From contig JAIOUW010000001.1 in assembly GCA_019931105.1 (NCBI GenBank), positions 620,001-684,000 of the forward strand: a stretch of DNA of 64,000 bases, in the 5' to 3' direction. The position numbers and the translations under genes are program-made. Shown in pieces: positions 1 through 64,000 of this stretch; the first letter of the stretch is position 1; the number at the start of each line of letters is the position of its first letter. The notes beneath the pieces are model-generated. The model did no database searches and had not been told where the DNA came from. It saw nothing but the letters and a program-made list of their open reading frames with translations. This stretch comes from Flavobacteriaceae bacterium NBU2977. Lineage in GTDB: Bacteria > Bacteroidota > Bacteroidia > Flavobacteriales > Flavobacteriaceae.

Positions 1-479
1 ATTTTGCCATCAAATACAACCGAGGTATGACCCTTTCGTGCTGTAAATTCGGCTGCGGCAGTAACTGGTGATGTGGGAGCTGTTAAACCTCGAGTGGTGA
101 AACCAAACACACCACTTGAAGTGGTTGCTCCATTAGCATCCTTAGCAACGACCTTCCAATTATAGTTCGTCGCAATATCAAGACTATTTGTTACCGCTGT
201 AGTTGTACCTGTAAGGCCACCAATTAACAGTGTCGAAGGGTCCGAAGTCCTATCTAGAAAGACCTCATAACTTACGGCATCACCTTCTGGATCTGTTGCG
301 GTCTCCCATGTAAATGTGGGCAGAAGATCAATCCCTTGTGCTCCATTGGGAGCTTCCAATAAGTTAAAAGCTTCAGGAGCCTTATTAACAGGGTCGATTG
401 GCGGCGAGCCATCATCATTGCCGCATGAAAACGTAACAACCACTGTTAAACATAAAAAACTAAGACGAGTTATTTTCAT
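1..479 (-). CDS. Kelch-type lipoprotein, N-terminal part (runs off window)
   Basis: The reading frame starts at an ATG at 477-479 and stays open to the window edge, giving about 159 residues of a longer protein. The N-terminus is a lipoprotein signal with the lipid-accepting Cys at residue 19 (VTFSC), followed by an Asp/Gly/Ser/Pro linker. Residues of roughly 33-130 read as a fibronectin III/SusE-like beta domain (TFTWETATDPEGDAVSYEV, then NYNWKVVAKDANG). The last visible residues, ARKGHTSVVFDGK, look like the first blade of a kelch beta-propeller. I infer an outer-membrane or surface lipoprotein that would bind a ligand or partner; the catalytic or binding part lies outside the window. It is separated from the next minus-strand gene by about 400 bp with a terminator, so it is probably its own transcript. 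Confidence 0.75.
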   Translation of the reverse strand, partial: MKITRLSFLCLTVVVTFSCGNDDGSPPIDPVNKAPEAFNLLEAPNGAQGIDLLPTFTWETATDPEGDAVSYEVFLDRTSDPSTLLIGGLTGTTTAVTNSLDIATNYNWKVVAKDANGATTSSGVFGFTTRGLTAPTSPVTAAAEFTARKGHTSVVFDGK

Positions 480-605
480 AATCTTATTATTTTGACTTAA
501 TATTTGATTGCTTACTTAAAAAATCCAATTCGCAGATATTTTCTAAATAATATTAGAACCAACAACTTCGTTCGATAAGTGAATGACAATCACTGATTTT
601 GCGAA

Positions 606-613
606 CAAAAATA
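606..613 (-). promoter_or_regulatory. Possible -7 element of the kelch lipoprotein gene
   Basis: On the minus strand this reads TATTTTTG, an exact match to the Bacteroidetes -7 consensus TAnnTTTG, about 127 bp upstream of the ATG. No TTTG/TTG -33 element is seen at the usual distance, so the call is weak. Confidence 0.25.
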
Positions 614-780
614 ATAAAACTTTAATCGGTTGTTAATGATTTTTCGACGTATGGAACATTTTATGTCGAACGAAATTCCGGTATAGGGCGATTCATGCCA
701 TGAAACAAGGGGTATTTGTTTTGAATGGTTGATTTTGACTCCTAATTGGTTGTTAATAAAAAACTACCTAATTACTTATA

Positions 781-810
781 AAAAAACCGAGGCGCTTGGC
801 TTCGGTTTTT
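781..810 (-). terminator. Intrinsic terminator after the cytochrome c lipoprotein
   Basis: A stem of about 12 pairs (one G-U) joins 782-793 with 799-810 around a 5-nt loop, with a run of T on both strands. It lies about 70 bp downstream of the minus-strand cytochrome c lipoprotein gene and could act in either direction. Confidence 0.75.
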
Positions 811-878
811 ATCTTTTGTGTCATCATACTTCGGTTCATATTCCGAAGGTACGTTAATTTTTAAATTTACTTATGGCA

Positions 879-1466
879 TCAAGATGAAGGTGGAATGTAA
901 GCCGGTACTACATTTTCTATGGGCTTTATCGATTTAAGATAAGAGAAAATGGCCTCTATATCTTCATCTGTCAGATAGGCATAATGCCTGGGCATGGGGG
1001 GCATTATAGGTCTGGAACTTTCCAATCCCTTGAATTTGGCCTCCCGTAAAGCCCTGGTAAACTGCTCCAAGGTCCACGTGCCTATACCCGTCTCATGAGG
1101 CGTTAAGTTTCCTGCAAAAGAAGTACCCCAAGGACCTACGGCTGCGGTCAGATCCCCTTTAAAAAGAACCCAAGGCCCTAATAGAACATTTTCAGGCACA
1201 GGGGGAAGCCCTGCGGCAGTCTCAAAGCCCATCATATACTTTTCAATATCGTTTACGGGGCCATGCTCCGACATTTTTTTTGGCGTATGGCAATCCGCAC
1301 ATCCAAGAACATCGACCATATATTTACCCCGTTCCACTTTGTTTGGGGCATCTGCTTTACTTTCGGTTTCGCTCGAAGCGATAGTAGTGTCCTTTGCTTT
1401 TTTCTCAGTGCAAGCCAATAGTATCGTCACCAAAGCTGCCATTATAAATGTGATTTTGATTCTCAT
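879..1466 (-). CDS. Monoheme cytochrome c lipoprotein
   Basis: A 195-residue protein with a lipoprotein signal peptide (LLAC, lipidated Cys at residue 19), a short low-complexity linker, and one c-type haem motif CADCH at residues 56-60. A Met-rich stretch (RPIMPPMP) further on may supply the sixth haem ligand, and the C-terminal helix around DEDIEAIFSYLKSI is typical of class I cytochromes c. It should sit in a membrane leaflet facing the periplasm and carry single electrons; the partner is unknown. It lies 26 bp downstream of the uncharacterised lipoprotein gene on the same strand, so the two are probably cotranscribed. The nearby hybrid two-component regulator may control both; that is inference from position. 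Confidence 0.85.
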   Translation of the reverse strand: MRIKITFIMAALVTILLACTEKKAKDTTIASSETESKADAPNKVERGKYMVDVLGCADCHTPKKMSEHGPVNDIEKYMMGFETAAGLPPVPENVLLGPWVLFKGDLTAAVGPWGTSFAGNLTPHETGIGTWTLEQFTRALREAKFKGLESSRPIMPPMPRHYAYLTDEDIEAIFSYLKSIKPIENVVPAYIPPSS

Positions 1467-1492
1467 ATATTTTTAATTTAGAAATTCGACAT

Positions 1493-2056
1493 CTAATTGT
1501 TGGATGGATTCGATACTGGTACATCTGGATTAAACGCGGCAAATACACCGTCTGGATTTTCAAGAATCACCCAAGCATGTAATGTCCATGAGCCACCGGC
1601 CACATTTGGATTGTAATGCCAGTGATCCATATCACCTGCAAAACCTTCAGGAGCTGTTGGGGAAATTGCTTTTGGCACGGCATATTCTACACCCACTAAT
1701 TTTAGTTTGCCTTGTTCATTTGGAACATACAAGAGGATTTCTGGTTTCTCTATTTCAAATTCACCATCGATCAACCCCACGTTAATGTAGTGGAATCCCA
1801 TATTTGGCACATAAGGAGATGGATTAAAAGGGTAAGGGTCGGCATAACCTGCCTTTTTGGCCTGTTCAAAACTATGGAAACGCATTGCCGCCTTCCGAAC
1901 TTTTTTCAATTGGGATTCCAAGTTCTCCATTTTCGACTTTACAGAAACCATGTTCAAATCTGACTCTAAGTCAACTTCTTCCTTAGAGCAAGCGATAAAG
2001 ATGAGTAGCGATACCATAAATGCCAATAGATTAATTTTTTTCAATGTTGTTTTCAT
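1493..2056 (-). CDS. Uncharacterised lipoprotein
   Basis: A 187-residue protein with a lipoprotein signal (LIFIAC, Cys at residue 23). A short charged, probably helical segment follows, then a compact domain with GFHYINVGLIDG, KPEILLYVPNEQGKLKLVGVE and, near the C-terminus, DHWHYNPNVAGGSWTLHAWV. The paired His residues in this last part resemble a metal site. I recall similar secreted proteins of unknown function in other bacteria with the pattern 'MGYHY-N-LLDG...KPE-LLY', but no activity is known to me. It is the first gene of a likely two-gene operon with the cytochrome c lipoprotein and lies directly downstream of the hybrid sensor gene, with a direct-repeat site in the gap. Confidence 0.75.
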   Translation of the reverse strand: MKTTLKKINLLAFMVSLLIFIACSKEEVDLESDLNMVSVKSKMENLESQLKKVRKAAMRFHSFEQAKKAGYADPYPFNPSPYVPNMGFHYINVGLIDGEFEIEKPEILLYVPNEQGKLKLVGVEYAVPKAISPTAPEGFAGDMDHWHYNPNVAGGSWTLHAWVILENPDGVFAAFNPDVPVSNPSNN

Positions 2057-2140
2057 AGTTTTTGAATTTTAATGAAACGATATTTATTTATTGGGAACCG
2101 TGGCACTAAATTCACAATAAGCCAAGAATGGCATTGCCAC

Positions 2141-2155
2141 ACATGTTGCACATGT
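2141..2155. promoter_or_regulatory. Direct-repeat/palindromic motif, candidate operator
   Basis: The sequence ACATGTTGCACATGT contains two copies of ACATGTT nine bases apart (2141-2147 and 2150-2156). It also forms a near-palindrome, since ACATGT is self-complementary. It lies about 85 bp upstream of the lipoprotein start and 50 bp past the end of the gene for the AraC-domain sensor/regulator. An operator for that regulator is plausible but unproven. Confidence 0.35.
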
Positions 2156-2204
2156 TAACAGTTTTGTTTCATTCAAAACAACTTACTGATAAACAGATAT
2201 TTAA

Positions 2205-5069
2205 CTACTTTATATTTTTGTTGAGAGGCAGTTCACTAGGAGAGATACCAAATTTTTCCTTGAAGCTCTTCGCAAAATAGGAGAGATTTGAAAAGCCGAC
2301 GCTATAGGCCACTTCAGAAACATTACCGGTATTATTCTGTAGAAGTTTGTGAGCAGTATTTAGGCGTATTTCAGAAATGAGCTGGTTGGCGGATTTATTG
2401 ACCAGCGCCTTTAACTTTCGATGCAATTGTGCGCGACTGAACCCAACGGAACTGGCCAGAAGTTCTACTGAAAAAGTAGAATCGTCTAAATGCGCTTGAA
2501 TGATTTTAATCACCCTTTGAAGAAATTCATCGTCCATGGAGTTCAATTGAAGTCCATCTACTAGCAAGCCATCGGTTTCCTTGACTTTTTGCCAAAGCCT
2601 TTCCCTTATGGAAATCAAGTTTTTTATGCGTACCAATAATTCATCGGAGGCAAATGGTTTGGTCAAATAGGCATCGGCCCCATGATGTAGTCCCTGCATC
2701 TTGTTTTCCTGTCCGGACTTCGCCGTTAATAAAATTATAGGGATATGACTGGTCTTGGCGTTGGTCTTTAGGGCATCGCACAATGTAAATCCATCTTTTT
2801 TGGGCATCATCACATCGCTAATAATAATGTCCGGTATTTTTTCCAGTGCAATTCTCTCACCTTCCTCCCCATCTTTGGCAAGTAGAATATGGTACGTTTT
2901 TTCCAGGATATTTTTGACATGGAACCTTAGATCATCATTGTCTTCCACCACCAGCGCAATGGGCAAATCGGTCTCGGATATTTCATGACCATTTACTTCA
3001 GCCGATACTGGTATAGCATTCTGCTTCTCATCAGATACGACCAATTTTTCACCCTCTACGACAATTGCTGATTTAGGAAGTCCTTCCAAGGTTATGGGAA
3101 GTTTTACATGAAAAGTGGTACCCTTGCCCAGGGCACTTTCTACTTTGATTTTTCCTTGATGCAATTCTACCAGCTCTTTGGTTAGCGCTAGTCCGATTCC
3201 AGAACCTTTGCCTTCTGAACTCTCAACTCTATAAAATCTATCAAATACATTTGAAAGATTTTCTTTTGAAATTCCCTTACCGGTATCTGAAACCGATATT
3301 TGAATACAATCGTCAATAAAACCGACGGAGACCGAAACCTTTCCACCGGCACCGGTATATTTGAACGCATTGGACAAAAGATTGTTGATTATTTTCTCCA
3401 ATTTATCCCTATCAAAATATGCCTCCTTGGAATCTGAACTAAAAACAACCCCATAATCGACCTTCGATCGCTCGGCCATACTATCAAAAGAAAATATGAC
3501 CGACTTAAGAAAGGGGGCAATATCGTTTTTTCTCAAAGAAAGTACCGCGGTACCGCTTTCCAACTTTGACAGCTCCAAAAGTTCGTTGACCAACGATTGC
3601 AGCCTTTTGGAATTTCTCTGCACGATACCAAATTCCTTTTGGTTCAAGGTTACATCTGCCTGACCATTTTCCATTTGAATTCTCTTGGCATTTTCTATAG
3701 GACCTTGAATCAATGCAAGCGGCGTTCTAAATTCATGGCTGATATTGGTGAAAAACCGGGTCTTTAAATTGTCCAAATCTTTCATTCGAAGCATCTCGGC
3801 CTGTGAACGTTCCGCTTCCAAACGTTCCAACTCCGCTTTCTTGGCCAAGGTCTGTCTTCTATATGCTATGCCAAAGGAATAAATAATGATCTGTAAGAAA
3901 ATACCTGTGGCATACGGATCTAAACGAAATGGTGGAGTGATGAGTTGAAGGGACCAGAGCGTTCCAATAATAAGGGATAAACAGGCAACTAAAGAACCTA
4001 TTCCAAAATATTTAGCAAAAAGATCTTTTTTAAGTATAAGCTCTATGGAAACCGCTAAACTTAACAGCGTATAAATATTCAATATTATATAATGGAAGCC
4101 CACACCGGTGAAATAGGTCTGTGGTTCTGCGATGATCACATAAATAGTTGTAAATACAATTTCAGCTAAGACGAGAAGGGCCAGTATCAACATTCTCTTA
4201 TCCGTTTTAGGGAACTTTCTTTTTGAGTCAACAAAAGCCCTTCCAAAAAACCACCAAGAAAAAAATTGCCCATTGGCCAATAAAAACCAAATGACGTACC
4301 TAAGTGTAATAATATTGCCTATAATCAAACCAGTGGTCATGGCTTGAGTTACGGTGCAAAAAAATAACCAAAAACAAAACCACAGATATATAGAATCTTT
4401 TAAATAAAGGTATTGGAGAAAGTGATACACCAAAATAATAAAGGTGACCCCAAAAAGAAAAAGGTTAAAACTACTATGAAATTGATTGAATTCATGATAG
4501 AAAGGTTCATCGGGACTACGAGCGGTTAAATTGAAATATGCAGGATATCCGATACTATTACCTTGGGCCTTAATAACAAATGTAATGGTTTCATTTACTG
4601 GAATTTCATCCAGTTTAATAGCATTAAGAACCCAATTCCCTTGGTAATCCCTTTCATTCTTTGAATACTCTACCCCGGTCTTTTTATGGAAGAATAAACC
4701 TTTTTCCCCATAGGCATAAACATCAACTTTGCCATTACTTTTGGTCCAAGCTGGCGGACCTATCATTTTGTCCTTAAAATGCAGGGTCCAACCAACTAGA
4801 GGTTCTTTTGTTTTTAAACTAAGTTTCCCCCAATAGGTCTTGCCAACATCCAAATATCGCGGTAATTCATTTGCTTTGAGAGAAGAAAGGGTCGTATCAG
4901 AAAGTACCCTTTGGGGAGTTAATACTTTATTGCTATCGGCATACACCCTTAAAACATTATCCAATGAATGCACCGGATAGCGCGTATCAAAAACATATGT
5001 GTCTTCTTGTGAGCGTACTTGGCCCACCAAAAAAATCAAAAGAAAAAGGATATAGTATGAAAAACGCAT
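2205..5069 (-). CDS. Hybrid two-component sensor kinase/response regulator with AraC output (7TM-DISM type)
   Basis: This 954-residue one-protein signalling system has, in order: a signal peptide (1-20); an extracytoplasmic 7TMR-DISMED2-like sensor domain (about 25-185); seven transmembrane helices (about 200-405); a short coiled coil; HisKA with phospho-acceptor His445 in SHEFRTP; HATPase_c with N box NNLLSNAFKYT and G boxes DTGKGIS and GSGIGLAL (560-660); a receiver domain with phospho-acceptor Asp752 (SDVMMP) and Lys804 (TKPF); and a C-terminal AraC-type double HTH (about 845-950). It should sense a periplasmic ligand or state and bind DNA near its targets. All catalytic residues I checked are present. 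The adjacent lipoprotein-cytochrome pair is the likeliest target (inference). The HTCS proteins of polysaccharide loci usually carry Reg_prop propellers instead of this sensor. Confidence 0.93.
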   Translation of the reverse strand: MRFSYYILFLLIFLVGQVRSQEDTYVFDTRYPVHSLDNVLRVYADSNKVLTPQRVLSDTTLSSLKANELPRYLDVGKTYWGKLSLKTKEPLVGWTLHFKDKMIGPPAWTKSNGKVDVYAYGEKGLFFHKKTGVEYSKNERDYQGNWVLNAIKLDEIPVNETITFVIKAQGNSIGYPAYFNLTARSPDEPFYHEFNQFHSSFNLFLFGVTFIILVYHFLQYLYLKDSIYLWFCFWLFFCTVTQAMTTGLIIGNIITLRYVIWFLLANGQFFSWWFFGRAFVDSKRKFPKTDKRMLILALLVLAEIVFTTIYVIIAEPQTYFTGVGFHYIILNIYTLLSLAVSIELILKKDLFAKYFGIGSLVACLSLIIGTLWSLQLITPPFRLDPYATGIFLQIIIYSFGIAYRRQTLAKKAELERLEAERSQAEMLRMKDLDNLKTRFFTNISHEFRTPLALIQGPIENAKRIQMENGQADVTLNQKEFGIVQRNSKRLQSLVNELLELSKLESGTAVLSLRKNDIAPFLKSVIFSFDSMAERSKVDYGVVFSSDSKEAYFDRDKLEKIINNLLSNAFKYTGAGGKVSVSVGFIDDCIQISVSDTGKGISKENLSNVFDRFYRVESSEGKGSGIGLALTKELVELHQGKIKVESALGKGTTFHVKLPITLEGLPKSAIVVEGEKLVVSDEKQNAIPVSAEVNGHEISETDLPIALVVEDNDDLRFHVKNILEKTYHILLAKDGEEGERIALEKIPDIIISDVMMPKKDGFTLCDALKTNAKTSHIPIILLTAKSGQENKMQGLHHGADAYLTKPFASDELLVRIKNLISIRERLWQKVKETDGLLVDGLQLNSMDDEFLQRVIKIIQAHLDDSTFSVELLASSVGFSRAQLHRKLKALVNKSANQLISEIRLNTAHKLLQNNTGNVSEVAYSVGFSNLSYFAKSFKEKFGISPSELPLNKNIK

Positions 5070-5122
5070 CTAAGCAAACCGATTCAATAGGTTTACGACA
5101 AGATAAAAAGAAATTAGAAAGT

Positions 5123-6145
5123 TTAGAACAACCCCGGTTGGTTTCCCCCTTTGACCCTGCCCAAATGCCTATAAGCCAGTTCGGTGACTTCACGGCCCCG
5201 AGGGGTACGCATGATAAAACCCTGTTGGATCAAAAAAGGCTCGTAAACTTCCTCGATAGTTTCAGCACTTTCCGATACGGCAGTGGCCAGCGTAGTAATA
5301 CCCACAGGACCACCCTTGAACTTATCGATAATGGTGGTAAGAATTTTATTGTCCATCTCATCAAGGCCATGTGCGTCAACATTTAAAGCCTTTAGCCCGT
5401 ATTTTGAAATCTCCATATCGATATTACCATTTCCTTTGATCTGGGCGAAGTCGCGCACACGTCTCAGCAATGCGTTACAGATACGGGGTGTACCCCTGCT
5501 TCTACCAGCAATTTCTATCGCGGCATCATTGCTGATGGGAACCCTGAGTATATCTGCGCTTCGTTGCACGATCGTTGACAACAATTCGGTATCGTAGTAT
5601 TCCAAACGACTAGAAATTCCGAAGCGTGCCCTCATGGGCGCGGTCAATAACCCCGAACGGGTGGTGGCCCCCACCAAGGTAAACGGGTTTAAATTGATTT
5701 GCACTGAACGGGCATTGGGGCCCGTTTCGATCATAATGTCGATTTTGTAATCTTCCATAGCCGAATAGAGATATTCTTCCACTATGGGGCTCAAACGATG
5801 AATCTCATCGATAAATAGAACATCTCTTTCTTCCAAATTGGTCAGCAGACCGGCCAAATCGCCCGGCTTGTCCAATACTGGTCCCGAGGTAACCTTAATT
5901 CCTACCTCAAGTTCGTTTGCGAGAATATGGGCGAGGGTGGTTTTACCGAGCCCTGGAGGGCCATGGAACAACGTATGATCCAGAGCTTCATTCCGTTGGT
6001 TGGCCGCCTGTACAAAAACCTTCAGGTTTTCAAGAACCTGCTCTTGACCGGTAAAATCGTCAAAACTCACCGGTCGCAAGGCTCTTTCGATATCTATTTC
6101 CTCTGGGGAAAGATGTTCACCTGTTGCATCCAAATACTCGTTCAT
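5123..6145 (-). CDS. ruvB: Holliday junction branch-migration helicase RuvB
   Basis: A 340-residue AAA+ ATPase of normal length for RuvB, the hexameric motor that drives Holliday junctions together with RuvA. Walker A is GPPGLGKTT at residues 62-70 and Walker B is FIDEIH at 111-116. The N-terminal [11 protein letters not shown] and the sensor region with [10 protein letters not shown] and RARFGISSR are characteristic, as is the C-terminal winged-helix ending [16 protein letters not shown]. The start is the ATG at 6143-6145, and a -7 promoter match lies only about 8 bp upstream. It ends 53 bp before the hybrid sensor gene on the same strand. It is divergent from pckA. Confidence 0.97.
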
Positions 6146-6152
6146 ATAAAAG

Positions 6153-6160
6153 CAAAGATA
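6153..6160 (-). promoter_or_regulatory. Candidate -7 element of ruvB
   Basis: TATCTTTG on the minus strand matches TAnnTTTG exactly. Transcription would begin about 5-7 bases downstream, that is at or just before the ATG, giving an almost leaderless mRNA. A CAAA on the plus strand at 6175-6178 is nearer than the usual 19-bp spacing for a -33 element. Confidence 0.4.
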
Positions 6161-6286
6161 CTAAAAGAAAGCCTCAAAAAATGTCCAATAGAACCTGCCT
6201 TATTAAAGCAAAATGACAATTATCATCTTTTTTGAATATAACAATCAAGACCTTTATGTTCAATTGTCCACATTAAACAAAAAACC

Positions 6287-7882
6287 ATGTCAACACCATT
6301 CAATTTAGAAAATTATGGCATCCACACCACCAACATTTATAGAAATACCAGCGTCCCGATTCTATATGAACTGGGCCTCCGATTAGAAAAAGGCACCGCC
6401 ATTTCAGATGTAGGTGCGCTTATGACCTATTCGGGCGAAAAAACGGGCCGCAGTCCAAAAGATAAACGTATTGTAAAGCATCCTGATTCAGAGGGCAACA
6501 TCGATTGGGGATCTATCAATATCGGTTTGGACGAACATACTTTTATGGTCAATCATGAAAGGGCCATCGACTACCTGAACATTTGTGAACACCTGTATGT
6601 CGTAGATGCTTTTGCAGGCTGGGATCCAAAGTACCGGATAAAGACCCGAATTATCTGTACCAGGGCCTACCATGCACTCTTCATGCGAAATATGTTGATT
6701 ATGCCCACGGAAGGAGAACTTGCCGATTTTGGAGAACCTGACTACGTTATTTTTAATGCAGGACAGTTTCCTGCGAATCAGTATACTTCGGAAATGACAT
6801 CGAAAACCAGTGTCGATATCAATCTGGAAAGAAAGGAAATCGTGATTCTAGGCACCGAATATGCCGGTGAGATGAAAAAGGGAATCTTTTCGATCATGAA
6901 CTATTTGATGCCTTTGCAAAATGTACTTCCGATGCATTGCTCGGCCAATGTGGGTGAAAATGACGATGTAACCATTCTATTCGGCCTTTCGGGTACGGGC
7001 AAAACCACACTGAGTGCCGACCCTAAACGAAAGCTCATCGGTGACGACGAACATTGCTGGACCAATGAAGGTACTTTTAATATTGAAGGTGGCTGTTATG
7101 CAAAGGCCATAGACCTTTCCGCTGAAAACGAGCCCGATATTTTCAATGCCATAAAATTTGGCACCGTACTTGAAAATGTGGTTTATAACAAGGAAACGCG
7201 GCAAGTGGATTATTCAGACACTTCTATTACCCAAAACACAAGGGCTTCTTATCCAATTCATTATATTGATAACGTTCAGATGCCATGTAAGGCAGGCCAC
7301 CCCGAAAATATTACATTCCTGACCTGCGACGCTTTCGGGGTGCTGCCCCCGGTAAGCAAACTGAGCCCTGAACAAGCGAGTTATCACTTCATTTCAGGCT
7401 ACACGGCCAAAGTGGCAGGTACCGAAATGGGCGTAACCGAGCCTCAGGCTACTTTCAGTGCCTGTTTCGGCGCTGCCTTTATGATGTGGCATCCGAACAA
7501 ATATGCAGAGCTATTGGCCAAAAAAATCAAAGAGCACAAGGTCACGGCTTGGTTGGTCAATACCGGATGGACAGGTGGCGCCCATGGTGTAGGTTCAAGG
7601 ATCAAATTGAAATACACCCGTGCCATGATCGACGCCATTCACAACAAAGATTTTGATAGCGTAGATTTTGTTAAAGATGAGGAATTCGGGTTCCAAATTC
7701 CAACGAGCTGTCCGGGTGTGCCTTCCGAGGTTCTTGTTCCGAAAAACACTTGGGATGACAAAGCCAAATACGATGAAGTCAAAAAGAAACTCATAAAACT
7801 CTTCACCGATAATTTCAAGCAGTTCGCAACCGATGTCAATGCGGATATTGTTGCGGCAGGGCCTAAAAATTTAGCGTCATAA
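6287..7882 (+). CDS. pckA: Phosphoenolpyruvate carboxykinase (ATP)
   Basis: A 531-residue enzyme that converts oxaloacetate plus ATP to phosphoenolpyruvate, CO2 and ADP, the entry step of gluconeogenesis. Diagnostic motifs are RSPKDK (55-60, oxaloacetate-binding Arg), the P-loop [10 protein letters not shown] (233-242), the second metal motif LIGDDEHCW (with Asp253/254) and EGGCYAK (267-273). The length fits the ATP-dependent, not the GTP-dependent, family. The gene is monocistronic, divergent from ruvB and followed by a clear terminator. Together with the fatty-acid enzyme downstream it suits growth on acids, lipids or amino acids. Confidence 0.97.
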
Positions 7883-7910
7883 TATTAGTTAGTCATAATT
7901 CTGTTTTCAG

Positions 7911-7950
7911 AAAGTCTCCGTCGTGCCAATACGGCGGGGACTTTTGTTTT
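7911..7950 (+). terminator. Terminator of pckA
   Basis: A 14-pair stem (7911-7924 with 7931-7944, two G-U pairs) around the loop GCCAAT is followed by TGTTTT. Confidence 0.85.
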
Positions 7951-8002
7951 ACCCGGTCAAAAGGTGATACACATATTGCTCTAAATATTGTAATTTCATT
8001 GC

Positions 8003-10267
8003 ATGCAAGAAAACGATTATTCCCCAGGGCTTCTTCAATACATTCCCTTTTTCTATGTCATTTGGTCCGATGACCTTATAACGGCCTCTGAGCTGAATAT
8101 TGTTCAAAAAGCCATTGCCCAAGACACCGCGCTTACAAAAGGCGAACAAGACCTATTGTTTTCATGGTTGAATCCTGAAAGTCCGCCTTCGGATGAGGAG
8201 TTTAAAAAATGGAAACACGTTGTATCGAGTTCTAAAGTCAAGTTGATCGAAAGCGAGACCTATCCATTGACTACCTTCAGCCAAAAGGTCGTTTGCCAGT
8301 ATCATGATACTTGTCCGTTTAACGACAACCTAAAACATATCGAGGTAAATCTGGGCATACAGCCCAATCACTACAACCATCTTTTTGATGTGGAAGTGGT
8401 TCATGAAAGTACTTCCGATTTTTATGACGCCAAGGAAATCGACATGCTTTTAAAGGGAAAGCACGCCAATGTTGTAGATGATTTCAGAACCGTTTTAAAG
8501 AACGGTATTTTTAAATGGGACATCCATAGAAATAAGGAAGAATTTCGTGAAGTTGTTCTGGATCAAGTAAAGTTTCTTGCCGACAAAGGCTATGGGGCCC
8601 TGGCGTACCCCAGCGAGTACGGCGGAACAGGAAATATGGAAGGCTATGCATATATTTTCGAAAACCTGATATACGCCGACGCCAGTCTTACGATAAAATT
8701 CGGGGTACAATTTGGCCTTTTCGGAGGGAGTATTCAAAAATTGGGTACCAAAAAACATCATGACAAATACCTGAACGATGCCGGCAACGCACATTTATTG
8801 GGCTGCTTCGCGATGACAGAAACCGGTCATGGATCCAATGTTAGGGGCATTAAAACGACCGCTACTTACGACAAGACATCAGATAATATTATTATTCACA
8901 CTCCCGGAAGAAATGATAACAAAGAATATATCGGCAATGCCCTTCATTCAAAAATAGCCTCGGTGTTCGCGCAGCTCATCGTGGACGGAAAGAACCAAGG
9001 TGTACATGCTATTTTAGTTCCCCTCAGGGATTCTGACCATAACGTACTTCCGGGAATCAAAGTGGCCGACAATGGCTACAAACTAGGATTGAACGGTGTG
9101 GATAATGGTAAAATATGGTTTGATCAGGTTTCGGTTCCTCGAGAAAATCTTTTGGACAAATATGGCAAGATCGAATCGGACGGCACATACCATTCGGACA
9201 TTAAGAATCCTAACAAGCGTTTTTTTACCATGTTGGGTACACTGGTGGGGGGAAGAATCTGCGTAGCGCGGGCCGGGCTAGGAGGTGCTAAAATGGCCCT
9301 TGCAATAGCCGCTAAACATGCACTTAAACGCAGACAGTTCAACGATAGCATCAAAATACAGGAAGATTTATTGATGGACTATCCAACGCACCAATTACGT
9401 TTGACACCTTTGGTCGCCAGCGCCTATGTATATCATGTTGTCTTGGATAAAATGATGGAAATCTATTGTGATGATGCGCAGCCCGACAAGCGAAAAGTCG
9501 AGACACAGGTCGCAGGGCTCAAGTCTATTATCACATGGTATGCCAATGAAACAATTCAAGAGTGCCGCGAGGCCTGTGGTGGAAAGGGATATCTTATCGA
9601 AAATCGAATTGCCGACCTCAAGGGCGATGTTGATATCTTTACGACTTTTGAAGGCGACAATACAGTACTATTACAATTGGCCGCCAAAGGTGTACTTTCC
9701 GATTTCAAAGCTGAATTCAATAGCGCCGGTTTTACTTCGGTCCTTAAAATATTGGGCATGCAGTTAAGTGATAAGCTCACCACAATCAATCCGGTTTATT
9801 CGAACAAGGTCGATAAGGATCATTTGTACAACCCAAAGTTTCACAAGCACGCCTTCGACTATAGAACCCGACGATTGACCTATACCTTGGCCATGCGCAT
9901 TCGAGATTACATCAAAAAGGGCATTCCATCGTATCAGGCTTTTTTGAAAGTGCAGACCCATCTTTTGGTATTGGGCAAAGCCTATAGTCATGAATTGGCT
10001 TACAACATTTATTGCGATTTCACCAATGGAATTACCGATAAAAAAAATAGGTTGCTTTTTGAAAAACTTGGAACACTACATGCCTTGCATGAACTTCGAA
10101 AAGATGCCAGCTGGTATCTCGAACAAGGCTATTTTGGCAGCAACAAATCAAAGGCGATCCGTCAACGGGTCGAAAGATTATCTACCGAGTTGCGCCCTCA
10201 TATTGGTGTACTTGTAGACGGATTCGGTATTCCCTCGCATTGTATGACCGCGCCTATTGCCGAATAA
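8003..10267 (+). CDS. Acyl-CoA dehydrogenase/oxidase family flavoprotein
   Basis: A 754-residue protein of the acyl-CoA oxidase-like branch of the acyl-CoA dehydrogenases. After an N-terminal helical extension of about 130 residues come the dehydrogenase N-terminal and middle domains; FAMTETGHGSNVRG is the FAD/substrate motif. The C-terminal part holds CREACGGKGYL and TTFEGDNTVLLQLAAKG, where the Glu of FEGDN matches the catalytic base of peroxisomal acyl-CoA oxidases. It should introduce the alpha-beta double bond of fatty acyl-CoA. Whether electrons go to an electron-transfer flavoprotein or to O2 cannot be told. It is longer than ordinary dehydrogenases (about 380 residues), as in eukaryotic oxidases. 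The gene stands alone and converges with the DUF2807 gene across a 9-bp gap. Confidence 0.9.
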   Translation: MQENDYSPGLLQYIPFFYVIWSDDLITASELNIVQKAIAQDTALTKGEQDLLFSWLNPESPPSDEEFKKWKHVVSSSKVKLIESETYPLTTFSQKVVCQYHDTCPFNDNLKHIEVNLGIQPNHYNHLFDVEVVHESTSDFYDAKEIDMLLKGKHANVVDDFRTVLKNGIFKWDIHRNKEEFREVVLDQVKFLADKGYGALAYPSEYGGTGNMEGYAYIFENLIYADASLTIKFGVQFGLFGGSIQKLGTKKHHDKYLNDAGNAHLLGCFAMTETGHGSNVRGIKTTATYDKTSDNIIIHTPGRNDNKEYIGNALHSKIASVFAQLIVDGKNQGVHAILVPLRDSDHNVLPGIKVADNGYKLGLNGVDNGKIWFDQVSVPRENLLDKYGKIESDGTYHSDIKNPNKRFFTMLGTLVGGRICVARAGLGGAKMALAIAAKHALKRRQFNDSIKIQEDLLMDYPTHQLRLTPLVASAYVYHVVLDKMMEIYCDDAQPDKRKVETQVAGLKSIITWYANETIQECREACGGKGYLIENRIADLKGDVDIFTTFEGDNTVLLQLAAKGVLSDFKAEFNSAGFTSVLKILGMQLSDKLTTINPVYSNKVDKDHLYNPKFHKHAFDYRTRRLTYTLAMRIRDYIKKGIPSYQAFLKVQTHLLVLGKAYSHELAYNIYCDFTNGITDKKNRLLFEKLGTLHALHELRKDASWYLEQGYFGSNKSKAIRQRVERLSTELRPHIGVLVDGFGIPSHCMTAPIAE

Positions 10268-10276
10268 AAAACCGCG

Positions 10277-11098
10277 CTACTTTTCTCTATGAAGTTGTGA
10301 CGTGTCGAGAAAATCAATCAATTTGATTTTTGCCGGACCATAAAAATAGGTTTTCGAATCACCTCGCGAAGAAAGTTCAAAATCTGCGTATGCATTGATA
10401 CGCGCGCTTGGCGAACCTTCTAGATCCGCACTTACCGTATTGGCTTCCAATTTTTCAGCTTTTAGGCTTGAATTACCCGAAATATTGACTAAAAATGTAT
10501 TGGTAGTTCCTTCCAACTTTGCCCCCGCACTCTCGGTCATTTTTAATATGTTTGAATCACTTACTGCATAAATACCGACATCGATTCGATCTTTTAGAAC
10601 TATATTCAAAGAATCGCTGTTGATATTTAAATCGCCCGAACTGCTTCCTTCCATATGTACTTGAACAAATGTACTATTGGTGTTCAATTGTAATTTGGAA
10701 CTGCCAAAAGTATTGATATAAAGCTGCTCACTTGAAATGATGTCCTTCATTTCAATTCGACCATCGAACATCGTTACGGACTCTAAGTAATTATAATCGA
10801 TTGTAATATCCAACTTCTTTTTACCGGTAATCTTGTAATACGATGTGATGATCAAAGTACTGTCTTGAACTTCAAATTTCAGTACATCGATCAAGTTGTC
10901 GTCAGCAGAAATAGCATAACCTTCAGATGAAGCCTTCTGTAAGGTGATATCCAGATCATCTTTTAACTCTATTGCGTTGAAGGCCGGCAGGCTCTCGCTT
11001 ACCTCTACAACGTTCCTGTTACCCTTGATCTTTGGTTTGCGCTGACCCATCGCCTGAAAACATAAGATCAGGGCGATAAAAAATATCATGTTCTTCAT
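10277..11098 (-). CDS. Secreted DUF2807 (head GIN domain) protein
   Basis: A 273-residue protein with a cleavable signal peptide ending near AMGQ (residues 1-19) and no lipobox. The rest is rich in Ser, Asn, Asp and short hydrophobic strands (AIELKDDLDITLQKA, LDITIDYNYLESVTMFDG, SGNSSLKAEKLEANTVSADL). That is the repeated-strand pattern of the DUF2807 beta-helix, annotated elsewhere as a putative autotransporter adhesin head. Function is unknown; location is periplasmic or outer surface. It relates loosely in fold to the two DUF4097 proteins at 52.5-54.2 kb. It lies downstream of the ACIII-cox operon and its terminator, so it is probably transcribed separately. Confidence 0.82.
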   Translation of the reverse strand: MKNMIFFIALILCFQAMGQRKPKIKGNRNVVEVSESLPAFNAIELKDDLDITLQKASSEGYAISADDNLIDVLKFEVQDSTLIITSYYKITGKKKLDITIDYNYLESVTMFDGRIEMKDIISSEQLYINTFGSSKLQLNTNSTFVQVHMEGSSSGDLNINSDSLNIVLKDRIDVGIYAVSDSNILKMTESAGAKLEGTTNTFLVNISGNSSLKAEKLEANTVSADLEGSPSARINAYADFELSSRGDSKTYFYGPAKIKLIDFLDTSQLHREK

Positions 11099-11212
11099 AT
11101 CGTATTCTTGTTATCAAGGAAGCTATTTTCTTTCTTGAATCGAAACCTTCCTTTAAAATAGAAAAACTCCCTCAAAACCCATACCGGGGAATTATGAACT
11201 AAATGTATCAAA

Positions 11213-11245
11213 AAAAATGCCCAACTTAAAAAGTAGGGCATTTTT
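11213..11245 (-). terminator. Terminator of the ACIII-cox operon
   Basis: A 10-pair stem (AAAAATGCCC at 11213-11222 with GGGCATTTTT at 11236-11245) has a 13-nt loop. It lies 20 bp past the coxA stop and is followed on the minus strand by a T run. Confidence 0.85.
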
Positions 11246-11264
11246 GTCAAAACAAATAAAAGTT

Positions 11265-13085
11265 TTAATGCTGCAATTCTTCCTCATCCTCTTGTAGAGG
11301 TACCGTTTGCGGCACAAAATCTTGACCTGGAATCACATAATCACCATTCTCATCGGTCTTACTGTAATCATATGCCCAACGATGAACTTCAGGTATTGGT
11401 CCGTCCCAGTTACCGTGAATATGCTTAACCTCGGCAGTCCATTCCAAAGTAGTGGCTTTCCATGGATTTTTAGGACCTTTCTTCCCGAAGAAGATACTGC
11501 TTATAAAATTATAGGCAAATACCAATTGAGCACCCGCAGTTATCAGCGCGAAAACGGTCATCAACACCTGTATGTTGGTCATCTCGTCGAACATTGGAAA
11601 AGCGGTGTTCTCATAATATCTTCTAGGTACCCCGGCCATACCGATAAAGTGCATCGGAAAAAATATACCGTACGATCCGACCGCGGTAATCCAAAAATGG
11701 ACATAACCCAAATTTTTATTCATCATTTTACCCTCGAACATTTTGGGAAACCAGTGGTAAACTCCAGCAAACAATCCATATAATGCGGAAATACCCATTA
11801 CCAAATGGAAGTGAGCTACCACGAAATAGGTGTCATGGACATTGATATCCAAGGCGCTGTCACCTAAGATGATTCCCGTCAATCCCCCGGTAATGAAAGT
11901 CGATACCATGGCAATGGAAAACAACATACCAGGGTTCATCTGTAAGTTTCCTTTCCATAAGGTGGTAATCCAGTTAAACGCCTTTACAGCTGAAGGAATG
12001 GCGATCAACAAGGTTGTAAATGTAAATACCGATCCAAGAAAGGGATTCATTCCGGAAATAAACATGTGATGGCCCCAAACTATGGTCGACAAAAATGCAA
12101 TGGCTATGATAGATGCAATCATGGCCCGGTATCCGAAAATCGGCTTTCGTGAATTAACCGCCATAACTTCAGATACGATACCCATTGCTGGAAGAATTAC
12201 GATGTATACCTCAGGGTGTCCAAGGAACCAGAACAGGTGTTCGTACAATACCGGCGAACCGCCTTGATAATGCAACACTTCTCCCTGAATAAAGATATCA
12301 GATAGGAAAAAAGATGTTCCGAAGCTTCTATCCATCAACAACAGCAATGCCGCCGAAAGCAACACGGGAAAGGAAATTACCCCGATAATCGCCGTTACCA
12401 AAAATGCCCAAATAGTCAACGGCAGCCTGGTCATTGACATTCCCTTCGTCCTTAAATTGAGTACCGTAACAATATAGTTCAATGAGCCCAATAGTGAGGA
12501 AGCAATGAAAATTGCCATGGATACCAACCATAGGGTCATACCCATACCTGAACCTGCCTGTGCCATTGGCAACGCACTAAGGGGCGGATAAATCGTCCAA
12601 CCAGCTGCCGCCGGTCCGGCCTCGACGAATAATGAAATCACCATGATAACGCTTGACAAGAAGAAGAGCCAGTATGAAATCATATTCAAAAAGCCCGATG
12701 CCATATCTCGTGCACCTATCTGCAACGGTATCAATAGATTACTGAAAGTACCACTCAAACCAGCAGTCAATACGAAGAATACCATAATAGTTCCATGAAT
12801 GGTAACCAAGGCCAAATACATATCGGCATCCATAACCCCGCCGGGGGCCCACTTGCCCAATAATGTTTCCAAAATCGGAATGGATTCACCGGGCCAGGCC
12901 AACTGCATTCTGAACATAAGCGACATGGCTATACCAATGGTTCCCATAATAAGGCCCGTAATCAAATATTGCTTTGAGATCATCTTGTGATCTTGGCTAA
13001 AGATATATTTGGTTATAAAGGTCTCTTTGTGATGATGATGCCCTTCTGCATGATCTTCTACGTGTGCGTGTGCTGTGGCAGACAT
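11265..13085 (-). CDS. coxA: Cytochrome c oxidase subunit I
   Basis: A 606-residue polytopic haem-copper oxidase subunit with about 12 transmembrane helices. It reduces O2 to water at a haem a3-CuB centre and pumps protons. Visible ligands are His in VTIHGTIMVFF, the CuB/Tyr motif GHPEVYIVILPAMG near residue 290, the His pair in VWGHHMFISG, and DTYFVVAHFHLVMG. Family-A-type features such as the HPEVY Tyr are present. It begins with a His-rich cytoplasmic leader (HAHVEDHAEGHHHH) that is unusual for the family. It is the last gene of the ACIII operon, directly after coxB, and is followed by a terminator. Subunit III is not encoded here. Confidence 0.97.
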   Translation of the reverse strand: MSATAHAHVEDHAEGHHHHKETFITKYIFSQDHKMISKQYLITGLIMGTIGIAMSLMFRMQLAWPGESIPILETLLGKWAPGGVMDADMYLALVTIHGTIMVFFVLTAGLSGTFSNLLIPLQIGARDMASGFLNMISYWLFFLSSVIMVISLFVEAGPAAAGWTIYPPLSALPMAQAGSGMGMTLWLVSMAIFIASSLLGSLNYIVTVLNLRTKGMSMTRLPLTIWAFLVTAIIGVISFPVLLSAALLLLMDRSFGTSFFLSDIFIQGEVLHYQGGSPVLYEHLFWFLGHPEVYIVILPAMGIVSEVMAVNSRKPIFGYRAMIASIIAIAFLSTIVWGHHMFISGMNPFLGSVFTFTTLLIAIPSAVKAFNWITTLWKGNLQMNPGMLFSIAMVSTFITGGLTGIILGDSALDINVHDTYFVVAHFHLVMGISALYGLFAGVYHWFPKMFEGKMMNKNLGYVHFWITAVGSYGIFFPMHFIGMAGVPRRYYENTAFPMFDEMTNIQVLMTVFALITAGAQLVFAYNFISSIFFGKKGPKNPWKATTLEWTAEVKHIHGNWDGPIPEVHRWAYDYSKTDENGDYVIPGQDFVPQTVPLQEDEEELQH

Positions 13086-13124
13086 TCTTATTTTGTTTTT
13101 ATTAATCTTGTAAAACTATATAAT

Positions 13125-14183
13125 CTATTGCATCGAAGCCATCGTCTGACCGAACGTCTGTTGCGCCTTCATCCATTCGTTGTATTCTTCTTCGGTCTCA
13201 ACAATAATTTTCATCTGCATATTATAATGTGACTTTCCGCAAATTTTGTTACAGAGCAAAACATAGTCGAATTCCCACGGATCTGAATTGGGTTCGCCGT
13301 TCGCAGCCCTTTCGGCCCTGATAATATTCGTTCGTTCGACCTTATCGATAACATCAGGGTTTTGTCTCATATCGGCAGTTGTTGTTATCGGTGTAAAAGA
13401 AAACTCTGTAATCATACCCGGAACACAGTTCATTTGGGCCCTGAAATGAGGAAAATAAGCCGAATGCAGAACATCTTGCGAACGAAATTTAAAGTTGACC
13501 TTTCGACCGACCGGAAGGTGCAGTTCTTTAACAATTACGTCATCGGAAGCATAGGTGTCGGCTTCGTCGAGTCCGAGTACGTTCGCCCTGTCGATATCGA
13601 TCATCCTAACATTGGCCCCTCCTAATACGTTATCGGCCCCCGCATAGCGCGCGGTCCAGTTGAATTGTTGGGCATAGAGCTCCACAACCAAGGGGTCATC
13701 ATCTTCGTTAATGTCCATTATATTGGTCCACGTGTACAACCCCCAAAGGATCAATGCAGCCAATACGATAACGGGAATAATAGTCCAAATTGCTTCCAAC
13801 TTATTACTATCGGCAAAGAACAGTGCCCTTCTACCTGCCTTACCACGATATTTATAGGCAAAATAATGCAACAAGAACTGGGTAAGCGTCTGTACGATGA
13901 AAATGATCACAAAAGACATCAGCATCAAGCTATCGTACTCGGCACCATGGGCCGAAGATGCCTCGGGCAAAAGAAACTTGCCGTATTTCCAAAAACTAAA
14001 AATGGTTATTGCATAAATGAATATCAGAAACGCAAGCAATAGGTACGCATTGTTCTTGTTGTCCTGTTCGTTCGCAATCTGTGCAGTCTCCGTTCTCAAC
14101 TGGGATAATTCGAAAATTTTGGTCATTTGCCAAATGGCAATGAAAACCAGTATTAAAACGGCTAAAGTTAATAATGTAGTCAT
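13125..14183 (-). CDS. coxB: Cytochrome c oxidase subunit II
   Basis: A 352-residue subunit carrying the CuA electron-entry site. There is an N-terminal transmembrane helix, two more helices around 45-65 and 85-110 or 130-150, and a periplasmic cupredoxin domain. The CuA ligands are visible as the early His in DVLHSAYFPHFRAQMN and the CNKICGKSHYNM motif at about 309-320. There is no fused cytochrome c domain, so electrons must come from a separate cytochrome, either ActE or the monohaem domain of ActA in the same operon. The gene sits 28 bp after actF and 39 bp before coxA. The extra N-terminal helix makes it longer than a minimal subunit II. Confidence 0.96.
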   Translation of the reverse strand: MTTLLTLAVLILVFIAIWQMTKIFELSQLRTETAQIANEQDNKNNAYLLLAFLIFIYAITIFSFWKYGKFLLPEASSAHGAEYDSLMLMSFVIIFIVQTLTQFLLHYFAYKYRGKAGRRALFFADSNKLEAIWTIIPVIVLAALILWGLYTWTNIMDINEDDDPLVVELYAQQFNWTARYAGADNVLGGANVRMIDIDRANVLGLDEADTYASDDVIVKELHLPVGRKVNFKFRSQDVLHSAYFPHFRAQMNCVPGMITEFSFTPITTTADMRQNPDVIDKVERTNIIRAERAANGEPNSDPWEFDYVLLCNKICGKSHYNMQMKIIVETEEEYNEWMKAQQTFGQTMASMQ

Positions 14184-14211
14184 CGTATGATTTAGTATTA
14201 TACTTTACTTA

Positions 14212-15543
14212 CTAATAGTGAAAATGCTTGCTTTCTTCAATAAATGGATTACGTTTCGGTTGCAATGGCACAGTTGAAAGTGCCCTGAAAACCCAAAAAA
14301 TAAAGAATCCTGCAAAAAACATTATCGCACCGATCTCAGTGGTACCAATGTACCATTGGTCTCCTACGGTCGAAGGCATGATCATATTGAATATATCAAT
14401 ATAGTGTCCTACCAAAATTATAATTCCGGCCATGATCACAAACCAATTGACACGCTTGAAATCACTATTCATCAATATCAAGAAAGGAAACACGAAGTTC
14501 ATCGCCACCATTCCAAAAAATGGCAGTTTATAATCTTCGATGCGGGCAACGAAATAGGTAACCTCTTCCGGAATGTTCGAATACCATATCAACATGAATT
14601 GCGAAAACCATAGGTAGGTCCAGAAAATACTGAAACCGAACATAAACTTGGCCAAATCATGTATGTGGCTATCGTTAACATCGGGCAAATGGCCTTTTGA
14701 TTTTAAGTAGATGGTTACCATCGCTATTACGGTCACCCCTGAAACTATCATACCGGCAAAAGTATACCAACCGAACAAGGTACTGAACCAGTGTGGTTCC
14801 ACGCTCATGAGCCAATCCCAAGACATAATCGATTCTGAAACCAAATAGAAAACCAAAAAAGCGGCCGATATTCTAAAGTTTAGTTTGAAATTGGAATTAT
14901 CATCGGCCTCATCTTGTTTCAAGGATAATTTTCTTGAATACTCACGATATAAAATCCAACCGCCCAAAAAGATAGCGGCACGAATCAAAAAGAAGACGGG
15001 ATTCAGATAACCCGATTTTCCCTGCAGCAGATGGTCATGGGCCACAACATCGGCGTCCATCCAAACGAACAAGTGGTTCATGTGCATTACCGAAAGTACC
15101 AGAATGACGAATACGATTATACCTCCAGGAACCAAATAAGCCGTTATACCTTCCATGACCCTGAACAACAAAGGTGACCAACCGGCCTGCGCGGCACGCT
15201 GAATCGCATAAAAGGCCAATACTCCCAAGGAAATCATCATGAAAAAGAACGCGGCAACATATAAAGCGGCCCACGGCTTGTTGCGCAATTGCTGAAGTAG
15301 ATGCTCGTCATGTGAAGAATCATGTACTTCCCCATGACTTTCTGCCGCGACTCCATGCCCTTCATCGGCATGTGTTGCCTCGGCACCATGTGAACCTCCG
15401 TGACCATCACCATGGGCTGCAACCATTTCTTTTGCCTCTTCTACGGTACTCGGCATTGTAACAAAACCATAAGCCATTGCCAAGGCACCTACTACCATCA
15501 AAACGATGGCACCAATTTTTAACCTATTCGAAATTGTGTACAT
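14212..15543 (-). CDS. actF: Alternative complex III subunit ActF (integral membrane)
   Basis: A 443-residue membrane protein with about ten helices, related in fold to NrfD/PsrC, as is ActC. In alternative complex III it forms part of the membrane arm, where a proton path has been proposed. The protein starts with one helix (10-30), then an extremely His-rich loop at about residues 42-84 (for example HGDGHGGSHGAEATH and ESHGEVHDSSHDEH), then the remaining helices. The loop faces one side of the membrane and looks like a metal-binding or low-complexity insert. It lies 13 bp after actE and 28 bp before coxB. Confidence 0.93.
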   Translation of the reverse strand: MYTISNRLKIGAIVLMVVGALAMAYGFVTMPSTVEEAKEMVAAHGDGHGGSHGAEATHADEGHGVAAESHGEVHDSSHDEHLLQQLRNKPWAALYVAAFFFMMISLGVLAFYAIQRAAQAGWSPLLFRVMEGITAYLVPGGIIVFVILVLSVMHMNHLFVWMDADVVAHDHLLQGKSGYLNPVFFLIRAAIFLGGWILYREYSRKLSLKQDEADDNSNFKLNFRISAAFLVFYLVSESIMSWDWLMSVEPHWFSTLFGWYTFAGMIVSGVTVIAMVTIYLKSKGHLPDVNDSHIHDLAKFMFGFSIFWTYLWFSQFMLIWYSNIPEEVTYFVARIEDYKLPFFGMVAMNFVFPFLILMNSDFKRVNWFVIMAGIIILVGHYIDIFNMIMPSTVGDQWYIGTTEIGAIMFFAGFFIFWVFRALSTVPLQPKRNPFIEESKHFHY

Positions 15544-15556
15544 ATTTAGCTATGTA

Positions 15557-16117
15557 TTATTTTATTAAGTCTTGCTTCAACTTCATGACATACTCCGACA
15601 CCTGCCACATTTCATGTGTATTCAATTGAGCGGCATAAGAACCCATTGAGTTCAAGCCATACTGAATTGTATGAAAACTAGTGCCTACCGTAATATTACG
15701 GGCGGCATCGGCATAACTGGGCACACCCAAGATTTTTTCACGTTTGACCAATGTACCTTGACCATCACCTTTGTCGCCATGACAGATGGCACAGTAAATG
15801 GTATAAAGCTCACGGCCGGCAGCCAAATTTTTGTCCATCTGCAAAGAATCCAAAGGGCTCTGGTTCAACCTTGCCAGTTCTTTTCCTTCTGGAGTATTTT
15901 CAAACTCATACGGCATCCATCCGCGTGGTATCGTATTGGCTGGAGGCACCATCGCCTCTTGGTTACTTGGCAAAAAGCCAATCTCGCCGTAAGTCTCATA
16001 ACCCACAGGCTCATACATATTGGGCATGTATTGATAGTTGCGGCTTTTTTCATGCATACAAGAGGCCGTTATAAAAAGAAGGCCAAATACGCCGATTATT
16101 TTTCCAACACTTTTCAT
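15557..16117 (-). CDS. actE: Alternative complex III subunit ActE, monohaem cytochrome c lipoprotein
   Basis: A 186-residue lipoprotein (ITASC, lipidated Cys20) with one haem c site, CAICH at residues 109-113, followed by GDKGDGQG as in class I cytochromes. In the complex it receives electrons from ActA and passes them towards the oxidase. A possible axial Met is in LNSMGSYAAQL. Start codon choice is supported by the lipobox and by the 2-bp gap to the actD stop. Neighbours actD and actF are within 2 and 13 bp, so it is translated from the same mRNA. Confidence 0.94.
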   Translation of the reverse strand: MKSVGKIIGVFGLLFITASCMHEKSRNYQYMPNMYEPVGYETYGEIGFLPSNQEAMVPPANTIPRGWMPYEFENTPEGKELARLNQSPLDSLQMDKNLAAGRELYTIYCAICHGDKGDGQGTLVKREKILGVPSYADAARNITVGTSFHTIQYGLNSMGSYAAQLNTHEMWQVSEYVMKLKQDLIK

Positions 16118-16119
16118 AC

Positions 16120-16650
16120 TTAATGAAGGTTTTTTTCTGATACGTTTATCTCTACAGCACCGGTATCCAACAGTAGATCTTTCAATTCTTTTTCATTGTC
16201 ATGAATTTCGATTTCCATGACAAAATGGTCGTCCGTAGTACGCACATCAGGATTTTCCGCTTTTTTGAACGGCCATAGTTTACTTCTTAAATAGAAGGTA
16301 ATAACCATTAAGTGTGCGGCAAAAAACACCGTCAATTCGAACATGATCGGTACGAATGCCGGCATGTTCTCGATATAGCTGAAACTGGGTTTGCCACCGA
16401 TATCCTGTGGCCAGTCTTCGATCATAATATAGTTCATCATCACGATGGCCACGGTCAAGCCCAAACAACCGTACATAAATGATGTAATGGCAATACGTGT
16501 CGGGGCAAGGCCCATTGCCTTGTCCAAACCATGTACTGGAAACGGGCAATATACTTCTTCGATATGATGCTTTGCAGTTTTTACTTTCTTGACCGCATGC
16601 ATCAGCACATCGTCATCATTGTAATATGCGTGAATAACTTTTGATGCCAT
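16120..16650 (-). CDS. actD: Alternative complex III subunit ActD (DUF3341)
   Basis: A 176-residue protein of the DUF3341 family. A soluble N-terminal domain opens with HAYYNDDDVLMHAVKKVK and contains EVYCPFPVHGLDKAMGL. Two transmembrane helices follow (about 55-75 and 98-120), then an acidic cytoplasmic tail. It is a structural membrane subunit of ACIII without cofactors. It is 2 bp from actC upstream and 2 bp from actE downstream, the tight packing expected for subunits made in fixed ratio. Confidence 0.94.
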   Translation of the reverse strand: MASKVIHAYYNDDDVLMHAVKKVKTAKHHIEEVYCPFPVHGLDKAMGLAPTRIAITSFMYGCLGLTVAIVMMNYIMIEDWPQDIGGKPSFSYIENMPAFVPIMFELTVFFAAHLMVITFYLRSKLWPFKKAENPDVRTTDDHFVMEIEIHDNEKELKDLLLDTGAVEINVSEKNLH

Positions 16651-16652
16651 TT

Positions 16653-18407
16653 CTACTTCTTGTTATTTAATTTTCTTGCCTGACCTGCCCAATCGTCACG
16701 TTGCGCTCTTCCCGGGAAAGCCTCGGTAATGGAATCCAACAGGTTATATTCTTTTTCGGTCATTCGGCTTACCTGTGAAAACGTGAAAATTCCAATCTGG
16801 TTCAAGGTTTTTTCCATTTTCGGACCTATTCCTTTGACTTTCTTCAAATCATCGGGCGTTTCCTTAGAGGGGTCAAAAGTACCGATGGAATCAAGCAAAC
16901 TTGAAACTTCCTTCTTTTCCGATGGAGCTACTCTAGGTTTTTCCTCGACTACATTTTCAACGACTTCATTAACAAGTTCTTTTTCTTTCACAACACCACT
17001 TTTACCAATCTGGTATAATGGCTGACCAGCATCTCGCAACCTCTTGTATTTCTCCCCGGATGATTTCAAAATAGACTTAACCTCTGCCTGGGCAATGACC
17101 GGGAACGTTCTGGCGTATAAAAGAAATAATACGAAAAAGAATCCCAAGGTACCAACGAAAATCCCTATATCGACATAGGTTGGAGAGAACATTGTCCATG
17201 AAGAAGGAAGATAATCCCTATGTAACGAGGTTACGATAATCACAAAACGCTCGAACCACATACCTATGTTCACGATAATCGAAATAAAGAATGAGAACAT
17301 AATGCTGGTACGCAATTTCTTGAACCACATGAACTGGGGTGAGAACACATTACAGGTCATCATTGCCCAATAGGCCCACCAGTACGGTCCGGTCGCCCTG
17401 TTCAAAAAGGCGTATTGTTCGTATTCGACTCCCGAATACCACGCCATGAAAAGTTCGGTGATATAGGCACAGCCCACAATCGAACCTGTAATCATTATCA
17501 CTATGTTCATCAACTCGATATGCTGTACTGTAATGTAGGCCTCTAAATGACAAACCTTACGCATAATGATCAAAAGCGTGTTCACCATCGCAAAGCCCGA
17601 GAAAACGGCCCCAGCGACAAAATACGGTGGAAATATGGTCGTATGCCAACCCGGAATCACCGACGTGGCAAAGTCAAACGATACGATGGTGTGTACCGAA
17701 AGTACGAGTGGGGTGGCCAAACCTGCCAGTACCAAAGACACTTCCTCGAAACGTTGCCAATCCTTGGCACGTCCCGTCCATCCAAAGCTCAAAAGACTAT
17801 AAATCTTCTTTTGAAAGGGTTTTACGGCCCGATCACGGATCATCGCAAAATCTGGCAAAAGCCCCGTGTACCAGAAGACCAACGAGACTGATAAATATGT
17901 GGAAATCGCAAATACGTCCCAAAGCAAGGGTGAGTTGAAGTTGACCCATAGGGATCCAAACTGGTTAGGAATGGGCAATACCCAATATCCTACCCAAACA
18001 CGCCCCATGTGAATTACCGGGAATAGACCCGCCTGAATAACCGAGAAAATGGTCATCGCTTCAGCGGAACGGTTGATGGCCATTCTCCATTTTTGCCTAA
18101 AAAGCAATAATACGGCCGAAATCAATGTTCCAGCGTGACCGATACCTACCCACCAAACAAAGTTGGTAATATCCCAGGCCCAGCCAACGGTTTTGTTCAA
18201 TCCCCAAACACCTATTCCGGTAGAAATGGTATAAACTATACAACCGACCCCCCATAGGAATGCCGCCAAGGAAATGGAAAAAACAATCCACCAATGTTTA
18301 TTGGCCCTTCCTTCGATAGGAGCGGCGATATCCACTGATACATCGTGGTAATCCTTATCTCCAATTACCAAGGGTCTTCGTATAGGTGCTTCGTAATGCG
18401 ACGCCAT
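16653..18407 (-). CDS. actC: Alternative complex III subunit ActC (NrfD-like) with C-terminal helix-hairpin-helix tail
   Basis: A 584-residue NrfD/PsrC-type protein with about ten transmembrane helices, which should form the quinol-binding membrane subunit of ACIII. Helical parts such as WWIVFSISLAAFLWGVGC and the periplasmic loop FERFVIIVTSLHRDYLPSSW are typical. ActC proteins usually end soon after the last helix. Here about 110 residues follow: a charged linker and then, from about residue 518, a helix-hairpin-helix domain with DDLKKVKGIGPKMEKTLNQI, TFSQVSRM and WAGQARKL. The same domain ends ribosomal protein S2 in this window. The tail probably faces the cytoplasm; its role is unknown. 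Confidence 0.93.
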   Translation of the reverse strand: MASHYEAPIRRPLVIGDKDYHDVSVDIAAPIEGRANKHWWIVFSISLAAFLWGVGCIVYTISTGIGVWGLNKTVGWAWDITNFVWWVGIGHAGTLISAVLLLFRQKWRMAINRSAEAMTIFSVIQAGLFPVIHMGRVWVGYWVLPIPNQFGSLWVNFNSPLLWDVFAISTYLSVSLVFWYTGLLPDFAMIRDRAVKPFQKKIYSLLSFGWTGRAKDWQRFEEVSLVLAGLATPLVLSVHTIVSFDFATSVIPGWHTTIFPPYFVAGAVFSGFAMVNTLLIIMRKVCHLEAYITVQHIELMNIVIMITGSIVGCAYITELFMAWYSGVEYEQYAFLNRATGPYWWAYWAMMTCNVFSPQFMWFKKLRTSIMFSFFISIIVNIGMWFERFVIIVTSLHRDYLPSSWTMFSPTYVDIGIFVGTLGFFFVLFLLYARTFPVIAQAEVKSILKSSGEKYKRLRDAGQPLYQIGKSGVVKEKELVNEVVENVVEEKPRVAPSEKKEVSSLLDSIGTFDPSKETPDDLKKVKGIGPKMEKTLNQIGIFTFSQVSRMTEKEYNLLDSITEAFPGRAQRDDWAGQARKLNNKK

Positions 18408-18444
18408 AATTTATTATCTAGTTACGTTCCTTCTTTTCGTGTGT

Positions 18445-21400
18445 TTATGCTTCGTTGGTATTTCTCACTTTAACGTGATAGAAAACATTAGGTTTGGTGC
18501 CGATATGCTCCAACAAATGGTACATTCGATCACTCTTCTTTAATTCGGCCACCTTGCTGTCCTCATCGTTCACATCCCCGAACACCATGGCTCCACTACC
18601 ACAGGCCGCCGAACAGGCAGTCTGGAATTCACCATCCTTAATCGATCTTCCATCACGCTTGGCATCCAATATCGTCTTCTGTGTTTTTTGGATGCACATA
18701 GAGCATTTTTCCATTACTCCACGCGACCGAACATTGACATCAGGATTGATTACCATTTTGCCCAGATCATTGTTCATATAGTAATCGAACTCGTCGTTGT
18801 TATTGTACAGGAACCAATTGAACCTACGTACTTTATACGGACAGTTGTTCGCACAATATCGGGTTCCTACACAACGATTGTAAGCCATATGGTTTTGTCC
18901 TTGACGACTGTGTGAAGTTGCGGCCACAGGACACACCGTTTCACAAGGGGCGTGATTACAATGCTGGCACATTACGGGTTGAAACGCCACTTGAGGATTG
19001 GCCGAAGGACTCTCCATTTCGCCAAAACCGCCCAGCGACCCTTTTTCTCCCCAAAGACCGTCAAGTTCTTCTTTCTTGGTATCGTCTTCTTCGAAAGTAT
19101 CTTGTGAAGAATAATATCTATCGATACGCAACCAGTGCATATCGCGACTCTTTCTAACTTCTTCCTTACCGACTACCGGAACATTGTTTTCCGCATGGCA
19201 CGCAATAACGCAAGCCCCACAACCGGTACATGCATTTAAATCGATTGACAGGTTAAAATGATGCCCTATCGAACGGTCAAAGCTATCCCACAAATCAACA
19301 GTTGTGGCCGGAACTTCTTGATGGTTCAATGAAACCTGGGGTACCGGGTTCCATTCGGCATGATTGCGCGTGTTGAAAACTTCAAGGGTCGTTTCCTTAA
19401 TGATATCGCCCCTACCCATGAGCGTATTATGCAATTGAACACAAGCAAACTCATGCTCTCCAAAAGATTTTTCCAAAGTTACGGTCTGGGAAGCATTAAA
19501 ATCTTGATATAAGGCATAAGCATTAACCCCCGTCTGCATTTCAGACTTCATTCCGACTTTCTTTCCATAGCCGAAAGAAAGACCAACAGATCCGTTCGCC
19601 TGGCCAGGTTGAACGATTACGGGAACCTTGTCAATGGAAACCCCATTAACCGTTAACTTAGCATAACTACCGTTCAATCCGCCGTTGGCAACATTGAAGT
19701 TTTCCAAGCCTAATTTCTCGGCATCGGCTTTTGAAACGGTCACATAATTGTCCCATGAAACCCTGGTAATGGGATCGGGGAATTCTTGCAACCAAGGGTT
19801 ACCAGCTTGCTGGCCGTCGCCCATGCCCACTTTTGAATATAGGGTCAATTCCATTCCACCGCCACTTGTGGCGTTTGAAAGATTACGTACCGCCGAAGCA
19901 ATCGGCACGGCGGCCGTTTCGGCCACTTCTTCAGATTCAGAACCAACTTCTTTATCACCAACCACGGCCGTCGATATGGCCGGATCAGCGGTTTCACCTT
20001 CCAAGACCATAGCCTCACCAGCGGATACAAAAACACCATCTTGAAGTGCCTGGTTCCAACTACCTCCGTTAAGAATGTTCGTATTCCAGGTTTCCTTAAT
20101 ATAATCATAATAGGTTTGGCCCCTATCCATCCATTTTAACAATGCACCCTGAAATTGTCGGGTATCGAATAATTCACGGATTACAGGTTGTGCCAAACTA
20201 TAATATCCTTTTTTGAACTGGGCATCTCCCCAAGATTCCAAATAATGGTTGGAAGCCGCAGCATAGGTGGTAACCTCTGTCGTTTCGTTCCAATTTGCAG
20301 TGAACGAAACGGAAAGGGCCACTTTATCAAGACCTTCTTTAAAATCGGCCGTATTTGGCAAGGAATACATCGGGTTGACACCATCCATCAATAAAACACC
20401 TACCTTGCCCGCCTTCATATCGGCAATCAATTGATTGACCGCATCTACATTACCCTGTCTCGTATATCTTGGAGCAACGGTATCGAAAGCTTTGCTGCCC
20501 AACATTTCGTTTATTGCAAGCACAACGGACTGGGCGTCTACATCGTCTAGTCCTGTTACCACAACGGCAGCCGAGGTATTCTTTCTAATATCTGCGGCAG
20601 CATTGTCAACGGCTCTTTGCGCGTAATCGGGAAGCTCACCACCGATACTTGTACCATTCAAAGTAGCATATAGCTTGGCCAAGGCGACTTTCTGTTGCAT
20701 CGGCGTCAAGGGCACTCTTTTATCCGCATTGGCACCGGTCAACGACATATTCGCCTCGAACTGTACGTGGCGTGACATTTTTCCATTCTTAGGGATACGT
20801 CCTTTGGAATAGCCGCTATCATAACCGCCACCTTGCCAGTCTCCCAAGAAATCGGCACCAAATGAAACTATCGTTTCCGCCTTTTCAAAATCATAATCGG
20901 CCATTGCGCGCTGACCATATCTGTTTTCGAACGCGGTCAACGCCGCATCTTCAGATATGGCATCATAGACCACATGGTTTACATTTACATAGGTCTCTTT
21001 GAACTCGGAAATCAATCTTTCAGTAGATGGACTCGCATAGGTCGGTGTCAAGACTGCAATTTGTTTTCCTGAATTTTTAGCCGTTGCCAGCTGGGCCTTG
21101 ACCGTTGCGTCCAATGCATCCCAATCTACAGGTTCTCCATTGGCAACAGGCCCTTGTAATCTTGTACTATCATATAGCGATAAGACCGAGGCCTGCACCC
21201 TGGCATTTGCATTACCACCTACTTTGGCGTCGGTATTGTTCTCTATTTTTATCGGACGGCCCTCTCTGGTCTTTACTAATATACTGGCAAAATCAAAACC
21301 ATTGGCTATCGTAGTGGCATAATAGTTTGATACTCCCGGAACAATAGTTTCGGGCTGCACTACATAAGGAATTGATTTTACCACAGGGCCTTCACATGCC

Positions 21401-21606
21401 GCCATGGCAGCAGCAGCGGTACTGAACCCGACATATTTTAGGAAATCACGTCTATTGGTCTGGCTTGAGTCCAAAGTTTCCTTATCACCCAAAAATTGGT
21501 CAACAGGAATCTCTTCAACAAACTCATTCTGCCGTAGCGTCTCAACAATGGAATCGTTAGGATTTAACTCCGCTTCGCTTTTCCAATATTTTTTATTCGA
21601 TGCCAT
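18445..21606 (-). CDS. actB: Alternative complex III subunit ActB (molybdopterin-oxidoreductase-like plus iron-sulfur domain)
   Basis: A 1053-residue periplasmic subunit. It has a twin-arginine signal in mid-leader (NRRDFLK, residues 51-57) and a possible lipobox, MAAC, with Cys71. The first two thirds resemble the molybdopterin oxidoreductase fold but in ACIII bind no molybdenum. The last third is a ferredoxin-like PsrB domain with four Cys groups: CTGCGACVIACH (about 792), CQHCNHAPCETVC (about 880), CVGTRYCANNCPYK (about 910) and CSMC...CSAACGSG (about 964-1000). Known ACIII holds three [4Fe-4S] and one [3Fe-4S] there. It passes electrons from the quinol site to the ActA haems. It lies 32 bp after actA. 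Confidence 0.95.
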   Translation of the reverse strand: MASNKKYWKSEAELNPNDSIVETLRQNEFVEEIPVDQFLGDKETLDSSQTNRRDFLKYVGFSTAAAAMAACEGPVVKSIPYVVQPETIVPGVSNYYATTIANGFDFASILVKTREGRPIKIENNTDAKVGGNANARVQASVLSLYDSTRLQGPVANGEPVDWDALDATVKAQLATAKNSGKQIAVLTPTYASPSTERLISEFKETYVNVNHVVYDAISEDAALTAFENRYGQRAMADYDFEKAETIVSFGADFLGDWQGGGYDSGYSKGRIPKNGKMSRHVQFEANMSLTGANADKRVPLTPMQQKVALAKLYATLNGTSIGGELPDYAQRAVDNAAADIRKNTSAAVVVTGLDDVDAQSVVLAINEMLGSKAFDTVAPRYTRQGNVDAVNQLIADMKAGKVGVLLMDGVNPMYSLPNTADFKEGLDKVALSVSFTANWNETTEVTTYAAASNHYLESWGDAQFKKGYYSLAQPVIRELFDTRQFQGALLKWMDRGQTYYDYIKETWNTNILNGGSWNQALQDGVFVSAGEAMVLEGETADPAISTAVVGDKEVGSESEEVAETAAVPIASAVRNLSNATSGGGMELTLYSKVGMGDGQQAGNPWLQEFPDPITRVSWDNYVTVSKADAEKLGLENFNVANGGLNGSYAKLTVNGVSIDKVPVIVQPGQANGSVGLSFGYGKKVGMKSEMQTGVNAYALYQDFNASQTVTLEKSFGEHEFACVQLHNTLMGRGDIIKETTLEVFNTRNHAEWNPVPQVSLNHQEVPATTVDLWDSFDRSIGHHFNLSIDLNACTGCGACVIACHAENNVPVVGKEEVRKSRDMHWLRIDRYYSSQDTFEEDDTKKEELDGLWGEKGSLGGFGEMESPSANPQVAFQPVMCQHCNHAPCETVCPVAATSHSRQGQNHMAYNRCVGTRYCANNCPYKVRRFNWFLYNNNDEFDYYMNNDLGKMVINPDVNVRSRGVMEKCSMCIQKTQKTILDAKRDGRSIKDGEFQTACSAACGSGAMVFGDVNDEDSKVAELKKSDRMYHLLEHIGTKPNVFYHVKVRNTNEA

Positions 21607-21638
21607 ACGTATAATTCTGTAATTAGCTGCTTAGTTCT

Positions 21639-23012
21639 TTAATAATGACACTTCCCACACTCCAATCCACCCATCTGGGCTGCCGTTAGGTTCTCGACCC
21701 CATATTTCTTGGAAAGCTCGGCATGTATTTTTTCGTAGTACTCGTTACCCTCGACCTTTACGTTGGTCTCCCTATGACAATTGACACACCAACCCATGGT
21801 CAATGACGAATATTGGTACATGATCTCCATTTCCTCGACGGGGCCATGACAAGTCTGGCATTCAAGACCGGCCACCGATACATGCTGCGAATGGTTGAAA
21901 TAGGCAAAGTCGGGCAAATTATGGATTCGAATCCATTCTATCGGTTGCGATTCGCCAGTATATTTTTGATTTTCCTCGTCCCATCCAACCGCTTTGTACA
22001 ATTTTTTAATTTCTCCGGTATAGAATTCATTCGTATAGCCGTTTGCCAAATCTTCCCTGCTCGGACCTTCGGGATTACCCTTGTATTCGTAAATCGATTT
22101 GTGGCAGTTCATACAAACATTCAACGATGGAATACCCGAGGTTTTGGAAACCCTTGCCGAAGAGTGACAGTATTTACATTCTATTTTGTTGTCCCCGGCA
22201 TGAATTTTATGCGAATAGTGGATTGGTTGAATGGGCTGGTATCCTTGATCCACACCGACCTGCATCATCCAACCATAGGCAAAGTAACCTGCGGTCAACA
22301 ACAATAGGATAGAAGTGACCAAAACCAAAAACTGGTTTTTGGCAAAAGCCTTCCAAATCGGGGTTCGGTTTCCGAATTCTTTTTCGACATCGATCCCATT
22401 GGAGGCCATCACCCTTTTCAAAGTCTTGTTCACCGAGAACAACATGAACACCAAAAGCGCAAAGACCAAGGCCAAGGCCCCAAGAATCAATTCATTTGAT
22501 ATGCCCGATGATTTGGCATCGGAACCCGCATCGGTCACTACCGTAGCAGCCGCAGCGGGAGCTGCCACAGGAGCGGCCGTATAAGCCAAAATATCATCGA
22601 TATCCGCGTCCGATAAGGTCGGAAAAGCCGTCATTGCCGCCTGATTGTACTCATTATATATCTTATTGGCATAAGCGTCGCCCGATTTGATCATACCAGG
22701 ACTATTCTTAATCCATGCATACAGCCAAGCCTTATCCAACCCTTCGTCATCTGCCAAGCGGCTTTCTACGTTTGCAAGGGCAGGCCCTGTCATTTTACGG
22801 TCCAAGGCGTGACAAGCGGCACAATTTTGATTAAAAAGAGTCTTTCCTTTCACGGCATCGCCCGCACCCGACCCCTCAGTTACCTCTGTGATATCGCTCT
22901 GCTCGACGGCCGCGTCTTCTTGCGCAATAACCGATTGTGAAAAAAACAGGATTAGTAGTAAACTGAAACCTAAAACTTTGGCTAGTTGATCGCGGTATTT
23001 ACCCTCTTTCAT
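21639..23012 (-). CDS. actA: Alternative complex III subunit ActA, multihaem cytochrome c with extra monohaem domain
   Basis: A 457-residue first gene of the operon. A signal peptide (1-30) is followed by a class I cytochrome domain with CAACH (64-68), a membrane helix (about 175-195), a second helix (about 228-250), and the ActA domain with five haem motifs: CKYCH (279-283), CMNCH (300-304), CQTCH (385-389), CVNCH (409-413) and CGKCH (452-456). That makes six CxxCH sites in all. ActA of Rhodothermus is described as pentahaem, so the monohaem domain is an addition or fusion. It may hand electrons on to the oxidase encoded downstream. The protein ends one residue after the last haem motif. Confidence 0.95.
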   Translation of the reverse strand: MKEGKYRDQLAKVLGFSLLLILFFSQSVIAQEDAAVEQSDITEVTEGSGAGDAVKGKTLFNQNCAACHALDRKMTGPALANVESRLADDEGLDKAWLYAWIKNSPGMIKSGDAYANKIYNEYNQAAMTAFPTLSDADIDDILAYTAAPVAAPAAAATVVTDAGSDAKSSGISNELILGALALVFALLVFMLFSVNKTLKRVMASNGIDVEKEFGNRTPIWKAFAKNQFLVLVTSILLLLTAGYFAYGWMMQVGVDQGYQPIQPIHYSHKIHAGDNKIECKYCHSSARVSKTSGIPSLNVCMNCHKSIYEYKGNPEGPSREDLANGYTNEFYTGEIKKLYKAVGWDEENQKYTGESQPIEWIRIHNLPDFAYFNHSQHVSVAGLECQTCHGPVEEMEIMYQYSSLTMGWCVNCHRETNVKVEGNEYYEKIHAELSKKYGVENLTAAQMGGLECGKCHY

Positions 23013-23097
23013 ATATAAAATATTTCAAAAGAAACTTTGGCACGATAATTCCTTTCTAAAGGATAAAAGTGGTGGTTATCCGTACCTAAATTGATGG

Positions 23098-23105
23098 CAA
23101 AAATA
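23098..23105 (-). promoter_or_regulatory. Possible -7 element of the ACIII-cox operon
   Basis: TATTTTTG on the minus strand matches TAnnTTTG, about 86 bp upstream of the actA start. No -33 TTTG is found at the right spacing. The region is AT-rich and shared with the divergent SPOR gene. Confidence 0.3.
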
Positions 23106-23204
23106 CGACATAGACTTTATTTTGAAAATGTTAACGGATTTATAATTTATAATTTATAATTGTTCTAAATAAATGGAGATTAATTACCTTTCACAATTAA
23201 AAAC

Positions 23205-23212
23205 TACCTTTG
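23205..23212 (+). promoter_or_regulatory. Candidate -7 element of the SPOR-domain gene
   Basis: TACCTTTG matches TAnnTTTG exactly and lies 33 bp before the ATG at 23245. It falls inside the longer possible reading frame from 23173, which argues that the downstream ATG is the true start. No clear -33 TTTG is seen. Confidence 0.5.
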
Positions 23213-23244
23213 TCGAACACATTAATACTCAATCGGATAACAAT

Positions 23245-23616
23245 ATGAAATCCTTCTTTTTCATGCTGGCCGTCACGTTTGCCACCACATATGGAAGGGC
23301 ACAAAATGGCAACATAAACATCAAGCAGGACCAGAAAATAGCCGAACTGCTCGATATCTACAAATCTGCTAATTCGGATACCGAATACTATACGATACAG
23401 GTAGGTTTCGGATCAAGTTCGAAAGCCGAAAAAATCAAATCGGAGGTCGAGATAGACTTTCCCGAACTTCCGGCAAGAACGGTTTTTGACTCCCCGACTT
23501 TTCGTGTTCGCGTCGGTCGTTTCAAGAAAAAACTCGATGCAGAACGAAAGTTCATCGAAGTGCGAGAAAAATATCCTGATGCGATGTTGTTAAAACCAAA
23601 AAAATCGACCAAGTAG
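23245..23616 (+). CDS. Small secreted SPOR-domain protein
   Basis: A 123-residue protein when started at the ATG at 23245, which gives a clean signal peptide (MKSFFFMLAVTFATTYGRAQ). An upstream ATG at 23173 would add 24 hydrophilic residues and hide the signal. The mature part has a short helical spacer and a SPOR domain from about residue 50 to 118: YYTIQVGFGSSSKAEKIKSE, then FRVRVGRFKKKLDAERKFIE. SPOR domains bind glycan strands stripped of stem peptides, usually at the division site. It would therefore be a periplasmic peptidoglycan-binding protein. It is divergent from actA and convergent with infB, with which it shares a terminator. Confidence 0.85.
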   Translation: MKSFFFMLAVTFATTYGRAQNGNINIKQDQKIAELLDIYKSANSDTEYYTIQVGFGSSSKAEKIKSEVEIDFPELPARTVFDSPTFRVRVGRFKKKLDAERKFIEVREKYPDAMLLKPKKSTK

Positions 23617-23628
23617 GTCGATTTTTTT
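23599..23628. terminator. Bidirectional terminator between the SPOR gene and infB
   Basis: A 12-pair perfect stem (AAAAAATCGACC at 23599-23610 with GGTCGATTTTTT at 23616-23627) has the loop AAGTA. T runs are present on both strands. The TAG stop of the SPOR gene lies in the loop and stem. Confidence 0.88.
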
Positions 23629-23650
23629 CCTTTTTTCAAATGTCGTATAG

Positions 23651-26296
23651 TTATTTCAGCTGTTTCTTCACGGCAACTTCTTGGAAAGCCTCAACAATGT
23701 CGCTCTCTTGAATATCATTGTAATTCTTAATCTGAAGACCACAATCATAGCCTTTGGAAACTTCTTTGACATCATCTTTAAAACGTTTCAAAGAGGCCAA
23801 CTCACCCGTATAGATTACGACACCGTCACGTATTAGGCGAATATTTGAGTTTCTAAAGACTTTTCCACTGGTTACCATACATCCGGCAATAGTACCGATC
23901 TTGGAAATTTTGAAGGTCTCACGTATCTCGGCCGTTCCGGTAATCTCTTCCTTGATCTCGGGCGAAAGCATACCTTCCATAGCATCTTTCAAATCATTGA
24001 TGGCATCATATATTATGGAATACATTCTGATATCAATCTCTTCTTTCTCGGCGACCGATCGGGCATTGCCCATTGGTCTTACGTTGAACCCGATAATGAC
24101 CGCATCGGAGGCCGAAGCCAACAACACATCGGATTCGGTAATAGGCCCGACGGCCTTGTGTATGATATTGACCTGAATCTCATCGGTGGACAATTGCTGG
24201 AACGAATCGGTCAACGCTTCAACGGATCCATCAACATCACCTTTAAGAATAATATTCAACTCTTTGAAATCACCTAAAGCGATACGTCTTCCGATTTCGT
24301 CCAATGTAATATGGCGTTGGGTTCGCACCGATTGTTCGCGCTGCAATTGCGCCCTACGGTTGGCGATGCCCTTGGCCTCACGTTCGTCTTCCATGACATT
24401 GAACTTGTCACCTGCTTGAGGGGCACCATCAAGACCCAAAATCGAAATGGGTGAAGACGGCCCTACCTTTGTCACATTTTTGCCACGTTCATCTTGCATG
24501 GCCTTGACTTTACCGCTACAGATACCCGCCAATACATAATCACCTATTTTTAACGTACCGGCCTGAACCAAAATTGTCGAAACATACCCTTTTCCCTTGT
24601 CCAAAAAGGCTTCGACAACAGTACCAGATGCCAATTTATTGGGGTTTGCCTTCAATTCTAAAAGTTCGGCCTCCAACAATACTTTTTCAAGTAATTCCTT
24701 TACACCCTCACCGGTCTTTGCAGAAATATCGTGCGATTGGATCTTACCACCCCAATCCTCCACCAAAAGGTTCATATTTGCCAAACCTTCCTTAATCTTA
24801 TCAGGATTGGCCGTTGGCCTGTCAATCTTGTTTATTGCGAATACAATGGGTACCCCTGCGGCCTGGGCGTGGCTAATGGCCTCTCTGGTCTGGGGCATAA
24901 TGTCATCATCGGCCGCGATTACGATAATCGCAATGTCAGTGACCTGGGCACCTCGCGCACGCATGGCGGTAAAGGCCTCATGACCCGGAGTATCCAAGAA
25001 GGATATTTTCTGCCCATTATCCAAGGTTACGGCATAGGCCCCGATATGCTGGGTTATTCCACCACTCTCGCCTGCAATCACATTTTCTTCTCTTATATAA
25101 TCCAATAACGATGTTTTACCATGGTCAACATGGCCCATTACAGTAACGATTGGCGCCCTCGGTTCCAAATCTTCGGGAGCATCTTCTTCCTCAACGATAC
25201 TTTCTTCGATATCGGCAGTAACGAATTCCACCTCATAGCCAAATTCTTCGGCCACTATAGAAAGGGTCTCAGCATCAAGTCTTTGGTTCATGGTTACCAT
25301 AATGCCCAACGACATACAGGCAGAGATAATCTCGGTCGTAGGAACATCCATCATCGTTGCCACCTCGCTTGCTGTCACAAACTCGGTCACCTTGAGTATT
25401 TTACTTTCAAGTTCTTGCTGTTCTAGATCAGCCTCGGTCTGCTGACGGTGCTGATCTCTTTTATCCCTACGATACTTGGCACCCTTTCCTTTTTTCGATT
25501 TTCCTTGAAGTTTTTCAAGGGTCTCGCGAACCTGCTTTTGTACATCCTCTTCAGTAGGCTCGACCTTATTGGCCGTAGCAAAACGCCTACCTCCTTTTCT
25601 ATTATCGGAACCTGGACCGCGTGGGCTATCCGTCTTGCTGACGATTCGCTTTCTACGCTTCTTTCGTTCATTCGTTTCCTTTTTCTCGGAATCTTCTTTC
25701 TTTTTCTTAGGTTTCTGAAACTTTGAAAGATCTATCTTGTCACCCGCTATTTTTGGGCCCGACAGTTTTTGGTACTGCGTAGCGATTTTCTCCTTCGGTG
25801 GATCAATATCTATAGAAACTTCATCTTTTTTCGAGGTCACCGCTTTAGAATCGTCTACCTCTTTTGCCGGAGCCTCTACCTTCTGCTGTTTCTTAGCCTC
25901 TTCGACTACTTCTTTTTGAACCTTTTTTTTGGGCTCCAAATCAATCTTGCCCACGGTTTTGGGGCCACTAAGTTCTGCTTTGGCCTTGACCACTTCAGAG
26001 GCCGCTGAACGCCTTTCACGGACCAACCTTCTTTCTTCTTGCTCCTGCTCTAACTGCAGTCGTATGGCTTCTTTCTCCTTGCGCTTTTCTTCGCCTACTT
26101 CTTTGGATGCAACTTTCTTGCTTTTATCGGTCTGAAATTCATCTTGGAGTACCGCGTACACTTCATCGGATATCTTTGTAGTGGGGCGCGCTTCGATTTC
26201 GTGCCCCTTGGACGCGAGAAAATCAACGGCCCTGTCCAATGAAATATTGAACTCCTTGAGCACCTTGTTAAGCCTTATTTTTGCAATTCCTGCCAT
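23651..26296 (-). CDS. infB: Translation initiation factor IF-2
   Basis: An 881-residue GTPase that delivers initiator tRNA to the 30S subunit. The N-terminal IF2_N motif is followed by a long Lys/Glu-rich linker (about 55-290) that varies between species, then a second IF2_N-like helical domain. The GTPase has G1 GHVDHGKT (about 388-395), G3 DTPGHEAF and G4 NKID. Domains II to IV (residues about 560-881) end in the fMet-tRNA-binding beta barrel. It is the third gene of rimP-nusA-infB, 76 bp after nusA. The gene order is the ancestral bacterial one. Confidence 0.97.
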
Positions 26297-26372
26297 AAAT
26301 ACTTTTTCCTAATTCTTCGAAAACCCGGCATGAGCCCACCCAGATCTACGTTTATTTGCCGCTAATATATAG

Positions 26373-27605
26373 CTAATCTTCTAATTCTTCTTTGAGTATG
26401 CGTATAACTTCCTCTATCGTCTCTTCTTCCAAATCGGTACGTTTGACCAAATCGTCAACATCTTGTTCCAATACGCTACGGGCGGTATCCATACCAATTT
26501 TCTTGAATTCCTCGATTATCCAAGCCTCTATTTCATCTGAGAATTCCGTCAATTCCACATCTTCTTCAACACCTTCACGGAAAACGTCGATCTCGTATCC
26601 TGTCAATTGCCCGGCCAATCTGATATTGTGTCCGCCGCGACCAATGGCCTTTGAAACCTCCTCGGGCTTTAGGTAGACCTGAGCCGTCATTTTTTCGTCG
26701 TTCAATTTTACCGAAGATACCCTGGCGGGGCTCAGGGCCCTTGTCACCATTAACTGAGGATTGTTCGTCCAATTGATAACGTCTATATTTTCATTGCCCA
26801 GTTCACGAACGATACCATGAATGCGGCTACCTTTCATACCCACACAGGCACCAACCGGATCAATACGGTCGTCGTACGAGTCAACGGCCACTTTGGCTTT
26901 TTCCCCAGGAATACGTACGGCCTTCTTAATGGTTATGAGTCCGTCAAAAACCTCAGGGATTTCTTGAAAGAACAATTGCTCCAAAAACTTGGGAGAGCTT
27001 CTCGACATAATAATAGTAGGCTTACTGCCTTTCAGTTCAACGCTCTCGATAATGCCCCGAACATTGTCTCCTTTCCTGAAAAAGTCGGATGGAATCTGCC
27101 GATCTTTCGGAAGGATGATCTCATTTCCTTCGTCATCCAACAAAATAATGGCTTTATGCCTTATATGGTGTACCTCTGCCGTGTAGATTTCGCCTTCAAG
27201 GTCTTTGAACTGCTTGTAAATGGTCGTATTGTCATGTTCATGGATCTTCGAGATCAGGTTCTGCCGCAGGGCCAATATGGCCCTTCTTCCCAAATCGATC
27301 AATTTGACCTCCTCCGACACATCTTCGCCCACCTCGAAATCGGGCTCTATCTTTCGTGCCTCCGACAACGAAATCTGCTCGTTGGGCTCTTCTACTTCAC
27401 CATCCTCTACCACAATGCGGTTTCTCCAGATTTCCAAATCGCCCTTGTCAGGGTTGATAATGATATCAAAGTTTTCATCAGATCCGAATTTCTTCTTAAG
27501 GGCGTTTCTAAAAACATCCTCCAAGATCGCCATCAACGTAACCCTATCGATAAACTTGTCATCCTTGAACTCCGAGAAAGACTCGATCAGCGCAATATTT
27601 TCCAT
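26373..27605 (-). CDS. nusA: Transcription termination/antitermination factor NusA
   Basis: A 410-residue RNA polymerase-associated protein with an N-terminal domain (1-130), S1 domain (about 135-200), KH1 and KH2 (about 200-350, with the KH motif DPVGACVGMKGSRI and later GRGGHNIRLAGQLTG) and a short acidic end. It lacks the two C-terminal AR repeats found in enterobacterial NusA (about 495 residues), as is usual outside that group. It promotes pausing and hairpin termination. It starts 13 bp after rimP. A terminator-like hairpin lies in the operon leader, which would fit control by NusA itself (inference). Confidence 0.97.
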   Translation of the reverse strand: MENIALIESFSEFKDDKFIDRVTLMAILEDVFRNALKKKFGSDENFDIIINPDKGDLEIWRNRIVVEDGEVEEPNEQISLSEARKIEPDFEVGEDVSEEVKLIDLGRRAILALRQNLISKIHEHDNTTIYKQFKDLEGEIYTAEVHHIRHKAIILLDDEGNEIILPKDRQIPSDFFRKGDNVRGIIESVELKGSKPTIIMSRSSPKFLEQLFFQEIPEVFDGLITIKKAVRIPGEKAKVAVDSYDDRIDPVGACVGMKGSRIHGIVRELGNENIDVINWTNNPQLMVTRALSPARVSSVKLNDEKMTAQVYLKPEEVSKAIGRGGHNIRLAGQLTGYEIDVFREGVEEDVELTEFSDEIEAWIIEEFKKIGMDTARSVLEQDVDDLVKRTDLEEETIEEVIRILKEELED

Positions 27606-27618
27606 TACTTAACTAGAA

Positions 27619-28080
27619 TTAAAATTTTAATATAACCTTTGCTTCCTTAATGTCGGCGAATGCGATTTCACGCTTTTTCCGAACCGTAACCTTCCCTTTT
27701 CCGACGGGTTTGGGTTCCCGTGCTTTCCATTCCAAAACAATTCCATTATCGGTCGTTTCTATCAAATTGGCCTCGAAACTTTCTTCAAGGGTATCGACCT
27801 TGACTTTTCTACCGATATTCTTTTTAAACTGTCTAGGCAAGAGTAGCGGAGATGCGGCACCGGCCGACATCACCTCAATTGAAAAATCTTCTTCCTCCCT
27901 ATCTAAATTGTGTTCGATGGCCCTACTTATCGTTATACAATCTTTGACGGTAACGCCATTATCGCCATCCAAGACTACTTTGATCTTATTGTCGGACGAA
28001 ACCGAAAAATCGATCAAGAACAACGACCCATCCTTTGTCAGGGCATCCTTTAAAAGCATATCTACTTTCTCCTTCAACAT
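27619..28080 (-). CDS. rimP: Ribosome maturation factor RimP
   Basis: A 153-residue protein needed for 30S subunit maturation. The N-terminal alpha/beta domain contains [20 protein letters not shown] and [20 protein letters not shown]. The second, Sm-like barrel domain includes [18 protein letters not shown]. The RimP signature SPLxxPRxF is seen as SPLLLPRQF. It is the first gene of the rimP-nusA-infB operon. Confidence 0.95.
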
Positions 28081-28092
28081 AACCCTAAGAAA

Positions 28093-28120
28093 TAAAAAAG
28101 AGGACTATAACGGTCCCCTC
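28093..28120 (-). terminator. Terminator-like hairpin in the rimP-nusA-infB leader
   Basis: On the minus strand the RNA reads GAGGGGAC, a 7-nt loop, then GUCCUC and a run of six U. The stem has about 6-8 pairs (one or two G-U). It lies only 12 bp upstream of the rimP ATG, between the putative promoter and the gene. On the plus strand there is no T run, so it is not a terminator for something transcribed that way. Confidence 0.55.
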
Positions 28121-28149
28121 ATGAATACTTTGATATCCTTTCAGTCGTG

Positions 28150-28204
28150 CAAATATACATTTTTTTTGAAACAAAAATAATTATCGGCCCAAACCTTATT
28201 CAAA
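28150..28204 (-). promoter_or_regulatory. Candidate promoter(s) of rimP-nusA-infB
   Basis: Two minus-strand -7 matches lie here: TATATTTG (28150-28157) and TATTTTTG (28172-28179). The second has a TTTG -33 match at 28201-28204 with a 21-bp spacer. Transcription from either would include the hairpin at 28093-28120 in the leader. Confidence 0.45.
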
Positions 28205-28252
28205 GCATTTAATAGTACTTTTAAGGAAACTAACCGATCACTACCGATATTT

Positions 28253-29605
28253 ATGGATATTCTTTCATCTTTCGACCTTATTATAGCTGCGGCCGTAATC
28301 GTTATTCTTTCTTTCTGGTTCAACGGCATTTCCAAGAAGACGAACATACCTTCGGTATTGATGTTGATCGTGCTTGGCGTAATTCTGCAATATGTTCTGA
28401 AATTTTTCGTGCCCGATATTCCTGATTTTGCCGGGTCGCTTGAAATTTTAGGAACAGTGGGGCTTATTATGATCGTTCTCGAGGCCGCTTTGGAATTGGA
28501 GCTGAAACGTGAAAAGCTGTGGCCCATTCTCAAATCGATGGCCGTGGCACTGATCGGCCTGGTCGCTTCGGCATGGGTGGCCGCATTGATCATTTATCAA
28601 TTCATACCCGAGATGACCATGCAATCCGCTTGGTTGTATGCGACCCCTTTGTCGATTTTATCAAGCGCCATCATCATACCCAGTGTAGGTGGATTATCGG
28701 CTGACAAGAAGGAATTTCATATTTACGAAAGCACCTTTTCGGATATTATGGGGATTATGATGTTCTACTTTCTGGCCGGGGGATTAGATCCTGCCGACGA
28801 CTCCGGGGTGACGGGATTTGCCGGAAATATTGTATTGACCATAGTCGTGGCACTGGCCGCCAGTTATGCACTCATCCTTATCTTTCAAAGAATAAAGAGC
28901 CAGGCCAAACAGTTTTTGCTCATCGCCGTGCTATTATTGCTATACGCCGTCGGCAAGAAAATGCACCTGTCTTCTTTGATTATCATTCTGGTTTTCGGAT
29001 TGGTCATCAAAAACATCAAAGTGTTTTTTCCGGGAAAAATGGATGTTTTTCTTGAAAACGAAAAAATACACCAAATCTATCATGAACTGCATATCATTAC
29101 CCTAGAAACGGCTTTTGTCGTACGCACCTTTTTCTTTGTAATTTTTGGCCTTTCTATCGTTCTCGCCTCATTGTTCAGCTTAAAGGTGGCCCTGATCAGT
29201 ATATTGATCATCGCATCGATCTATACCATTCGCTTTGCACTGTTACGTATTTTTGTAGGGAAGGATATATTACCCCAACTTTTTATCGCCCCAAGGGGAT
29301 TGATCACCGTACTACTTTTCTATGCCATCCCCGCACAGGCACAAATCGCAAGTTTTGAGTCGGGCGTACTGCTTTTTGTAATCATCGCCACAAGCCTGAT
29401 CATGACCTGGGCCATGATCAAGGACAAAAAGAAAATGGGCACCCTACTGGACGAAATCGACCAAGAACTATTGGAAAGAAACGAGGCCGAAGACGCACTT
29501 CGCGAAAAAGAACTGAATCCTGAAATGCATGAACACAACACAACCAAAATCAACAATCCAACACGTCAAGAATCTCGCGATGAGCTTGACCCAACTCTAG
29601 ATTAA
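28253..29605 (+). CDS. Cation/proton antiporter (CPA family)
   Basis: A 450-residue membrane protein with about 11-13 helices, beginning right at the N-terminus (LIIAAAVIVILSFWFNGI), and a hydrophilic C-terminal tail from about residue 395 rich in Glu and Lys. The arrangement IPSVLMLIVLGVILQYVL, the long interior LEAALELELKREKLWP and the LLILVF/PRGLITVLLFYAIP segment near the end match NhaP/KefB-type Na+(K+)/H+ exchangers. It should use the proton gradient to expel Na+ or K+. The substrate ion cannot be read from sequence. It is divergent from rimP and converges with the large secreted dehydrogenase. Confidence 0.85.
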   Translation: MDILSSFDLIIAAAVIVILSFWFNGISKKTNIPSVLMLIVLGVILQYVLKFFVPDIPDFAGSLEILGTVGLIMIVLEAALELELKREKLWPILKSMAVALIGLVASAWVAALIIYQFIPEMTMQSAWLYATPLSILSSAIIIPSVGGLSADKKEFHIYESTFSDIMGIMMFYFLAGGLDPADDSGVTGFAGNIVLTIVVALAASYALILIFQRIKSQAKQFLLIAVLLLLYAVGKKMHLSSLIIILVFGLVIKNIKVFFPGKMDVFLENEKIHQIYHELHIITLETAFVVRTFFFVIFGLSIVLASLFSLKVALISILIIASIYTIRFALLRIFVGKDILPQLFIAPRGLITVLLFYAIPAQAQIASFESGVLLFVIIATSLIMTWAMIKDKKKMGTLLDEIDQELLERNEAEDALREKELNPEMHEHNTTKINNPTRQESRDELDPTLD

Positions 29606-29634
29606 GGCTTTTTGGACGACTATCATCGATAAAA

Positions 29635-32600
29635 TCATTCTTTAATAAACTTTGCCCCTTTTTGTTGACTGCCGATCGTTAGGTATAAGTAGTACATTCC
29701 AGGACTAAGATCCCCAACATATATTTGAAAGACCCCATCTCCCAATAATTGCGTTTCCTCCCTTTTTAGTGCAAGTACATTTTTTCCGAAAGCATCATAA
29801 ATATAGAACATTTCGACAGGGCTGTCTACATCACCAGAAACCATAATATTCAATAAATTTCCAGCTGGGTTTGGATACAATTCTACTTCTGTGATAGCAA
29901 GTGATTGTTGCTTCGAAGAAGAGGCCGTACTCGTCGTAAACGGGGAGAGCACCTCGCCCGGAACCACCTCGACGGGGAGCGCGCCGTCGCCGTCGCTCGG
30001 CCTGCGCCAGCCCACCGCCAGATTGTCCCCGAAGGCCTCCTCCTTCATCAGGGCCTCAATGTAGTAGCGCTCGCCACGCTCAAGATAGATGCCCGAAGAC
30101 TTCTGCGTTGCGAACTTGTCCCACTGCCTGCTGCTGGCCCAGTCGTCGTGGTGGGCGATCCTCGCCTTGCCAGAGGCATCGGCCGTCGCGCTGAGGCTCA
30201 GCTCGGCATGGTTGTTCGCCGCGACCCAGAAATAATACGTGCCCGTCTCGGGAGCGCAGAGGTAACCCCTCACCCTGACACCGTAGTCGTCGCCCTGGTT
30301 GCTCTCGATCTCGAAAAGCGAAAGCTCGGCGGAAAGCGTAGGGCTGTCGGGATAGGAAGGGGCACCCGTAAGGTTCGCGATCGAACTGCCCGGTATACCG
30401 TCGTAGCGCTCCATCAATATCGTGCCCGAGGCCGTACAGGGATCGGGATTGGGAGCCGTGACGGTAACCGCCGACTGTGCCGTGAAGCCCCCGTCAACAG
30501 TGGTCACCGTGACCGTGGCCGTGCCCTCGGAGACACCCGTGACAAGACCGGAACCGTCGACCGTCGCGACCGAGGCGTCGCTCGTAGACCACGAAACGGA
30601 ACCGTCGCTCGCCCCTGACGGCGACACCGTCGCCGTAAGTAACGCCGAACCGCCCTCGGAAACAGTCAGCGAAGACGGATCCAAGTCCACACCCGTGACG
30701 GGGACAAGCTCATAGGCCGCCGGGGAGAGCACCTCGCCCGGGACCACCTCGACGGGGAGCGCGCCGTCGCCGTCGCTCGGCCTGCGCCAGCCCACCGCCA
30801 GATTGTCCCCGAAGGCCTCCTCCTTCATCAGGGCCTCAATGTAGTAGCGCTCGCCACGCTCAAGATAGATGCCCGAAGACTTCTGCGTTGCGAACTTGTC
30901 CCACTGCCTGCTGCTGGCCCAGTCGTCGTGGTGGGCGATCCTCGCCTTGCCAGAGGCATCGGCCGTCGCGCTGAGGCTCAGCTCGGCATGGTTGTTCGCC
31001 GCGACCCAGAAATAATACGTGCCCGTCTCGGGAGCGCAGAGGTAACCCCTCACCCTGACACCGTAGTCGTCGCCCTGGTTGCTCTCGATCTCGAAAAGCG
31101 AAAGCTCGGCGGAAAGCGTAGGGCTGTCGGGATAGGAAGGGGCACCCGTAAGGTTCGCGATCGAACTGCCCGGTATACCGTCGTAGCGCTCCATCAATAT
31201 CGTGCCCGAGGCCGTACAGGGATCGGGATTGGGAGCCGTGACGGTAACCGCCGACTGTGCCGTGAAGCCCCCGTCAACAGTGGTCACCGTGACCGTGGCC
31301 GTGCCCTCGGAGACACCCGTGACAAGACCGGAACCGTCGACCGTCGCGACCGAGGCGTCGCTCGTAGACCACGAAACGGAACCGTCGCTCGCCCCTGAAG
31401 GCGACACCGTCGCCGTAAGTAACGCCGAACCGCCCTCGGAAACAGTCAGCGAAGACGGATCCAAGCCCACACCCGTGACGGGGACCAAAGCAGGTTCAAC
31501 AACAACAGTGGTAGTATCGGTGAAGCCTCCATCGCTTGTCTTACCCGTAATCGTTGCGGTTCCCGCCAAAATACCGGTAACCCTTCCTGAGGAATCTACG
31601 ATGGCAATATCAGTATCTGAAGAGCTCCAGTCTATCGTTTGATCCGTAGCATCAACGGGAATAATCGTTGCAATAAGCGATTTAACATCACCCTCCCTTA
31701 TGCTCAGCGTTTCAGGAGCAATATCAAGACCGGTAACAGGAACCGTGGCAGCCTCGACCAAAATGGTGACCGAATCGGAAAAACCTCCATCGGTGGTAGT
31801 TACAGTAACAGTAGTTGTGCCCTCGGAGACCCCCGTAACCGTACCTGTATTGTCCACAGTGGCGATACTTAAATCGGCAGAGACCCAATCGACCGTTTGA
31901 TCCGTGGCATCTGAGGGAGTCACGGTAGCGGTCAGGGATTGGGTACCGCCCTCTACAATAGTAATTGAATCTTGGTCAAGGTCGACCCCGCTAACTTTAA
32001 TAATAGGGGGACCGTTGAAATAGTCAAAAGCCGTGCATGGGATTACCTGAATAGGTACTGAACCATCACCATTGCTGGGTTTTCGCCAACCAACTGAGAG
32101 ATTATCTCCCCCACCTCTTTCGTTCATCAAGGCCTCTATATGATAATTCTGGCCTGCCACTAAATCAATACCAGCCGATTTTTGGGTGGAATATTTGTTC
32201 CATTCCCCATCTCTTGACCAATCATTATGATAAGCGATCCGCACCTTATTGGCCTCACTGGCATCGCTACTAATACTTAATTCGACATTGTCGTCACCGG
32301 TAACCCAAAAGTAGTAAGTACCAGTTTCGGGGGCTTTCAAAAGTCCTTTTACGCGCACCCCGTAATCATCATCGACATTGATCGGTATTCGAAACTCGTT
32401 AAGTTCATCAACGGCTGTCGGTGAATCGGGAAAATTGACATTGCTCTTCAATTCAGCAATGGAAGTTCCGGTCACATTTTCAAAAGTTTCCATAATAATC
32501 CTATCCTCGCAAGGGTCCGGATCGAGTTGGTTAATCCAATCTTCGATTAGTTGTACGGCCTTATCGTCGATCTTATTTTTTGCGATCGGGGGCATACGAA

Positions 32601-34866
32601 TGGCCGGATCTGTACTATTCATCCTATGATATAGAATTGAGGTCCCTATATTGCCCGGATCGACAATTCTTTCGTCGGGTATTCCCAAGGGCAGGTAAGG
32701 AGAAGCCGTCAAAACACCCGTTTGTTCCAAATCTAGGTTCAGCCTCAGATCGAAATCCCCGCGATTTCCAGTACCTGGCCGATGACAATATGCGCAGTTC
32801 AAATCTAAATAAGATCTGGCCCTGTCGTCCAATGTTGCCAATGGGTCTGTTATTGCTTTGGAGGTAAGTATAGTACCGGTATCAGCATCGGTAACACTTT
32901 GATCCAATATTCCTAAATGGCTTAAAGTTACCAATTGATTGGCCGTTCTACCGGTTTGGGGATATGTATAGTCTTTGTTCAAATATCTGGCCCTTGGACC
33001 TAAGGTTCCACCTGTAGTTGGATTGTGACAGCTAACACAATCAATGGTACTTGGATAATTCCAGGTTTGGGTACCCGAGCTGCCATCAGATTTAATGATG
33101 TCCAGATTTTCTTCCAAGCCTCCGGTCAGTAGAATAGCATCTGTTTGCTGATCATTCCACTTATAGGTCACAAAATAGAAATTGCCATCATTGGCCTTTA
33201 TCGAAAATCGTGTTTCCAAACGTTTTACGATACTAGGATTTCGCTCATCGATAGGTAGTTCAAAATGTTTTACCAAAACGGTTCCGATTGGAAAATCCCA
33301 GTCATCGACATCGGAGTATGATATCTTTTCACCCGCTGTATCATGAATTCCATCATTAGGAATTGCCATCCAACGTTTCTTTAAAGCCCCGTCGGACCAA
33401 AAAGATTCGACCAAATCATAAGGAATAAGACCTTCGGTGGGCGTCAAATTGACCAGGTCTGAAAAAGCACCTGTCTGCGACAACAATCGTGGAGTGTTTC
33501 CGAAACCCGTGTTTTTCGATGTAATCTTAAAAAGCGAGGAAACACCTTGCTTTAAGATATATAGTTCGCCTTGTTTGTCTTCACCGAACGAAATTATATT
33601 GGTAGACGTAAAATTGCCATATTGTTCGTATATGCCCGTATTTATATCAACAGTAAAGATTTCTTCGCCACTACCATAGTCGGCGCAAATGTATTTGCCT
33701 TCAAGTTCTGGGATCTCATTTCCGCGATATACATAACCTCCGATAATGGCGTTTGCCTCGGCTCTCGGAAAAGCCACTAATGGCTGTTCGTGCGACATAT
33801 TATTATAGAGGTTTTGCACACAGAAAGTGCTATAATATAGGCCTTCATAGAGAGGCCAACCATAATTTTTCCCTTTTTTGACAATGTTGATTTCTTCATG
33901 TCTTCCCCCTCCGATTTCACCGACATATAATTCACCGGTCAACCTATCTTTGGTCATTCGATGGGGATTTCTATGGCCCAAGCTGTAATATTCTTCGAAA
34001 TTCTGACCCGTAGGGCTCAAAAAAGGGTTGTCATTTGGGATCCAATAGCCATTGCCTGTTATCTCATCGAAAAAACCATGGTCATCGGGCATGGTTCTAA
34101 CCGGGGCATGACTTTTAGTAGGATCTTTATCCACATCCAATCGTAAAACCCCTCCATCAAGATTATTAACTATATCCTGTGCTTTTTTGAATGCAGTTTG
34201 ATCACCGGTGGTCAAATATAAAAAGCCATCGTCTCCAAAGACAAGGCCACCCCCCCTATGGGTAGTACCGTACATTCTAAGTTTGAGCATGATTTGTTCG
34301 CTAGACTCCTGCACAGTCAAGCTATCAGGGTCGGCTTGATATCTTGCCAGAATCAAAAAATTACCCCAATATTCTTCGCTATTACAACTTTGTGTGGTAT
34401 AACTATTGGGAAAATCATTGCTATTTGCATCCTCGGTAGTGTACCATACATAAAAATAGTTCTTACCGGGGGAGCCAAATTCAGGATGTAGGGCAAGGCC
34501 CAGAAATCCTCCATCCCACACTACGCCGACTTTCTCCGATAAATCCAACATGGAATTCTTCACTGAGACACTTGGAGTTTTATCGAACCAAAAGATTCGT
34601 CCATCCCTTTGGCCTATGATAATTTTATTTCCATTGGGAACTTCATTAAAGGTCAATGGCGAATCAAAGCTCAGATTGGGAAAAACAGGTTCATAAGGTA
34701 GGCCCTGTGGCAAACTAGCGGGAAAATTACCGTTTAGATATGCGCCAATTGGTTCAGCGCTATCTAAACCAGAACCCGCAAAATATGGAGCGGTACCCAA
34801 AAAAATCAGTGATGATCCAATAGCAATATAGCCTCGAACCTTTTTTCGAAGTAGTCTTATTTTCAT
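29635..34866 (-). CDS. T9SS-secreted glucose/sorbosone dehydrogenase-like diheme protein with PA14 and Big2 modules
   Basis: A 1743-residue secreted modular protein. In order: signal/anchor (1-30); glucose/sorbosone-dehydrogenase-like beta-propeller (about 50-455, e.g. LGLALHPEFG and HRGGGLVFGDDGFLYLTTGD); an SO2930-type cytochrome region (about 460-775) with haem motifs CVSCH (about 610) and CAYCH (about 690); PA14 (about 783-950); two Big2 Ig-like domains (955-1127); two further Big2-PA14 units (about 1128-1382 and 1388-1642); and a T9SS sorting domain from about 1665 (VELYPNPAGNLLNI). It would oxidise a sugar or alcohol at the cell surface and pass electrons to its own haems. The substrate is unknown. 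The last two Big2-PA14 units are almost identical and GC-rich, unlike the rest of the gene. Confidence 0.88.
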   Translation of the reverse strand: MKIRLLRKKVRGYIAIGSSLIFLGTAPYFAGSGLDSAEPIGAYLNGNFPASLPQGLPYEPVFPNLSFDSPLTFNEVPNGNKIIIGQRDGRIFWFDKTPSVSVKNSMLDLSEKVGVVWDGGFLGLALHPEFGSPGKNYFYVWYTTEDANSNDFPNSYTTQSCNSEEYWGNFLILARYQADPDSLTVQESSEQIMLKLRMYGTTHRGGGLVFGDDGFLYLTTGDQTAFKKAQDIVNNLDGGVLRLDVDKDPTKSHAPVRTMPDDHGFFDEITGNGYWIPNDNPFLSPTGQNFEEYYSLGHRNPHRMTKDRLTGELYVGEIGGGRHEEINIVKKGKNYGWPLYEGLYYSTFCVQNLYNNMSHEQPLVAFPRAEANAIIGGYVYRGNEIPELEGKYICADYGSGEEIFTVDINTGIYEQYGNFTSTNIISFGEDKQGELYILKQGVSSLFKITSKNTGFGNTPRLLSQTGAFSDLVNLTPTEGLIPYDLVESFWSDGALKKRWMAIPNDGIHDTAGEKISYSDVDDWDFPIGTVLVKHFELPIDERNPSIVKRLETRFSIKANDGNFYFVTYKWNDQQTDAILLTGGLEENLDIIKSDGSSGTQTWNYPSTIDCVSCHNPTTGGTLGPRARYLNKDYTYPQTGRTANQLVTLSHLGILDQSVTDADTGTILTSKAITDPLATLDDRARSYLDLNCAYCHRPGTGNRGDFDLRLNLDLEQTGVLTASPYLPLGIPDERIVDPGNIGTSILYHRMNSTDPAIRMPPIAKNKIDDKAVQLIEDWINQLDPDPCEDRIIMETFENVTGTSIAELKSNVNFPDSPTAVDELNEFRIPINVDDDYGVRVKGLLKAPETGTYYFWVTGDDNVELSISSDASEANKVRIAYHNDWSRDGEWNKYSTQKSAGIDLVAGQNYHIEALMNERGGGDNLSVGWRKPSNGDGSVPIQVIPCTAFDYFNGPPIIKVSGVDLDQDSITIVEGGTQSLTATVTPSDATDQTVDWVSADLSIATVDNTGTVTGVSEGTTTVTVTTTDGGFSDSVTILVEAATVPVTGLDIAPETLSIREGDVKSLIATIIPVDATDQTIDWSSSDTDIAIVDSSGRVTGILAGTATITGKTSDGGFTDTTTVVVEPALVPVTGVGLDPSSLTVSEGGSALLTATVSPSGASDGSVSWSTSDASVATVDGSGLVTGVSEGTATVTVTTVDGGFTAQSAVTVTAPNPDPCTASGTILMERYDGIPGSSIANLTGAPSYPDSPTLSAELSLFEIESNQGDDYGVRVRGYLCAPETGTYYFWVAANNHAELSLSATADASGKARIAHHDDWASSRQWDKFATQKSSGIYLERGERYYIEALMKEEAFGDNLAVGWRRPSDGDGALPVEVVPGEVLSPAAYELVPVTGVDLDPSSLTVSEGGSALLTATVSPSGASDGSVSWSTSDASVATVDGSGLVTGVSEGTATVTVTTVDGGFTAQSAVTVTAPNPDPCTASGTILMERYDGIPGSSIANLTGAPSYPDSPTLSAELSLFEIESNQGDDYGVRVRGYLCAPETGTYYFWVAANNHAELSLSATADASGKARIAHHDDWASSRQWDKFATQKSSGIYLERGERYYIEALMKEEAFGDNLAVGWRRPSDGDGALPVEVVPGEVLSPFTTSTASSSKQQSLAITEVELYPNPAGNLLNIMVSGDVDSPVEMFYIYDAFGKNVLALKREETQLLGDGVFQIYVGDLSPGMYYLYLTIGSQQKGAKFIKE
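29941..30705. repeat. GC-rich 765-bp tandem repeat, copy A
   Basis: Copy A encodes residues of about 1388-1642 of the secreted dehydrogenase (one Big2 plus one PA14 domain). It matches copy B at an offset of exactly 780 bp; I find three mismatches (29962/30742, 30619/31399, 30686/31466). A line counted by eye (30001-30060) is 39/60 G+C, against 28/60 in the homologous older PA14 module at 32101-32160. Confidence 0.95.
30721..31485. repeat. GC-rich 765-bp tandem repeat, copy B
   Basis: Copy B encodes residues of about 1128-1382. It is separated from copy A by a 15-bp spacer coding for a few linker residues. Identity ends sharply at 31485, where the base composition falls back to that of the neighbouring Big2 domain. 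Confidence 0.95.
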
Positions 34867-35090
34867 ATCGGTCGATTATAATTTCGTAAAAGTGGTCGAT
34901 TTCATTATATTGAATGGTAGTTTATCGATGTTCTGCCTTTTAATTCGCCAACAAGTTATGAGACAGCAAAACACTTTAAACTTTACATGGAAAGAATGAA
35001 CTTTAGCCATTCAGAATGGCCTAATCATTTTATCTTGAAGTTTTGTGACAAAGGGAATGAAGTTGTTCAAATTTAACCCTTGCTGGAAAA

Positions 35091-35126
35091 TAAAAATCCC
35101 GAAACCACATATTAAGGAAACGGGAT
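35091..35126 (-). terminator. Terminator of tRNA-Gln
   Basis: The stem ATCCCG (35096-35101) with CGGGAT (35121-35126) extends by CC/GG after an AAA/AAA internal loop. On the minus strand it is followed by TTTTTATTTT. Confidence 0.65.
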
Positions 35127-35142
35127 CAATATTATTTTTTTG

Positions 35143-35214
35143 TTGGCCTACTAGGACTCGAACCTAGAATGACTGGACCAAAACCAGTAGTGTTGCCAAT
35201 TACACCATAGGCCA
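35143..35214 (-). tRNA. tRNA-Gln(UUG)
   Basis: The minus strand folds as a complete cloverleaf. The acceptor TGGCCTA pairs with TAGGCCA; the D arm is GTGTAATTGGCAACAC; the anticodon stem ACTGG/CCAGT has the loop TTTTGGT, so the anticodon is TTG; the T arm is CTAGG-TTCGAGT-CCTAG. The discriminator base is A, and CCA is not encoded. Confidence 0.95.
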
Positions 35215-35259
35215 ATAACTTTACCACGACCGAAAACCTAAGTTCGGTATAAGAGCGTG

Positions 35260-35290
35260 CAAATTTAGAACAAAGTTTGGTTTGCACAAA
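35260..35290 (-). promoter_or_regulatory. Promoter of tRNA-Gln
   Basis: On the minus strand a -33 TTTG (35287-35290) is followed after exactly 19 bp by the -7 element TAAATTTG (35260-35267). This is the canonical Bacteroidetes promoter. Transcription would start about 40 bp before the tRNA. Confidence 0.8.
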
Positions 35291-35409
35291 CATTTTTGAC
35301 TACAATAGCTTAAAAAGCACAGCAGGGTGCGCTGTTAACGATTTATAAAATTCTAGCCATAAATCTATTATAATCACTAAATTCGCCCCATCGAAAAATC
35401 AAACATTGC

Positions 35410-38400
35410 ATGTTTTCAAAGAACTTCGAGAAATGGGACACGATCCTCGGATGGGCCGTTTTTTTTATAGCCCTTATCGTTTATGCCACTACGGTCGAAC
35501 CTACGAACAGTTTTTGGGATGCCGGTGAATACATAGCTACCTCTGCAAAGTTACAGGTCGGCCACCCTCCGGGCGCACCCCTTTTGCAAATGATCGGTGC
35601 CTTTTTTGCCTTGTTCGCCTTTGAACCCGATCAGGTGGCCCGAATGGTCAACTATGTGTCTGGAGTTTCAAGTGCTTTCACTATTCTCTTCATGTTCTGG
35701 ACGATTACCAACCTCGTTCGAAAACTTATGGGCGAAGGAAAAAAATTGACCAATAGCATGGCCATCGCTGTTTTGGGAAGTGGGGTCGTGGGAAGCCTAG
35801 CCTTTACCTTTTCCGACAGTTTCTGGTTCAATGCCGTAGAGACAGAAGTGTATTCCATGGCCAGTTTTATCATGGCGTTATTGTTATGGCTTGGCCTAAA
35901 ATGGACGGACAACCTTGAAGACCCAAGGGGCGATCGTTGGTTGGTACTGATTTCTTTCGTGGTTGGGTTGACCTTTGGAATACAGTTCATGGGCTTTTTG
36001 GCCATACCCTCCATTGGTTTGTTATATTATTTCAAGACCTACAAAAAGACAACAATAAAGAACTTCTTGATAGCAAATGTCGTAGTAATCGGAATATTGA
36101 TGTTGGTCTATAAGTTTTCGCTGACCTATGTCTTGAAATTATTCGGATGGGGCGAAGTCTTTTTTATCAATAGTATCGGACTACCTTTTAATTCTGGATC
36201 CATTATTATCGGACTGCTTTTTGTCGGCGCATTTTATTGCGGATTACGATATACGCGAAAGAACAATTTCAGAACGGCCAACACCATCGTACTCTGTTTG
36301 ATGTTCTTGTTTCTTGGTTTCTCTTCATGGATAATGCTTCCGATCCGCGCCAATGCCAACGTAGTCATAAACGAGAACAATCCTGCCGATGCCCGTGCAC
36401 TCTTGGCCTACTATAACCGTGAACAGTATCCCGGGGTCGACAGCCCTGTTTACGGCACGTATTACTCCGATATGTTCGCGCCGGCAGGGGAGGACAAAGA
36501 TGAAAAACCGAAATACGAAAAAGACGAAACTTTAGGAAAATACGTAATTGTCAATCATTACGAAGGTGCTTTGCAAGGTCCGAACCCCCAGCATCGTGGT
36601 ATTCTCCCTCGAATGTGGAGTGGCCAGAACGCCGAGAATTACATGAAATATTTTGGCCCGCTCGATTTTAAGATGAAGCAGTCGAACGATGAACTTCGAA
36701 AAGCGGTCGATCAAGTAAAGACGGGGTTCGCCAATGGTGAAATCGATGCCGAACAATACATCAGTTTTCTCAAACGGTTTAACGAATACCTCGAAGTGCA
36801 ACCACCGACCGTTTGGCAGAACATTAAGTACATGTTCGAATTTCAGTTCGGTTATATGTATTGGCGGTATTTTATGTGGAATTTCGCCGGAAAGGAAAAC
36901 GATGTTCAGGGTCGATATAATGGAAATGGCAATTGGCTGTCGGGCATACCCATAGTCGATGCGGCCCGTTTGGGCAGCCAAGATAATCTTCCGACCGATA
37001 TCAAAGAGAACAAGGCGCGCAACACTTATTTCTTTTTACCGTTGATCCTGGGGTTGATCGGATTGATTTTTCAGGTTTCTAAAAATCCCAAGCAGTTTTG
37101 GGTACTCGCCATTTTTTTCCTGTTTACGGGCATTGCCATACAATTCTACACGAATCCATCGATCTTTCAACCCCGTGAGAGGGATTATTCATTGGTTGGA
37201 TCGTTCTACGTATTCTCCTTATGGATCGGTCTTGGGGTTTATGGTCTTTTCGATGAATTCAAAAAGTGGTTGACACCCAAAATATTGGCCCCTCTGGTAA
37301 CCGTCGTCTGCCTTTTGGCAGTCCCTTCTGTCATGGCATATCAAAATTGGGACGACCATGACCGTTCGAACCGATATACCGCCAATGCCTCGGCCAAAGC
37401 TTATCTCGACTCGTGCCAAGAAGATGTTGGAGCAATTTTGTTCACCATTGGCGATAACGATACATTTCCTCTTTGGTATGCACAAGAAATCGAAGGGTAT
37501 CGTACCGATGTTCGAATTGTTTGCACCAGTCTTTTCGAAACCGATTGGTACGTTGACCAAATGAAACGTAAAGCCTATGAAAGTGATCCGATTCCATCGC
37601 AAATAACCCATGACAAATACCGCTGGGGATCCCGTGACGTTTTGTACCATCAAGGTATTACAGAGAATCGATGGCCCATCAAAGACTTTGTCAATTGGCT
37701 AGATAGTGACAAGCCTCAGACCAAGCTCAAACACATCTTACAACAACAAGGTGCAGATTTGAGCGACTATTCGATGAACACTCAAAACATCGTCTATTAT
37801 CCGACCAACAAGATTCGCATTCCGGTAAACAAAAAGAACGTCTTGGAAAGCGGATTGGTCAAAATGAAGGACAGTGCCGATATTGTGGACTATATCGATA
37901 TCGATCTGCCAACAAGTGCCATCACAAAAAAGAGTATGATGATGTTGGATATTCTGGCCAATAACGATTGGAAAAGACCAATCTATTTTTCTGGAGGAAG
38001 TTTTGACGATGCAGAATATATTTGGATGAAAGACTATCTGCAATTAGATGGTATGGCGTACAAGTTGGTGCCGATCAAAACCGAGCGGAAGAATTCGTTC
38101 GAATTGGGTAGGATAGATAGTGATCTGATGTACGATATCGTAATGAAATGGGACTGGGGCAATTCAGGGAGTCCCGATATCTACCACGATCCACAGACCC
38201 GTATTCAAAGTATTTCGTACCGTAGCAACCTGGCCCGATTGGTCGAGACCTTGGTGGCCGAGGAAAAAATCGACAAGGCGAAAGACATCATCAACTTGGC
38301 CATGGATAATATGCCCGTCGATTATTTCGGTTACTACACTTTCGTGGAACCTTTTGTCGATGGCTATTTCAAGGTCGGAGAAACGACAAAGGCAAGGGAA

Positions 38401-38775
38401 TTGTTCGAAAAGCTAAAGACCAAATATCAAGAGCGATTGGAATATTATTCAGGCATGACCTTAGATGCACAATATAACAACATAGACGAGATTATTTCGG
38501 ATATGGAAGGTTATCGGAGAAATATAGACATCCTTATCAACAATAACGACCGCGAATTGGCCGAAAAGGAAACCCTCGTCTTCAATGAATACATCGATAA
38601 GTTCGATCATTTCTATAAAAGTGAAGAGCCTTCGATAGAACCCGAATCAAAGAGAAATCCCGATATGGTCGATACCGTTGAAACCTTGGACACCATGGCT
38701 CAAGATGCCAACTCAACGGACAATACGGAGATATCTGAAGAAATCAACGATTCTACCCTAGTACCCCAAAACTGA
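35410..38775 (+). CDS. DUF2723 membrane glycosyltransferase-like protein
   Basis: An 1121-residue protein of the DUF2723 family, common in Bacteroidetes and placed near protein O-mannosyltransferase-type GT-C enzymes. The first loop carries TNSFWDAGEYIATSAKL and GHPPGAPLL (about 33-58), with the acidic residues expected at a GT-C active site. About 12 or more transmembrane helices run to about residue 650. A large hydrophilic region follows, with helical repeats near residues 930-1080 and an acidic Ser/Thr/Asp tail. It is likely to add sugars to exported proteins from a lipid-linked donor (inference from family). It stands alone between tRNA-Gln and a convergent thioredoxin-like gene. Confidence 0.85.
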   Translation: MFSKNFEKWDTILGWAVFFIALIVYATTVEPTNSFWDAGEYIATSAKLQVGHPPGAPLLQMIGAFFALFAFEPDQVARMVNYVSGVSSAFTILFMFWTITNLVRKLMGEGKKLTNSMAIAVLGSGVVGSLAFTFSDSFWFNAVETEVYSMASFIMALLLWLGLKWTDNLEDPRGDRWLVLISFVVGLTFGIQFMGFLAIPSIGLLYYFKTYKKTTIKNFLIANVVVIGILMLVYKFSLTYVLKLFGWGEVFFINSIGLPFNSGSIIIGLLFVGAFYCGLRYTRKNNFRTANTIVLCLMFLFLGFSSWIMLPIRANANVVINENNPADARALLAYYNREQYPGVDSPVYGTYYSDMFAPAGEDKDEKPKYEKDETLGKYVIVNHYEGALQGPNPQHRGILPRMWSGQNAENYMKYFGPLDFKMKQSNDELRKAVDQVKTGFANGEIDAEQYISFLKRFNEYLEVQPPTVWQNIKYMFEFQFGYMYWRYFMWNFAGKENDVQGRYNGNGNWLSGIPIVDAARLGSQDNLPTDIKENKARNTYFFLPLILGLIGLIFQVSKNPKQFWVLAIFFLFTGIAIQFYTNPSIFQPRERDYSLVGSFYVFSLWIGLGVYGLFDEFKKWLTPKILAPLVTVVCLLAVPSVMAYQNWDDHDRSNRYTANASAKAYLDSCQEDVGAILFTIGDNDTFPLWYAQEIEGYRTDVRIVCTSLFETDWYVDQMKRKAYESDPIPSQITHDKYRWGSRDVLYHQGITENRWPIKDFVNWLDSDKPQTKLKHILQQQGADLSDYSMNTQNIVYYPTNKIRIPVNKKNVLESGLVKMKDSADIVDYIDIDLPTSAITKKSMMMLDILANNDWKRPIYFSGGSFDDAEYIWMKDYLQLDGMAYKLVPIKTERKNSFELGRIDSDLMYDIVMKWDWGNSGSPDIYHDPQTRIQSISYRSNLARLVETLVAEEKIDKAKDIINLAMDNMPVDYFGYYTFVEPFVDGYFKVGETTKARELFEKLKTKYQERLEYYSGMTLDAQYNNIDEIISDMEGYRRNIDILINNNDRELAEKETLVFNEYIDKFDHFYKSEEPSIEPESKRNPDMVDTVETLDTMAQDANSTDNTEISEEINDSTLVPQN

Positions 38776-38853
38776 CACTTTGTTCGGTATGTCAATAGAA
38801 AACCGAGGTCAAAAAAAATGGGATTATAACTGAAAAGTTGTGAAGGTCTGACC

Positions 38854-39150
38854 TTAAACGTATTCACTGAGAATACCGATCAAGGTATTGGCGTCTTGCT
38901 CCCCGCTCTGGCGCCAGACCATCTCCCCCTTTTTGTAGATCATAAGGGTCGGTAGCCCCTTAACGCGAAGTGCTTGCGACAGTTCTTTGTTCTTGTCGAC
39001 ATCGATCTTAATGACTTTGCCCTTATCGCCCAAAGCGGCCGCCACATCGCGCAATACGGCGTGCATGGCAGTGGATTGCTCGTTCCATTCCGCATAAAAG
39101 TCCAACAACACCGGAACTTTTAAATCTATAAGGTCGCCGAATTTTGACAT
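38854..39150 (-). CDS. Thioredoxin-fold protein lacking the CxxC active site
   Basis: A 98-residue protein with a complete thioredoxin fold by sequence: VPVLLDFYAEW, KVIKIDVDKNKELSQALRVKG, the cis-Pro motif GLPTLMIYKKGE and a C-terminal helix. Where thioredoxins have WCGPC, this protein has WNEQS (residues 22-26), and it contains no cysteine at all. It cannot be a disulfide reductase. The rest of the fold, including the cis-Pro, is kept, so it is probably a functional binding or chaperone protein and not a decaying gene. No signal peptide, so cytoplasmic. It is upstream of the metallophosphoesterase on no shared operon that I can prove (96-bp gap). Confidence 0.88.
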   Translation of the reverse strand: MSKFGDLIDLKVPVLLDFYAEWNEQSTAMHAVLRDVAAALGDKGKVIKIDVDKNKELSQALRVKGLPTLMIYKKGEMVWRQSGEQDANTLIGILSEYV

Positions 39151-39246
39151 ATATGAAGCATTGCGTTATGCGCCAAATGTAGTAAAAAATGTGAAAATAT
39201 CGATGTTACAAGGCTTTTTGTAATCTGTAAGTGACATTCTATTGTC

Positions 39247-40470
39247 TTAAACCTTCTTTTTCAAGGTAATAACCGAAATCTCGGGCCATATGCCGACCCT
39301 GCCCGGATACCCTAAAAATCCAAAACCACGGTTCACATTGATATATTGACCCAATTCTTTATAGATTCCCGCCCAATATTTATACCGCCATTTTACGGGG
39401 CTCCATTTGATCCAACCGGGAATCTCGATACCGAACTGCATACCATGGGTATGGCCGCTAAGCGTCAAATGATAATGATACTCATCGTTGATAACCACAT
39501 CTTCCCAATGCGATGGATCATGGCTCAAGAGTATCTTGAAATCGTCTTTCATGATATTGTCCGACGCTTTTTTCAGGTCCCCGGCTTTCTTGAAACCTCC
39601 CCTGCCCCAATTTTCGACACCGATAATTGCAATACGGTCATTTTCCTTTTGCAAGTAGCGACTTTCATTGAGCAATAGGTCAAAGCCCATTTCCTTTTGT
39701 AAGGCCATCAAGTCTTGCAGGTTCTGACTTTTGGCCTCAGGCGTATCCCAATCGACATAATCTCCATAATCGTGATTTCCCAAAATCGAAAATTTGCCAT
39801 CCGGGGCATGAAGAGTAGCGAACAATTGCTTCCAAGGATGCATCTCTTCCGACTTATTATTGACCATATCGCCCGTAAAAAAAAGCACATCACTTTTTTG
39901 TCGGTTGATCAGGTCAATGGCATACTCTATTTTTTCCCTATTGTCAAAACTTCCGCTATGCACATCGGAAATCTGGGTAATACGATAGCCATCGAAAGCA
40001 CTGGGCAGATCATCGAATTCAAGATCATAATTCAAAACCCTATAATTGTATTTGCCCTTGTACATACCATAAAGCAAGGCACCGAACGGGATTGCGGCAA
40101 TACCCATGCCCAAAAGGCTAAGAAACCTTCTTCTTTCAGGAATCGTGAAAGTCTTCGTTACACCAAAAAACTTATGGTAGATTCCGGCCAAAAGCCTAAA
40201 GATATCTTCTGAAAAAAGAAACAAGATGGTAATCAACTGAAAAGCCATCATGGTCAGCAAAAACCCGAAGGCATAACTTTTTGGACGGCTCAAAACCCTG
40301 CCGGGCACTTCACCTAAAGTAAATTGATAAATAAAATTACCAAGTACCAGAAGCGATAGCGCAATGAAGAGGTAATAGACCCAGGGGTATCTTGTAGCCG
40401 CCTTTAATGCTTGCAGCGTGTAAAGCGCAAGTGCGAGATAAATAACGATAAAGATAGCCCAACGAAGCAT
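39247..40470 (-). CDS. Membrane-anchored metallophosphoesterase
   Basis: A 407-residue protein. Three or four transmembrane helices fill about residues 1-150 (LRWAIFIVIYLALALYTL and later FLSLLGMGIAAIPFGALLYG), then a calcineurin-like phosphoesterase domain. Metal-binding motifs are visible in the usual order: ISDVHSG (about 166-172), FTGDMVNN, GNHDYGD, LLSHDP and LSGHTHGMQ. They supply two metal ions for phosphoester hydrolysis. Similar YkuE/YaeI-type enzymes act on UDP-diacylglucosamine or other lipids, but the substrate here is unknown. It is 55 bp downstream of cutC on the same strand and may share its transcript. Confidence 0.9.
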   Translation of the reverse strand: MLRWAIFIVIYLALALYTLQALKAATRYPWVYYLFIALSLLVLGNFIYQFTLGEVPGRVLSRPKSYAFGFLLTMMAFQLITILFLFSEDIFRLLAGIYHKFFGVTKTFTIPERRRFLSLLGMGIAAIPFGALLYGMYKGKYNYRVLNYDLEFDDLPSAFDGYRITQISDVHSGSFDNREKIEYAIDLINRQKSDVLFFTGDMVNNKSEEMHPWKQLFATLHAPDGKFSILGNHDYGDYVDWDTPEAKSQNLQDLMALQKEMGFDLLLNESRYLQKENDRIAIIGVENWGRGGFKKAGDLKKASDNIMKDDFKILLSHDPSHWEDVVINDEYHYHLTLSGHTHGMQFGIEIPGWIKWSPVKWRYKYWAGIYKELGQYINVNRGFGFLGYPGRVGIWPEISVITLKKKV

Positions 40471-40525
40471 TTCTGTTTTTTACAAATGTACCCGATCAAA
40501 AGGTATACGTTGACCCGTTTAGATT

Positions 40526-41248
40526 TTATTTAACTTCATTTACGATCCTGCCAATCGTTTCGAAATCAGATATACCTATTTCATTATCCTTTAAAAAAGC
40601 AGGTGAGTTCATCGACACTTTGGGAGTCTGCTTCAATGTTCTTTCGAACTTGACCGCTGATAAATGAACGGCATTAAACCCTATCTCGGCAAATTTGCGA
40701 ATGTTCTCAGGACGGATTCCACTTCCCGGCATTATTTTGCAAGAAGCAGCCTTTTGATGCAGGGTTTCCAACATTGCAATACCCTCCGGCGCGGAGTTTT
40801 GTTGCCCTGAAGAAAGAATATAGTCGACTCCGATATTTTCCAGTTCCTCTAATGCCATAAAAGGTTCGACGACCCAATCGAAGGCACGGTGAAATGTAAA
40901 TTTCATTGGTCCGGCAGCTTCCTTAAGTCTAGAGGTTCGGTCAATATCCAAACGCAAATCTTCGTACAGAATACCCGCTACGACTCCTTCAAAACCCATA
41001 TCGCGGCAAAGGGCGATATCCTTTTTCATGATTTCATACTCATCCTCAGAAAAAGTAAAGTCGCCACTTCGCGGACGGATCAATACATGTATCGGTATAG
41101 TCACCTTTTCCTTGACTTTCTTTAACAATCCATAAGAAGGTGTAATACCCCCAACAGCGAGTTCGGAACAAAGTTCGATTCTATCCGCCCCTGCTTTTTC
41201 GGCATTCAGCGCAGATTGCAATGAATTGGCGCAAACTTCTACTAGCAT
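40526..41248 (-). CDS. cutC: CutC-family protein
   Basis: A 240-residue TIM-barrel protein of the CutC family, named for copper homeostasis in E. coli, though its direct role in copper handling is disputed. Diagnostic stretches are the N-terminal VEVCANSLQSALNAEKAGA, ADRIELCSEL, HVLIRPRSGDF and PGSGIRPENIR. The length fits the family. It is divergent from the asparaginase-family gene across 40 bp and is followed by the metallophosphoesterase gene. Confidence 0.93.
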   Translation of the reverse strand: MLVEVCANSLQSALNAEKAGADRIELCSELAVGGITPSYGLLKKVKEKVTIPIHVLIRPRSGDFTFSEDEYEIMKKDIALCRDMGFEGVVAGILYEDLRLDIDRTSRLKEAAGPMKFTFHRAFDWVVEPFMALEELENIGVDYILSSGQQNSAPEGIAMLETLHQKAASCKIMPGSGIRPENIRKFAEIGFNAVHLSAVKFERTLKQTPKVSMNSPAFLKDNEIGISDFETIGRIVNEVK

Positions 41249-41288
41249 TTACCTATATTTAATGCCCTAAAAGTAAACATACCTCCCC

Positions 41289-42284
41289 ATGCAAAGAAGA
41301 AAGTTCCTTAAAAATTCCACAACGGCAACAGCCGGATTACTTAGTGTACCGTTACTTGCATCTTGTAAGGATGAAAACAAGAATGCGGCCATCGACAAAG
41401 CGGAGGCCAGGCCAGTACGGCCCATAGCTATCTGCACCTGGAACTTTTACAATGCTACGGCAAGGGCCTGGGAAGTCTTGAAGGATGGAGGAAGCGCGCT
41501 GGATGCCGTCGAGCAAGGGGTTATGGTCGAAGAGGCAGATGTAGAGAACCAAACGGTAGGGGTCGGTGGGCGTCCCGATCGTGACGGAAACGTAACCCTG
41601 GACGCCTGTATCATGGATAAAGACAGCAATTGTGGTGCGGTACTTTGCATGCAGAACATCGCCCACCCCATTTCGGTGGCGCGCAAGGTAATGGAAGAAA
41701 CCCCACATGTGATGTTGGCGGGAAAAGGGGCCGAGCAATTCGCCTACGAGCAAGGCTTTGAAAAAACAGACCTCTTGACCGAAAAGTCAAAAGAGGAATG
41801 GCTCGAATGGAAAAAAACGTCAAAATACGAGACCCCCATCAATATCGAAAACCACGATACAATTGGCATGCTGGCCATCGATAGAAACGGTGATATCGCA
41901 GGGGGTTGTACCACTAGTGGCATGGCCTACAAAATTGCCGGACGCGTGGGCGATTCGCCTATCATCGGTGCCGGACTATTCGTCGATAACGAAGTTGGAG
42001 GTGCCACGGCGACCGGAGTAGGCGAAGAAGTCGTTCGCACGGTAGGCAGTTTTTTGATCGTAGAATTGATGCGACAGGGCAAATCGCCTCAAGAAGCCTG
42101 TGAAGAAGGGGTAAAACGTATCATGGAAAAGAACAAGGACCGTGACGACTTTCAGATCGGTTTTATCGCCATCAACAAAAAAGGCGATACCGGAGGGTAT
42201 TGTGTGCATCCCGGTTTTAGTTACAGCATGTTTACCGAAGAGGGCCAGACCAACCATCCGGCCGAGTCATTCTTAAAATCTTAA
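41289..42284 (+). CDS. N4-(beta-N-acetylglucosaminyl)-L-asparaginase-type amidase, Tat lipoprotein
   Basis: A 331-residue N-terminal nucleophile hydrolase of the glycosylasparaginase/isoaspartyl peptidase family. The leader has a twin-arginine motif (MQRRKFLKNS) and a lipobox with Cys26 (LLASC), so it is exported folded and lipidated. The precursor should self-cleave between Asp190 and Thr191 (ENHDTIGMLAID) to free the Thr nucleophile. Substrate-site motifs GGCTTSGMAYK and GAGLFVDNEVGGATATG follow. Such enzymes release GlcNAc from asparagine in glycopeptides, or split isoaspartyl peptides. The likely bacterial role is scavenging glycoprotein remains (inference). polA follows 39 bp later on the same strand. 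Confidence 0.9.
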   Translation: MQRRKFLKNSTTATAGLLSVPLLASCKDENKNAAIDKAEARPVRPIAICTWNFYNATARAWEVLKDGGSALDAVEQGVMVEEADVENQTVGVGGRPDRDGNVTLDACIMDKDSNCGAVLCMQNIAHPISVARKVMEETPHVMLAGKGAEQFAYEQGFEKTDLLTEKSKEEWLEWKKTSKYETPINIENHDTIGMLAIDRNGDIAGGCTTSGMAYKIAGRVGDSPIIGAGLFVDNEVGGATATGVGEEVVRTVGSFLIVELMRQGKSPQEACEEGVKRIMEKNKDRDDFQIGFIAINKKGDTGGYCVHPGFSYSMFTEEGQTNHPAESFLKS

Positions 42285-42323
42285 GTATAAAATATTAATC
42301 GCACATCTTCTAACAACCCGAAA

Positions 42324-45158
42324 ATGGCAGAACAAAAAAGACTCTTTTTACTCGATGCATACGCACTGATATTCAGGGGCTATTACGCTTTGATCAAAAA
42401 CCCGCGCATCAACTCAAAAGGAATGGACACTTCGGCCATAATGGGTTTTATGAACTCTCTTTTCGATGTCATCAAACGTGAAAAACCCGACCATCTGGCC
42501 GTCTGTTTTGATAAGGGCGGGAGTGTGGAACGTACCGATCTCTACGAAGATTACAAAGCGAACCGCGACGAAACTCCCGATGCCATCAAAGTGGCCGTAC
42601 CCTATATTCAAGATATTCTTAAGGCCATGCACATTCCCGTTGTCGTGTTGGAAGGCTGGGAGGCAGATGATATCATCGGCACCCTTTCAAAACAGGCCGA
42701 AAAAGAAGATTATAAGGTCTTTATGGTAACCCCCGATAAGGATTTCGGTCAATTGGTCTCCGAGAACATCTTTATGTACCGTCCGGCCCGTTTGGGCAAT
42801 GGCATCGAGATATGGGGAATCCCTGAAGTACAAAAGCGTTTCGGGGTAGAACGGCCCGAACAGGTAATCGATTACTTGGGTATGATGGGCGATGCCAGTG
42901 ACAACATACCGGGACTTCCCGGGGTCGGAGATAAGACCGCCAAAAAATTTATCGCCGAGTTCGGTTCTTTGGAAAATCTATTGGCCAATACCGACAAACT
43001 CAAGGGAAAAATGAAAGAAAAAATCGAGGAAAATGCCGAATTGGGCCTGCTCTCGAAAAAATTGGCGACCATTTGCGTCGATTGTGATGTGAAATTCAAT
43101 GCCGAAGATTATGAAATGTCGGTTCCGGATGCTGAAAAAGTGCAGCAGATTTTCGAGGAGTTGGAATTTAGAAGGCTGAAAGACCAGTTCATCAAGATAT
43201 TCTCAGGTGAAACCGATACGCCCCAGACCCAGGTCACCAGCACCCCGACCGCCAAAAAAGAAGCGCAGATCGCAGGTGGAGGTCAATTTTCGCTTTTTGG
43301 CAACGATGGCTCCGGGGCAGCCACTATAAAAGATGCTTCAAGCAGAAAAACAATAAAAGACGTGCCACATGTCTACCAAAGCATAACATCGGGTATGGCA
43401 ATGAAATTATTCGTACAAAACCTGATGGCACAGCGATCGGTCTGTTTCGATACGGAAACCACGGGCATTAACCCGATTACCGCCGAGTTGGTCGGAATCG
43501 CATTTTCATGGGAAGCAGGAAAGGGATTCTACATACCGTTTCCGGAAGACAGGAAAGAAGCCCAGGAAATCATCGAACAGCTTCGTCCCTTTTTCGAAGC
43601 GGAGGACATCGAGAAAATAGGGCAAAACCTAAAATATGATATCAAGGTCCTGAACAAGTATAATGTAAGGGTCAAGGGCAGGTTTTTCGACACCATGTTG
43701 GCACATTATCTGATCAATCCCGATATGCGGCATAATATGGACGTGCTTTCAGAAACCTACCTCAACTATACTCCCGTTTCGATTACCGAACTTATCGGTA
43801 AAAAAGGAAAGAACCAATTGAGCATGCGCGAGGTACCTCTCGAGCAACAGACCGAATACGCGGTAGAGGATGCCGATATCACTTTTCAGTTGGCGCAACA
43901 CTTTAGGCCTGAATTGGCAGAGGCGAAGACCGAAGATCTTTTCAACGATATCGAGATTCCCTTGTTGCACGTACTTGCCGATATGGAACTTGAAGGCATC
44001 AATCTTGACAAAGAGTTTCTGAAATCACTTTCAGATGAGCTGGAGAATGATATTAATAACTTGCAAACGAAGATTTACGAAGCTGCTGGCGAGGAATTCA
44101 ACATTGCTTCGCCCAAACAATTGGGCGAAATTCTTTTTGACAAGATGAAATTGGTCGAGAAGCCTAAAAAGACAAAGACCGGCCAATATTCGACGGCGGA
44201 GGATGTACTTTCATATCTGGCCAAGGACCATAAAATCATTCAAGACGTTTTGGATTACCGTGCCCTTAGCAAACTCAAAAGCACCTATGTCGATGCACTA
44301 CCAGAGCAGGTCGAACCATCAACGGGAAGGGTACACACCGACTATATGCAAACCGTCGCGGCAACGGGCCGTTTGAGCAGTAACAATCCGAATCTTCAGA
44401 ACATTCCGATTCGCACCGAGCGCGGGCGGCAAGTTCGAAAGGCATTTGTTCCAAGAAACGAGGATTATACCTTGCTCGCCGCCGACTATTCACAGATAGA
44501 ACTTCGCATTATTGCGGCGCTTAGTGAAGAAACCACCATGATCGAGGCCTTTAAAAACGGGGAGGATATTCATGCCTCTACGGCCTCCAAAGTTTTCAAC
44601 GTTCCCATCGATCAGGTTACCCGTGAACAACGAAGTAATGCCAAAACCGTCAACTTCGGAATCATCTATGGGGTATCGGCCTTTGGATTGAGCAATCAGA
44701 CCGATTTGTCGCGATCGGAATCGAAAGAACTCATCGACACCTATTATAAAACCTATCCCAAATTACGGAACTATATCAGCGAACAAATCGACTTCGCCCG
44801 TGAGCATGGGTATGTACAGACCGTTCTGGGAAGACGCAGGTATTTAAAGGATATCAACGGAAGCAACCAGGTCGTTCGTGGCGCTGCCGAACGCAATGCT
44901 GTGAACGCCCCAATTCAAGGAAGCGCGGCGGACATTATCAAGATTGCGATGATCAACATCCACAAAAAACTTTTGGAAGGTGATTACAAGACCAAAATGT
45001 TGTTACAAGTGCATGATGAACTGGTGTTCGATGTCTACAAACCTGAATTGGATAAAATAAGGCCCTTGATAAAATCGGAAATGGAAAACGCCTATAAACT
45101 TTCCGTTCCGTTGGATGTCGAATTGGGAGAAGGAAACAATTGGCTCATGGCGCATTGA
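42324..45158 (+). CDS. polA: DNA polymerase I
   Basis: A 944-residue DNA polymerase I with all three domains. The 5'-3' exonuclease (1-290) has RLFLLDAYALIFRGYYAL and TPDKDFGQLV. The 3'-5' proofreading domain (about 355-545) keeps its acidic residues: Exo I FDTETTG (near 375), Exo II GQNLKYDIKV and Exo III YAVEDADIT, so proofreading should be active, unlike in Taq polymerase. The polymerase domain has AADYSQIELR (near 722), the O-helix RSNAKTVNFGIIYG and VHDELVFDV (near 896). It fills gaps in repair and removes RNA primers. Confidence 0.97.
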   Translation: MAEQKRLFLLDAYALIFRGYYALIKNPRINSKGMDTSAIMGFMNSLFDVIKREKPDHLAVCFDKGGSVERTDLYEDYKANRDETPDAIKVAVPYIQDILKAMHIPVVVLEGWEADDIIGTLSKQAEKEDYKVFMVTPDKDFGQLVSENIFMYRPARLGNGIEIWGIPEVQKRFGVERPEQVIDYLGMMGDASDNIPGLPGVGDKTAKKFIAEFGSLENLLANTDKLKGKMKEKIEENAELGLLSKKLATICVDCDVKFNAEDYEMSVPDAEKVQQIFEELEFRRLKDQFIKIFSGETDTPQTQVTSTPTAKKEAQIAGGGQFSLFGNDGSGAATIKDASSRKTIKDVPHVYQSITSGMAMKLFVQNLMAQRSVCFDTETTGINPITAELVGIAFSWEAGKGFYIPFPEDRKEAQEIIEQLRPFFEAEDIEKIGQNLKYDIKVLNKYNVRVKGRFFDTMLAHYLINPDMRHNMDVLSETYLNYTPVSITELIGKKGKNQLSMREVPLEQQTEYAVEDADITFQLAQHFRPELAEAKTEDLFNDIEIPLLHVLADMELEGINLDKEFLKSLSDELENDINNLQTKIYEAAGEEFNIASPKQLGEILFDKMKLVEKPKKTKTGQYSTAEDVLSYLAKDHKIIQDVLDYRALSKLKSTYVDALPEQVEPSTGRVHTDYMQTVAATGRLSSNNPNLQNIPIRTERGRQVRKAFVPRNEDYTLLAADYSQIELRIIAALSEETTMIEAFKNGEDIHASTASKVFNVPIDQVTREQRSNAKTVNFGIIYGVSAFGLSNQTDLSRSESKELIDTYYKTYPKLRNYISEQIDFAREHGYVQTVLGRRRYLKDINGSNQVVRGAAERNAVNAPIQGSAADIIKIAMINIHKKLLEGDYKTKMLLQVHDELVFDVYKPELDKIRPLIKSEMENAYKLSVPLDVELGEGNNWLMAH

Positions 45159-45300
45159 GATTTCAAGACTAGGGTAACAACAAAATTTCAAAAAGCTATG
45201 CTCGATTGTTAAGCTTTTGCAAAAATAATACGAACGATCGATGAAATGCGTTCTTTACCTAGAACCTATATGAAGCTCAATCCTTTAACGAAGAACCATT

Positions 45301-45645
45301 GTGAAAAAGCTTCTATTACTAACGGTGCTGCTCTTGGGTTTACAGACCATCTCGGCCCAAAACAAAGATAATGGCGTTAACCCTGCCACCCAAGACATCA
45401 AGACCGAAAAAGTCAAGGTATTTCCGAATCCGGCCACGAACGTGGTGAACGTATTGGGACTATCTAATAGCTTGAAAGCCGATATCATTGTTTCCGATAT
45501 CTATGGAAACATAGTCTTGCAGCATCAGTGGCAAATCAAGAACCAAGCCTTGAACCTACCTATTTCCAATCTTGAACCCGGAATCTATATGATCTCCATC
45601 CGTTCTCAAGAACAGCACATCAAAACGAAGTTTTATAAGAACTAG
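45301..45645 (+). CDS. Tiny T9SS-exported protein, nearly only a sorting domain
   Basis: A 114-residue protein starting at GTG (45301); no in-frame ATG gives a better signal peptide. Residues 1-20 are a Sec signal (KKLLLLTVLLLGLQTISAQ). About 20 polar residues follow, and then a complete type IX sorting domain of about 75 residues: VKVFPNPATNVVNVLGL, IIVSDIYGNIVLQHQW, LPISNLEPGIYMISI and the basic end KTKFYKN. There is thus almost no cargo. It may be a genuine small surface protein, or the remnant of a larger one whose front was lost. No neighbour explains it. Confidence 0.8.
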   Translation: MKKLLLLTVLLLGLQTISAQNKDNGVNPATQDIKTEKVKVFPNPATNVVNVLGLSNSLKADIIVSDIYGNIVLQHQWQIKNQALNLPISNLEPGIYMISIRSQEQHIKTKFYKN

Positions 45646-45752
45646 CAATGTATTTTCTTAGTCAAATACAAAATTGTAACAGGGGGCTTTTCATGATCTA
45701 AAATGCTCAAATTTAAGCCATTGATATCTTAAAATTTGAATCTTTTTCAAGC

Positions 45753-45795
45753 AAAAAAAGCCCCCTATCGCAACTGCGATCGAGGGCCATTTTTC
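45753..45795. terminator. Terminator between the convergent T9SS mini-protein and lipocalin-like genes
   Basis: The stem GCCCCCTATCGC (45760-45771) with GCGATCGAGGGC (45776-45787) pairs at 10 of 12 positions around AACT. On the minus strand seven T follow, and on the plus strand five, so it can serve both genes. Confidence 0.8.
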
Positions 45796-45807
45796 TGATT
45801 TACTATT

Positions 45808-46305
45808 CTATTTTCTTACGAATAGCAGCTCTCCGCTCGCATTAAAATTGGGAATATCCAAATCTGCCGCATCAACACGCATTATATTACCTTCGATAGT
45901 CGCACTTATCATCTTGCTAGTTGAGTCTGTATCAACATATGTGATCACCTCACCATCATAGGTATACGTGCTTGTCTCAGTATCTACTTCGGTAGGACAT
46001 GGAACATCGAGACCGGTGCTGGTCGCATTTATTTCAAGATAATTGGCCGAACTCTCCAGGATCACACTTAAATCGGCATAGAACGTTAAAGAAAGAATAT
46101 AACAGTCCTTTGCCGTTAAGTGATTTAAGATATCCCTACCGAATTTGGCCTCATCACTGGCCGTTTCGTTGTCTATCTTCAATTCGGTCGCTTGCCAAGT
46201 GCCGACAATGGCCTCCTGACCTTGAGGACCTTGATCTTCCTTATCAGAAGAACATGAAAAAATAAGTGTGGATAAGGTCAACAGAGCAAAAATTGTACGT
46301 TTCAT
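45808..46305 (-). CDS. Lipocalin-like lipoprotein
   Basis: A 165-residue protein when started at the ATG at 46303-46305, which gives a clean lipoprotein signal (LSTLIFSC). A start 14 residues upstream would put charged residues before the signal and is unlikely. After the linker SSDKEDQGPQGQ comes a lipocalin-like pattern, IVGTWQATELKIDN, followed by beta strands and a pair of Cys (KDCYIL, VPCPTE) that may form a disulfide. DUF4923/lipocalin_4-type lipoproteins of Bacteroidetes look like this. The ligand is unknown. It lies downstream of the DUF5916 gene on the same strand (51-bp gap). Confidence 0.7.
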   Translation of the reverse strand: MKRTIFALLTLSTLIFSCSSDKEDQGPQGQEAIVGTWQATELKIDNETASDEAKFGRDILNHLTAKDCYILSLTFYADLSVILESSANYLEINATSTGLDVPCPTEVDTETSTYTYDGEVITYVDTDSTSKMISATIEGNIMRVDAADLDIPNFNASGELLFVRK

Positions 46306-46356
46306 GGTTCGTAATTTAGTTTTACGCTCATAAAACGCAGAAATCAACTTAATATT

Positions 46357-49008
46357 TTATAACACAAACCGGTAGGTAGCTTTCAAAAGAAAGATGTTCT
46401 GCGGTTTGCTATCACCAAAAATATTATCCCCAAGACTATTAAAAAGTCTGTCCATTGGATTGCCAGATCGGGATTGGTCCTGTGACCATACCAAGAATAC
46501 TTCTGATCCCGGGATATACTCCCAACGGACCACAAGATTCGACCTAAATTGAATGAAAGAAAAATCGGGATTATCAAATGTGAAATCAACATTGCCGTCC
46601 AGGTTTTCATCGACCGAATAAACATCATCGGCAAAAGCGATCTGATTTCCAGAATACAATGTTATGCGATCATCAAAAACTTTGGCCATGGGGTCTGTCA
46701 CTTGTTTAAATTCAGAATACCGCCCCCTTGAGATAAAGGGCTGCCCCCAATATTGAATGGTCAGGTTCGGGTTTATGGTATAGTTGATTCGCAAAGACAT
46801 GCTCAAGGTGCGCTGTTCGACCTTACCGTTCAGGTATCTTACTTCACCGGTCACATCGATATTATCAATGAATTGAAGCTTATCATTGTTAATGCTGTAC
46901 TCCGGAAATGCCGAAATGCGCAGCGCATTAAACGGTTGATATGAAAATCCTGCTTCGATATAGTAGGTTGCGTAGGAATTGTCAAGTGCCTTACCTCCTC
47001 GATGAAACATACTGTACCTTAACTTTTTTCGGTTATCGGTGTTGATACCGTTCCAAAAGCTAATGTCCGAAGACTGCCTTAACCTCGGGCCTCCACGAAG
47101 CGCAAAATTCGAATATTGGATCGGTTTATAGTTAAGGCCTAGATTGGTGAACCAGTTGTTTTTCCAGTTCTGCCAACTATTGGTATTGAACTGCAACATA
47201 TTGTGATTGCCCTCAAAATCCCAAGCACTCCAATGATTATAGTTAATACCGACTTTTCTGAAAATACTATCGGGTTTTAAAGTCTGGTAGCCGATCCAGG
47301 TATAGTGCCTTATATCATCTGCCCTGGTTTGAAACCCGATGTCGTTGATTTCGAGTTCAGGGGAACGCCAGGTGGCACCCGACTCGAATTTCCAGTGCCC
47401 ATTACCTATCTTACCGATCTGTACATTGCCCCCGGAGCCCGTCATCGATGTACGCTCGGGGTCGACCTCGACGTGATCGGCATCGACACGCTGAAACAAG
47501 TGCGCTATAGATTCTTGGGTATTTTGTATTGCTTCAGCACTTCCTTTGATATGGCTCCAAATAAGATTTCCGCCCAAATACCAGTCACGTTCGTTCCATT
47601 GATGCTTAAAATCAAACCCTCCGGAATATGCCGATTTATGGAGAAAATCGACATTTTCGGAAAGATTCTCGCGATTGGTAGCTGTAAACATTCCGCCAAT
47701 GAACGTATTTCTGTCGTTAAAATCTTTTTGAATTCGGCCCACAAAGTAATTGGTCAACGGTTCGACCAATTCTTCCCTGCGCAAACCCGTATTTTCTATG
47801 GTCGCATATTTTCTAGCGGTAACACTTTCCAATACTCCGATCGACCAGCCATCTTTAGTTTTTCCACTGAATTTGGCAGCACCCAAAATATTGGTATTCT
47901 CAGGCTGGTCAACGAATTCATCGCCGGTCGCGTTGGGATATCCTTGGGGACTTCGGCCAATTCTTCTTGAATAGAAGAGATTGTCGGATCCAAAGGTATT
48001 GCCTGCCTCAGAATTTGAAACGCTATAATCGAATATGTTTTTGTTCTCGACAAAGAAAGGTCGTTGTTCTCTGAAAAAAATCTGAAAACCGTCGAGGGCG
48101 ATAGCCGATGGATCTGCTTCTACCTGACCGAAATCAGGGTTTATGGTCAAATCTAAGGTCAGGTCATTCGTAATTCCGATTTTGGCGTCGAGGCCACCCG
48201 TCAGTTTACCATCGTTTCCGTCTCTAAAGGGATTACCCGTTTCGGCTTCATAGGTTTTTATACTTGCTACGGTATAGGGTTGTATCTCCAATTGTTTTTG
48301 AGGTTGCAAATTTAAAAGTCCATGTAGTTCTCCAAACTCGCTGACAAATCCTGGAGTGTCCGCCGGAAGCCTTTGCCAGACATGACGCTCCTCTTCCCTA
48401 AAATACCGTCGCATGACCTCTAGCCCCCAAGCCTGTTCGCCCGATTTTCCGAATTTCAGTTGGCTCAACGGAATTTTCATCTCGGCTGTCCATCCTTCCG
48501 AATCTATATTCGTTCTGGTATACCAGATCGGGTTCCAGCTTTCGTCTTCACTTCCCCCGTTATTCGATTCAAAGACATCTGATTTCACTCCCGCCGCAGA
48601 TACGATAAAGCCAAATGCAGTTCGCTTATCATGATAGCTGTCAATGAAAATTCCTATCCAATCGCCATCGAAACTATCCCTTCTTGAGAGACGTTTTACG
48701 ATTTTATCGGGTTCGTCATCAAAACACCTGATGGCGATATAGAGAAATTTAGGATCATAGATAATCTTGAATCGGGTCTGATGGCTAGGCGGTGTATTTT
48801 CATCGGGGCGGGTCTCGATAAAGTCGTTGCCCCACTCGACCGTGTTCCAAGATGGATCATTCAAAAGTCCATCGATTACGGGCGCGGGTTGATTGACAAT
48901 GGTCTTGGTCCGGTATATTCGTTTGGGTACTACAGAAGTGGAATCTTGTGCAAAGGTCGTAAATTTTACAAAACACAATGCCCAAGCTAATACAAGGCAG
49001 GTTCTCAT
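46357..49008 (-). CDS. DUF5916 protein with CBM9-like domain
   Basis: An 883-residue secreted protein. After a signal peptide (ending near TTFAQ) comes a CBM9-like sugar-binding fold (about 35-235): APVIDGLLNDPSWNTVEW, LYIAIRCFDDEPDKIVKRLS and AFGFIVSAAGVKSD. The large C-terminal DUF5916 part has alternating aromatic and polar strands (NFALRGGPRLRQSS, NPNLTIQYWGQPFISRGRY) and ends in ...LLKATYRFVL, like a beta barrel of the outer membrane. It probably sits in the outer membrane with the binding domain on one face. Its role in carbohydrate use is only a guess from the domain. Confidence 0.85.
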   Translation of the reverse strand: MRTCLVLAWALCFVKFTTFAQDSTSVVPKRIYRTKTIVNQPAPVIDGLLNDPSWNTVEWGNDFIETRPDENTPPSHQTRFKIIYDPKFLYIAIRCFDDEPDKIVKRLSRRDSFDGDWIGIFIDSYHDKRTAFGFIVSAAGVKSDVFESNNGGSEDESWNPIWYTRTNIDSEGWTAEMKIPLSQLKFGKSGEQAWGLEVMRRYFREEERHVWQRLPADTPGFVSEFGELHGLLNLQPQKQLEIQPYTVASIKTYEAETGNPFRDGNDGKLTGGLDAKIGITNDLTLDLTINPDFGQVEADPSAIALDGFQIFFREQRPFFVENKNIFDYSVSNSEAGNTFGSDNLFYSRRIGRSPQGYPNATGDEFVDQPENTNILGAAKFSGKTKDGWSIGVLESVTARKYATIENTGLRREELVEPLTNYFVGRIQKDFNDRNTFIGGMFTATNRENLSENVDFLHKSAYSGGFDFKHQWNERDWYLGGNLIWSHIKGSAEAIQNTQESIAHLFQRVDADHVEVDPERTSMTGSGGNVQIGKIGNGHWKFESGATWRSPELEINDIGFQTRADDIRHYTWIGYQTLKPDSIFRKVGINYNHWSAWDFEGNHNMLQFNTNSWQNWKNNWFTNLGLNYKPIQYSNFALRGGPRLRQSSDISFWNGINTDNRKKLRYSMFHRGGKALDNSYATYYIEAGFSYQPFNALRISAFPEYSINNDKLQFIDNIDVTGEVRYLNGKVEQRTLSMSLRINYTINPNLTIQYWGQPFISRGRYSEFKQVTDPMAKVFDDRITLYSGNQIAFADDVYSVDENLDGNVDFTFDNPDFSFIQFRSNLVVRWEYIPGSEVFLVWSQDQSRSGNPMDRLFNSLGDNIFGDSKPQNIFLLKATYRFVL

Positions 49009-49187
49009 GGGTGATTTTTTGATCGATGTAACTTAAAGACTCGCCAAACTACAAGGAGTTACAACACATCTTCCTTTTTAAGATTTTTTTAACAATGACA
49101 ATATAAACACTGATGCGGTCAATTGAGCGCTTAGCATGGGAACGGTCAAAAAGGGAGAAAAAATGAAAAAATAATCAGAAACCTGCA

Positions 49188-49218
49188 TTTGTATTTCAAG
49201 TAATTTAATGTACATTTG
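49188..49218 (+). promoter_or_regulatory. Promoter of the rplM-rpsI operon
   Basis: TTTG (49188-49191), a 19-bp spacer and TACATTTG (49211-49218) fit the Bacteroidetes consensus exactly. Transcription would start near 49224, giving a leader of about 40 nt before the GTG of rplM. Confidence 0.82.
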
Positions 49219-49265
49219 CAGCCCATTTCTGGGGATTGAAGTGTTTAATATATAAAAACAGTAGT

Positions 49266-49721
49266 GTGGACACATTAAGTTATAAGACCATTTCGGCCAA
49301 TAGAAAGACCATTGACAAGCAGTGGTTATTGGTAGATGCAGAAGGAGAAACACTTGGACGTCTTGCCTCTAAAGTCGCAAAAATGCTTAGGGGAAAGCAC
49401 AAGCCAAATTTTACGCCGCACACTGACTGTGGGGATAACGTGGTCATTATCAATGCCGAAAAAATAACAATGTCTGGCAACAAATGGGAGTCGAAAAATT
49501 ACTTGCGTTATACGGGGTATCCCGGCGGGCAACGATCGACTTCTGTCATTGAGGTATTGCAAAAGCATCCTGAACGCATTATCGAAAGAGCGGTAAAGGG
49601 AATGTTACCCAAAAATAGATTGGGTGCCGAGCTTTTCAGAAACCTAAAAGTTTATGCAGGCACCGAACATGGTCAAGAAGCACAAAAACCGACTGTAGTC
49701 AACCTAAAAGAGTTTAAGTAA
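49266..49721 (+). CDS. rplM: Ribosomal protein L13
   Basis: A 151-residue 50S protein if started at the GTG at 49266, giving (V/M)DTLSYKTISAN, which matches the N-terminus usual in this group. An ATG at 49236 would add ten residues unlike the family and lies close behind the promoter. Typical motifs are WLLVDAEGETLGRLASKVA, CGDNVVIINAEKI, YLRYTGYPGGQ and GMLPKNRLGAELFRNLKVY. The stop overlaps the rpsI start by one base (TAATG), so the two are translationally linked. Confidence 0.96.
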   Translation: MDTLSYKTISANRKTIDKQWLLVDAEGETLGRLASKVAKMLRGKHKPNFTPHTDCGDNVVIINAEKITMSGNKWESKNYLRYTGYPGGQRSTSVIEVLQKHPERIIERAVKGMLPKNRLGAELFRNLKVYAGTEHGQEAQKPTVVNLKEFK

Positions 49722-50107
49722 TGGAAACGATTCACAAAATAGGAAGAAGAAAAACGGCGGTTGCCAGAGTATATGTTTCGGAAGGCAAGGGAAATATCAC
49801 GGTCAACCAACGAGACCTCAATGACTATTTCACTACGGCGACACTTCAATACAAGGTAAAGCAGCCTTTCGCCCTAACAGGCACCGAAGACAATTATGAT
49901 GTTAAGGTCAATGTCTACGGTGGTGGAATTACCGGACAGGCAGAGGCCATTCGTTTGGCGTTGTCACGGGCAATGTGTGAAATCGACGACGAGAACAGGG
50001 CAACTTTAAAACCAGAGGGACTTTTGACAAGGGATCCCAGAATGGTAGAGCGTAAGAAATTCGGTCAGAAGAAAGCCCGTAAGAAATTCCAGTTCTCGAA
50101 ACGATAA
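49721..50107 (+). CDS. rpsI: Ribosomal protein S9
   Basis: A 128-residue 30S protein of standard length. Diagnostic parts are IGRRKTAVARVYV, the GGGITGQAEAIRLALSRAM motif, and the basic C-terminus KKFGQKKARKKFQFSKR, whose last residue (Arg) contacts P-site tRNA. It is the second gene of rplM-rpsI and overlaps rplM by one base. Confidence 0.97.
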   Translation: METIHKIGRRKTAVARVYVSEGKGNITVNQRDLNDYFTTATLQYKVKQPFALTGTEDNYDVKVNVYGGGITGQAEAIRLALSRAMCEIDDENRATLKPEGLLTRDPRMVERKKFGQKKARKKFQFSKR

Positions 50108-50120
50108 ATTGTACAACAGA

Positions 50121-50145
50121 CCATCCGCCTTTGGCGGATGTTTCG
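50121..50145 (+). terminator. Hairpin after rpsI
   Basis: A perfect stem CATCCGCC/GGCGGATG (50121-50128 with 50132-50139) with a TTT loop is followed by only a weak T tract (TTTCGATTATATTTTATT). It may be a leaky terminator that lets rpsB-tsf share the transcript. Confidence 0.5.
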
Positions 50146-50177
50146 ATTATATTTTATTAACAAGTTCATTGAAAGTT

Positions 50178-50290
50178 TTCCGTCCGAGGCGGAAGCAATT
50201 AAAAATCCTTAGGCCATTTCAATTCAACATGGCCAAGGTAAATTAGTTTAGCATCTAAATGTTGAAGGCTTCCCATTTACTATTATGGGA
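50178..50290 (+). promoter_or_regulatory. Run of small hairpins in the rpsB leader
   Basis: Hairpins follow one another: TTCCG/CGGAA (50178-50194), GGCCAT/ATGGCC (50212-50234), TTTAG/CTAAA (50247-50259) and TCCCAT/ATGGGA (50271-50290). They end 48 bp before the rpsB ATG. No promoter consensus is seen in this gap. A structured leader for control by S2 is possible. Confidence 0.4.
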
Positions 50291-50337
50291 TACCACTTCG
50301 GCATTGCTAATTCAAAAGAACGTAAACTAAATTAAAA

Positions 50338-51504
50338 ATGGCTAAAAAAGTCGAAGTAAAAGATTTATTGGAAGCAGGTGTGCATTTTGGCCACCTAACG
50401 CGAAAGTGGAACCCTAATATGGCGCCCTACATCTACATGGAGCGAAACGGGATTCACGTAATCAACCTTTACAAAACAGTTGCAAAAATGGAGGAGGCCA
50501 ATGAGGCCCTCAAAAAAATTGCAGCTTCAGGGCGAAAAATTCTTTTCGTTGCCACCAAAAAACAGGCTAAAGACATAGTGGCCGAAAAAGTGGCGAACGT
50601 AAACATGCCTTACATTACCGAAAGATGGCCGGGCGGAATGTTGACCAATTTCGTTACTATCAGAAAGGCGGTCAAGAAAATGGCATCCATCGACCGTATG
50701 AAAAAAGACGGCACTTTTCTGACCCTATCTAAAAAAGAGCGGTTACAGGTGGATCGTCTGCGTGCCAAATTGGAAAAGAACCTTGGTTCAATATCTGAAA
50801 TGACACGTTTACCAGGAGCATTGTTCGTCGTTGATACAATGCGCGAGCATATTGCCGTAAAGGAAGCCCAAAAATTGAACATTCCGATTTTTGCGATGGT
50901 CGATACCAATAGTGATCCCCGTGACGTCGATTTTTTAATCCCTTCCAATGACGATGCTTCCAAATCGATAGACATCATCATGACACAGGTAACCAATGCG
51001 ATAGCGGAAGGTTTGGCCGAACGTAAATCAGAAAAGCAGTCAAAAGACGAAGGAGATGCTGAAGATGTGGAAGAAACAACAAATACGGTTGTAGACGACA
51101 TGGAAGATGAGACCCTTGACGAAAAAGTGCCTAAGGTAAAAATTGAAAAGCCAGCAGTGGCCAAATTCAAGAAGGACGTTGAAGAGCCGAATGAAGAAAA
51201 GGCCGAAAAGGTAGAGGCTCCCAAAAAATCGAAGGCAAAAGCGGATAAAGGTGACGACGACCTTACAAAAATAGAAGGGGTGGGGCCTAAAGCGGCTGAA
51301 GCCCTTATCAACGCAGGTTTGGATACTTTTGAAAAGGTCTCCAAAGCCGAGCCGTACGCAATAAAGGAAATCTTGACCGAAGCAAGTTCGAGAATGGCGC
51401 ATCTTGACCCGACTTCATGGCCAAAGCAAGCTAAAATGGCGGCAGATGGTAAATGGGACGAACTTAAAGAATGGCAAGATCAGGTCAAAGGTGGCGTAGA
51501 GTAA
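50338..51504 (+). CDS. rpsB: Ribosomal protein S2 with long C-terminal helix-hairpin-helix extension
   Basis: A 388-residue protein. The first about 225 residues are a normal S2: LLEAGVHFGHLTRKWNPNM, PYITERWPGGMLTNF and DTNSDPRDVDFLIPSNDDA. S2 proteins usually end near 230-260. Here an acidic, Lys/Glu-rich linker (226-300) follows, then a helix-hairpin-helix domain from about 305: DDLTKIEGVGPKAAEALINA, TFEKVSKA and WPKQAKMAADGKWDELKEW. The same type of tail is on ActC. It may contact rRNA, but that is untested. The gene is followed by tsf, as in most bacteria. Confidence 0.96.
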   Translation: MAKKVEVKDLLEAGVHFGHLTRKWNPNMAPYIYMERNGIHVINLYKTVAKMEEANEALKKIAASGRKILFVATKKQAKDIVAEKVANVNMPYITERWPGGMLTNFVTIRKAVKKMASIDRMKKDGTFLTLSKKERLQVDRLRAKLEKNLGSISEMTRLPGALFVVDTMREHIAVKEAQKLNIPIFAMVDTNSDPRDVDFLIPSNDDASKSIDIIMTQVTNAIAEGLAERKSEKQSKDEGDAEDVEETTNTVVDDMEDETLDEKVPKVKIEKPAVAKFKKDVEEPNEEKAEKVEAPKKSKAKADKGDDDLTKIEGVGPKAAEALINAGLDTFEKVSKAEPYAIKEILTEASSRMAHLDPTSWPKQAKMAADGKWDELKEWQDQVKGGVE

Positions 51505-51576
51505 GTTAGCACAGATAAAAAAATATTCAAAAAGACTTCCCGTCAGTCAGGGAATGACAACTAAAGAATTCGAATT

Positions 51577-52401
51577 ATGGTAAAAATTACCGCAGCAGAC
51601 GTAAATAAATTAAGAAAGACCACAGGAGCAGGCATGATGGATTGTAAAAATGCCCTGGTCGAAGCCGAAGGAGATTTTGACAAAGCGATTGAAATACTTC
51701 GTAAAAAAGGACAAAAAGTAGCCGCAAAGAGGGCCGATAGAGATTCTTCGGAAGGTGCGGCCATCGCGAAGGTCAATACTGAAAATACTGAAGGTGTAAT
51801 CATCTCATTGAATTGTGAGACCGATTTCGTAGCAAAAAACGAGACATTTGTAACCTTGGCAAACGAATTGGCCGAATTGGCATTGGGCCACGACAACAAA
51901 GACTCGTTCTTGGCCGCCGATTATAATGGCATCTCCGTTCAAGAAAAGTTGACCGAGCAAACGGGTGTCATCGGCGAAAAGATAGAGATTGGCGGGTTTG
52001 CCAAGCTAAGTGCGCCTTTTGTTGGTTCTTATATTCATGCGGGCAATAAAATTGCTACTTTGGTAGGCCTTTCAGCTGCCGTTGAAGGTGCTGCCGTTGC
52101 CGCCAAAGATGTGGCCATGCAGGCCGCTGCAATGAATCCTGTTGCCCTGAACGAAGAAGGTGTTGACCAATCGATTATCGATAAGGAAATCGAAATCGCC
52201 AAAGATCAATTGCGCCAGGAAGGAAAACCGGAAGCCATGTTGGACAATATAGCAAAAGGTAAATTAAAGCGTTTCTTTAAAGACAATACTTTGGTAAACC
52301 AAGATTTCATTAAAGACAGCAAACAAAGTGTTGCCCAGTATGTAAAATCGGTAAATGCCGATCTGGAAGTTACAGGATTTGAGCGTGTGGCTTTAGGATA
52401 A
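51577..52401 (+). CDS. tsf: Elongation factor Ts
   Basis: A 274-residue guanine-nucleotide exchange factor for EF-Tu. The N-terminal UBA-like domain has LRKTTGAGMMDCKNALVEA, and the core starts with the highly conserved NCETDFVAKNETF. The rest, with VALNEEGVDQSIIDKE and the DNIAKGKLKRFFKD signature, agrees with the family. It is 72 bp after rpsB and ends at a strong terminator. Confidence 0.97.
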   Translation: MVKITAADVNKLRKTTGAGMMDCKNALVEAEGDFDKAIEILRKKGQKVAAKRADRDSSEGAAIAKVNTENTEGVIISLNCETDFVAKNETFVTLANELAELALGHDNKDSFLAADYNGISVQEKLTEQTGVIGEKIEIGGFAKLSAPFVGSYIHAGNKIATLVGLSAAVEGAAVAAKDVAMQAAAMNPVALNEEGVDQSIIDKEIEIAKDQLRQEGKPEAMLDNIAKGKLKRFFKDNTLVNQDFIKDSKQSVAQYVKSVNADLEVTGFERVALG

Positions 52402-52423
52402 ATCTTTAGATCATACCAAAAAC

Positions 52424-52454
52424 AAAAAGCCCCGGCCAATGGCCGGGGCTTTTT
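52424..52454. terminator. Bidirectional terminator after tsf
   Basis: A perfect 14-pair stem AAAAAGCCCCGGCC/GGCCGGGGCTTTTT (52424-52437 with 52441-52454) around AAT separates tsf from the convergent DUF4097 operon. Confidence 0.93.
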
Positions 52455-52480
52455 GTTCTATCGGAACTTCGATTTTATTT

Positions 52481-53284
52481 TTACCGGAAGATAATATAAC
52501 CGTTAAAGGTCTTAAAAAGCATTTCAGGTCCTCCACCATTGATGCTTCCATTGACCCATTGTTCGATTTTGACCTTGTATTTTCCCCCGGAATTATTTTT
52601 ATCGACTACAGGCTTTTGCTTATCCAAGGCCATGTCAAAATCGGTGAAGATATCGCCCATTTCCGATTTCAGCTTTAAATCGGCTTTTGTTGTACTTGGA
52701 AACGTAACCTCCAAATCACCGTTCATACTACTAAAAGCCATACTCGCCCCACTGTTGACCGATATAAAATTCACTTTGATATCACCGTTGACCGTATCTG
52801 CAGAAACGGATCCGCTTACGTCTTCAACCGTTATCTCCCCATTGACATTGCTGATCTCGAACTCGCCCTTAACGCCATGTACCGTAATGTTTCCTTTGTT
52901 TACCGTACCTAATTTCAGAGAAAAATTCACGGGTACTTTGATTTCAAGATTTGTGGGCTTGTTCCATTGTTCATTGATGATCTGCACCGTATTGTTTTTT
53001 TCCTCGGCACTTATTTTCATGGAACTGTTTTCGATTCGCTTAAGTCCGTCTTTTTCCTTTTTGTCCTTTCGGCGGTTGTCATTTCCAAAGGAAGCCTTGA
53101 CGATTACTTCGGCACCCTCATAGGCCATTACGTCGATAGATCCCGCCAATTGTTCGACAATCAACTTACCAGAACTACCAGGATTGCTCAAAGGTACCGT
53201 GAACAGTTCGACACTATCTTCTTGGGCATTTAAAATCAGGGGTACCCAAAGCAATGCAATAAAAACTATCTTTATTTTCTTCAT
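52481..53284 (-). CDS. Secreted DUF4097-type protein, second copy
   Basis: A 267-residue protein when started at the ATG at 53282-53284 (signal MKKIKIVFIALLWVPLILNA). A longer frame adds 13 hydrophilic residues and is unlikely. The mature part is a repetitive beta structure with the turn pattern of DUF4097/DUF2807: NKGNITVHGVKGEFEISNVN, GEITVEDVSGSVSADTVNG, GDIKVNFISVNSGASMAF. It is the last gene of a run starting with an ECF sigma factor and resembles its upstream neighbour in pattern. Function unknown; envelope location likely. It ends just before a bidirectional terminator. Confidence 0.8.
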   Translation of the reverse strand: MKKIKIVFIALLWVPLILNAQEDSVELFTVPLSNPGSSGKLIVEQLAGSIDVMAYEGAEVIVKASFGNDNRRKDKKEKDGLKRIENSSMKISAEEKNNTVQIINEQWNKPTNLEIKVPVNFSLKLGTVNKGNITVHGVKGEFEISNVNGEITVEDVSGSVSADTVNGDIKVNFISVNSGASMAFSSMNGDLEVTFPSTTKADLKLKSEMGDIFTDFDMALDKQKPVVDKNNSGGKYKVKIEQWVNGSINGGGPEMLFKTFNGYIIFR

Positions 53285-53323
53285 GATATCGTATTTTAAA
53301 TTCTCTTGTCTTATTGAACTCAT

Positions 53324-54190
53324 TTAGATTTTTTTGATTATCACATCACCGTTCAAAGTCTCAAAGTCGAATTCAAGACCGCCTTTACCGATCTGTACCA
53401 CAGGTTTCGCTTCATAGCGATACTTCGTGTTCTTACCACCAGATCCGTCTTTAGTAGTCTTGGCATATTGATTTGAGATATCGAAATCGGTAAATAGTTC
53501 ACCGTTCATGCTTTTAAAAGCTATGTCTGCAGAGAGGTCTTTTTGATAGGTAATATTGATATCGCCGTTCAACGAATAATATGTTGACGAAGCGACCGGA
53601 TTATCGGCATACGAGATACGGACTTCGCCATTGATACAGTGTACTTTGGTCTGACCCGTTATGTTCATCAATTCAATACCTCCGTTGATATTATTGGCAT
53701 TGATATAGGTGCCCCTAGTATTCTTGACCAAAACCTCACCGTTATTGATAGCACCGACCTTAAGCCGGCTTTCTTTTGGCATTTTGACCTTGAAATTGAG
53801 TGTGTGCTCATACGGTGATTCTTCCCAACCATTACAATCGATTGAAGTAAAACGACCGTCCTTATAATGCATATTGGGCACATCTGGGTAAACGATCAAT
53901 CGACCATTTGCGTGCAACACATTGACCCCGACTTCCTTTTTGCCGAGTTCCAGATCGTTCGAATTACGTGCGGAAATAACCTTATCGACTTCAAGCAGTA
54001 CAATGTCGCCATCATAACCTTCAACGGTTATCGAACCGTTGAGATTATGAACTTCGAGCATTCTTTCATTTCCGGTGTTCTTGTAGGCAAGTTCTTTTTT
54101 GATAACCTCTTTGAACTCTTTTTTTTGCGCCGTGGCGTTTTGCATGCCCAAGAATACCACTAAGGCCATACAGGTAATCGTTTTTTTCAT
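53324..54190 (-). CDS. Secreted DUF4097-type protein, first copy
   Basis: A 288-residue protein with a signal peptide (MKKTITCMALVVFLGMQNATA). Strand repeats such as NLNGSITVEGYDGDIVLLEV, INNGEVLVKNTRGTYINANN, INGGIELMNITGQTKVHCIN and GLEFDFETLNGDVIIKKI give a beta-helix-like pattern. A Cys pair may form a disulfide (IDCNGWEE and VHCING). It lies 42 bp after the membrane HEAT-like protein and 39 bp before its paralogue, so the four genes are probably one operon. Members of such families often sit behind an ECF sigma factor, but their biochemical function is unknown. Confidence 0.8.
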   Translation of the reverse strand: MKKTITCMALVVFLGMQNATAQKKEFKEVIKKELAYKNTGNERMLEVHNLNGSITVEGYDGDIVLLEVDKVISARNSNDLELGKKEVGVNVLHANGRLIVYPDVPNMHYKDGRFTSIDCNGWEESPYEHTLNFKVKMPKESRLKVGAINNGEVLVKNTRGTYINANNINGGIELMNITGQTKVHCINGEVRISYADNPVASSTYYSLNGDINITYQKDLSADIAFKSMNGELFTDFDISNQYAKTTKDGSGGKNTKYRYEAKPVVQIGKGGLEFDFETLNGDVIIKKI

Positions 54191-54232
54191 GTTTCTAAAA
54201 TTTGACTGTTCGTAAATTAATTGATGAATATT

Positions 54233-55039
54233 TTAAATTATCGATGCTATCGATGTTTCCAGTTTCTTCTTGACCGATGCATCCAATTCTTTGGAACGCA
54301 TAAGTTTCTTGAACGGTTCAATCGATCTTTTCTCTTGCAAAGCCACCATTAGATTGGCCAGTGTCACTTGAACGATAGGCGAATCTTGTTTTACTATAGA
54401 CTGTACCAAACCTTCCCGCACCAAAGGCTCGTCGAGATAGTTGGTCAATGATTCTATGGCGGCCAAACGTACATTTACATTGGCATCATTGTTCAATGTC
54501 TGTAACAAGGCATTGATTACCTTTTCGTCGACCTTTGCAATTTTATTGGCCTCATTGATACCTTGCAGCCGTTTGTTGGCCGAAGGCTGATCCAATAAGG
54601 TGAGTACCAGTTTTTCACGTACGGCTTCGGTTTCACCGTTTTCGACGACCGTAGTCTTTACAAACCTCTCGGATTCACTTTCGGAATTTAAATAATAACC
54701 TAAACCAACTCCCAAGACAAGCAATAAAATGCCATAGGCCATCTGCGGTTTCCAAAGGATTTCGACAAATGTGGCCAACCAATCTCTGGAATTTCCTTTG
54801 GACTTTTCGACTTTTTCGATTTCACCGTGGAGCATCTCAAAAAAGCGCCCGTCCATCGCTTCGGAAGGCTCGGGAACTTTGCCTTCGCCAAGTCCATTCC
54901 AAGTTTGTTCCAAGGTTTCAAACTGTTCTCGATGTTCAGGATTCGCTTGCAGGAATTCTTCGAACCCTCTTCTTTCATCCTCGTTCAAAGTATCCGTCAG
55001 ATACTCCATCATCGCTATTTCAAACTTTTCCTTATCCAT
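54233..55039 (-). CDS. Putative anti-sigma factor with HEAT-like periplasmic repeats
   Basis: A 268-residue protein with one transmembrane helix (about 97-113, AYGILLLVLGVGLGYYL). The cytoplasmic part (1-95) is acidic and helical and has the YLTDTLNEDERRGFEEFLQAN pattern of anti-sigma proteins. It lacks the His/Cys zinc motif of the ZAS class. The periplasmic part (about 135-268) has helical repeats: INALLQTLNNDANVNVRLAA, TNYLDEPLVREGLVQSI and so on, like HEAT repeats. It starts only 4 bp after the sigma gene. I infer that it holds the sigma factor until a periplasmic signal is sensed; the repeats may be the sensor. Confidence 0.7.
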   Translation of the reverse strand: MDKEKFEIAMMEYLTDTLNEDERRGFEEFLQANPEHREQFETLEQTWNGLGEGKVPEPSEAMDGRFFEMLHGEIEKVEKSKGNSRDWLATFVEILWKPQMAYGILLLVLGVGLGYYLNSESESERFVKTTVVENGETEAVREKLVLTLLDQPSANKRLQGINEANKIAKVDEKVINALLQTLNNDANVNVRLAAIESLTNYLDEPLVREGLVQSIVKQDSPIVQVTLANLMVALQEKRSIEPFKKLMRSKELDASVKKKLETSIASII

Positions 55040-55043
55040 AGTA

Positions 55044-55598
55044 TCAACTATTTTCCAATTGCAAAAAAATGCTGCGCAGATCGTTCAAGGCCCTATGGGC
55101 CTTTACCTTGGCCGCTCCTTCACTACAACCCAACATCTCCCCTATCTCGCTGAACTTAATTTCTTTGTATTTACTTAAAATCAATATTTCACGTTTTTCT
55201 AACGGTAATTTCTGCATGGCCCTGTTCAACAACGATACCGAATCATTTTGATCCATTATAGAATTCAAATCCTTGTCATCGTACAGTTTGTATTCCACTG
55301 AATCCAAATCGCTGTGCCTATTTTCGTTCTTGTTCTTTCGGTAATAATCATAATTCACATTACGGGCCGTCTTGAACATCCAGGCACTATAAGACCCTTC
55401 TCCTGTGAAGGTATACCTGTATTTCAGCATTCTTACGAAAACATTCTGTACCAGATCCTCGCTAATAGCGGCATTGTTGTTCATGTTATAAAAGAACCCG
55501 AACAATCTTTTTTTATGGCGCTCGTACAGAAGGCCGAGTTTATCGAACTCGCCGGATTTTACTTTAAGCATCAATGCGTTATCGGTCAGCTGCTGCAT
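55044..55598 (-). CDS. ECF-type RNA polymerase sigma factor
   Basis: A 184-residue sigma-70 family protein of the extracytoplasmic-function type. Region 2 is at about 20-95 (LYERHKKRLFGFFYNMNNNA, SEDLVQNVFVRML, SAWMFKTARNVNYDYYRK), and region 4 at about 125-180 (LPLEKREILILSKYKEIKFS, EIGEMLGCSEGAAKVKAHRA). Region 3 is absent, as in the class. It is the first gene of the sigma/membrane protein/DUF4097 run and is likely to control that run and other envelope genes. No strong promoter match was seen upstream. Confidence 0.92.
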   Translation of the reverse strand: MQQLTDNALMLKVKSGEFDKLGLLYERHKKRLFGFFYNMNNNAAISEDLVQNVFVRMLKYRYTFTGEGSYSAWMFKTARNVNYDYYRKNKNENRHSDLDSVEYKLYDDKDLNSIMDQNDSVSLLNRAMQKLPLEKREILILSKYKEIKFSEIGEMLGCSEGAAKVKAHRALNDLRSIFLQLENS

Positions 55599-55681
55599 TT
55601 TTTTGTCTTCAAAAGGGTAAACCGAGGTTTTTGGAAAAGGTTACAAAAAATTCAAAATTTCTTTTAAGGTAGTTTTTTCGA

Positions 55682-55710
55682 ACAAAAAACGCCACCTGAT
55701 CGGTGGCGTT
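55682..55710 (-). terminator. Terminator of the M61 peptidase gene
   Basis: A perfect 9-pair stem AACGCCACC/GGTGGCGTT (55688-55696 with 55702-55710) is followed on the minus strand by six T. It lies 25 bp past the stop. Confidence 0.87.
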
Positions 55711-55735
55711 ATAAATTTAAAGAAACGAGTATCAT

Positions 55736-57610
55736 TTAGCCTTTGAGCCATGCTTCCCGAAGTGCTGATTGTTCGGTACTTGAACCTTCAGCGGTAACTA
55801 TTTCATCTACCATTAAAGTCGGGCTTCCCACTTTGCCTTCCACAGCAATTTCTTCCCCATCGCGATCGACTGTCATCTTAATTTCCGTATCGGGTGTCCA
55901 TCCAAAGCTTTGTCCTATTATCGGGCGAATCGCCTCCAAGTTGATGGGTGTGTCGTTGATGCTCTTGATGACATCACCGCCCTGAAGACCCAATTCTTTA
56001 TAGAAAGTGCTCAATTCGATTCCCTTTCGAACAAAAACGGCATTGTCATTAGACTGATCGACATCGATAAAAGGAACCTCACCATCAAGAAAATAACCGG
56101 TCTGCTTTTCCGAAGTTGTTGTTTCAAGACCAACTTTGGCCAGATAATGGGCATAGTCTATTGGCGTATCGCCGATAACGTGTGTTTCAAAAAACTCCCG
56201 CACTTCAGGGTAGGTCATCGCAACAATCTCTTCGATCAAATTTTCATCTTTGAACGGTGTATTGTTGCCATATTTCTTCGAAAGCTCTTTCATCATCCAT
56301 AGCACTCCCTTTTCACCATTGCTTTTCTCACGCAGCAATATATCAAGGGCCATATTGATCAATGCCCCTTTTTCATATACATTGGCATAATTTGCCTTAT
56401 AAGGTTCCTCTAAAATATTTTGGCTCATCACGGTAAACGACATCGCATCGTCATAAGATTTTGCATTGTTTATTTTGCCGATGATGCGCTCATAAAATTC
56501 CGTCTCATCGATCAACCCTTGCTGTATCTGAAACAAATTGGCAAAATATTCGGTGGTACCTTCGTACATCCAAAGATGTTGTGACATTTTCGGGTCGTTG
56601 AAATCAAAATACTGAATCTCTTCTGAATGAACGTTCAACGGGGTAACGATATGAAAGAACTCGTGTGAGACCACATCGACCATTGCCTGTTCCAATGCTT
56701 CTTTTTGCATCACTTCGGGCAGGACCACGACCGTTGAAGTATGATGTTCCAAAGCTCCAAACCCATTGGCATCAGTATCCCCCATTTCAGACAGGTACAA
56801 CAAAATGTTATATTCTTTTGTACCATCGACATCGCCCAAAAAGGTTTTTTGGGCGGCCATCATTTTTTCCATACGTTCTCTCAAACCAGAGGCCGTGTAC
56901 GTTCCATTTGGAGAATACACGCTTAACGTAACGGTAATATCATTGATCTTGAAAGATTCTGTGTTCGGTCTTGAATATAATATCGGATTGTCGATGACGT
57001 CGAAATAACGACTCGCCAAGAAAACCTCTATATTCGGATCATCGGTTTCGGTTTTCTTTGTTAGGGATGTGGTAGATTCCAATCCTGTTGGCTTTTTGAC
57101 CGATAGTTCGTAAGGCACCTCCTTAAGACCATCAAAATAGCCCACAAAACCATGTAGGTTCAGCATGAAATTTTCACCCTTTAGAATATTCGTGCCTGCC
57201 GGGGAAAATACGGCCTCGTCAATTTCGTTTTCGGAATCGTAGGTATCGTTGACCCAGTAGGTAACCTTGTCCAGGTTTTTTCCGTTCGAAATGTTCCAGG
57301 TATTATCATCGGCCTTAGAAACGACCAGTTCTTTTCCATCATAATCCAAAGCCTTAAGACCTTCGATATACTTACCGTAGTTGTCACTGCTATAAGTACC
57401 CGGAACCGTTTTGGGTATATAAAACGAAACCGTTTCTTGAGCAAAGGCGCCAGGATCGATCTCGACCATGACCTTATCGTCAACAATATTGTCAATATCC
57501 AAAATGGCACTGATCGGAGTTTTGTCGGCTGCAGGGATCGACTTTGCAGCACTACAGCCGTATAGCATGCCAACAACAAGCATTATTATTCCTAATTTTC
57601 TGATCATCAT
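55736..57610 (-). CDS. M61-family zinc metallopeptidase with PDZ domain, lipoprotein
   Basis: A 624-residue lipoprotein (lipobox LYGC, Cys19). It has an N-terminal beta domain, the gluzincin catalytic domain with HEFFH at about 315-319 (VVSHEFFHIVTPLNV) and a downstream Glu in LWMYEGTTEYFANLFQIQQG, which is the third zinc ligand. Near the C-terminus is a PDZ domain (about 510-590, GLQGGDVIKSINDTPINLEA). Family M61 includes glycyl aminopeptidases. It is an envelope protease. It has its own transcript, with a terminator, and is divergent from pyrH. Confidence 0.92.
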   Translation of the reverse strand: MMIRKLGIIMLVVGMLYGCSAAKSIPAADKTPISAILDIDNIVDDKVMVEIDPGAFAQETVSFYIPKTVPGTYSSDNYGKYIEGLKALDYDGKELVVSKADDNTWNISNGKNLDKVTYWVNDTYDSENEIDEAVFSPAGTNILKGENFMLNLHGFVGYFDGLKEVPYELSVKKPTGLESTTSLTKKTETDDPNIEVFLASRYFDVIDNPILYSRPNTESFKINDITVTLSVYSPNGTYTASGLRERMEKMMAAQKTFLGDVDGTKEYNILLYLSEMGDTDANGFGALEHHTSTVVVLPEVMQKEALEQAMVDVVSHEFFHIVTPLNVHSEEIQYFDFNDPKMSQHLWMYEGTTEYFANLFQIQQGLIDETEFYERIIGKINNAKSYDDAMSFTVMSQNILEEPYKANYANVYEKGALINMALDILLREKSNGEKGVLWMMKELSKKYGNNTPFKDENLIEEIVAMTYPEVREFFETHVIGDTPIDYAHYLAKVGLETTTSEKQTGYFLDGEVPFIDVDQSNDNAVFVRKGIELSTFYKELGLQGGDVIKSINDTPINLEAIRPIIGQSFGWTPDTEIKMTVDRDGEEIAVEGKVGSPTLMVDEIVTAEGSSTEQSALREAWLKG

Positions 57611-57737
57611 ATATAAAGTTATCGGTTTTAAAGCGCTGCAAGATTATAAAATTCAGTACACATGAAGGACATTATTATGAAATAATTAAGGATTCTTTTA
57701 CGCCTAACCTTACCTGCTCTCCATAATTTTTTTTGAC

Positions 57738-57745
57738 TATTTTTG
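57738..57745 (+). promoter_or_regulatory. Candidate -7 element of pyrH-frr
   Basis: TATTTTTG matches TAnnTTTG, 20 bp upstream of the pyrH ATG, so the mRNA leader would be short. No TTTG lies at the usual -33 distance. Confidence 0.4.
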
Positions 57746-57765
57746 TTCTGAATTAAACACGACCG

Positions 57766-58473
57766 ATGCAATACAAACGAATACTTTTAAAACTTAGCGG
57801 CGAGGCCTTAATGGGCGAAAAGCAATACGGAATAGACGGTAAGCGGCTCGCCGAATATGCTCAGGAAATCAGGGAAGTAGTCGAAAAAGGAATCGAAGTT
57901 GCCATTGTAATCGGGGGAGGAAATATCTTTAGGGGCCTGGCAGGTGCAAGCAGCGGTATGGATCGCGTTCAAGCAGACCACATGGGCATGCTGGCGACGG
58001 TCATCAATGGTTTGGCCCTTCAAAGCGCATTGGAAATTCAAGGAGTGCAGACGAGATTGCAATCGGCCATTCAGATCAATGAGGTCGCAGAACCTTTTAT
58101 TCGCAGAAAGGCAATGCGACATTTGGAAAAGGGCAGGGTCGTTATTTTTGGTGGAGGTACGGGCAATCCGTATTTCACAACTGATTCGGCGGCAGTCTTG
58201 CGAGCGATTGAAATGGAAGCCGATGTTATTTTAAAAGGTACCCGGGTCGATGGTATCTATACCTCAGACCCCGAAAAAGACTCTAACGCGACCAAATTCG
58301 ATACGATATCTTTTAACGATGTTCTTAGAAAAGGGTTAAAGGTGATGGACACGACCGCCTTTACCTTAAGTCAGGAAAACCAATTACCCATTATCGTGTT
58401 CGATATGAACAAAAAGGGAAATTTGGCGAAAATCTTGGAAGGTCAAAATATTGGTACGATAGTAAATCTATAA
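57766..58473 (+). CDS. pyrH: UMP kinase
   Basis: A 235-residue amino-acid-kinase-family enzyme that phosphorylates UMP to UDP. The N-terminal [15 protein letters not shown] and the [12 protein letters not shown] loop form the nucleotide site; [20 protein letters not shown] and [17 protein letters not shown] are conserved in UMP kinases. The length is standard. It lies 43 bp before frr, the usual pairing in bacteria. Confidence 0.97.
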
Positions 58474-58516
58474 CTCCGGTACAATTTGTGCTTATCATAT
58501 TATTAAAGTTTTACAT

Positions 58517-59071
58517 ATGAATGAGGAAATTACATTTATTCTAGATGCCGCCAAGGAAAGTATGGATGCAGCGATCACCCATTTAGAGAAGGAATTCGTT
58601 AAGATCAGGGCAGGCAAGGCAAGCCCTTCGATGTTGTCTAATGTCAAGGTAGATTATTATGGTTCGCAAACACCATTGTCACAAGTATCGAACATCAATA
58701 CTCCCGATGCCCGTACGATTTCGGTACAACCTTGGGAAAAATCTCTGTTGTCTGAAATAGAAAAGGCCATTATGAACGCTAATCTGGGGTTCAACCCGAT
58801 GAACAATGGCGATTTGATCATAATCAACGTACCGCCGCTTACAGAAGAGCGAAGGATACAATTGGTCAAACAGGCCAAAGCCGAGGCCGAAGATGCAAAA
58901 GTTGGCGTTAGAAATGCCAGACAAGATGCCAACAAAGAAATTCGAGAGCTCGATATTTCTGAAGACCTCGAAAAAAATGCCGAAACCGATGTACAAGAAC
59001 TTACCGATACCTATATCAAGAAAATTGATAATTTTCTAGGGGTAAAAGAGGCTGAGATCATGAAGGTGTAA
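58517..59071 (+). CDS. frr: Ribosome recycling factor
   Basis: A 184-residue protein that splits post-termination ribosomes with EF-G. The family signature is visible in KIRAGKASPSMLSNVKVDYY, the middle part with TPLSQVSNINTPDARTISVQ, and PPLTEERRIQLVKQAKAEAE. The length matches the usual 185. It is the second gene of pyrH-frr and ends at a terminator. Confidence 0.97.
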   Translation: MNEEITFILDAAKESMDAAITHLEKEFVKIRAGKASPSMLSNVKVDYYGSQTPLSQVSNINTPDARTISVQPWEKSLLSEIEKAIMNANLGFNPMNNGDLIIINVPPLTEERRIQLVKQAKAEAEDAKVGVRNARQDANKEIRELDISEDLEKNAETDVQELTDTYIKKIDNFLGVKEAEIMKV

Positions 59072-59094
59072 TCACGTTACCAAAAAGTTTTTAG

Positions 59095-59117
59095 GCGACC
59101 AATGGTCGCTTTTTTTT
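59095..59117 (+). terminator. Terminator of pyrH-frr
   Basis: The stem GCGACC/GGTCGC (59095-59100 with 59104-59109) with the loop AAT is followed by eight T. Confidence 0.87.
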
Positions 59118-59236
59118 GTTTGAATGTTCTTTTGCTTCAACACGGCATCCCACCAATATTTTTATATCCAAAAGAAAAAATCAATATTCATTACGGAATA
59201 AAAACAGCCGTTCTAGGAACACAATCTTGCATTTTC

Positions 59237-59244
59237 TACCTTTG
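59237..59244 (+). promoter_or_regulatory. Candidate -7 element of the RND exporter gene
   Basis: TACCTTTG matches TAnnTTTG exactly and lies about 107 bp before the ATG. No good -33 element precedes it. The bases after it can form a small stem TTGCC/GGCAA. Confidence 0.35.
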
Positions 59245-59350
59245 CCCTGTTTTTGGCAAGGAAAAAGACCATGTCATATCGCGGGCTTACTTCGAACCGA
59301 TGGCTATATAGGGTATTAATTATTGGCAAAAGCAAAAGTCGCATTCTAAA

Positions 59351-61765
59351 ATGGTAGCTAAACTAACACAAGGTTTTTGGGCAAGAACTGCACGGATCAT
59401 CTTACGCAATCGTATTTTGATCTTGTTTTTGGTAGCGGCCTTTACCTTTTTCATGGGCCTTCAGTGGGATAAAATGCGCTTTAGTAGTTCTCAAGCAAAC
59501 CTATTGCCAGATGAGCACCCTGTTAATGTTCAGTACCAATCATTTTTGAACCAATTCGGCGAGGAAGGCAATGTTATTGCCTTCGCCATTCGCGACAGCA
59601 GTCTTTTTACCACTGAAAACTTCAATCGCTGGAACAAGCTCAGCAAACAATTGGCTGCTTTCCCCGAAGTTGATTTTGTCATTTCAACGGATAATCTTCA
59701 AGAATTGAAAAAGGACAATACAAAGCAAGAATTTGTATTGGATGCCCTTATCAAATCTCCCATAAAGTCGCAATCGGAATTGGACACCATCACCAAACAT
59801 CTTTTTAACGATTTACCTTTCTACGACAATCTATTGTACAATGCAGAAAGTCGAACGGTTCGTACCGTATTGTATTTAGACAAGGATATTGTCAATACCT
59901 CTGTACGCAAAGATTTTGTTCTAAAAGATCTTACCACGTTAATAAATGATTTTGAAATGGAGACCGGTCTCGATGTCCATGTCTCTGGCATGCCCTATAT
60001 TCGAACCCTAAACTCGCAGAATATCATTGACGAGATCGGCAAATTCATTCTTGCCGCGTTGGGTGTGACCTCGCTTATTTTCTTTTTCTTTTTCAGAAGT
60101 TTCCGTGCCACTATCATATCGATGTTCGTTGTTATCATCGGTGTAATGTGGGCTTTCGGATTTTTGGGACTGTTGCAATATGAAATCACGGTACTTACCG
60201 CTTTGATTCCTCCCCTGATCATTGTGATCGGAATTCCAAATTGTATTTTTTTGATCAATAAATACCAACAAGAGGTAAAAAAACATGGAAATCAGGCCCT
60301 CTCTTTACAACGGGTCATCTCCAAAATCGGAAATGCCACATTGATGACCAATGTGACCACGGCTTCCGGTTTTGCAACATTCATAATTACCGACAGTAAA
60401 CTCTTGAAAGAATTTGGTATCGTAGCCTCGATCAATATCATAGGAATTTTTATCATTTCACTTCTTGTCATCCCTATTGTATACAGTTTCATGTCGCTTC
60501 CGAAAACGAAGCACTTGAAACACCTTAACAAACGTTGGATCGATGCCTTTGTCAATTGGATGGAACACCTCGTTCGTGAAAAACGAATATCGGTTTATAT
60601 CGTATCGATCGCTTTGTTGGTCATCAGCATCATTGGCATATATCAGATAAAGATATCGGGCAGCCCCATTGAAGATATGCCCAAAAACAAACAGTTTTTC
60701 AAGGACATTCGTTTTTTTGAGGAAGAATTTGATGGCATTATGCCCGTTGAAATCGTGGTCGATACCAAAAGTCCAAAAGGTATAATGAAACCTGCTACCC
60801 TCAAGCGGATGGATCAATTAAGCGATGTGGTCGAAGAAATTCCAGAACTATCAAGACCCGTCTCAGTGGTCAACTTGGTCAAATATAGTAAACAGGCCTT
60901 TTACAACGGCATACCGAAGTACTATCAATTACCCACAACGCAAGAGCATAATTTCATCATGCAGGTGGCCGCTAAATCATCGGGAAATAGTAATCTTTTA
61001 AAAAGTTTTGCCGATAGTACCGGACAAATTGCACGGATTACGACATTTATGAAAGATGTCGGCACCGAACGTATGGAAGCTATCGAAAGTCGACTTCAAG
61101 AGAATATCGATAAATTTTTTCCGTCCGAGCGATATGACGTATATATGACAGGCAGTGCGCTTATTTTTCTAAAGGGCACCAAATATCTGGTCAAGAACCT
61201 AGTGCTTTCGTTGGCGTTTGCCATATTTCTGATCGCACTTTTTATGGCATACCTCTTTCGTTCTTTTCGCATGATCATTATTTCGCTCATACCCAATTTA
61301 CTGCCATTGGTAATTACTGCAGGGGTCATGGGCTTTGTAGGCGTACCGATCAAGCCATCGACTATTCTGGTCTTCAGTATTGCCTTCGGCATTTCGGTTG
61401 ACGACACCATACATTTTTTGGCCAAATATCGCCAAGAATTGATTGCCAACAAATGGCGGATCCAGAAGTCTGTTTATGCAGCTTTGCGCGAAACGGGTGT
61501 CAGTATGTTCTACACTTCAATTGTACTCTTTTTCGGTTTTTCGGTATTCACCATATCGAATTTTGGGGGCACGGTCGCCCTTGGGGCGTTGGTTTCGGCA
61601 ACACTTCTATTTGCCATGCTCGCCAATCTTGTATTGTTACCTTCATTATTACTTTCGTTGGAGCGTAGCATTGCCAATAAAGAAGTTTTGAAAAAACCAC
61701 AGATCGATATTTTGCCCAAAGAAGAAATGCGGCGTGGCAAGAATGTCGACGATGGCACTTCATAA
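59351..61765 (+). CDS. RND/MMPL-family exporter
   Basis: An 804-residue membrane protein with the RND superfamily layout: one helix near the N-terminus (about 20-38), a periplasmic loop (about 45-220), five helices (about 225-385), a second helix and loop set (about 415-620), and five closing helices (about 625-775). The helix-4-type motif with charged residues appears as AFGISVDDTIHFLAKYRQEL near the C-terminus, where the Asp pair would carry protons. The half-size, two-loop form is like the MMPL/HpnN/YdfJ 'predicted exporter' group, which exports lipids or hopanoids. Substrate unknown. It is followed 71 bp later by asnS. Confidence 0.87.
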   Translation: MVAKLTQGFWARTARIILRNRILILFLVAAFTFFMGLQWDKMRFSSSQANLLPDEHPVNVQYQSFLNQFGEEGNVIAFAIRDSSLFTTENFNRWNKLSKQLAAFPEVDFVISTDNLQELKKDNTKQEFVLDALIKSPIKSQSELDTITKHLFNDLPFYDNLLYNAESRTVRTVLYLDKDIVNTSVRKDFVLKDLTTLINDFEMETGLDVHVSGMPYIRTLNSQNIIDEIGKFILAALGVTSLIFFFFFRSFRATIISMFVVIIGVMWAFGFLGLLQYEITVLTALIPPLIIVIGIPNCIFLINKYQQEVKKHGNQALSLQRVISKIGNATLMTNVTTASGFATFIITDSKLLKEFGIVASINIIGIFIISLLVIPIVYSFMSLPKTKHLKHLNKRWIDAFVNWMEHLVREKRISVYIVSIALLVISIIGIYQIKISGSPIEDMPKNKQFFKDIRFFEEEFDGIMPVEIVVDTKSPKGIMKPATLKRMDQLSDVVEEIPELSRPVSVVNLVKYSKQAFYNGIPKYYQLPTTQEHNFIMQVAAKSSGNSNLLKSFADSTGQIARITTFMKDVGTERMEAIESRLQENIDKFFPSERYDVYMTGSALIFLKGTKYLVKNLVLSLAFAIFLIALFMAYLFRSFRMIIISLIPNLLPLVITAGVMGFVGVPIKPSTILVFSIAFGISVDDTIHFLAKYRQELIANKWRIQKSVYAALRETGVSMFYTSIVLFFGFSVFTISNFGGTVALGALVSATLLFAMLANLVLLPSLLLSLERSIANKEVLKKPQIDILPKEEMRRGKNVDDGTS

Positions 61766-61811
61766 GTCCAATAATTGGCTTTTTCAAGTCGGTTCTTTTT
61801 TATCAAAAACC

Positions 61812-61819
61812 TATCTTTG
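61812..61819 (+). promoter_or_regulatory. Candidate -7 element of asnS
   Basis: TATCTTTG matches TAnnTTTG, 17 bp before the asnS ATG. Transcription would start about 10 nt before the ATG. No -33 match was found. Confidence 0.4.
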
Positions 61820-61836
61820 GGGTCTAATTTTTGAAG

Positions 61837-63270
61837 ATGGTTTCAATCAGCATAAAAGAATTACTTAATAAGGAGCCCTTATCGCAAGAGGTCACCGTAA
61901 ATGGTTGGGTCAAAACCTTTAGAAGCAATCGGTTTATAGCCTTGAACGATGGTTCAACTATCAACAATATTCAATGCGTTGTAGATTTCGAGCAATTCGA
62001 TGAAGCATTGCTAAGGCAGATCAATACCGGTGCCGCTTTAACGGTAAAAGGCACTTTGGTAGAAAGCCAGGGCAAAGGGCAAAATGTTGAAATTCAGGTC
62101 AAAGATGTAACCGTTCATGGAGGTGCTGACCCTGAGACATATCCCATTCAACCCAAAAAGCACTCTTTGGAATTTTTAAGGGAAAAAGCCCATCTTCGCG
62201 TTCGCACCAACACTTTTGCCGCTGTAATGCGCGTGCGCTCGGCCTTGTCATTTGCCATTCATCAATATTTTAGAAAAAACGGATTCTATTATTTTCACGC
62301 CCCCATAATCACTGGATCCGATGCCGAGGGAGCAGGCGAAATGTTCAGGGTAACAACTTTAGATGGAAAAAACCCACCTTTAGATGGCAATGGCAATATT
62401 GATTACAAGGAAGATTTTTTTGGAAAGGAGACCAATCTGACCGTCTCTGGCCAATTGGAAGCAGAGGCCTATGCCATGGGCCTTGGCAAGGTATACACCT
62501 TCGGACCGACTTTCAGGGCCGAAAATTCGAACACTTCTAGGCACTTGGCCGAGTTTTGGATGATCGAACCAGAAATGGCCTTTTTTGATCTTGATGCCAA
62601 TATGGACCTTGCGGAAGATTTCATCAAAAGCGTAATCAAGTATATTCTTGAAAATTGTGAAGATGATCTCGTTTTCCTGGAAAAGCGATTACTCGATGAA
62701 GAAAAATCGAAACCTCAGGCCGAACGTAGTGAAATGGCCCTAATCGATAAGTTGAAGTTTATCGTGGAAAACCGTTTCAAAAGGTTGACCTATACCGAAG
62801 CAATCGAAATTCTTAAAAATTGCAAGCCCAATAAGAAGAAAAAATTCCAGTATATAATCGAGGAATGGGGAGCGGATCTGCAAAGTGAACATGAGCGTTT
62901 TCTCGTCGAAAAGCACTTTAAGTGCCCCGTAATTCTCTTCGATTACCCGGCAAATATTAAGGCCTTTTACATGCGTTTGAACGAAGATGGCAAGACGGTG
63001 CGCGCAATGGATATTTTGTTTCCCGGTATCGGTGAGATCGTTGGCGGATCGCAGCGCGAAGAACGTCTTGACATACTAAAGGAAAAGATGGCGGCCTTGG
63101 ACATACCCGAGAAAGAACTTTGGTGGTACCTTGACCTACGAAAATTCGGTACCGCCGTACATAGTGGTTTTGGCCTTGGTTTTGAAAGATTGGTTCAATT
63201 CGCTACTGGAATGGGAAATATACGGGATGTAATCCCTTTTCCACGAACCCCCCAGAATGCGGAGTTTTGA
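61837..63270 (+). CDS. asnS: Asparaginyl-tRNA synthetase
   Basis: A 477-residue class II aminoacyl-tRNA synthetase (subclass IIb). The ATG at 61837 is preferred; a TTG two codons earlier is possible. The N-terminal OB-fold anticodon-binding domain (about 10-115) begins EVTVNGWVKTFRSNRFIALN. The catalytic part shows class II motif 2 (TFRAENSNTSRHLAEFWMIE) and motif 3 (GFGLGFERLVQFATGM near the C-terminus). An insertion relative to AspRS around LDGKNPPLDGNGNIDYKEDF supports asparaginyl specificity. It charges tRNA-Asn directly. rpoN begins 40 bp downstream. Confidence 0.96.
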   Translation: MVSISIKELLNKEPLSQEVTVNGWVKTFRSNRFIALNDGSTINNIQCVVDFEQFDEALLRQINTGAALTVKGTLVESQGKGQNVEIQVKDVTVHGGADPETYPIQPKKHSLEFLREKAHLRVRTNTFAAVMRVRSALSFAIHQYFRKNGFYYFHAPIITGSDAEGAGEMFRVTTLDGKNPPLDGNGNIDYKEDFFGKETNLTVSGQLEAEAYAMGLGKVYTFGPTFRAENSNTSRHLAEFWMIEPEMAFFDLDANMDLAEDFIKSVIKYILENCEDDLVFLEKRLLDEEKSKPQAERSEMALIDKLKFIVENRFKRLTYTEAIEILKNCKPNKKKKFQYIIEEWGADLQSEHERFLVEKHFKCPVILFDYPANIKAFYMRLNEDGKTVRAMDILFPGIGEIVGGSQREERLDILKEKMAALDIPEKELWWYLDLRKFGTAVHSGFGLGFERLVQFATGMGNIRDVIPFPRTPQNAEF

Positions 63271-63310
63271 TTTGAATTCGTTAACTTTATAAGGCACTCA
63301 ATCGACCTGT

Positions 63311-64000
63311 ATGCTAAAGCAACATTTACAGTTCAAATTATCTCAAAAGCTATCCCCCCAGCAGATTCAGCTCATGAAGCTGATACAACTTCCTACACAA
63401 GCTTTCGAACAAAGGTTAAAACAAGAACTCGAAGAGAATCCTGCCTTGGAGAGCGGCAAGGATGAATCAGACCTCATCAATGATGACTACGACGACGTAT
63501 TCGAAGGTGAAACGGATAATGAAACCATAACCGCTGAAGACATCAATATCGACGAATATCTCAGCGATGACGAAATACCCGACTATCGCACCAAGGCTAA
63601 CAATTACAGTGCCGACGATGAAGAAAAAAGTGTACCCTATGCAGCGGGTATCTCTTTCAATCAGTACCTTCTAAATCAACTTAACACTGAATATTTGACC
63701 GAGGAGGAATGGGCCATTGCGGAATTTTTGGTGGGTAGCGTTGACGAAAGCGGATATATTCGAAGGCCATTGACCGATATCTTGGACGACCTCGCATTCA
63801 CACAGAACATATATACCGATGAAAAAACCATTGGTAGAATATTGAGAACGGTACAAGAGTTGGACCCCCCAGGGGTAGCGGCCAGGTCTTTGGAGGAGTG
63901 TTTGATAATACAACTTAAACGAAAAGAACCCACACCAAGCGTTCAATTGGCACAGACCATACTTGAAAAATCATTTGAACAGTTTACCAAGAAACACTAT
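63311..64000 (+). CDS. rpoN: RNA polymerase sigma-54 factor, N-terminal part (runs off window)
   Basis: Starts at the ATG at 63311 and is open to the window edge (230 residues seen). Region I is characteristic: FKLSQKLSPQQIQLMKLIQL followed by LKQELEENPALE, the Gln/Leu-rich activator-responding helix. An acidic linker follows (residues of about 55-105), then the core-binding start with SFNQYLLNQLNTEYLTEEEW, FLVGSVDESGYIRRPL and ELDPPGVAARSLEECLIIQL. The DNA-binding domain with the RpoN box is outside the window. It is 40 bp after asnS on the same strand and may be cotranscribed. Confidence 0.96.
   Translation, partial: MLKQHLQFKLSQKLSPQQIQLMKLIQLPTQAFEQRLKQELEENPALESGKDESDLINDDYDDVFEGETDNETITAEDINIDEYLSDDEIPDYRTKANNYSADDEEKSVPYAAGISFNQYLLNQLNTEYLTEEEWAIAEFLVGSVDESGYIRRPLTDILDDLAFTQNIYTDEKTIGRILRTVQELDPPGVAARSLEECLIIQLKRKEPTPSVQLAQTILEKSFEQFTKKHY

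Follow-up and report, generated by a model that had tools for sequence, protein, structure and literature searches.

GC-rich, nearly identical Big2-PA14 repeats in a flavobacterial T9SS gene: a composition island of probable local origin through recombination between the repeats

Two nearly identical Big2-PA14 units, found in one gene of a 64-kb stretch of flavobacterial DNA (the window, meaning here the whole stretch that was analyzed), form a real composition island, which was probably built in place by recombination between the repeats. Our best explanation, to which we give a rough probability of 0.46, is that the units were duplicated locally and homogenized by recombination, and that their high GC content was built in place by GC-biased gene conversion. 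The parts of this explanation that we infer are conversion as the homogenizing process and its GC bias; biased conversion during homogenization would be the simplest account of these and similar arrays. In outline, the two units would have arisen when the Big2-PA14 cassette already present in the gene was duplicated locally and in tandem, and recombination between the copies would keep them nearly identical. When mismatched copies pair, repair would favor G/C, and a tract that converts often would become GC-rich, with the rest of the gene holding the composition of the genome. Codon selection probably acts on top of conversion, because the surviving codons that end in A or T are mostly T-ending (GGT, CTT, and GTT).

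The units belong to a gene whose product consists, in gene order, of an N-terminal region, a glucose/sorbosone-dehydrogenase-like (GSDH) domain, a diheme-cytochrome-like region, a first PA14 domain with a pair of Big2 domains behind it, the two Big2-PA14 units, and finally the tail for type IX secretion (T9SS). The features are located as follows.

29635..34866, minus strand: whole gene, 1743 aa, defined from the ORF and its translation and from domain profiles
33547..34575, minus strand: glucose/sorbosone-dehydrogenase-like (GSDH) domain, about residues 98-440
32524..33492, minus strand: diheme c-type cytochrome-like region, residues 459-781, TIGR03806 at 240 bits
32038..32520, minus strand: first PA14 domain, of normal composition, GC3 about 0.40
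31777..32001, minus strand: older Big2 domain 1, GC3 0.47 over the matched part
31498..31743, minus strand: older Big2 domain 2, GC3 0.37
30721..31485, minus strand: GC-rich Big2-PA14 unit, N-terminal copy, GC 0.65
30706..30720, minus strand: 15-bp linker (AAYEL) between both units
29941..30705, minus strand: GC-rich Big2-PA14 unit, C-terminal copy, GC 0.65
29644..29880, minus strand: type IX secretion C-terminal sorting domain (PF18962, TIGR04183)

The GSDH domain matches PF07995 with 142.7 bits (cutoff 25), the best stretch being residues 263-440, and a TIGR03606 match over residues 98-343 of the window protein stays under that model's own cutoff. The cytochrome-like region resembles the SO2930-type diheme cytochrome and is not counted as a member, its TIGR03806 score of 240 being below the cutoff of 313.3. 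PA14 (92 bits, cutoff 24) and Big_2 (220 bits, cutoff 22.8) both exceed the Pfam gathering cutoffs, and the sorting domain exceeds the cutoffs of both models (PF18962, 33.7 vs 27 bits; TIGR04183, 36.5 vs 23 bits), which places the protein among type A T9SS cargo. Judged from its domains, the window protein is likely a secreted sugar dehydrogenase with a cytochrome-like region and with PA14 modules carried on Ig-like spacers, and its domain order and sorting tail are those of T9SS multidomain proteins of Flavobacteriaceae with Big2, PA14, F5/8C, and HYR repeats. PA14 modules of other proteins often bind carbohydrates, and a different number of repeats would be expected to alter the reach or the binding of the window protein.

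The two 765-bp units are offset by 780 bp, with a 15-bp spacer between them. The preliminary description had put their differences at about three, and exactly three were counted, at 29962, 30619, and 30686, each against the base 780 further on; two are synonymous, one exchanges Asp and Gly, and all three set G/C against A/T. Both units have a GC content of about 0.65 and a GC3 of 0.79-0.80, whereas the catalytic part, the first PA14, and the tail have a GC content of 0.38-0.44 and a GC3 of 0.33-0.41. Listed by region, GC3 elsewhere in the gene is 0.38 over residues 1-785 and about 0.41 in the first PA14; the older Big2 domains have about 0.48 and 0.37, and the tail has 0.33. The contrast in composition described earlier is also clear against the rest of the 64-kb window, where 750-nt sliding windows (step 50, those starting at 29201-31600 being excluded from the background) have a mean GC content of 0.429, with an sd of 0.028 and a maximum of 0.527. 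The border at 31485, previously regarded as sharp, proved the softer of the two, with a 30-codon GC3 of about 0.67 at the start of the repeat and of 0.33-0.53 in the preceding Big2; the sharp border is that at 29941, where the 30-codon GC3 is 0.83-0.93 and then 0.37. At fourfold sites, A and T have frequencies of 0.02 and 0.23 in the window units, compared with 0.21 and 0.27 in the background. A DNA search of the own genome revealed no third copy, and Tandem Repeats Finder, whose longest period is 500, reported nothing. The number of two copies is that of the assembly, which may have collapsed a repeat that exceeds the length of short reads. Opposite the repeats, long open frames run along the plus strand at 29905-30618 and 30928-31398; these are probably not genes but a byproduct of the lack of A-ending codons.

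The closest relatives of the unit are in ordinary-GC Flavobacteriaceae, at the matching place in the matching gene. The best homologue of the unit is that of Maribacter algarum (65%), in whose GSDH gene a tandem array of the homologous unit follows the first PA14; for the PA14, the best homologues in these Flavobacteriaceae are at 70%. A GSDH domain together with a PA14 at about residue 800-960 occurs in genes of M. algarum and of genomes G342, G271, G186, G174, and G191, and the PA14 GC3 is 0.17-0.55 among the relatives compared and 0.61 in locus L032. The gene is patchy: 10 of 397 family genomes, own genome counted, match at E values up to 1e-25, no PA14 match was present in the two congeners examined, and the best match outside the family in a phylum sample of 395 genomes was at 43%. 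No close homologue from a high-GC genome was found in the genome contigs and in the family and phylum samples, and the PA14s of such genomes are at 39-44% (L193, 44%, locus GC 0.65; L194, 39%, locus GC 0.60). A DNA search of plasmids gave no match to the cassette, and viral contigs matched in the Big2 part only, with a GC3 of up to 0.27 and no relative of the whole cassette. Because genome contigs, plasmids, viral contigs, and the family and phylum samples yielded only distant PA14s from high-GC genomes, a foreign high-GC donor was set aside as unsupported.

A tree of 45 PA14 rows, 5 of them labeled GC-rich (GC3 of at least 0.58), requires three changes of this label, and three are forced by starred branches. 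The window pair falls in a starred clade of 8 with the array copies of M. algarum (GC3 0.42-0.54) and with L019 (0.27), the pair of G174 is placed among mostly first-PA14 domains (0.17-0.53), and the third GC-rich point is the single PA14 of a Bacteroidetes MAG (L032). From these placements, the nearest kin of the window units are lower in GC and occupy the same position in the gene. Among the 26 genome-contig loci, 17 besides L018 are in the domain tables and the tree; L021, L023, L028, L029, and L035 were taken as duplicates, L033, L042, and L043 were omitted without good reason, and only L018 entered the statistics of the array survey.

The survey of intragenic arrays covered regions of Flavobacteriaceae with Big_2 or HYR matches, for a total of 115 loci, and 16 ribosomal-protein regions; the survey regions were hand-picked among the matches listed (60 Big_2 and 40 HYR, plus 14 first regions). 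Each 240-nt window of an ORF was given its GC3 and its identity to the most similar copy within the same ORF, with windows that contain N and ORFs under 450 nt excluded. An array is called near-identical when its copies are at least 92% identical, and a host is called moderate-GC when its background GC3 is at least 0.31, the background being the median of the non-repeat windows of the fetched loci, which for 43 of 69 genomes rests on one locus. Because of these one-locus backgrounds, and because the cutoffs of 92% and 0.31 were fixed after the first survey, the p-values given below are descriptive; the HYR loci were fetched once the cutoffs were already set.

Of 38 near-identical arrays from 30 genomes, 23 had a GC3 more than 0.05 above that of the remaining ORF, 8 were within 0.05 of it, and 7 were more than 0.05 below it, the largest within-gene contrast of the survey being 0.48. 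In moderate-GC hosts, 18 of the 22 arrays were raised (Wilcoxon p = 3.6e-4), and when counted by genome the excess was positive in 14 of 18 (p = 5e-4). In AT-rich hosts, 5 of 16 were raised, though their copies are equally identical, and 4 of these 16 were more than 0.05 below the remaining ORF. Divided by source, 12 of the 22 arrays from the Big_2 and first loci are raised, as are 11 of the 16 from the HYR loci; within moderate-GC hosts, the numbers are 11 of 13 and 7 of 9, respectively. The excess in GC3 climbs with the GC3 of the host (Spearman 0.42 with p = 0.009, or 0.40 with p = 0.03 when taken by genome), and near-identical arrays also exist at a GC3 of 0.11-0.25 in AT-rich hosts. Universal biased conversion of equal strength is rejected, as AT-rich hosts are mostly without the effect. 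A clean threshold in host GC is rejected too: the later HYR loci obeyed it only in part, with L156 and L164 raised despite a low-GC host and L151 and L158 not raised despite a moderate-GC one.

In moderate-GC hosts, the mean excess in GC3 is +0.002, +0.002, and -0.05 in three identity classes of diverged copies, and +0.15 and +0.16 for near-identical copies. When the same domain is compared in these hosts, Big2 with a near-identical copy has an excess of +0.231 (35 domains, 9 genomes), Big2 without a copy +0.051 (41 domains), and Big2 with a copy under 85% +0.006 (13 domains), with a per-genome p of 7.5e-4 for this control. PA14 follows the same trend, on few domains, with values of +0.306 with a near-identical copy (6 domains), +0.206 with a copy at 85-92% (1 domain), +0.047 with a diverged copy (3 domains), and -0.037 without a copy (4 domains). 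In moderate-GC hosts, 75 of the 261 near-identical windows have an excess of at least 0.25, compared with 16 of the 412 diverged windows and 71 of the 5827 without a repeat; 46 of the 71 are in ORFs that also bear near-identical repeats, and 38 of those 46 are N-terminal parts of L084, L129, and L130. Within the same ORF, near-identical windows exceeded diverged ones in only 14 of 24 comparisons (p = 0.18), and in 9 of 13 for moderate-GC hosts (p = 0.04).

These results suggest a wider rule, by which near-identical intragenic repeats of unrelated domains are raised in GC3 in moderate-GC hosts, homogenization and recombination being taken here from the identity of the copies. It is quite possible, if somewhat short of even odds, that the near-identical tandem repeats in secreted proteins of moderate-GC Flavobacteriaceae record a strong GC-biased conversion, which would bring resident domains to a GC3 of about 0.5-0.85 with a host-dependent strength, perhaps tied to genome GC.

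The substitutions within the raised arrays, and their codons, bear on the process. Singletons comprise 42 changes from S to W and 32 from W to S, and at third sites 25 changes from G/C to A/T and 23 in the reverse direction. The 25 of 48 are compared with the 33.7 expected for decay to the host composition (p = 0.0025), a test in which all 48 singletons come from 6 arrays, none from the window copies, and in which sites are taken as independent. With singletons thus balanced, the arrays are unlike decaying foreign DNA; and, as a clear excess toward A/T is lacking, the repair bias is what we infer rather than observe. GC-biased conversion should be independent of translational codon preference, and this independence is seen in the ribosomal-protein regions, where fourfold GC is below the background in 16 of 16 genomes (each region being 13 kb around the L2 gene, in which other genes may be included). 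Because this trend is opposite to that of the arrays, ordinary translational selection does not explain them, and translational selection alone was rejected. GC-biased conversion should also remove A and T alike, and this strand symmetry fails in the window. The fourfold skew of G174 and G191 is similar to that of the window units and that of G342 is reversed (A 0.32, T 0.13), so that the skew varies among arrays. Because A is lost more than T, strand-symmetric conversion alone is insufficient, and codon selection that retains T-ending codons may add to it.

The preliminary description offered either an in-frame cassette from a high-GC source that was then doubled or copies kept alike by gene conversion. 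Its contrast in composition and its tandem structure stand, and conversion fits the evidence as a probable process; the high-GC source lacks support, as the position-matched homologues are of ordinary GC, the high-GC PA14s are at 39-44%, and unrelated near-identical arrays are enriched as well. A broader form of horizontal gain, in which a cassette donated by some high-GC organism not yet sampled, or drawn from a mobile pool of GC-rich modules within the Flavobacteriaceae, recombined into the gene and was then duplicated, is judged unlikely. It would agree with the unit GC of 0.65 against 0.43, with the sharp border at 29941, with the patchiness of the gene (10 of 397 genomes), and with the distant PA14 relatives in the high-GC L193 (44%) and L194 (39%). 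It would also suit the GC-rich N-terminal part that is 86% alike between genera and 76% within one, the GC-rich Big2 domains of three genera that are mutual best matches, and the arrays of G000, G174, and G191, which are much alike in fourfold composition. Nevertheless, the best homologues (65% for the unit, 70% for the PA14) are ordinary-GC genes with the unit at the same place, and the high-GC ones are far more distant; plasmids are without a match and viral contigs match the Big2 part only; separate donors would be needed for unrelated domains; and the singletons are without sign of decay.

More doubtful still is selection at the codon or mRNA level, peculiar to long repeat proteins, that would favor G/C-ending codons in place of biased repair. 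The loss of A-ending codons is strand-asymmetric, with T-ending GGT, CTT, and GTT kept, and several arrays of AT-rich hosts are slightly AT-richer than their own ORF, as if the host bias were exaggerated, both of which such selection would explain; it is opposed by the ribosomal-protein regions (16 of 16 genomes), by diverged and single-copy domains of the same kind, which are little or not enriched, and by ACG, TCG, and AGG, which in our judgment are no translational optimum. The causation could also be reversed, GC-rich tracts being more prone to tandem duplication or conversion so that identity follows GC, and we consider this the least probable of the alternatives. GC-rich tracts without near-identical copies (L186, L159, L032, and the N-terminal part of L084) would be in its favor, but in moderate-GC hosts 71 of 5827 non-repeat windows reach an excess of 0.25 or more vs 75 of 261 near-identical ones, and near-identical arrays arise at a GC3 of 0.11-0.25 in AT-rich hosts.

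Local duplication followed by GC-biased conversion, the reading preferred here, is related to a disputed topic, since GC-biased gene conversion in bacteria is argued for in PMC4450053 and against in PMC8153448, as far as the available parts of both sources go. In those parts of the former, Lassalle et al. 2015 report that bacterial genes with signs of recombination are higher in GC regardless of codon selection, and that the rise is possibly opposed to AU-ending optimal codons. The window case would be like this proposal in that GC may rise with recombination, and in that such a rise runs apart from translational codon preference; it differs in that the published work compares core genes of related genomes, whereas the contrast described here lies inside single genes and reaches 0.48 in GC3. 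The words "tandem" and "paralog" are absent from the text of PMC4450053. A second parallel, from the available part of PMC8981503, is that of the palindrome arms of primate X chromosomes, which are near-identical, interconvert, and are GC-richer than their single-copy flanks; those are primate palindromes, and the arrays considered here are bacterial tandem coding repeats, host-dependent and strand-asymmetric. In open-licence literature, no description was found of composition islands in near-identical arrays of T9SS proteins, and the accessible portion of a paper on crAssphage BACON repeats (PMC6949934) mentions neither GC content nor gene conversion. Intragenic repeats provide an internal control, because they share gene, expression, and place on the chromosome and differ in conversion rate. 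Should the preferred reading be correct, a GC island in a repeat protein ought not to be taken for foreign DNA without further evidence, and a comparison of hosts that show the effect with hosts that lack it might indicate which repair system is responsible.

Individual arrays add detail and exceptions, the latter counting against the preferred reading. The G191 version of the gene has GC-rich discoidin-type (F5/8C) units in place of Big2-PA14. In G174, GC3 climbs from 0.1-0.3 to 0.7-0.9 within one PA14, about where the near-identical tract starts, yet the start of the second PA14 has a GC3 of 0.7-0.9 and is only about 40-60% identical to the first copy. Exceptions in moderate-GC hosts are L158, L084, and L130, lower than the rest of the ORF, and L151, slightly lower; L156, L164, L094, L161, and one array of L152 are raised despite an AT-rich host. 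The congener G002 has a GC-rich module without a Pfam match, and its locus L072 has a 119-nt exact repeat before the T9SS tail. Contigs L071 and L072 of this genome both stop within GC-rich Big2 repeat modules that belong to secreted proteins, so that such arrays may have interrupted the assembly; L071 is the other side of a Big2 protein and can be joined to L072 at most as a candidate for the same gene.

The GC-rich N-terminal part of genes L129 and L130 (genome G237) is 97.2% identical over 1779 bp. Among the related GC-rich parts, identity is higher for a pair from different genera (L084/L128, 86%) than for a pair from a single genus (L084/L129, 76%). The GC-rich Big2 domains of L068, L075, and L085, from three genera, are mutual best outside matches (65-74%). 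Both observations suggest a shared origin or transfer in some cases. Parts related to the GC-rich part of G237 are also found in G003 and G013, which belong to different genera and whose pair is 86% alike. Finally, as exceptions to the suggested rule, some GC-rich tracts have no near-identical counterpart within their own gene, among them those of L186 and L159, the one PA14 present in L032, and the N-terminal tract of L084. The tract of L186 (positions 1952-3629 of the locus, genome G158) is a GC-rich C-terminal region that has relatives elsewhere in its genome, at 71-78% identity.
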